From a virus, in the IMG/VR virus record IMGVR_UViG_3300010885_003947, positions 1-24,440 of that record: 24,440 nt of DNA, one strand, 5' to 3'. The notes beneath the pieces are model-generated. The model saw nothing but the letters and a program-made list of their open reading frames with translations. It had not been told where the DNA came from and ran no database searches. Below are positions 1 to 24,440 of this stretch, piece after piece (within the stretch, counting starts at the first letter, position 1; every line of letters begins with the position of its first letter). Both the position numbers and the translations under genes were made by a program.

Positions 1-147
1 ACTACCGACAGACTCCATAGGCTGATCTGAACTCGCAACATAGCCCAATTCTGTCACAGAAATCAGAGCAAAGCCTGACTGTTGAAATTAGACAAAAACA
101 CAGAAAAAGTCTAATAAAAAATAATTGAAAATAAATGGGGAAAGGTA

Positions 148-176
148 TAGACAGACCGTAATCTATAGAGTAAGTT
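148..176 (+). promoter_or_regulatory. sigma-70-type promoter P1
   Basis: -35 TAGACA (148-153), exactly 17 bases, then -10 TAAGTT (171-176). The spacer carries CCGTAATCTATAGAGT (156-171), shared with only one base changed by the promoter at 4832-4860. A start of transcription near 183 is expected. It lies about 45 bases before the first gene. The match to the second copy makes it much more credible than the hexamers alone. Confidence 0.7.
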
Positions 177-187
177 TATCTCTAACA

Positions 188-200
188 GGGCAACAAGCCC
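188..200 (+). other. small leader stem-loop after P1
   Basis: GGGC (188-191), loop AACAA, GCCC (197-200), followed by CAAACGAAAGG, the ribosome binding site of the first gene. The second promoter has a hairpin of different sequence at the same place in its leader. A role in protecting the 5' end of the transcript or in ribosome access is inference. Confidence 0.5.
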
Positions 201-219
201 CCAAACGAAAGGCAAGAAG

Positions 220-453
220 ATGGCAACCTACACAATTCACCCAATGAAACTCGTATCGCTGAATATCTCAACATTCATAACCTATAACCAACAGTATCGA
301 ATCATGCACACACCTTTTAGAGGTGGAAAGTCTGCATGGATAATATCTCGCGTTACTGAGGGCGGTTACTGGTCAGCAATTGCAGAAGCCCAGACCTACG
401 ACGAAGCAGTTGTAACATTAAAAAAAATCGCACAGGCGAAGGTCGGTGCATAA
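220..453 (+). CDS. small hypothetical early protein
   Basis: A 77-residue protein I do not recognise. It follows promoter P1 and has a good ribosome site (GAAAGG, 10 bases before ATG). No membrane segment, signal peptide or cysteine is visible. The centre is aromatic and basic, and the C-terminal third (EAQTYDEAVVTLKKIAQAK) should form helices. Its first residues (M-x-T-Y-x-I-H-P) match the start of the next protein, which suggests that the two share an N-terminal segment. Its stop overlaps the next start by one base (TAATG), so the two are probably co-translated. As the first gene of the early operon it could be a host-takeover protein, but nothing in the sequence shows this. Confidence 0.7.
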   Translation: MATYTIHPMKLVSLNISTFITYNQQYRIMHTPFRGGKSAWIISRVTEGGYWSAIAEAQTYDEAVVTLKKIAQAKVGA

Positions 454-623
454 TGGAAACCTATCTAATTCATCCACGCATATACCCGATTTCTCCTGAA
501 ACCGCGCAACGAATGGCTTATGAGTGGTCAAAAAATCGCCTAGATTACTATTTTAGGCTTGATTCTTACCAAGAAAATATCCAAGAATACTATCGCCAAA
601 TAGCCCAAGACTATGACAACTAA
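453..623 (+). CDS. small hypothetical protein, Tyr-rich
   Basis: A 56-residue protein that starts at the ATG overlapping the previous stop (TAATG) and ends at a TAA at 621-623. It begins METYLIHP, the same M-x-T-Y-x-I-H-P pattern as its upstream neighbour. The rest is rich in Tyr, Gln and Asp (for example YYFRLDSYQENIQEYYRQIA), probably helical and acidic. No known domain is recognised. The reading frame fills the space between two well-supported genes with correct coupling, which is the main argument that it is real. A GAAGG sequence at 438-442 may serve as its ribosome site. Confidence 0.6.
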   Translation: METYLIHPRIYPISPETAQRMAYEWSKNRLDYYFRLDSYQENIQEYYRQIAQDYDN

Positions 624-638
624 CGAAAGGCACACAAA

Positions 639-1265
639 ATGACAGAGAAAAACACGAACCCAGTATCTAAGATGCTGGAACCGTTCGCACCTAATGAAAT
701 AAACCAGATACCCAAAGGCGGGCTAAAACTTGACTACGTTGGTCATGCCGCGCTAACTAAACGACTGCTAGAAACCGATCTTAACTGGTCGTGGGAACCG
801 TTCGCAGTTGGCGAGGATGGACTGCCCAAACTAGATGAGTCGGGCGGGCTATGGATACGCCTAACAGTCTGCGGTATTACTCGCATCGGTTATGGTGATG
901 CTGGTAACTCTAAAGGCACCCAAGCAGTCAAAGAGGCTATCGGGGATGCGCTAAGAAATGCAGGAATGCGATTCGGCGCGGCACTCGATCTATGGCACAA
1001 AGGCGATCTATTCGACCTGACTGATTCGCGTGGAGATCGGAAGCCGGAGCAGGACACAAAGCCCCACAAGCCGTTAGCAATCGTTCGAGAGTTATCACCT
1101 GAGCAGTTAGCAAGACTCGAAGGCATTCTGCAACTCATCGCAGAAACCAACGAGGTCGAAAGGTTGCGGGTCGTTTGGAATGACGAAAAAGATTTTTTAG
1201 ACGTGAAGATAAACGGGACAACGATTAAAGATGCCCTAAATAAGAGAGTGCAGGAATTATCGTGA
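639..1265 (+). CDS. Rad52-like single-strand annealing protein
   Basis: A 208-residue protein that fits the phage Rad52/Sak-type annealing family, which coats single-stranded DNA and pairs complementary strands during recombination-dependent replication. Seen: a core at residues 30-125 with LDYVGHAALTKRLL, then W-x-W, then LWIRLTVCGITRIGYGD (71-87), and the helical end AVKEAIGDALRNAGMRFGAAL (96-116). This order (strand, G-rich turn, helix with A-x-x-D-A-x-x-x-A) is typical of the Rad52 fold. The C-terminal 80 residues are a basic linker plus a helical tail with no recognised motif. The start has AACGAAAGG upstream. A Cas4/RecB-like exonuclease three genes downstream would supply the resected end, as in lambda Red-type pairs. 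The family call is firm; the sub-family is not. Confidence 0.78.
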   Translation: MTEKNTNPVSKMLEPFAPNEINQIPKGGLKLDYVGHAALTKRLLETDLNWSWEPFAVGEDGLPKLDESGGLWIRLTVCGITRIGYGDAGNSKGTQAVKEAIGDALRNAGMRFGAALDLWHKGDLFDLTDSRGDRKPEQDTKPHKPLAIVRELSPEQLARLEGILQLIAETNEVERLRVVWNDEKDFLDVKINGTTIKDALNKRVQELS

Positions 1266-1657
1266 ACATGGACGAATTTATGAAAAGGCTTAAGCAATCC
1301 AAACCTATAACGCCTTACGCTGGCACGTCTGGTTGGTCTGGTTCAGATACCAGCAAAGAGCGAGCAGTTACAGAGGATGCAGACGGCACGACCACAGATC
1401 GCCAACAGTTGATAATTCTTAACCTAATGAAAGCCAAAGAGCAGGGGCTAACGTGGCACGAAGTTGCCGACTTGAACGAATGGCATCATGGACAGGCTTC
1501 GGGCGGGTTATCGATCTTGCACAAAGTAGGACTAATCGCCAGACTGAAAGAACGCCGCGATAAGTCGGCAGTCTATGTCTTGCCAGACTTTATCAACGGC
1601 AGGGAAATTAGCGAGCGCAAAGTAAAGACCTGTAAGAACTGCGGGCATACGCTATGA
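1262..1657 (+). CDS. winged-helix protein with C-terminal zinc knuckle
   Basis: A 131-residue protein. Residues 1-45 look disordered (Ser/Thr/Gly-rich). Residues 45-108 read as a winged helix: helix DRQQLIILNLMKAKEQGLTW, a recognition-type segment LNEWHHGQASGGLSILHKVG, then a strand wing LIARLKERRDKSAVYVL. The tail has C-x2-C-x-H (C124, C127, H129), too short for a full zinc ribbon on its own. The GTG start at 1262 is preferred over ATG 1268 because AGGA lies 6 bases upstream of it and it makes a GTGA overlap with the annealing protein gene. A DNA-binding role in early transcription or replication is inference. Confidence 0.68.
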   Translation: MNMDEFMKRLKQSKPITPYAGTSGWSGSDTSKERAVTEDADGTTTDRQQLIILNLMKAKEQGLTWHEVADLNEWHHGQASGGLSILHKVGLIARLKERRDKSAVYVLPDFINGREISERKVKTCKNCGHTL

Positions 1658-1800
1658 GTAATGAGAGAACCGTAACACTTAACTTCGGGACTGGAAAGGT
1701 TGACGGGTTCAACATAGGCATCGACTACTCTAAAGGATTTCAGATTCTTACGATTTATCTAGGACTCTGGTACATCTACTGCGAAAGGTGGGAGAAGTGA
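1654..1800 (+). CDS. 48-residue hypothetical protein
   Basis: A very short frame that starts in an ATGA overlap with the preceding gene and ends in a GTGA overlap with the next one, so it fills its gap exactly. The N-terminal half is polar and beta-like (TVTLNFGTGKVDGFNIGIDY). The C-terminal half is hydrophobic and aromatic (ILTIYLGLWYIYC), long enough for a short membrane-associated helix but ending in charged residues. No family is recognised. The coupling on both sides is the evidence that it is translated. Confidence 0.55.
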   Translation: MSNERTVTLNFGTGKVDGFNIGIDYSKGFQILTIYLGLWYIYCERWEK

Positions 1801-2159
1801 GCATCGTAACCCCTATGCAAGTCGAAGCAAGATTAAAAGACCTGAGCAAACTTATCGACCAAGCGCACGACGATCTGGTGCTTGCTGAGACTGATTACCA
1901 TAACCGCAAAGCAGAATACGAAATTGCTATGGCTAAAGCAAGAATGGCATACGCGACTAAATCTTCACCTACTGGAAAGAATTACACAGTTGGAGAACGC
2001 GACGATATGGCACTACTCGATAATGCGGAACTACATCAACTGATAGGGATTAAAGAAGCAGTCGTTAAGGCTAACCGCGCCAACGTGGCACGGCTCAGAG
2101 TGCAGGTAGATATTGCAAGATCGATCGGCACATCGGTCAGAACAGGGATGGAACTATGA
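1797..2159 (+). CDS. coiled-coil hypothetical protein
   Basis: A 120-residue, almost wholly helical protein. Residues 8-60 and 75-115 have heptad-like spacing of Leu/Ile/Ala among Glu, Lys and Arg (QVEARLKDLSKLIDQAHDDL; HQLIGIKEAVVKANRANVA), separated by a short loop with SSPTGKNYTVGERD, so an antiparallel helical hairpin is likely. I start it at GTG 1797, which gives a GTGA overlap with the preceding stop and has GGGAG just upstream. A GTG at 1788 in the same frame is possible but lacks a ribosome site. The neighbour overlapping at the other end (ATGA) is an exonuclease, so an accessory role in recombination is possible. No function can be read from the sequence. Confidence 0.68.
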   Translation: MSIVTPMQVEARLKDLSKLIDQAHDDLVLAETDYHNRKAEYEIAMAKARMAYATKSSPTGKNYTVGERDDMALLDNAELHQLIGIKEAVVKANRANVARLRVQVDIARSIGTSVRTGMEL

Positions 2160-2818
2160 GCGATATAGCAAAGATGCTATCGGGCGCGTTGGCTGGTCAC
2201 GATAACCAACGAGACAGGTCGCAACAGAAAGATATCGGACCGAGTGCGATAGGTGACTGTCGTCGTCGAGTGTTCATGCAGATTACTAACGCACCAAAGG
2301 TCAACGAAACCGACTCACTCGCCGCGATATTGGGGACATTCATACACTCAGGGGTTGCGGAAGCGATCAAGCGCGAAGACCCGTTTAACGATAACTTTCT
2401 CATCGAGCAAGAGTTTGCGATCGAGGGGTTAAGAGGTCACGTCGATCTCTACATTAAAGACAGAAAGCAAGTCGTGGACTGGAAAACGACAAAGGTAAAG
2501 AGCCTGCGTTACTTTCCGAGCGATCAACAGAAAATGCAGGTGCAGGTGTACGGGTATCTGTTGGAGCAGAACGGGTATTCGGTAGAGAAGGTCACGCTGG
2601 TCGCCATAGCCCGTGACGGGACTTCTGAGGACATTAGAGAACACACCGAGCCCTATGACGAGCAAACTGCGTTAGAGGGGCTCAGATGGCTCGCAGAGGT
2701 TCAAGATGCCGCACTAAATAACCAACCGCCAGAGCCAGAGAAGCACGCGAGTTTCTGCCGTTCATGGTGCGACTACTACGATGAAAAAGGGGTAACTGGG
2801 TGTCCCTCAAAATCCTAG
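2156..2818 (+). CDS. PD-(D/E)XK exonuclease with Fe-S cysteines (Cas4/RecB-like)
   Basis: A 220-residue nuclease of the Cas4/AddB-type branch of the PD-(D/E)XK superfamily. Seen: H64 in GTFIHSG, the metal-binding D97 in GHVDLYI, D108-x-K110 in VVDWKTT, and the Q-x3-Y motif (Q128-Y132 in QVQVYGYLL) of RecB-like enzymes. Four cysteines, C35 near the start and C201, C205 and C216 at the end, fit the one-plus-three arrangement that binds a 4Fe-4S cluster in Cas4 and AddB. Family knowledge gives DNA end resection as the role. Here it would make single strands for the Rad52-like annealing protein upstream. It starts in an ATGA overlap and its end overlaps the next gene by 19 bases. No cas genes or CRISPR repeats are present, so an adaptation role is not suggested. 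Confidence 0.85.
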   Translation: MSDIAKMLSGALAGHDNQRDRSQQKDIGPSAIGDCRRRVFMQITNAPKVNETDSLAAILGTFIHSGVAEAIKREDPFNDNFLIEQEFAIEGLRGHVDLYIKDRKQVVDWKTTKVKSLRYFPSDQQKMQVQVYGYLLEQNGYSVEKVTLVAIARDGTSEDIREHTEPYDEQTALEGLRWLAEVQDAALNNQPPEPEKHASFCRSWCDYYDEKGVTGCPSKS

Positions 2819-3282
2819 CGAGTGAAGCAGGCAAAAGGTACGGAGTGACTGAACGAACTATTTACCGTTACGTCAAAAAGTACGAAATCCATAGGTTCGA
2901 CGATGGGACTTATGACCAAGACCAGTTAGACGCGCTATTCGATAATTACGCAAAACCGGGCTACAAAGACATCGACTGGGATAGGGCAGACTGCAAAGAC
3001 TTGCCTACTGACTTCTTCTATAAGATCGAGGAAAGAGGGGTCGCAAAGGTTCTCGATGTTCAGGTCTTTCGCTCAATCTGTACGCCGTGCCCTATCTGGA
3101 AGAACTGCCTCGGGTATGCAACTCGCAACGAGGATTACGGGGTTTGGGGCGGGATGACTACTGACGAGAGAGTAGCAATATCGGCTAGAGCAAACTCCCC
3201 ACTTAGGGATAAGGTTCTCGAAGATTTTGCAGAGGTGGGTATCAGCAAAACTAAAATCTACGAAGCGATCGGCAAACTGTAA
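2800..3282 (+). CDS. HTH-WhiB fusion regulator
   Basis: A 160-residue protein. Residues 57-128 are a WhiB-like domain: W60, then C65, C94, C97 and C103 (C-x28-C-x2-C-x5-C) for a 4Fe-4S cluster, followed by the G-[VI]-W-G-G turn (114-118). WhiB proteins are confined to Actinobacteria and their phages and bind sigma factor region 4 or DNA in response to redox or nitric oxide. Residues 1-50 are unusual: ILASEAGKRYGVTERTIYRY plus a basic wing reads as a MerR/AlpA-type helix-turn-helix, so DNA contact may be supplied by this domain. Residues 140-160 add another helical segment. The GTG start has AAAGGGG upstream and overlaps the exonuclease end. A role as early/late switch or host transcription modulator is inference. 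Confidence 0.87.
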   Translation: MSLKILASEAGKRYGVTERTIYRYVKKYEIHRFDDGTYDQDQLDALFDNYAKPGYKDIDWDRADCKDLPTDFFYKIEERGVAKVLDVQVFRSICTPCPIWKNCLGYATRNEDYGVWGGMTTDERVAISARANSPLRDKVLEDFAEVGISKTKIYEAIGKL

Positions 3283-3294
3283 TTTTAAGCACCA

Positions 3295-3348
3295 GCGCGA
3301 GGAAAAGAGTAGAATAAGACCCTCGCGCAGGTTCGCAACTGCCGAGGG
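3295..3348 (+). promoter_or_regulatory. leader with two mutually exclusive hairpins
   Basis: Arm GCGCGAGG (3295-3302) pairs perfectly with CCTCGCGC (3321-3328). The sequence at 3320-3330 can instead pair downstream: CCCTCG (3320-3325) with CGAGGG (3343-3348), plus an inner GCAG/CTGC. TAGAAT (3310-3315), a fair -10, lies in the loop of the first hairpin, but no good -35 is seen. The element sits between the WhiB fusion and the replication initiator. It may be an operator around a promoter or an RNA switch, and neither is proven. Confidence 0.45.
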
Positions 3349-3382
3349 CATGACCACTCACTATCAGTATTAGGAGCAGTAA

Positions 3383-4219
3383 ATGAATGATACAACCAGC
3401 ACATCCGCAGACAACTATTTCGCCATTATCCCCGAGTGGGTTTTATTTTCTGCGATTTCATCAAACGCGATACGGCTCTACTGCGTTCTCAGACGACGAG
3501 CAGATAAGCAGTCGGGCAAGTGTTACCCGAGTCGCAAGACGATAGCCGAAGATTTACAGGTCGGTTCAGTTAAAACAGTTGATCGCGCTATGAAAGAGTT
3601 GGTCGAGATCGGCGCAGTGAAGGTATTCCACCGAAGCAATAAAGACGAATACACCAGCAACATTTATACGGTGATGACTATGCCGCCCGAAGGCTCAGAA
3701 ATGACACTAGATAGTTACTCAGACGAGATAGAGTCAGAACTGTCGCTAGGTAGCCCCAAAGTTGACGCTAGGGTAGAGACAAACTTGGGGCTAGGTAGGG
3801 TCACAGATGTCGACCAAACCATAGTCATTAAACCAAAGTCAATTAACCAAAGTCATCTAGATAAAGATTTTGCTCGATTTTGGGATATTTACCCGATCAA
3901 GATGGGAAAAGGCGCGGCAATCAAAGCATGGGCGAAAGCGATTGCGAGAGACATACCCGAGATTATTATTCAAGGAGCAGAGCGTTACGCAAAAGACCCG
4001 AACAGAGAACCCGAATTTACCGCCTATCCTGCAACATGGCTAAACGCTGACAGATGGCTCGACTGCCCATTACCCTCTAAACGATCGCAGGTTTCTAATA
4101 GGGGAAGTTTCACCGCGCCTACAATCATTCCCCCACACTTTACTGCGGAAGATGCGCCGAAGGGCGTACCAGCACCGGCGAATCTTCGTGATCTAATTCA
4201 AGAAATGTCTAACCCGTAA
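3383..4219 (+). CDS. replication initiator / replisome organiser (O-like)
   Basis: A 278-residue protein with two domains. Residues 12-85 form a winged helix typical of phage initiators (YPSRKTIAEDLQVGSVKTVDRA, then LVEIGAVKV). Residues 163-228 carry the replisome-organiser signature FWDIYPIKMGKGAAIKAWAK ... FTAYPATWLNADRWLD, shared with phage O/DnaD-type proteins that bind the origin and recruit helicase loader or helicase. The linker 100-160 is polar and its DNA contains iteron-like repeats, the same layout as lambda gene O with its internal origin. AGGAG lies 7 bases upstream of the ATG. No helicase or polymerase is present in the window, so host enzymes or genes outside it must do elongation. 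Confidence 0.82.
   Translation: MNDTTSTSADNYFAIIPEWVLFSAISSNAIRLYCVLRRRADKQSGKCYPSRKTIAEDLQVGSVKTVDRAMKELVEIGAVKVFHRSNKDEYTSNIYTVMTMPPEGSEMTLDSYSDEIESELSLGSPKVDARVETNLGLGRVTDVDQTIVIKPKSINQSHLDKDFARFWDIYPIKMGKGAAIKAWAKAIARDIPEIIIQGAERYAKDPNREPEFTAYPATWLNADRWLDCPLPSKRSQVSNRGSFTAPTIIPPHFTAEDAPKGVPAPANLRDLIQEMSNP
3741..3860. other. candidate replication origin inside the initiator gene
   Basis: Three copies of GCTAGG(G)TAG start at 3745, 3767 and 3790, that is 22 and 23 bases apart and not in codon phase. An inverted repeat TAGCCCCAA (3751-3759) / TTGGGGCTA (3785-3793), extended by GTT/AAC, brackets the middle copy. Next comes an A/T-rich stretch with two adjoining direct repeats, ATTAAACCAAAGTCA (3827-3841) and ATTAACCAAAGTCA (3842-3855), which encode different residues because one base is missing. 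Iterons followed by an A/T-rich block inside the initiator gene match the lambda ori plan. Confidence 0.6.
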
Positions 4220-4259
4220 GTAATCTGTTATCATGTAAGCATTACGCGAGGGGGTGATT

Positions 4260-4442
4260 ATGACTACCAAGCAAGTTAGCCCTAGTTTCGTTCAGGTTGG
4301 CGACCAAGTTAAATTCGGCAACTCAGTTTTCACCGTTAAAGGTTTAGAGCCTGATTACTCCGGTGCGTATGATTTTTACCTAGAGAACTCGAACGGACAA
4401 GCGCACAAAGTAGTAACGGAACCCGTTACTATCGTACGATGA
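4260..4442 (+). CDS. small SH3-like hypothetical protein
   Basis: A 60-residue, beta-rich protein (VQVGDQVKFGNSVFTVKGLE ... YDFYLENSNGQAHKVV). It resembles a KOW/SH3-like barrel such as those of small phage proteins, but no specific family is recognised. ATG 4260 is chosen over GTG 4254 because AGGGGG ends 6 bases before it. Its stop overlaps the RusA gene by an ATGA, so the two are probably translated together. Confidence 0.62.
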   Translation: MTTKQVSPSFVQVGDQVKFGNSVFTVKGLEPDYSGAYDFYLENSNGQAHKVVTEPVTIVR

Positions 4443-4816
4443 TTGAGTTTAGCGTCGATGGCGCACCAGTCCCACAGGGTTCAATGAAAGTGATTAACGG
4501 GCACGTCTTACACTCTCAGGGTTCAGCATTAGCCGTCTGGCGTTCAAGTATTGGACTAGCGGCAAGAATGGCAGGGGCAAAGCCTGTCGAGGGTGCAGTC
4601 GCTATCGAGGTTACTTTCAGGGTACGCAGACCAAAGACAGTAAAGAGAGATTTCCCCACCGTTGCGCCTGACCTGGATAAATACGTGCGCGGGTTGCTGG
4701 ATGCGCTTACCGGAATCTGCTACCTAGACGACTCTCAGGTTATAGACATTATCGCTAAAAAAGTCTATTCAGATCAAGCCGGGGCAGATATAAAATGTTA
4801 TCAAATTGTTACCTAA
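4439..4816 (+). CDS. rusA: RusA-family Holliday junction resolvase
   Basis: A 125-residue protein of usual RusA length. Seen: the N-terminal strand with GAPVPQGSMK (8-17), the acidic core PDLDKYVRGLLDALTG (77-92) with D78 and D80, and YLDDSQVIDIIAKKVY (95-110) with D97/D98. These match the catalytic aspartates and the DDSQV turn of the family. RusA dimers cut four-way junctions symmetrically. In phages this resolves branched DNA left by recombination and replication before packaging. It fits the upstream annealing protein and exonuclease. It starts in an ATGA overlap with the preceding small gene and is followed by a promoter. Confidence 0.9.
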   Translation: MIEFSVDGAPVPQGSMKVINGHVLHSQGSALAVWRSSIGLAARMAGAKPVEGAVAIEVTFRVRRPKTVKRDFPTVAPDLDKYVRGLLDALTGICYLDDSQVIDIIAKKVYSDQAGADIKCYQIVT

Positions 4817-4822
4817 ATCTTG

Positions 4823-4851
4823 CGTAATCTATTGACACCGTAATCTATCGA
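4823..4851. repeat. direct repeat CGTAATCTATNGA over promoter P2
   Basis: CGTAATCTATTGA (4823-4835) and CGTAATCTATCGA (4839-4851) differ in one base and start 16 bases apart. The first overlaps the -35 hexamer and the second fills the spacer. The second matches the spacer motif in P1. The arrangement suggests a protein binding site, perhaps for the HTH-WhiB regulator, but the partner is unknown. Confidence 0.6.
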
Positions 4852-4860
4852 GTGTAATGT
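4832..4860 (+). promoter_or_regulatory. sigma-70-type promoter P2
   Basis: A consensus -35 TTGACA (4832-4837), a 17-base spacer, and -10 TAATGT (4855-4860). The spacer holds CCGTAATCTATCGAGT (4838-4853), shared with P1. Transcription should start near 4867, just before a leader hairpin, and serve the block of small genes from 4908. Confidence 0.8.
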
Positions 4861-4870
4861 TCTACTCACA

Positions 4871-4887
4871 AGGTTCACCCCGAACCT
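4871..4887 (+). other. leader stem-loop after P2
   Basis: AGGTTC (4871-4876), loop ACCCC, GAACCT (4882-4887), followed by CAAACGGAAGG as ribosome site. The stem sequence is unrelated to the P1 leader stem, but the position, the five-base loop and the following CAAACG(A/G)AAGG are the same, which argues that the structure itself is kept. Confidence 0.55.
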
Positions 4888-4907
4888 CAAACGGAAGGTA
4901 AGAAAAA

Positions 4908-5258
4908 ATGGAAACTCTTTACATCTCAACAACAGACACCGCTAAGTTAATCCGCAAGGCACTTAAAACTAACTTCCCAGATATTAAGTTTTCAGTCCGT
5001 CAATCTTCGACTAGTTGCATCTGGATTTCTTTCGCTGGTAGTCACGCGACAGGCGAAGCAGTTAACAAGTTAGGTAAAAACTTTCGCGGTGCTGATTTCG
5101 ATGGAATGACTGACTGCGAGAACTCGGTAGATCACGAAGTCAACGGGCAGAAAGTCCGTTACGGCGCGCGTTATGTTTTCGTTCAAGTTGACACTAAGAA
5201 CCATCCGTGCGACTGCGAGACTTGCAAGGTTCGCGCTCTACAAGATCAGGTGGCATAA
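4908..5258 (+). CDS. LPD29-domain protein
   Basis: A 116-residue protein that looks like the LPD29 domain, first described as a module of large polyvalent proteins in phages and mobile elements. Seen: DTAKLIRKALKTNFPDIKFS (10-29), IWISFAGSHATGEAV (38-52), then KNFRGADFDGMTDCEN (57-72), the order expected for this domain. The C-terminal part is beta-like and ends in a small Cys group (C-D-C-x2-C). The biochemical role of the family is not established. As the first gene after promoter P2, with a strong ribosome site (GGAAGG), it should be well expressed early. Confidence 0.72.
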   Translation: METLYISTTDTAKLIRKALKTNFPDIKFSVRQSSTSCIWISFAGSHATGEAVNKLGKNFRGADFDGMTDCENSVDHEVNGQKVRYGARYVFVQVDTKNHPCDCETCKVRALQDQVA

Positions 5259-5259
5259 C

Positions 5260-5463
5260 ATGAAATACAAGTGCTATAACTGCGGAAAGCAATACGCCAA
5301 ACAGTACGAACTTATGTTGCACCTAGATTTTCACAAAGGCGAGCCAGTTGTACGCGAGTTTGGATGTTACTGCGGGGCATCGTATGACATCCGGTGCGGC
5401 AAGTGTTTAGAGTGCGGTCATGTTCACTCGACAGGTTGGGCGCTAATTAAGGCAGGTGCATAA
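5260..5463 (+). CDS. C2H2 zinc finger protein with extra Cys motifs
   Basis: A 67-residue protein. Residues 5-25 fit the classic C2H2 finger exactly: C5-x2-C8-x3-Y12-x5-L18-x2-H21-x3-H25. It is followed by KGEP, much like the linker between fingers in eukaryotic proteins. The second half has C36-x-C38 and C46-x2-C49-x2-C52 with H54/H56, probably a second zinc site. A longer in-frame start exists at 5173 but lies inside the upstream gene. ATG 5260 has AGGTGG upstream and sits one base after the previous stop. Nucleic acid binding is likely from the finger type; the target is unknown. Confidence 0.72.
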   Translation: MKYKCYNCGKQYAKQYELMLHLDFHKGEPVVREFGCYCGASYDIRCGKCLECGHVHSTGWALIKAGA

Positions 5464-5538
5464 ATGTTCGGGCTATTCGCTATCTACTTATTACTAACAG
5501 TCTTAGTATTTCTCATAATCTTAGAAATGGATAACTAA
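5464..5538 (+). CDS. 24-residue membrane microprotein
   Basis: A frame of 25 codons beginning directly after the previous stop. Almost the whole peptide is one membrane helix (FAIYLLLTVLVFLIIL) ending in Glu-Met-Asp-Asn. Such a single-span peptide could act on the host membrane, for instance as a holin-like or signalling peptide, but nothing shows this. The tight placement between genes and the lack of any other frame here favour it being real. Its ribosome site is weak (GGCAGG). Confidence 0.45.
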   Translation: MFGLFAIYLLLTVLVFLIILEMDN

Positions 5539-5540
5539 CT

Positions 5541-5705
5541 ATGAAAATCAAAATGGAAAGAAAATATGTAATTCGACGCAAAGTTATTGGCGCGATACTT
5601 GCCGTTCTAGTTATTTATGGTGCGGTTGAAGTTATTACACATCTATGGTGGACACCCGCTGGTTACTGCTGGGGTTCAGTAGAGAAGTGCGAGGGTGGGC
5701 TATGA
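5541..5705 (+). CDS. 54-residue single-span membrane protein
   Basis: A very basic N-terminus (MKIKMERKYVIRRK) precedes one membrane helix (residues 15-33, VIGAILAVLVIYGAVEVI). A short aromatic outer segment with two cysteines follows (C43 and C50). By the positive-inside rule the N-terminus is cytoplasmic. A helix with a short extracytoplasmic tail would suit an inner-membrane modulator or a lysis accessory, but this is only inference. Its stop forms an ATGA overlap with the next gene. No clear family. Confidence 0.55.
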   Translation: MKIKMERKYVIRRKVIGAILAVLVIYGAVEVITHLWWTPAGYCWGSVEKCEGGL

Positions 5706-6019
5706 GTTTTGATAGCGTCGGGGCTTGGTCGTGTGGCGACACTTGCCGACTCAGCAAATCTACTCCGGTACTCGTTGCAGTATTTCTAGCAGAACACAAC
5801 TTAACCGCAGACCAAGAATTCGAGTGCGGCAACTGCACCTGCCGAGATTTATGGAAGATTTCGGAAATGCTATGGGATACGGAAAACGAATTCCTAGTCA
5901 CGCCATGTTGTCACGGTGAGGCTAGCCATTTCCTAGATATGGAATATGCAAAGCAAGAGGAATACGACCAATCGAGAGAGGACTACCAAAACTATGTTTA
6001 CGCAGTTACGGGAAGATAA
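5702..6019 (+). CDS. Cys-rich hypothetical protein
   Basis: A 105-residue protein with seven cysteines: C11-x3-C15, C42-x2-C45-x-C47 and C69-C70, the last pair followed by H71. This looks like a zinc-binding fold that I cannot name. The C-terminal 35 residues are acidic and helical. I start it at ATG 5702, which gives an ATGA overlap and has GAGGGTGGG upstream. A start at 5645 in the same frame lies inside the previous gene without a good ribosome site. It may bind metal or serve as a small scaffold, but no function can be assigned. Confidence 0.65.
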   Translation: MSFDSVGAWSCGDTCRLSKSTPVLVAVFLAEHNLTADQEFECGNCTCRDLWKISEMLWDTENEFLVTPCCHGEASHFLDMEYAKQEEYDQSREDYQNYVYAVTGR

Positions 6020-6023
6020 AACT

Positions 6024-6224
6024 ATGCACGCTGATCTCATCAAGCACATCACCGATTACCATTATTTTTTGCAACCGTTTAGGTCGGCAGTTTTAGAAGT
6101 TACTAGACTGCACAAACCAACACGAACCGCTGACGAGTGCGGCGATCAATGCTCAGAGTGTAAAACTGAGTACCCCTGCGATACCATCGTCAAAATAAAA
6201 CTAGAGTTAGAAGCGTTGCCATGA
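6024..6224 (+). CDS. small actinophage-type Cys protein, paralogue 1
   Basis: A 66-residue protein of a type common in actinobacterial phages and Actinobacteria: a helix, the motif V-x-x-L-H-K-P, then a small Cys site (C-x3-C-x2-C-x6-C) with YPCDTIVKIKLELE. The spacing suggests bound zinc. It is clearly related to the next protein (shared LHKP ... YPC-x-T-I). ATG 6024 has GGGAAG 8 bases upstream and sits just after the previous stop. In-frame ATGs at 5946 and 5994 lie inside the previous gene. No function is known for the family. Confidence 0.68.
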   Translation: MHADLIKHITDYHYFLQPFRSAVLEVTRLHKPTRTADECGDQCSECKTEYPCDTIVKIKLELEALP

Positions 6225-6436
6225 CACACGATGAATTACTTGCAAGATTATGGGAGAAGCGCAATAGTTTATGCGATAACTTAGATGTTCACTTTGCCCT
6301 GAGCGCAGTAGTTAAGTTGCATAAGCCATTTGAAGATAGCGAAACGCAACTCTGCGAAGAATGCACTCGGATAAGCCCAACAAGAATTAAATATCCCTGC
6401 CCAACGATTCAAGCCATAGAGCAAGAACTTAACTAG
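6221..6436 (+). CDS. small actinophage-type Cys protein, paralogue 2
   Basis: A 71-residue protein that starts in an ATGA overlap with its paralogue. Shared features: ALSAVVKLHKP in the middle, the Cys site C45-x2-C48 and C60 in KYPCPTIQAIEQEL. The two differ in the loop between the cysteines. A tandem duplication followed by divergence is the simplest reading. No function is known. It is the last gene before a structured intergenic region. Confidence 0.7.
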   Translation: MTHDELLARLWEKRNSLCDNLDVHFALSAVVKLHKPFEDSETQLCEECTRISPTRIKYPCPTIQAIEQELN

Positions 6437-6441
6437 ATTTC

Positions 6442-6517
6442 GTTGCCTAGACTCGGGGGATGGATAGGCAACCTGCGACGCCAAGACCTCTCGGCACTTC
6501 CGTCCGGGGGGTTTTGG
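6442..6517 (+). ncRNA. two strong hairpins in intergenic region
   Basis: Hairpin 1: GTTGCCTA (6442-6449) with TAGGCAAC (6465-6472), 8 perfect pairs. Hairpin 2: CCAAGACCTCTCGG (6481-6494) with CCGGGGGGTTTTGG (6504-6517), 14 continuous pairs if G-U pairs are allowed, so it is stable only in the + strand RNA. TCTAAAAT follows, without a clear T-run. It could be a terminator for the small-gene block, a small RNA, or a 5' leader for the gene at 6559. TAAAAT at 6520-6525 is a possible -10 with no good -35. Confidence 0.5.
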
Positions 6518-6558
6518 TCTAAAATAAGACATTCCGCTATCGACCGAAAGGAAAGAAA

Positions 6559-6657
6559 ATGGACGACCAAAAATTATCCCGCCATGAGTGCGGGGGATGG
6601 ATATACGAGGGTCAGCCTTGCCAATACTGTACGAAACGGGGTAAGGCTCAGAGATAA
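6559..6657 (+). CDS. 32-residue Cys microprotein
   Basis: A frame of 33 codons with one of the best ribosome sites in the window (CGAAAGGAAAGAAA before ATG). It encodes a short basic peptide with C11 and C21-x2-C24, half of a zinc ribbon (H9 could be the fourth ligand). The stop overlaps the signal-peptide frame of the next gene by four bases if that gene uses the AUA at 6654. A coding role is supported mainly by the ribosome site and position. Alternatively it is a leader peptide for the lysozyme-like gene. Confidence 0.55.
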   Translation: MDDQKLSRHECGGWIYEGQPCQYCTKRGKAQR

Positions 6658-7058
6658 AGATAATCGGCAGAACCCTCGTCGTAGCCTTGTTGGTGGGGTC
6701 ATGTCAGACAGTCGGAGCGAGTGTCGCATTTGCACCTAAGCAACACCTAGCAGTTAAAGCAGTAAAGATCATCAAAGAGCCTAAAGTCTATGCGCGAGGT
6801 CTTATTAAGAACGATAGAGAGTTTGACTGCTTAAATAGATTATGGCATCAAGAATCGCGCTGGAACCCTAACGCGCTGAACAGATCATCCGGCGCATACG
6901 GCATCGCTCAGTTTATGCCGACAACATGGGGAAACTACAAAGTGAAGAAAACCAAAGACCCACTAAAACAGATCAAGTACGGACTGCGTTATATTAAAAT
7001 GCGCTACGGTTCATCCTGTAAAGCGTGGAGCCATGAACAGAGATTCGGCTGGTATTGA
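6654..7058 (+). CDS. secreted lysozyme-like / SLT transglycosylase protein
   Basis: A domain of the actinobacterial secreted transglycosylase type, which cleaves peptidoglycan glycan strands. Numbering from 6654: C59 and W63, catalytic E67 in HQESRW, SGAYGIAQFMPTTWG (79-93), KYGLRYIKMRYG (108-119), C122 and W125. C59 and C122 probably form a disulphide, as expected outside the cell. Only TTG or GTG starts (6684-6690) exist among usual codons and would cut a signal peptide in half. Extending to AUA 6654 gives KIIGRTLVVALLVGS ... ASVAFA, a complete signal peptide, with AAGG 7 bases upstream and an ATAA overlap with the previous stop. VGSC could also be a lipobox. Likely a lysis or wall-remodelling enzyme. 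The start remains uncertain. Confidence 0.75.
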   Translation: MKIIGRTLVVALLVGSCQTVGASVAFAPKQHLAVKAVKIIKEPKVYARGLIKNDREFDCLNRLWHQESRWNPNALNRSSGAYGIAQFMPTTWGNYKVKKTKDPLKQIKYGLRYIKMRYGSSCKAWSHEQRFGWY

Positions 7059-7375
7059 AAAAAGAAATCGTAGAACTGGTACAGACTAGGGCGGGGAACT
7101 ACTGCGAAACTTGCGGCAGACCCGCCCTTGAATCTATGGCGTTGCACCATCGAAAATTGAAATCTAGGGGCGGCAAAGACTCAGCATCGAACCTAATCCA
7201 AGTGCATCACGAATGTCATAACTTAGGCACTCAGTCAATCCACGCGAACCCGTCAATGGCAACGGACAAGGGCTGGATGGTTAGTAGTTGGGCAGACCCG
7301 GAAACCGAACCCATGCTAACCCCTGACGGGTCGTGGGTATTGCTGAAAGATGACGGAAGCACCGAAGTCGTGTAA
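7055..7375 (+). CDS. HNH endonuclease
   Basis: A 106-residue protein with a compact HNH fold. C17-x2-C20 (CETCGR) opens a zinc site. MALHHRKLKSRGGKDSASNL holds the first His pair (H31/H32) and the Asn (N46). QVHHECHN holds the last His (H55) and C54. HNH enzymes nick or cut DNA, and in phages they act in packaging, as homing nucleases or in repair. This one lies 2.7 kb before the terminase, next to SSB, so a replication or recombination role is as likely as packaging. It starts at TTG in a TTGA overlap. The C-terminal 40 residues are acidic and unrecognised. Confidence 0.82.
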   Translation: MKKEIVELVQTRAGNYCETCGRPALESMALHHRKLKSRGGKDSASNLIQVHHECHNLGTQSIHANPSMATDKGWMVSSWADPETEPMLTPDGSWVLLKDDGSTEVV

Positions 7376-7403
7376 TGTAACTAATACAACCGAAAGGCAC
7401 ACA

Positions 7404-7781
7404 ATGAACCAAATTATTATCGAAGGTCACTTAGGCGCAGACCCCGAACTAAAAGTATTTAAGGAAGAAACGTTAGCGTCGTTCTCACTAGCACACACTC
7501 CTAGAAGTAAAGTAAATGGGCAGTATGAGGACGGCGAGACAATATGGTTTCGAGTCACGTTCTGGAACTCTAAATCTGATGCAGTATTAGACAACCTACG
7601 CAAAGGCGATAAAGTCCTAGTCGCTGGCAAGTTGTCGCAATCGACCTACACCAACAAAGCAGGGGAAGTGAAGTCGTCGCTAGAAATCTCTGGGACTCAT
7701 TTCTACCTAGCCACTAAATCAACTAAAGCACCGCGAGTCGATCAATTCTCGAATGAGAAGCAGGATGCGCCGGAATGGTAA
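7404..7781 (+). CDS. ssb: single-stranded DNA-binding protein
   Basis: A 125-residue SSB with an OB fold: NQIIIEGHLGADPELKVF, then ASFSLAH, ETIWFRVTFWN, DNLRKGDKVLVAGKLSQSTY and KSSLEISGTHFYLA match the strands of bacterial SSB in order. It binds single strands during replication and recombination, and would partner the annealing protein and the initiator. The usual acidic DDxPF tip is replaced by a short QDAPEW end, so contacts with host proteins may be weaker or different. ATG 7404 has CGAAAGG upstream. A longer in-frame start at 7350 lies inside the HNH gene. Confidence 0.9.
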   Translation: MNQIIIEGHLGADPELKVFKEETLASFSLAHTPRSKVNGQYEDGETIWFRVTFWNSKSDAVLDNLRKGDKVLVAGKLSQSTYTNKAGEVKSSLEISGTHFYLATKSTKAPRVDQFSNEKQDAPEW

Positions 7782-7963
7782 GCGAACTCTGGGACACCAA
7801 GACCGTTACCGAATACCTGCAAATAAATCTAAATAACTTGCGGCAGTTGCAATATCGCAAAACGATTAAGTGGGTGGAGAAGAAGGGCAAGTCAGTTTTC
7901 TATCTTGCCGATGAGGTTCGAGCCTACAAAGACCTACGCGAAAGTCGCAAGACGGTAAACTAG
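7775..7963 (+). CDS. MerR/AlpA-type helix-turn-helix protein
   Basis: A 62-residue DNA-binding protein. TKTVTEYLQINLNNLRQLQY forms the helix-turn-helix and KTIKWVEKKGKSVFYLADEV the wing and following helix, the HTH_17-like layout of small excisionases and regulators. It overlaps the SSB stop by 7 bases. Without an integrase in the window an excisionase role cannot be argued, and a transcription regulator is equally possible. Confidence 0.72.
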   Translation: MVSELWDTKTVTEYLQINLNNLRQLQYRKTIKWVEKKGKSVFYLADEVRAYKDLRESRKTVN

Positions 7964-7967
7964 ATGC

Positions 7968-8183
7968 ATGATAATCGACAAGGATGAAATAACGCTCGCA
8001 GATATTGACGAGTGCATTTCTCATCTGTCGCTAATGTTAAAAGATCAGTACGGGAATAGGCTAACCCATCAGCGTAGGGCGTATCTGTTGGGCGAACTGG
8101 ACGCACTACTCGACGCAAGATTAGAGGCAAGTAATGAAACTGGAAACAGTAACGATCGAGAGTCTGAAACTCGACCCGAATAA
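7968..8183 (+). CDS. small hypothetical acidic protein
   Basis: A 71-residue, mostly helical and acidic protein (TLADIDECISHLSLMLKDQY ... AYLLGELDALLDARLEA). The last 16 residues, rich in Asn, Asp, Glu and Ser, are read from the overlap with the next gene (50 bases). An ATG at 7964 in another frame is rejected as too short. No family is recognised. The long overlap suggests close coupling to the ParB-like gene, so it could be a partner of the modification cassette, but this is inference. Confidence 0.6.
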   Translation: MIIDKDEITLADIDECISHLSLMLKDQYGNRLTHQRRAYLLGELDALLDARLEASNETGNSNDRESETRPE

Positions 8184-8661
8184 TGCAAGAAAACACTCTG
8201 CACGCAATTTAGAGGCGATCGCAAAAAGTCTTAATAGATTCGGGCAACGCAAGCCGATAGTCGTTCATAATGGCATAGTGATCGCTGGAAACGGCACAGT
8301 AGAAGCCGCTAAAAGTTTAGGCTGGAAAGAGATCGGGATAACTCGATGCCCTGATGACTGGGATGATGAGACCGCTAAGGCGTTCGCGCTCGCTGACAAT
8401 AGATCGGCTGAACTGGCTGAGTGGGACGAGATAACGCTATCGGCTCAACTGATCGACCTTGATGGGATGGGTTGGGACTTGGAAGAGTTAGGGTTCGAGT
8501 CTATCCCGTTGCGCGATCTTGATGAAAGCGAAGACGTTGAGATGAAAGATTTAGGCGAAAAGTATGAGGTAGTTATTTCTTGCGATGGCGAAAGTGAGCA
8601 GTCGGATTTACTGTTACGTTTATCGAGCGAAGGTCTTAAAGTGAGAGCAATCGTTATATGA
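8134..8661 (+). CDS. ParB/sulfiredoxin-like protein of modification cassette
   Basis: A 175-residue protein. Residues 5-90 are a ParB N-terminal (Srx-like) domain: KLDPNNARKHSARNLEAIAK, FGQRKPIVVHNGIVIAGNGTVEAAKSLGW, then AKAFALADNRSAELAEWDE. In this copy the usual GHGR/GNGR turn is GNGT, so the catalytic Arg is absent. The rest (100-175) contains WDLEELGF and a C-terminal alpha/beta unit (KYEVVISCDGESEQSDLLLR). In phages such proteins sit beside DNA methylases or base-modifying enzymes and may supply sequence recognition or CTP/ATP-dependent DNA contact. Here it overlaps the ABC-GNAT gene by ATGA, strong evidence for a functional pair. Confidence 0.83.
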   Translation: MKLETVTIESLKLDPNNARKHSARNLEAIAKSLNRFGQRKPIVVHNGIVIAGNGTVEAAKSLGWKEIGITRCPDDWDDETAKAFALADNRSAELAEWDEITLSAQLIDLDGMGWDLEELGFESIPLRDLDESEDVEMKDLGEKYEVVISCDGESEQSDLLLRLSSEGLKVRAIVI

Positions 8662-9788
8662 TAAAAATAATTACGTTAAAATCAAACATCGTTCGTACTC
8701 CGCGAGTTATGCAACTAGAGGGAATGTTCGATCTTGAAACTGTAAGCAATTCCATTACAGAAATTCCAATAAACGTGCCTAATCTTGATACGCAAAAATG
8801 GAACATTGGTTTAATTGTTGGTCCTTCAGGAGCAGGGAAAAGCACCGTAGCCAAACATTTATTTGGAGATGTATTACGACAGTCTGAATCGTTAAAATGG
8901 TCTAAAGATAAAGCGTTAATAGACGATTTCCCAAAAACGATGTCGATCAGAGAGATTACGGATTTATTGTCCTCTGTAGGTTTTTCAAGTCCGCCGGCAT
9001 GGTTGCGATCGTATTATGCGTTATCTAATGGTGAGCAGTTTCGAGTTAACATGGCTCGTATTATTTCTGAAAACAACGATTTAACAGTTGTCGATGAGTT
9101 TACTTCTGTTATTGATAGAACAACGGCGCAGATCGGTTCACACGCCATAGCAAAAACCATACGAAGACGAGATCAAAAGTTCGTCGCCGTCGCGTGTCAT
9201 TATGACATTGAAGAATGGTTACAACCTGACTGGATTTATCAACCCAGCACAGGCGAATTCACTTGGGGGTCGGTTCAACCCCGACCACAAGTCAGTCTTA
9301 AAATCTTTCACGCAAAATACTCAGCGTGGCAAACATTTGCTCGACATCATTATTTAGACAAAAATCTAAATCGTTCTGCTCAGTTATACGTAGCGACTGT
9401 TAACGATCAGCCAGCCGCGTTAATTGCCACACTTGCATTCCCTCATCCAAAAATAAAAAACGCAAAAAGAGTGTCGCGTATTGTTGTTATGCCTGATTTT
9501 CAAGGGATTGGGATAGGGATTAAGTTTCTCAGTATGTTATCTGCTGGTTTCAAGGCAAATGGGTTTTCAATATACATTACGACATCACACCCGGGGTTTA
9601 TGAAATCACTTAATAAATCTGATCAATGGAAACTCATTCGCTTACCTTCAAGAGTAAGTCAACAAGGCAAATCGTTACATCAAAACTTGGTCTTATCTAG
9701 AGGACGTTTGACTACTTCGTTTGCTTATGCAGGAGAAATAGATAGTAACATGGCAAGAATGCTTGAACTACCTATAGCGAAATCGTAA
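8658..9788 (+). CDS. ABC ATPase-GNAT fusion, candidate Mom-like DNA modifier
   Basis: A 376-residue two-domain protein. Residues 1-205 are an ABC-type ATPase without membrane domains: Walker A GPSGAGKST (55-63), signature LSNGEQ (122-127), Walker B LTVVDE (142-147) and switch H181. Residues 212-350 are a GNAT-like acyltransferase: HHYLDKNLNRSAQLYVATV, then RIVVMPDFQGIGIG (274-287, the cofactor loop), then TSHPGF (309-314). The same domain fusion is known beside ParB proteins in phages and has been linked to Mu Mom, which converts adenine to N6-carbamoylmethyladenine and blocks restriction. The Mom link is from family knowledge and is not proven here. The gene is visibly richer in A/T and TTA/AAA-type codons than its neighbours, suggesting recent transfer. 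It lies immediately before terminase. Confidence 0.85.
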   Translation: MIKIITLKSNIVRTPRVMQLEGMFDLETVSNSITEIPINVPNLDTQKWNIGLIVGPSGAGKSTVAKHLFGDVLRQSESLKWSKDKALIDDFPKTMSIREITDLLSSVGFSSPPAWLRSYYALSNGEQFRVNMARIISENNDLTVVDEFTSVIDRTTAQIGSHAIAKTIRRRDQKFVAVACHYDIEEWLQPDWIYQPSTGEFTWGSVQPRPQVSLKIFHAKYSAWQTFARHHYLDKNLNRSAQLYVATVNDQPAALIATLAFPHPKIKNAKRVSRIVVMPDFQGIGIGIKFLSMLSAGFKANGFSIYITTSHPGFMKSLNKSDQWKLIRLPSRVSQQGKSLHQNLVLSRGRLTTSFAYAGEIDSNMARMLELPIAKS

Positions 9789-9795
9789 TCCGACA

Positions 9796-10281
9796 ATGCC
9801 TGAAAACACTCCGACCGTAATCAGTATCGACCCCGCGCTATTCGAGAAAGAGCGACAGGTCGTACAGTATCGACAGACTGGCGCAACGTTTGACGCTATT
9901 GCTAAGAAACTTGGCTACGCTGATGAGTCCGGCGCGAGACTGGCATTCAAGCGGGCGATGGAAAGAATGCGCGATGATGCGCTCAATGCTGAGATGCGCG
10001 AACTCCATAGACAAAGGCTCGAAGTCGCGTTACAGGCTATTTGGTCTGATGTAACCGCTGGCGATCTTGAAGCGATTAAAGTTATGCTAAAGATATTAGA
10101 GCGTGATGCGAAACTATTTGGAATCGATGCACCCGTTAAAACCGAACTAGAGGTGACTACTTATGACGGCAACCTTCTACGACAGAGAACACGCGAAATT
10201 GTCGAAACTATACGACAAGTTAGAGGACAGGCGAATAGCGTGGGAGACGGACTTAGCGAGACCGGAACAGTTACCGAGTGA
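9796..10281 (+). CDS. terS: terminase small subunit
   Basis: A 161-residue protein directly before the large terminase. Residues 15-58 hold a helix-turn-helix (QVVQYRQTGATFDAIAKKLG followed by ARLAFKRAM) as in small terminases that recognise packaging sites. Residues 60-112 form a long helix pair for oligomerisation, ending in KLFGIDAPVK, a common end of this family. The C-terminal 40 residues lie in the 119-base overlap with the large subunit gene and are low in recognisable features. The assignment rests on both sequence and position. Confidence 0.82.
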   Translation: MPENTPTVISIDPALFEKERQVVQYRQTGATFDAIAKKLGYADESGARLAFKRAMERMRDDALNAEMRELHRQRLEVALQAIWSDVTAGDLEAIKVMLKILERDAKLFGIDAPVKTELEVTTYDGNLLRQRTREIVETIRQVRGQANSVGDGLSETGTVTE

Positions 10282-11533
10282 TGATGAGGACTGGTCGGTT
10301 TATCTTTATTTAGCAGGTCGTGGGGCTGGTAAGACTAGGACTGCCGCAGAGTGGCTAGCGTGGGAATCAACTACCCAGAACAATACAAGGTGGGCAATAG
10401 TCGCGCCGACGTTTGGTGACGTGCGAGATGTATGCGCTGAAGGTGAGTCAGGGATTATCAACATTCTACGATCGTACGGGTCACTCGCAGATTACAACAG
10501 ATCGCAAGGCGCGATAACTCTCACCAACGGCTCAAAGATCAAATTATTCTCGGCAGATGAACCAGACCGTTTACGTGGTCCGCAACATCATGGGGCATGG
10601 TGCGACGAGTTAGCCGCATGGAGATACCCAGACACATACGACCAATTACAGTTTGGGCTACGGCTAGGAGATCACCCGCGCACAGTTATCACGACAACAC
10701 CTAGACCAGTTGCGCTTATTCGTAACCTAGTCAATAGAACAGACGGCACCGTTAAAGTAGTCAGAGGCTCGACATTTGATAACGCAGACAACCTAGCACC
10801 GCAAGCACTTATCGAGTTACAGGCAAGATACGCAGGAACGCGCATGGGTAGGCAAGAACTGTACGGGGAGTTACTGAACGAGTCAGACTCGGCACTCTGG
10901 ACTCGCTCGATGCTCGATGAAGCAAGAATCGAACCAGTAAACGCACCGCCTTATTTTCGCGTCGTCGTGGCTATTGACCCTGCCGTAACAAGTGGGGAAG
11001 GCTCAGACGAAACGGGTATCGTCGTCGCTGGCGCAACGCCTGATGGTCATTACTACATTCTCGAAGATGCCTCGATGCGTGGGACACCTGAAGCGTGGGC
11101 GCGTAAAGCGGTGGAGATGTACCGGAAACATAAGTGCGATCGAATAATTGGAGAAGCCAATAACGGCGGGGATATGATCGAGGCATTATTGCGACAGGTT
11201 GACGTATCTGTACCGTATCGCAAAGTTACTGCATCGAGGGGAAAGCGTGTAAGGGCTGAACCTGTATCGGCACTCTCTGAACAGTTGCGCCTTCACATGG
11301 TGGGAAGTTTTGAGCAGTTGGAGGATCAGTTAGTTACATGGGAACCGGACTCGGACAAGTCACCCGACCGCATGGATGCAATGGTCTGGGCAGTCACCGA
11401 CTTAATGGGGAACTCCGGCGCGTTAAGATCACTCGCCGCACTTGCCGATTTCTGTCCTAGTTGCAGACTGCCATTAGTTAAAGGTACGACGTTATGCCCT
11501 AGATGCCAAACCGCTATAATACCTAAAGCCTGA
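10163..11533 (+). CDS. terL: terminase large subunit with C-terminal zinc ribbon
   Basis: A 456-residue packaging motor. ATPase: Walker A AGRGAGKT (51-58) and Walker B HHGAWCDEL with D148/E149; ITTTPRP (176-182) is the coupling motif. Nuclease: D272 in VVVAIDPAVT, D282 in GSDETGIVVAG, and D402/D405 in SPDRMDAMVWA. It translocates DNA into the prohead and cuts it. After the usual end there is an added zinc ribbon, C431-x2-C434-x10-C445-x2-C448. ATG 10163 is well supported by AGAGGTGA upstream although it overlaps the small subunit by 119 bases. The nearest relatives are of the Terminase_6/GTA type. Confidence 0.92.
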   Translation: MTATFYDREHAKLSKLYDKLEDRRIAWETDLARPEQLPSDDEDWSVYLYLAGRGAGKTRTAAEWLAWESTTQNNTRWAIVAPTFGDVRDVCAEGESGIINILRSYGSLADYNRSQGAITLTNGSKIKLFSADEPDRLRGPQHHGAWCDELAAWRYPDTYDQLQFGLRLGDHPRTVITTTPRPVALIRNLVNRTDGTVKVVRGSTFDNADNLAPQALIELQARYAGTRMGRQELYGELLNESDSALWTRSMLDEARIEPVNAPPYFRVVVAIDPAVTSGEGSDETGIVVAGATPDGHYYILEDASMRGTPEAWARKAVEMYRKHKCDRIIGEANNGGDMIEALLRQVDVSVPYRKVTASRGKRVRAEPVSALSEQLRLHMVGSFEQLEDQLVTWEPDSDKSPDRMDAMVWAVTDLMGNSGALRSLAALADFCPSCRLPLVKGTTLCPRCQTAIIPKA

Positions 11534-11562
11534 AAAACAAGGGGCGCAACTAAGGGGATGTC

Positions 11563-13839
11563 ATGGGTCTAATCGACCGTATTGCAAAAGCCGTAGCAGA
11601 TCAGATCGAAAAAGCACCTAGTAACCTTCCGGCTGGTTCTGTTGTCATGTCCGAGCAAGATATGAGAAACGCAAGTCAGCAAAACACCTACGGGCAACAG
11701 ACACCGCTACCGCGCAACCCTCTTATGGCTGGCGTACCGTTCGGTCCGGGTATGCCTATTATGCCGGGCGCGATCAACCCGCTAAGACCTGACGGACGAC
11801 CTGACCCTAGACGTTACGAATACCAAGTAGCGCAGAACCTCAACATCGGCACAGAGCAAAAACTCGTACAATTCAAGACACTTCGGGGAGCCGCAGAACA
11901 GATCGATATCGTGCGTAGATGCGTCGAAGTATTGAAGGCTAAAATCTCTGGGTTGGACTGGGATATCGTAATTGCTGAAGATGCTAGTGAAAAGATTATT
12001 GCCGAGATCGGTGGAGATCACACTCGCGCAATGAGTGAAGCACGTCGCAAGTTTTCGGATGATATTTACAGACTGCGTACATTCTGGGAAAACCCTGACC
12101 GATCTAATGGTTTAACTTTCATCGACTGGATGATGATGAGCCTAGAGGAAATCCTAGTGCTAGATGCGTGGGCTATCTGGCCGCAGAAAACAGTCGGTGG
12201 AGATTTATACGGTTTCCAAATTCTCGACGGTTCAACAATTAAACCAATGCTCGACGATCGCGGAATGCGCCCGATGCCGCCGCAAGCGGCTTACCAGCAA
12301 ATACTCTACGGGTTTCCTCGCACAGAGTTTCAAGCAAACTCAGACGACCCAAATGCAGACGGTGAATTTACCGCAGACGATCTAAGTTATTTCATACGCA
12401 ACCGCAGGGCTAACTCGGTATATGGCTCGTCACCTGTTGAGAGATGCCTACCGTTAGCCGATCTGTATCTACGTCGTCAGCAATGGCTACGCGCTGAATA
12501 CACCGACGGCGTAACCCCTGAGATGATGCTTACCTCAGATGCCGACTTCGGTAATGACCCGTTGGTAATGAAGCAGTACGAAAACATAATCAACGACAAC
12601 CTAGCAGGGCAGACAGAACAGAGAAAGCGCGCACTCATTCTTCCGGCAGGTCTTAAGCCTGAATTTTACGAAGGCTACGGCGAGAAGTTTAAGTCTGCGC
12701 TAGATGAGTACCTCATCACTTCGATAACTGGACACTTCGGCGTACTGCCTACCGAGATCGGGTTTAGTGCAAAGGGTGGACTAGGTGCATCGGGTCACCA
12801 AGCAGGGGAAGCAGAAGCCGCGCAAAATATCGGAGTCGCACCTCTCGCTCAATGGATTTCTAAGATGATTACGAACATCTCTTATACGTATCTCGGAATG
12901 CCACGCGAACTCGAATTTAAGTTTATGACTAGCGAGATTCACGACAACGAAGCCGCCGCAAAGAAATCAGACTTAGAACTACGCGGTGGAACTAAGACAA
13001 TGAACGAGCGCAGATCAGAACTCGGACTGCCACTACTCGAAACACCTGCGGCAGATCAACCTATCCTCGTCGCTGGTAATGGCGTGTATCTGTTCACACC
13101 TGAAGGAATAGTCAACGCGGCAAGTCCGGGCGCAGGTCTATCTTCACAGGATGCAGAGGTCGACCCAATCGCACCGACTGAGCCAGAACAAAAACCGGAA
13201 GCACCTAAAGAAACTGCCGTGCCTGATTTCGAGAAGGCTGGCGTGCCGAGTAAGTCTGAAGTAAAGGATGCGCTATCTCGTTTGGCAGTATTACCTAATG
13301 AAGCGGCAGAACATCCTGCATCAGATGACCCAGACCAGTTAGCAAACTCAGTCGAAAGCCCGTGGCCGATTATTGAAACTGTCGAAGGTAACTACATAGT
13401 CGACCCTGATGTATGGACTAAAGCCCAGTTAACTCTCGTGACAATTAAAGAACTGTACGGCACCAATTACGGCATGAACCGTAAAAATGTAGCGAAACAT
13501 ATCGAGTCAATGGGTCAGGCACTTACTCCGTATCGTGGCTACCCTCTCGTTTACAACGATGGCGAAAGAAACATCATCATCGACGGGCATCACAGACTAT
13601 TCGCAATGTGGCTACTAGGGATGGAGCAAGCCCCTGTCTGGTTGGGAACTCCCGACATGGCAAAGGAAGCCGCCGCAGAGGTTAAAGCATTTCTAAAGTG
13701 GGCTAAAAAAGGTGGAGCCAATCGCAGGGATTTCGACTTTAAGGCACTCGACCCAATCGTTGCAGATGCGCTCAATCGTTGCGCCTTCGATGGGGACATG
13801 GATACCGCCTACTCGCTCGCAAAGGCTTACACTCAATGA
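11563..13839 (+). CDS. portal protein with C-terminal ParB/Srx-like domain
   Basis: A 758-residue protein, longer than usual portals (about 450-550). Residues 85-510 are the portal: RRCVEVLKAKISGLDWDIVI, the clip/stem region with SPVERCLPLADLYLRRQQW, and LITSITGHFGVLPTEIGFS. It forms the dodecameric ring through which DNA enters. Residues 510-600 are a Pro/Glu/Ala linker. Residues 600-700 form a ParB/sulfiredoxin-like domain with IIIDGHHRLFAMW (D674-G-H-H-R678). The final 55 residues (FLKWAKKGGANRRDFDFKAL) match tails seen on portal or capsid proteins. AAGGGG precedes the start. What the ParB-like domain does on a portal is unknown. Confidence 0.88.
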   Translation: MGLIDRIAKAVADQIEKAPSNLPAGSVVMSEQDMRNASQQNTYGQQTPLPRNPLMAGVPFGPGMPIMPGAINPLRPDGRPDPRRYEYQVAQNLNIGTEQKLVQFKTLRGAAEQIDIVRRCVEVLKAKISGLDWDIVIAEDASEKIIAEIGGDHTRAMSEARRKFSDDIYRLRTFWENPDRSNGLTFIDWMMMSLEEILVLDAWAIWPQKTVGGDLYGFQILDGSTIKPMLDDRGMRPMPPQAAYQQILYGFPRTEFQANSDDPNADGEFTADDLSYFIRNRRANSVYGSSPVERCLPLADLYLRRQQWLRAEYTDGVTPEMMLTSDADFGNDPLVMKQYENIINDNLAGQTEQRKRALILPAGLKPEFYEGYGEKFKSALDEYLITSITGHFGVLPTEIGFSAKGGLGASGHQAGEAEAAQNIGVAPLAQWISKMITNISYTYLGMPRELEFKFMTSEIHDNEAAAKKSDLELRGGTKTMNERRSELGLPLLETPAADQPILVAGNGVYLFTPEGIVNAASPGAGLSSQDAEVDPIAPTEPEQKPEAPKETAVPDFEKAGVPSKSEVKDALSRLAVLPNEAAEHPASDDPDQLANSVESPWPIIETVEGNYIVDPDVWTKAQLTLVTIKELYGTNYGMNRKNVAKHIESMGQALTPYRGYPLVYNDGERNIIIDGHHRLFAMWLLGMEQAPVWLGTPDMAKEAAAEVKAFLKWAKKGGANRRDFDFKALDPIVADALNRCAFDGDMDTAYSLAKAYTQ

Positions 13840-14711
13840 CTTCGGGCGTTCATCAAATCGATGGACGGATAGCCAGTAAAGCGGCAGTCAAAATACGCGC
13901 CGCATTAAAACAAAGCATCGATGCGAGGCAAGTCATTACAGATTACGCCATGACTCATCCAACGGTAAGCGAGTTTATTTCGCAAGATCGCGCAAGGGCT
14001 AGAGCGTGGGCAATGCACAACGTCACGCTAGACCACGAAGCCCTAGAAGCCGCGCTAAAGCGACACTACGCGACGATGTATGTAGTAGGGGTTGCATCAA
14101 CTTACGACGATTTTGGCAGGATTCTCAGGGCTAAGAAGGCAGAGAAAAAGCCACCGCATAACTGGGATGCGATGGGTTGGGCAAAAGATGTTTTAACTCA
14201 TTCGATCGACTGGCAAACATGGGAGCCTGGAAACAAAGTAGGGGAAGCGTTACTACGTCAGCCGGGCGGGTTAGAGAAACTTCTCAACGGCATAAAGATT
14301 AAATCGGCAGAGATGAAGGGAACCAGTTACGACTTACTAGGTAGCAAACTTGCAGACGGGTTAGCAATAGGCGCAAGTCCTACGCGACTCTCGGAGATGA
14401 TTCAGGATTCAATCGCAAACCCTGAGCGTTCTCTAATGATCGCACTTACTGAAGGCTCGCGCGCCGCTAACTTCGCCGCTAAAGATTCTTTCGAGTCGCT
14501 AGGTGTTGAAAAAATACAATGGTCGTCGGCAGACCCAGACGATGAAGAGTGCGACATCGATGGAGAAGTAACAGAGATCGATGGCGTTTTCAGTAATGGT
14601 CTAGGAATAGACGATATGCCCGTACACCCTAACTGTCGTTGCTTAATTACTACCCCGCCAGATTTACCAGAGGGATTCGTGCCATTCGCAGACGATGAAG
14701 AAATAGAATAA
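13836..14711 (+). CDS. MuF/SPP1 gp7-like minor head protein
   Basis: A 291-residue head morphogenesis protein. The helical N-terminal two thirds end in GLAIGASPTRLSEMIQDS and RSLMIALTEGSRAANFAAKD, the conserved MuF helices. The C-terminal motif IQWSSADPDDEECDIDGEV ... MPVHPNCRC (HPNCRC at 264-269) is diagnostic. Such proteins sit next to the portal inside the prohead and may be ejected. The first C-x2-C pair of typical MuF zinc sites is reduced to a single Cys here. ATG 13836 makes an ATGA overlap with the portal stop. A longer in-frame start at 13779 lies inside the portal gene. Confidence 0.85.
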   Translation: MTSGVHQIDGRIASKAAVKIRAALKQSIDARQVITDYAMTHPTVSEFISQDRARARAWAMHNVTLDHEALEAALKRHYATMYVVGVASTYDDFGRILRAKKAEKKPPHNWDAMGWAKDVLTHSIDWQTWEPGNKVGEALLRQPGGLEKLLNGIKIKSAEMKGTSYDLLGSKLADGLAIGASPTRLSEMIQDSIANPERSLMIALTEGSRAANFAAKDSFESLGVEKIQWSSADPDDEECDIDGEVTEIDGVFSNGLGIDDMPVHPNCRCLITTPPDLPEGFVPFADDEEIE

Positions 14712-14754
14712 AAATATCGGTACAATTTAACAATAATCTGAAAGAGGAAATCCA

Positions 14755-15039
14755 ATGGCACTAATTCATACAAACGTAACAGTCGGAACTACTGCGACAC
14801 CTCTAGTCACTCTTCCTAATGGCGTTGGTTATGTTGCCGTCTCTATTCAGAACAGGGATACGGTCGCTATCGCAGTCGGCGATGCAAATATAACGATGGC
14901 ATCAGGGGCTAACGGTGGTCACACTATCGCCGCAACTACTGGAACTTATCAGGTCTGGATGCACGGTAACGAAACTATCTACGGAATTTCAGCCGCGGGA
15001 ACTTCAACAGGCGCAGTATCTATTATCTATCCGGCGTAA
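14755..15039 (+). CDS. small beta-rich virion protein, possible capsid decoration
   Basis: A 94-residue protein made almost entirely of short beta strands with Gly/Thr/Ala turns (NVTVGTTATPLVTLPNGVGY ... TYQVWMHGNETIYGISAAG). This composition and length resemble head decoration or fibre-base proteins found between portal and capsid genes, but no catalytic or binding residues are visible. It has a good ribosome site (AAAGAGG). The preceding 43-base gap holds TACAAT (14721), which lacks a -35 and is not called a promoter. Confidence 0.65.
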   Translation: MALIHTNVTVGTTATPLVTLPNGVGYVAVSIQNRDTVAIAVGDANITMASGANGGHTIAATTGTYQVWMHGNETIYGISAAGTSTGAVSIIYPA

Positions 15040-15043
15040 CTAA

Positions 15044-17011
15044 ATGGCAGACACTTTCGTACCGCCTGCTGGCGTAGCAGACGCCGCAAAACGCGCAATC
15101 GACTGGATAGCAGATGGTAAAGCAGGGGATGGATTTACTAGCACGGGCAGAACAAGGGCGGGACAACTTGCAAGACGTGAGGCAGTTTCGCGCGATACCA
15201 TTATGCGAATGGTTAGTTTCTTCGCTCGTCATGAAGTTGATAAGAGGGCAGAGGGATTTAGTCAGGGAGAAAAAGGCTATCCATCCGCAGGGCGTGTCGC
15301 TTGGGACGCATGGGGAGGAGATGCTGGCAAATCTTGGGCTGAAAGTATCGCCGCCAAATTGAACAGGGAGAAATCGACTATGGCAAATGACTTCGCTAAT
15401 TCTTACGCCGCGATCATTAAGCAAGAGAAGCAAGAGGACGGGTCGTTACTCGTTTATGGCAAAGCAACCGACGACTCGCTAGATATTGACCAGCAAATCT
15501 GCGATGACGTTTGGCTATCTAGTGCAATGCCTGAGTGGTTCAAGACCGGCGGTAATATACGCGAACAACACTCGTCAATCGCCGCAGGAGTCGCTAAAGA
15601 ATATGAAACTAAAGCCGATGGTCATTATATTAGCGTGCTTGTTGTCGACCCTGTATCTGTTAAGAAAGTGGAGTCAGGCGTTCTCAAAGGTTTCTCAATA
15701 GGCATCAAGTCCCCTAGAGTTGTCAGAGATCAGAAAGCCGCTAACGGCAGAATAATCGACGGGCAGATCGTAGAGATTTCACTCGTTGATAGACCAGCAA
15801 ACCCAAACGCGAAACTCATGCTCGCCAAATCAGTCGAGGGCGAGACTTCGTTGGTACAGGTTGAGGAACTGATCGAGAAGAAAGAACCAGACTACGCCGG
15901 GATGATTCCTGAGCGCAAAGGTTCACCAACAGATAAAGACTTATACGCGCAAGTTATATCAGATGCAAAAAAGAAATTCGACGTGTATCCGTCTGCCGTT
16001 GCTAATGCTTGGGTGTCGGGGGAATACAAACGGCGTGGCGGTACATACTCAAACAAAGAAAAGGAAAAGTCTATGCTCGCAGAAGTTATCAAAGAATTAC
16101 ACGCAGACTCGGCTAAGTTTGACCAAGCCTCGTACGATGCGGCTCGCAAAGGTTTGGCTCAGTTGATTATGTCCGAAGCAAGCGAGATCGGCGACATGGA
16201 CTCAGACGAACGCGACGACATCCAAACTCTATTGCAGGCGTTAAAGCACCTGTTCAATTTCCGCGATGGTGAGATCGATGAAGATCAGGAAGCAGGAATG
16301 CCGCCAATGATTCAACTCGCCGCCGATGCTACTTCCAAAGACTGCGACTGCGACGGATGCGCCGCGTGTGCTAGTGATGGTGGATGCGATGACGACATCT
16401 GTAAAGGTTGCGACAAGATGTCTGCTAAGTCTGCTGACGTTTCTAAGTGCCTACAGTGCGGATGTCATCAAGTCGCTAACGATCACGGGCTAACTCAGGT
16501 TCGCATTACAGGGGCGACACCAACTAACGAAATGGGCAACGTATCAACGGCAACGATCATAACCCCAGAGCAAAACGCGGGCAGTATTAAATCCGTTGAG
16601 GGTGAAGAAACAGTAACCGAAGAAACAACCGAGCCTACGGTAGAGGCAGAAACTACCGACCATGAGATTCTCGACGAGAAGTCGGTTACGGCTATTATCG
16701 AGAAAGCAGTAAAGAGTGCAACTGATTCAGTCAGGTCGGAGATCGATGAACTTCGAGTCGCAACTAAGGCGGCAGAGGCTAAAGCGATGGAACTTGAAAC
16801 AGAACTAACAGTCGCAAAATCTGCGGCGGCATCAGGTGGTCCGAAAAGGGCTGGTCGTGCCGTGGCAACAGATACCAACGAACTACTAATTAAAGCCGCT
16901 GAGTATCGACTCAAAGCATCAGCGACAACAGACCCAATACTCGCAAAAGGTTATAAGGCGTTAGAAAAGGAATTCCTATCTAAAGTCGCACCAACCCAAA
17001 GCGAAGACTAA
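15044..17011 (+). CDS. capsid maturation protease-scaffold polyprotein with Cys cluster
   Basis: A 655-residue multi-domain protein. (a) Residues 5-108: an N-terminal module with PPAGVADAAKRAIDW, MRMVSFFARHEVDK and SAGRVAWDAWGGDAG, often fused to phage proteases. (b) 115-262: an XkdF/S78-like prohead serine protease with H176 in REQHSSIA, S218 in LKGFSIG and VEISLVDRPANP. (c) 285-336: a small module with DLYAQVISDAKKKFDVYPSA ... YKRRGGTY, as in DUF5872-type domains. (d) 434-475: ten cysteines and a His, a metal-binding cluster. (e) 540-650: an acidic linker then a coiled coil, probably the scaffold. It should template and then mature the capsid lattice. Met113 (15380) and Met344 (16073) have ribosome-like sites and may give shorter products. 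Confidence 0.85.
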   Translation: MADTFVPPAGVADAAKRAIDWIADGKAGDGFTSTGRTRAGQLARREAVSRDTIMRMVSFFARHEVDKRAEGFSQGEKGYPSAGRVAWDAWGGDAGKSWAESIAAKLNREKSTMANDFANSYAAIIKQEKQEDGSLLVYGKATDDSLDIDQQICDDVWLSSAMPEWFKTGGNIREQHSSIAAGVAKEYETKADGHYISVLVVDPVSVKKVESGVLKGFSIGIKSPRVVRDQKAANGRIIDGQIVEISLVDRPANPNAKLMLAKSVEGETSLVQVEELIEKKEPDYAGMIPERKGSPTDKDLYAQVISDAKKKFDVYPSAVANAWVSGEYKRRGGTYSNKEKEKSMLAEVIKELHADSAKFDQASYDAARKGLAQLIMSEASEIGDMDSDERDDIQTLLQALKHLFNFRDGEIDEDQEAGMPPMIQLAADATSKDCDCDGCAACASDGGCDDDICKGCDKMSAKSADVSKCLQCGCHQVANDHGLTQVRITGATPTNEMGNVSTATIITPEQNAGSIKSVEGEETVTEETTEPTVEAETTDHEILDEKSVTAIIEKAVKSATDSVRSEIDELRVATKAAEAKAMELETELTVAKSAAASGGPKRAGRAVATDTNELLIKAAEYRLKASATTDPILAKGYKALEKEFLSKVAPTQSED

Positions 17012-17034
17012 TCAAACACTCGAAAGGAAATAAA

Positions 17035-18696
17035 ATGGCATTAACCGCACCTAAAGCGGCAGACCTCTTCGGTGACGAAACCTCACCTAAGAAAGCCGCT
17101 AAGCGCATGGACGAGTTTCAAGACTCGTTAAATAAATCTTTCACACTTCCAAATACATCAGGACTAACACCGGAGCAAGACCCTACTGCGGCACTCGAAG
17201 CACTAGCCGCTACAAAGTCATTAGCACCGGAAGCCCTTGCAGGTCTTAACAATGCGATCGCCTCTCAGCGTTTAGCGTTACAGGATATGCAGAAAGACAT
17301 CACACTCACAAGCCCATTATCTACATCGTTTGCGGCGTTTGACTTGGAAGCACCTGCAAAGTTGCTTACACCTCGCCCAACTCCACTTCGTAACAAAATC
17401 CCACGCAAAAAAGGCGTAGGAACCAGCCACAGAGTAAAGAGAATCACAGGGTTTACAGGTACAGGCACCGGAGGTCAGGGACAAATCTGGCCGGGCGTAA
17501 CAGAATCAACAACTACCTCGTTCGGTTCTATTGCGTTCGAGCGTGGCGCAAAGATCAGTTATACATCTGACGACTTGATCTTGCCTTACAACTCTTACTC
17601 GCTATCCGATAGCGTTTCATTCGATGCTAACTTCTCAGGACTTGGATACCAAGACCTTCGCCAGTTGTCATCAACTTCTACACTCTATGCAACTATGCTC
17701 ATGGAAGAACGCATGATGCTTATGGCTCGCGGAACTGCAACAGGTTACGCAGGTGCGCTATCTGCACCAACCGTAACAATCACCGCACCATCGCCAGCAA
17801 CAGGACAGGTCAAAGTACCTGACAACACTTACTACATCTACGTCACCGCCGATGCTGGTATCTCTGGCTCAGGTTTTGGTGAGTCAATCGTTACGACCGT
17901 TGCTTCACAGGCGGCTTCTTCACAGGTTCTAAAATTCGTCATCACACCTGTAACCGGCGCACTTGGCTACAACATCTACATCGGTACAACTACTGGCGTT
18001 GCTAACGCTAAGTATCAGGGAACCATCAAAGGAACAACAGGTTATGTTGTCGGTACTGGTTCTACATCAGTCGGCGATACACTCGTTTACAACTCAACAA
18101 GCACCATTCTTGCCTCTCGCGCGTCTGCGGATACTTCTGCATACTCAACAGGTTACGATGGAATCTTGACAACTGTTCTCGGTGCCAATACTGGTTACAA
18201 CTACAACATCAACACAACATTCTCGAACACCAATCCGGGCATCGAGTTTCAAGTTGTGTTCGCTAACCTCTACAACTCAGTAAAGGCAGACCCAGACGAA
18301 ATCTTGCTTAACGGTTCAGATCGTAAGCAACTCTCTGACGCTATCAAGGGTTCGGCTAACGCTAACTACCGCCTACAAATCTCACAGGATGAAACAAGCG
18401 GAGTTACCTACGGTTCAGTCGTTAACGGAATCGTGAACGAGACTACTGGAAAGTCAGTACCTCTCACCGTGCATCCGTGGTTGCCGCAGGGCGTTGCGCC
18501 TGTATTGTCTTATACCTTGCCAATTCCTGACACCGAGGTTTCGGACGTCTGGTCTAACTACATGGTGCAGGACTACATGGGCATACAATGGCCGGTCACG
18601 CAATTCGCGTACGAATTTTCCACCTACTTCCGTGGAACTTTCTTCTGCGTAGCACCAACATGGAACGGCGCAGTATCCGGCATCGTTTCTGCATAG
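17035..18696 (+). CDS. major capsid protein with inserted Ig/FN3-like domain
   Basis: A 553-residue HK97-fold capsid protein, called from its position after the protease, its strong ribosome site (CGAAAGGAAATAAA) and typical segments: an N-terminal arm (1-100) possibly removed by the protease, PLRNKIPRKKGVGTSHRVKR, SIAFERGAKISYTSDDLILP, then EFQVVFANLYNSVKADPDEI and MGIQWPVTQFAYEF near the end. Residues about 241-352 are an insertion rich in Thr, Val and Tyr with PDNTYYIYVTADAG and GALGYNIYIGTTTGVA, an FN3/Ig-like beta domain likely displayed on the capsid surface. A terminator follows within 20 bases of the stop. Confidence 0.88.
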   Translation: MALTAPKAADLFGDETSPKKAAKRMDEFQDSLNKSFTLPNTSGLTPEQDPTAALEALAATKSLAPEALAGLNNAIASQRLALQDMQKDITLTSPLSTSFAAFDLEAPAKLLTPRPTPLRNKIPRKKGVGTSHRVKRITGFTGTGTGGQGQIWPGVTESTTTSFGSIAFERGAKISYTSDDLILPYNSYSLSDSVSFDANFSGLGYQDLRQLSSTSTLYATMLMEERMMLMARGTATGYAGALSAPTVTITAPSPATGQVKVPDNTYYIYVTADAGISGSGFGESIVTTVASQAASSQVLKFVITPVTGALGYNIYIGTTTGVANAKYQGTIKGTTGYVVGTGSTSVGDTLVYNSTSTILASRASADTSAYSTGYDGILTTVLGANTGYNYNINTTFSNTNPGIEFQVVFANLYNSVKADPDEILLNGSDRKQLSDAIKGSANANYRLQISQDETSGVTYGSVVNGIVNETTGKSVPLTVHPWLPQGVAPVLSYTLPIPDTEVSDVWSNYMVQDYMGIQWPVTQFAYEFSTYFRGTFFCVAPTWNGAVSGIVSA

Positions 18697-18712
18697 TAAG
18701 TAATTAAGTACG

Positions 18713-18742
18713 GGGGAGAGGGTCGCACGTGGCTCTCTCCCC
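18713..18742 (+). terminator. hairpin terminator after capsid gene
   Basis: GGGGAGAG (18713-18720) pairs with CTCTCCCC (18735-18742). One G-U and one G-C pair extend the stem inward, and TATTTAAT follows. The T-run is weak, so partial termination is likely, which would favour capsid mRNA over downstream genes. Confidence 0.72.
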
Positions 18743-18761
18743 TATTTAATAAGGGGGCAAA

Positions 18762-19049
18762 ATGGCACGGCTAGTACCGAGGGACGGGTTCGCTAAAGAG
18801 GTAGAGATAAATCGCCAGTCAGGTGCGAAAGTATTGCGTGCTGATAAAAGTGGACTCTACTCAGTTGAAAACCCGCAAGACATCAAAGCATTAAAGGCAG
18901 AGGGATTCTACGAAGGCAATTTAGCACTACACACCGAGGGCGATGGGCAACGAGGCTACACCTGCACGAAATGCGGGTTTGGTAGTTGGTTCAAGTTATG
19001 TTCACGATGTGGGCACGACCAAGCAAGTCCTAAAACAGACGGAGATTAA
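18762..19049 (+). CDS. zinc-ribbon hypothetical protein
   Basis: A 95-residue protein. The N-terminal part has a beta strand and a helix (SVENPQDIKALKAEGFYEGN). The C-terminal part holds a clear zinc ribbon, C68-x2-C71-x8-C80-x2-C83. Its start shares the leader AAGGGGGCAAAATG with the chaperone gene at 21771. It lies between the capsid and connector genes, where head-completion factors are usual. Its role is unknown. Confidence 0.72.
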   Translation: MARLVPRDGFAKEVEINRQSGAKVLRADKSGLYSVENPQDIKALKAEGFYEGNLALHTEGDGQRGYTCTKCGFGSWFKLCSRCGHDQASPKTDGD

Positions 19050-19051
19050 AA

Positions 19052-19948
19052 ATGGCGTCAGCGTTTTCACCTATAACTCAGTTTCAGTCGGGGTCGTACC
19101 TAACGATCGCAGAATATAAGAACGCGCCTACTGCTATTGACTACTCGAACCTCGTAACAGGTGGAACGTCTGCCCAACAAGATGCAGAACTCGCGGCAGT
19201 TATTCAGCGAGCATCGTCTTACATTGACATTTATGTAAACCAACCCCTAATCGCGCAGAACTTTCTTGAACAGTCGCGTACTCGCATGACCCAAGAGGGG
19301 TTTCTAGTGATTTCCCCAGACTTTAATAACGTGGTGTCTCTGAACTCTCTACAATACGGCGCAGTCCCGACTAATTTAGTGACCGCAAGCGCACAGTCGT
19401 TGCTTAGTTGCTGGTTCGAGAAATCTCAAATTATCTATCCACTATCTCAGTTAGGGCTTACCTATTCGTCACAAGGTCCGCTATCTTTCGGTTTTCCACC
19501 ATCTACGCGGTCAAAGATTTATGCGTCCTATAACTACACGGCTGGCTATTGCAACGGAAACATATTGACTGCTACGGCTGGCTCTACCTCTTTCACAATG
19601 ATCGACCCTATTGGTCTGACTGCTGGAACTGTCGTAACTATCTATGACGGGCAATACACCGAGCAGGTTACAGTTTCTCCGACTTATGTTTATGGGTCAA
19701 GCACCGTAAACGTCACTACCGCACTTCAGTACGCACACGCTAAAGGCGTGGCGGTGGGCAATATGCCGCAAGCAGTTAAGCAAGCCGCTATCTTAGTTAC
19801 CACAGACTTCCTGAAGGTTCGCGGTGATTCATCGCTAACAATGTCAGTAACTACTCGCGCGACATCTGGACCGAGTGTTCAGGATATTATCGGGTCAGAT
19901 ATTGCACTTGCTAAAGAATTACTCGCACCATTCCGACGGATGCGCTAA
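19052..19948 (+). CDS. head-tail connector (adaptor) with inserted beta domain
   Basis: A 298-residue protein fitting the gp6/gp15-type adaptor that binds under the portal. The helical parts are LAAVIQRASSYIDIYVNQPL near the start and NMPQAVKQAAILVTTDFLKV plus GSDIALAKELLAPFRR at the end. KIYASYNYTAGY (155-166) is the usual strand before the second helical part. Residues 168-236 are extra compared with typical adaptors and form a beta insertion (TVVTIYDGQYTEQVTV ... ALQYAHAKGVAV). Position after the capsid and before the tail terminator agrees. Confidence 0.75.
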   Translation: MASAFSPITQFQSGSYLTIAEYKNAPTAIDYSNLVTGGTSAQQDAELAAVIQRASSYIDIYVNQPLIAQNFLEQSRTRMTQEGFLVISPDFNNVVSLNSLQYGAVPTNLVTASAQSLLSCWFEKSQIIYPLSQLGLTYSSQGPLSFGFPPSTRSKIYASYNYTAGYCNGNILTATAGSTSFTMIDPIGLTAGTVVTIYDGQYTEQVTVSPTYVYGSSTVNVTTALQYAHAKGVAVGNMPQAVKQAAILVTTDFLKVRGDSSLTMSVTTRATSGPSVQDIIGSDIALAKELLAPFRRMR

Positions 19949-20439
19949 TGGCAGTCGGCAGAACGCAACTACGATCTACTCTTTACTCGTACCTTACGGG
20001 TGCGGCTATTCCAAATCTGGGGCAAGTATTTACGTCATTTCCTAAGCGCATAAACTTTCAGATCAACTCAACCGCTGGACAGATGAGCAGAGCCGCCGCA
20101 GTTATATTTATTCAGAGTGAGCGCGAGACTCGTCTGGCTATTGGTGGAGCGACTAATGGTTGGAAGCGCGTTGATTTTCAAGTTATCTTACAAGTCTTTC
20201 ACCACTCGCTACAAAATAATGCCGAAGATGCCATGTCGGATTTTGATACACTTATAGACAACATCAAAAACACTTTACGCGCTAGTCATAACTTCGGAGA
20301 TACTTCGCAGGTGAACGTCTGGCAGGGTGCGGAACCTGTTATCGATGCGTCTTACGGCGAACCTGTTACCTCAGACAATGGAGCAACGGAGACGTGGGCA
20401 GAACTTCGATTCGATGTAACTCAGATGATTCAGGCTTAG
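19948..20439 (+). CDS. tail terminator / head-tail completion protein
   Basis: A 163-residue protein with alpha/beta order: RTQLRSTLYSYLTGAAIPNL, AAVIFIQSERETRLAIGG, KRVDFQVILQVFHHSL, then the helix AMSDFDTLIDNIKNTLRASH and a final pair of strands. This matches small neck proteins that cap the tail tube and join it to the connector. It begins with a TAATG one-base overlap on the connector gene, so the two are co-translated. No sequence motif is diagnostic, and position weighs heavily in the call. Confidence 0.68.
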   Translation: MAVGRTQLRSTLYSYLTGAAIPNLGQVFTSFPKRINFQINSTAGQMSRAAAVIFIQSERETRLAIGGATNGWKRVDFQVILQVFHHSLQNNAEDAMSDFDTLIDNIKNTLRASHNFGDTSQVNVWQGAEPVIDASYGEPVTSDNGATETWAELRFDVTQMIQA

Positions 20440-20446
20440 GAGAGAA

Positions 20447-20674
20447 ATGGCAACGTACCAATACAACGGCGACGAGGTGCGGGTATTTCCCACACTTGGT
20501 TTAACCTTAAAATCGGGAGATACTTTCGACTCAACAGAGGACATAATCTCTGCGGATGTAACTCTCGCTTCAACATCAAAGAAATCAGCACCGACAGTAG
20601 TACCAGTATCCGAACCAACGTCTGAACCAACACCTGAACCGTCAGCCGCGCCTGACACAACGCAAGGAGCGTGA
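20447..20674 (+). CDS. small protein with Pro/Glu/Thr repeat tail
   Basis: A 75-residue protein with a short beta-like N-terminal half (QYNGDEVRVFPTLGLTLKSG) and a disordered tail with repeated S/T-E-P units (SEPTSEPTPEPSAAPD). The first half resembles small phage proteins that occur before tail tube genes, and the tail may act as a flexible linker or spacer. The ribosome site is strong (AGGAGAG). No function can be assigned. Confidence 0.62.
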   Translation: MATYQYNGDEVRVFPTLGLTLKSGDTFDSTEDIISADVTLASTSKKSAPTVVPVSEPTSEPTPEPSAAPDTTQGA

Positions 20675-20678
20675 GTAA

Positions 20679-21662
20679 ATGTCCGTACAAAATACACATC
20701 GCAGTTATTTAGGAATCGCAAAAGAAACAACTAAGGGAACGCCAGTAACTACACCCGTCGCGTACATTCCTGTAATTGCCAATACATTAAAGCCACAGGA
20801 CATCTACACGCCTCTATACGATGAGGGTTTGCGCGGTTCTCTGGTTAAGAATTACAACTACTTACAGGGTCGCATTCACTCAACCTACGACTTCGGTGGG
20901 GCAGTATTCGCCGACACAATTATTTACCCGCTAACTGGATTACTTGGTGAAGATGTGGTTTCAGGTTCAGCACCTTACATCCACACAATCGCGTTAAAGA
21001 ACTCAGCAACCGCCGCCGCAGATGCTCAACCTGCCGCTTATACCTTGCTAGATTTCTACTCTGCCAACGTTCGTTCATGGACGGGTAACCAATTCCACGA
21101 CTTCTCGCTAAAGTTTAATGCCGACGGACTTCTCGAGTACGACGCAAAAGCGACAGGCTGGCAGTCAGCAACAGTCGCAACACCTACTCCATCATTCACA
21201 ACTGTATTACCTTCGGTCGTATGGACTGGAACTGTTAGCGTCGCTGGTTCGACTATCTCCAACTCAACTCAGGGCAGTATCGACATGAAGCGACCAGTAA
21301 CACCGATCTACGGAATCGCAAACGTGCAGACTCCGTACCAAGTATTCGTCGGTGCGCTAGAGGTTACAGGCAAAATCACTTTCCTCATGGAGAATGATAC
21401 GCAACTAACTAACTACCTCACAAACACCCAACCAGCACTCGTCTTTAACTGGACAACTGGAACAGGTGCAACCCAGACTTCGATACAGGCAACAATGACG
21501 AAGGGTGCATACACTCTGGCAGTTATTGAACGCTCTAAAGATTTCGTCGAAGTCATGGTCGATATCAACGCGCAAGGAAATACTACCGATGTCGGTGCTT
21601 CGGCTGGATATTCCCCTATCAAGTGGGTAGTCAAAAACGCAGTTACCTCTTCAGTAGCGTAA
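20679..21662 (+). CDS. major tail tube protein
   Basis: A 327-residue, beta-rich protein in the tail tube position, before the terminator and the chaperones. Seen: an N-terminal SYLGIAKETTKGTPVTTPVA, typical of tube proteins (a G-x-x-x-E-x-x-x-G-T-x-x-x-P start), then DFGGAVFADTIIYPLTGLLG, and a closing strand series with RSKDFVEVMVDINAQG. Its ribosome site is AAGGAG. It should stack as hexameric rings around the tape measure. High expression is supported by the terminator directly after it. Confidence 0.83.
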   Translation: MSVQNTHRSYLGIAKETTKGTPVTTPVAYIPVIANTLKPQDIYTPLYDEGLRGSLVKNYNYLQGRIHSTYDFGGAVFADTIIYPLTGLLGEDVVSGSAPYIHTIALKNSATAAADAQPAAYTLLDFYSANVRSWTGNQFHDFSLKFNADGLLEYDAKATGWQSATVATPTPSFTTVLPSVVWTGTVSVAGSTISNSTQGSIDMKRPVTPIYGIANVQTPYQVFVGALEVTGKITFLMENDTQLTNYLTNTQPALVFNWTTGTGATQTSIQATMTKGAYTLAVIERSKDFVEVMVDINAQGNTTDVGASAGYSPIKWVVKNAVTSSVA

Positions 21663-21672
21663 CTAATAGAAC

Positions 21673-21735
21673 GCAACAGGGGCGGCAGGTCGAGTCGTGT
21701 GCCTTCTCAACTCCCGCGCCCCTGTTGCCTATTTT
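21673..21735 (+). terminator. Rho-independent terminator after tail tube gene
   Basis: GCAACAGGGGCG (21673-21684) pairs perfectly with CGCCCCTGTTGC (21717-21728), a 12-base stem, followed by CTATTTTTG. The 32-base loop is long. It separates the abundant tail tube message from the chaperone and tape measure genes. Confidence 0.85.
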
Positions 21736-21770
21736 TGCTAAGATAACGGCAAGGCTAACAAGGGGGCAAA

Positions 21771-22121
21771 ATGTCTAGAAAAATCACACTACCGTCAGGC
21801 GCAACCGTCAATGTCAAAGACGCAAGCGGGCTAAAAGTAAAAGACCGTAATCGCATTATGGAAGCGGGCGATGGTGAACTATCTGCTAAAAAAGGAATTG
21901 CTATCGGTAATGCGTTGCTGGTTACGATTATTGAGGACTGGTCTTACGATCTGCTTATCCCATCAGTCAAAGAGGACTCGATCGACGAGTTGCCTATTCC
22001 TGATTACGTTGCACTAATGAAAGAAACCGAGTCACTTACCAAAGATTTATTTCCTGAGATCGTCGAGACGGTGGAGAACGCGCAAGACCCAAAAGCAATT
22101 ACCGAAAACTTGAACGACTAA
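21771..22121 (+). CDS. tail assembly chaperone, zero-frame product (gpG-like)
   Basis: A 116-residue protein read without frameshift. It lies between the tail tube and tape measure genes, has an N-terminal strand pair (KITLPSGATVNVKDASGLKV) and then mostly helices, as in G-type chaperones. It should bind the tape measure and tube subunits during tail assembly and not be part of the final tail. The ribosome site AAGGGGGC is shared with the gene at 18762. A canonical slippery site lies nine codons before its stop. Confidence 0.82.
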   Translation: MSRKITLPSGATVNVKDASGLKVKDRNRIMEAGDGELSAKKGIAIGNALLVTIIEDWSYDLLIPSVKEDSIDELPIPDYVALMKETESLTKDLFPEIVETVENAQDPKAITENLND

Positions 22122-22318
22122 AGGATTTACTAAAAGGGTTTCAACGATCGCCTGATTTTGATTACCCCGACAGAGAGTGGTTCTATTACAGGTTCGCAGA
22201 TAAGTTTGGTTGGACACCTGACCAAGTGGACGAACTACCAGCCGCACGATCTGACTGGTTACTCGCTATTGCGGATGCAGTCGAGGAAGTTAAAATCGAA
22301 AAGATGGAGCAACGGTGA
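21771..22318 (+). CDS. tail assembly chaperone, -1 frameshift product (gpGT-like)
   Basis: The fusion made by a -1 shift at 22088-22094. After Lys108 the reading moves back one base and continues for 74 codons without a stop (SNYRKLERLKDLLKGFQRSP ... DREWFYYRFADKFGWTPDQV), giving 182 residues. The extension has the aromatic-acidic look of T-type tails in siphophages, including the W-x-x-x-Q-V and final LLAIADAVEE helix. The stop at 22316-22318 overlaps the next gene by GTGA, which shows that this frame is the one coupled downstream. The ratio of the two products is usually critical for tail assembly. Confidence 0.85.
22088..22094 (+). other. -1 ribosomal frameshift slippery site CCCAAAA
   Basis: The heptamer is in the exact X-XXY-YYZ phase for the zero frame (C CCA AAA), as required for tandem slippage of both tRNAs. 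The -1 frame is open from here to 22318. I did not find a strong stem directly downstream. Confidence 0.85.
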
Positions 22319-22755
22319 GCGATAACAGAAATGAAGTTAACGCCGCCTTACGCGCTTGGGCTAATCGCATGGATGAAGCCGCTTACCGCGCAACTCGCAG
22401 GATAACTAACGAACTGACCCGACAGGCAATCGAGAACGCAAGTCGGGTAGTCGTTGACCCCGGGCAAAAAGGTAACTCGCTAACAGTAGGCTCGCACGTA
22501 TATGGCGGGCAAAACTACGACGGGTCAGAGCCACCAAACAGGCGCACAGGCAACTTAGTTAAAAACATTCACGGAAACCCAGTAACTAAAGGGTTTAATG
22601 GATACACCGCGAGCGCAGTATCCGAGGCAGAATACTCTCGGGACTTAGAAACTAAATACAAGGTAAAATATCTATTTATGACACCTGCGCGAAATTACTT
22701 AGTGCAGTCAGGTCTAGCGCGTGCGTATCTCGTCGAAGAATTAAAAAGGGTCTAG
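22315..22755 (+). CDS. HK97 gp10-like virion protein
   Basis: A 146-residue protein. The N-terminal helix (EVNAALRAWANRMDEAAYRA) leads to PPNRRTGNLVKNI (73-85), the P-x-x-R-T-G-x-L signature of gp10-like neck/tail proteins, and a helical end (ARNYLVQSGLARAYLVEELK). In many phages such a gene precedes the tail tube. Here it lies between the chaperones and the tape measure. GTG 22315 overlaps the frameshift product stop as GTGA. Assignment to neck or tail completion is tentative. Confidence 0.68.
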   Translation: MSDNRNEVNAALRAWANRMDEAAYRATRRITNELTRQAIENASRVVVDPGQKGNSLTVGSHVYGGQNYDGSEPPNRRTGNLVKNIHGNPVTKGFNGYTASAVSEAEYSRDLETKYKVKYLFMTPARNYLVQSGLARAYLVEELKRV

Positions 22756-22766
22756 GGGGCTGACTA

Positions 22767-24440
22767 ATGGCTGGCGATATTCCTAACCTTAACGTCGAGG
22801 TAATGGTTCAACTTGGTAACCTCACCGCCGCAGTTGAACAAGCAACGATGGGCATGAACAAAATCGGCAACGCCGCGCAAGGCATCGAGCCTAAAGTGAC
22901 CTCGGCTGGTTCAGTAATGAAGGGCGCGTTTGCTAGCGGTGTTCTGCTTATGGGGATGCAACAACTGACCCACGGCATTAAGGACATAATTAAAGAAGCG
23001 GCAAAGGCAGAAACGACAACCGTCGCGCTCGCTACTGCGATGAATAACGCAAAAACTAATACCGAAGAAAATAGAATCGTCGTCGAGAAGTCTGTTACCT
23101 CGATGGAGAATTTAGGTTTTAAGGGTAACGATGCACGCGAGTCTATGACTAAACTCGTTACCGCGACTGGCTCAGTAGAGAAATCAACATCGTTGATGAG
23201 CCTTGCGGCAGACCTAGCCCGTGCCAAACATGAAACGCTAGCCGAAGCCTCTGGAACCCTTGCTAAAGCGTCTGTGGGGTCGGCTAAGGCGTTCAAGGAG
23301 TTTGGCATTGTTCTCGATACACACCTGCCTAAAAACCAAGCCATAGCCAAAGCGATGGACGAATTGAACGGCAAGATTGGTGGGCAGTCGCAAGCCTATC
23401 TAAAGACTTACGCGGGTCAGTACGAATTACTACAGTCGAAGATGGAAGCCGCAAAAGAGAAAATCGGCAGTGCGCTAATTCCTATTCTTGAAAAACTTAT
23501 GGGAATCTTTACGACAGTTTTTACTAAAATCCAACCAATACTCCCAGAGTTAACGCTACTGGCTACAGGCATCGGGTTAGTTGTCATAGCCGTAAAGACA
23601 TGGACAGCCGCGCAAAAATTGCTCGACATTATTTTAGAGGCAAACCCTGTCGCCTTGATCGTCACTGCTATCGGGCTACTCATAGCCGCATTCGTTATCG
23701 CATGGAACCATAGCGAAACGTTTAGAAGAATCTTCGTCGATGGGATGCAGGCGGCAGTAAAAGGCGTTGGTTTTCTACTCCATGTATTCGGGATGTTTGA
23801 GGAAGGACTGCTAAAAATTGTGACGGGACCGTTGCAGTTACTTCTCAAAGGGTTATCGCTATTAGGAGTGAGTGCCGCTGGCGATGCGCTTAAAGGTTTG
23901 CAGGGTGGCATTAAAGGCGTTGGGGATTTCTTCGATAGTGCGCAGAAAAAAGTAAATGGTTTTGCAGACAATCTAGAGTCGTTGAAGAATAAAAAAATAT
24001 CAATCGGCATCAGTATGCCTGATCTTTCTAAAGGTGGGAAGTCTACAGGACTTGTTGGCGATCTTAGCGGTGATCTTGCAGGCGGTGATACCGGTGGCAA
24101 AAAAACCGCCGAAGAAAAAGCCGCCGAAAAACAAGCCAAAATTGCAGAAAAAGCCGCGGCAAAAGCCGCCAAAGAATTAGAAAAACGTAATGCCCATATC
24201 AAGAAATTAAACGATGAAGCCATCACAATCGAAACCAAAATGCACGAAGTCCTCGTTGAGCGTCAGGCTAGGATGAACGATGCGCAGGCTAACTTAGACA
24301 ATGCCAGAGCAGACGCCTACGCAAATCACAAGGCAAAAATTGCAGACATTAACGAAAGAAATGCCGATGCGATTAAGAGTGCTACGGACAACTACAACGA
24401 AGCGATGGAAAGTGCAACTAAAGATCATAAAGAAAAAGTC
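22767..24440 (+). CDS. tape measure protein (partial, runs off the window)
   Basis: At least 558 residues with no stop before the edge. It sets tail length and passes through the tail tube during injection. Seen: a helical N-terminus (VMVQLGNLTAAVEQATMGMN), a phage-tail tape-measure region around residues 75-230 (AAKAETTTVALATAMNNAK, AADLARAKHETLAEASGTLA), two membrane-type hydrophobic helices (about 261-279, LTLLATGIGLVVIAV, and 293-313, PVALIVTAIGLLIAAFVIAW), then an Ala/Lys/Glu-rich coiled coil from about 440 onward. AGGGGGC precedes ATG 22767. Two long minus-strand frames here are mirror images of its Ala-rich codons. Confidence 0.9.
   Translation, partial: MAGDIPNLNVEVMVQLGNLTAAVEQATMGMNKIGNAAQGIEPKVTSAGSVMKGAFASGVLLMGMQQLTHGIKDIIKEAAKAETTTVALATAMNNAKTNTEENRIVVEKSVTSMENLGFKGNDARESMTKLVTATGSVEKSTSLMSLAADLARAKHETLAEASGTLAKASVGSAKAFKEFGIVLDTHLPKNQAIAKAMDELNGKIGGQSQAYLKTYAGQYELLQSKMEAAKEKIGSALIPILEKLMGIFTTVFTKIQPILPELTLLATGIGLVVIAVKTWTAAQKLLDIILEANPVALIVTAIGLLIAAFVIAWNHSETFRRIFVDGMQAAVKGVGFLLHVFGMFEEGLLKIVTGPLQLLLKGLSLLGVSAAGDALKGLQGGIKGVGDFFDSAQKKVNGFADNLESLKNKKISIGISMPDLSKGGKSTGLVGDLSGDLAGGDTGGKKTAEEKAAEKQAKIAEKAAAKAAKELEKRNAHIKKLNDEAITIETKMHEVLVERQARMNDAQANLDNARADAYANHKAKIADINERNADAIKSATDNYNEAMESATKDHKEKV

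Follow-up and report, generated by a model that had tools for sequence, protein, structure and literature searches.

The window, by which we mean the whole 24,440-nucleotide stretch of viral DNA analysed here, carries a pair of overlapping genes. The first (8134-8661) encodes a ParB/Srx-like protein of 175 amino acids, and the second (8658-9788) is an intact open reading frame for a 376-residue protein, ABC-GNAT, in which an ABC-type ATPase is joined to a GNAT-fold acyltransferase (Table 1). The ATGA overlap probably couples translation of the two genes, and 4-bp overlaps of this kind occur at 73 loci, more than any other arrangement before ABC-GNAT. The ParB-like protein contains the ParB_N domain of the ParB/Srx superfamily and matched phrog_620 (E=4e-36), while its score against PF02195 (E=1.6e-4, 22.1 bits) was slightly under the curated cut-off of 26.3. 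ABC-GNAT matched PF00005 ABC_tran (E=9e-11), several GNAT Pfam models weakly (E about 1e-3) and, over its full length, phrog_11143 (E=4e-107), a family without assigned function. Directly 3' of the cassette lie TerS and TerL. An earlier note on this DNA had described the overlapping pair with its domains and motifs, the adjoining terminase and a lack of transporter membrane genes nearby, and all of this was borne out; the membrane subunit expected as partner of an ABC transporter was absent from the window ORFs scanned. The window showed neither a cognate restriction gene nor a gene for acyl supply, and no gene for the zinc-ribbon protein Com was seen beside the cassette of this phage, which is not Mu-like. 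Close DNA relatives of the window were not found among deposited phages, and NCBIfam and PADLOC, which have no model for ABC-GNAT, returned generic ABC matches only.

Other genes in the window were also identified. A WhiB-family transcription factor (2800-3282; PF02467, E=4e-12) points to an actinobacterial host. Recombination genes are located at 639-2818, 4439-4816 and 7350-7781 (single-strand annealing protein, PD-(D/E)XK exonuclease, RusA resolvase and SSB). In the 758-residue portal protein (11563-13839), residues about 640-700 weakly matched phrog_620 (E=0.0095) and ParBc_2 (E=0.2), and this C-terminal stretch may form a second ParB-like domain; no Pfam match was obtained with the last 198 residues alone.

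Table 1. Features of the ParB-like/ABC-GNAT gene pair, in window coordinates
Feature	Position	Strand	Residues	Basis or conservation (57 relatives)
ParB/Srx-like N-terminal domain, the exchangeable module	8134..8487	+	1-118	PF02195, phrog_620, phrog_498
Conserved C-terminal tail of ParB-like protein, EKYEVVISCDGESEQSDLLLRLSSEGLKVRAIVI region, then stop	8554..8658	+	141-175	alignment
ATGA overlap, ParB stop/ABC-GNAT start	8658..8661	+		from sequence
ABC-type ATPase domain	8658..9293	+	1-212	PF00005, Foldseek to ABC NBDs, invariant catalytic residues
Walker A GPSGAGKST	8820..8846	+	55-63	G55, S57, G58, G60, K61 invariant
ABC signature LSNGE	9021..9035	+	122-126	L122, S123, G125 invariant
Walker B and D-loop LTVVDEFTSVIDR	9081..9119	+	142-154	D146, E147, S150, R154 invariant, D153 nearly
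H-loop histidine	9198..9200	+	H181	invariant
GNAT-fold acyltransferase domain	9294..9728	+	213-357	weak Pfam GNAT, AF2 and Foldseek of domain
HHYL box, candidate acceptor-side residues (putative role)	9345..9356	+	230-233	Y232 invariant
Acyl-CoA pyrophosphate loop RIVVMPDFQGIG	9477..9512	+	274-285	R274, V276, P279, Q282, G283, G285 invariant
TSHPGF motif	9582..9599	+	309-314	H311, P312 nearly invariant

Residue conservation was scored across 57 ABC-GNAT relatives. Because the catalytic-motif residues are invariant in this set, both active sites of the protein are maintained, and in the HHYL box the other three residues, H230, H231 and L233, are nearly invariant. AF2 modelling on the 57-sequence alignment gave a pLDDT of 92.1 and a pTM of 0.86 for the full chain, and the isolated GNAT domain was likewise predicted as a confident fold (pLDDT 88.9).

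The system is widespread. A tblastn search identified 81 phage records with ABC-GNAT, 43 of which cover at least 80% of the query, and the hosts of these phages include Gordonia, Lactococcus, Streptococcus, Porphyromonas, Leptospira, Aeromonas and Pseudomonas. IMG/VR holds at least 225 confirmed loci, 80 of which were kept, and further scans using the Jace, Komp and AnClar proteins as queries added other clades. Among GTDB genomes we found 475 loci, the best 80 of which are mostly from Planctomycetota and Actinomycetota, with some from Pseudomonadota and others. The ABC_tran match, together with public annotations as siderophore or hemin transporter, would fit an ordinary ABC transporter ATPase to which an unrelated acetyltransferase became fused by chance. 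This explanation is practically excluded, since the fusion is kept across hundreds of loci in several bacterial phyla, no permease was found nearby, and in Lactococcus and Streptococcus phages, where ABC and GNAT are encoded by separate genes, the two stay adjacent. The fusion is not due to chance. The annotations in three of the phage records (H7, H10 and H14), which read ABC siderophore transporter, ABC-transporter and hemin importer, look wrong.

A protein of this architecture has been the subject of an earlier prediction. According to the account in PMC7824862, Iyer, Zhang, Burroughs and Aravind predicted in 2013 that an ABC ATPase-coupled GNAT would place an uncharacterised acyl group on a DNA base, and phage pT24 is named there. 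The window protein likewise joins an ABC core with intact catalytic motifs to a GNAT domain, and by sequence we assign the window pair to this already published predicted class of ABC-ATPase/GNAT base acylation systems (phrog_11143). The pT24 protein is the same fusion and is 38% identical to the window protein over 321 residues (tblastn), but the window has a ParB-plus-tail partner, whereas pT24 and its clade have neither part.

To describe this partner, we aligned the proteins encoded upstream of ABC-GNAT and found that they have a C-terminal stretch of about 40 residues in common. This tail, which is short and whose profile was derived from the very loci counted, is present upstream in 73 of 75 window-like loci and 65 of 77 bacterial loci with enough upstream sequence. 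In Mu-like loci it forms a standalone ORF of 42-75 amino acids in 73 of 80 cases, which overlaps the ABC-GNAT start and has no ParB domain. We also searched for the tail in other settings, and every phage matched by two tail queries in tblastn was one in which ABC-GNAT had already been found. The constant partner of ABC-GNAT is the tail and not ParB. A standalone tail ORF in Porphyromonas phage007a (L096, 3831-3959) and its relatives is annotated as 'acr candidate' in deposited Porphyromonas phages; this anti-CRISPR label is doubtful because both its place and its sequence show a partner of ABC-GNAT.

The ParB domain, by comparison, varies between close relatives. Loci L225 and L234 have ABC-GNAT proteins that are 83% identical and tails that are 64% identical, but their ParB domains have no BLAST match to each other; the same holds for L037 and L051 (ABC-GNAT 74%, tail 81%). 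Between L051 and the window, identity is 66% in the ABC domain, 49% in the GNAT domain and 77% in the tail, versus 23% in ParB. Exchange pairs of this kind account for 339 of 3284 pairs with ABC-GNAT at least 50% identical, a total to which relatively few loci contribute most. Thus, the ParB domain is swapped between close relatives while tail and ABC-GNAT stay. The pattern resembles an exchange of recognition modules on a fixed writer and may be compared to the specificity subunits of restriction systems. In our tree the tail-only Mu-like group is nested within ParB-plus-tail lineages, indicating that this group lost ParB and kept the tail, and the clade of T4-like phages, pT24 and P12024S has neither. 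The earlier note had cast the ATPase and ParB parts as those that target the system to DNA and had tied their action to packaging by the adjacent terminase. An essential targeting role of ParB does not agree with these losses and absences. The packaging link is not supported either, as the terminase adjoins the cassette in some lineages only, with different contexts in Mu-like phages, Jace and pT24. In Rhizobium phage RHEph10 (L095, 3968-4612 and 5205-6089), a related ABC-only gene lies between ParB genes, and a separate GNAT-like protein, annotated as an ABC transporter subunit, is encoded nearby; these genes are possibly a distant relative of the ABC-GNAT system.

The ParB domain of the window is closest to phage ParB proteins and to the ParB portion of fusions with DNA methyltransferases, with matches to the phrog_498 DNA methyltransferases (E=4e-34) and to PADLOC MTase_II (E=4.5e-18). 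In a 2025 survey, fusion to DNA methyltransferases was reported as frequent among phage ParB folds, and GTP binding was reported for a ParB-acetyltransferase fusion (PMC12704722). These ParB-DNA methyltransferase fusions (phrog_498; PMC12704722) carry the same ParB-type N-terminal domain on a DNA-modifying activity. However, they transfer methyl groups from SAM and have no ABC ATPase, and the ParB-like protein of the window is encoded by a separate, overlapping gene.

The Mu-like relatives supply a further link to DNA modification. The DNA-modification gene of phage Mu is mom, whose translation com activates (PMC6483171). By clustering, a Com zinc ribbon (PF10122) is located 22-239 bp, and mostly 100-155 bp, before the ABC-GNAT ORF at 63 loci, and HMM searches placed Com upstream of ABC-GNAT in 68 of 80 Mu-like loci. 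All five Coms that we tested, four of them from Mu-like ABC-GNAT loci, scored above the PF10122 cut-off. ABC-GNAT lies behind the phage tail genes at the right genome end in these phages and holds a Mom-type position relative to com. We then performed the reverse scan with a com profile and took the 80 com loci with the highest scores among at least 521; many of the 80 are closely related, and the query came largely from ABC-GNAT-associated Coms, a bias that would favour ABC-GNAT and not methyltransferases. The gene downstream of com was readable at 78 loci and encodes a DNA methyltransferase in 74 (58 D12 adenine, 14 N6/N4 and 2 C5) and an ABC-GNAT cassette in 4, the remaining two loci ending at the contig end before the downstream gene. 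Two of the 58 D12 cases are single fusion proteins (L271, 3474-4421, and L278, 3474-4427) in which the Com zinc ribbon is joined to the D12 adenine methyltransferase; the L271 protein matched both PF10122 (E=3e-13) and PF02086 (E=1e-26).

Because every readable case is a DNA methyltransferase or ABC-GNAT, the com slot is a DNA-modification slot. No Mom was detected in 30 Mu-like ABC-GNAT records with the PF25680 profile, which was positive for the Mu control (2.8e-77). The com-linked clade is divergent from the window protein (about 35% identical, tree branch 0.94), and its evidence therefore reaches the window by homology. Since relatives occupy a regulated slot reserved in other phages for enzymes that modify DNA, we consider it probable that the family modifies DNA, and ATP-driven acylation of DNA bases is the reading that best accommodates the sequence evidence. 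The proposal of a DNA-modification cassette thus gains support from the com slot, from the methyltransferase-type ParB module and from the published class prediction.

The Mom-like position raises the question of a true Mom-family member making N6-carbamoylmethyl-adenine. Such an enzyme would explain why the Mu-like relatives hold the mom position behind com, but it is contradicted on sequence and very improbable. In the Pfam scan of the window, PF25680 had no match with E≤1, and hhalign against the Mom profile, which is shallow (Neff 1.2), gave a probability of 0.1. Additionally, the Mom structure 8bv8, although in the PDB, is absent from the 50 best fold matches of the isolated domain, and ABC-GNAT retains the canonical acyl-CoA loop. 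We therefore rejected 'Mom-like' as a family label. The earlier note had proposed comparing the structure of the domain with Mom and had named a match to ordinary acetyltransferases as evidence against its claim; an ordinary acetyl-CoA GNAT fold is what we found, and as regards the fold that claim falls. Mom and ABC-GNAT are both GNAT superfamily enzymes, and the cassette of the Mu-like relatives is found at the right end of the genome, behind a Com zinc ribbon. Beyond the superfamily there is no homology, and the window system adds an ABC ATPase and a tail/ParB partner and is without com. ABC-GNAT is thus no Mom enzyme and could at most resemble Mom in function, which is possible without homology.

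Foldseek of the isolated GNAT domain was led by RimI and other acetyl-CoA GNATs that act on proteins or small molecules. Acetylation of RNA polymerase by phage GNATs has precedent (PMC7824862), and during takeover ABC-GNAT could in the same way acetylate a host protein, RNA polymerase or a defence factor, under the regulation of ParB and the ATPase. We regard this as unlikely because it leaves unexplained both the com slot, which is otherwise used only for DNA methyltransferases or Mom, and the ParB module common to DNA methyltransferases.

With the whole chain as query, the best PDB match was TmcA, which spans both halves of the protein at a TM of 0.28 and ranked 12th for the GNAT domain alone. 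TmcA and NAT10, the tRNA-rRNA cytidine acetyltransferases, also combine ATPase and GNAT in one chain and use ATP for N-acetylation of a nucleobase. This likeness could indicate an RNA or tRNA base acetyltransferase of that kind, or a GNAT acting on aminoacyl-tRNA. However, TmcA-type enzymes act on RNA and combine a RecD-like helicase with a GNAT bearing a tRNA-binding tail, an architecture that ABC-GNAT does not have; its ATPase is of the ABC type with LSNGE, the com-slot partners are DNA enzymes, and ParB modules are known as DNA-associated. An RNA substrate is thus distinctly improbable, the likeness is at the level of fold only, and given the TM value we use the TmcA match as a mechanistic analogy only.

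If ABC-GNAT acylates DNA, the acyl donor may differ between subclades. In the Jace clade, PanD is encoded 3' of ABC-GNAT in 6 of 19 loci and a CoA-transferase III in 10 of 19. The PanD proteins (PF02261, E=2e-33) keep the autocleavage Y-x-G-S motif in 7 of 7 sequences, and the CoA-transferase, although shortened, matches PF02515 (E=2e-8) with a conserved GD-TaaGL segment. The two genes are found together again in a lineage of planctomycetes (L441). Their presence suggests a beta-alanyl-CoA donor. In loci L099-L104, PanD and CoA-transferase III are flanked by two ABC-GNAT genes in one cluster. A formyltransferase-fold protein (PF00551; E=2e-18 in L160, 3e-17 in L090) is encoded 3' of ABC-GNAT in 28 of 36 AnClar-clade and 25 of 47 Mu-like-clade loci. 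The canonical formyltransferase triad consists of N-x-H and an Asp. Across 52 sequences compared, the His and Asp are kept but Gly replaces the Asn, and formylation by these proteins is consequently unproven. The added genes hint at acyl groups that are specific to each clade. Neither a formyltransferase nor PanD was present in the records of 20 window-like relatives, some of them incomplete, and acetyl-CoA is thus our default guess for the donor in the window phage.

For the preferred reading of ATP-driven DNA base acylation, we propose the following mechanism. The ABC ATPase domain would dimerise and, at the expense of ATP, load onto DNA, scan it or open it for the GNAT domain, a role modelled on TmcA, in which the helicase half serves the GNAT in tRNA ac4C synthesis. 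The GNAT domain would then move an acyl group from acyl-CoA, most simply host acetyl-CoA in the window phage, to an exocyclic amine of a DNA base. The tail of the ParB-like protein would dock on ABC-GNAT, with the ParB domain as an exchangeable, NTP-binding recognition or loading module, and phage DNA modified in this way would be shielded from host restriction. A fuller version, which is plausible but which we hold only tentatively, envisages a modular machine for DNA N-acylation, with the tail docking swappable ParB modules on an ATP-driven GNAT writer. Its subclades would write different groups, acetyl by default, beta-alanyl with PanD and CoA-transferase, and a third with the formyltransferase-fold protein, and in Mu-like phages it would have taken over the com-controlled slot of DNA methyltransferases and Mom.

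We found no report of the com slot, of the conserved tail, of ParB being exchanged or of the acyl-supply genes in the literature compared, the 2013 text of Iyer and colleagues lying outside that comparison. The tail as constant partner, the exchange and loss of ParB and the genes added in subclades are apparently new here. A paper on Leptospira phages LE3 and LE4, both of which carry ABC-GNAT, does not mention restriction or methylation. A study of 'unknown DNA modification' in Klebsiella phages KP15 and KP27 does not mention ABC, acetyltransferase or ParB, and none of the terms GNAT, acetyltransferase, ABC transporter and ParB occurs in MetaGPA.

The family is common, occurring in hundreds of phages and prophages across several bacterial phyla, and most members are annotated as transporter or hypothetical. 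With the com-slot result, what had been a general prediction becomes specific, and it can be put to the test in the cultured Pseudomonas phage Komp_PAO1_1, which grows on a standard strain; Rhodococcus phage Jace and Lactococcus phage P335 are further phages suited to such a test. If the prediction is true, acyl groups would be an added class of phage DNA mark, set by an ATP-driven writer, and would offer phages a new route past restriction.
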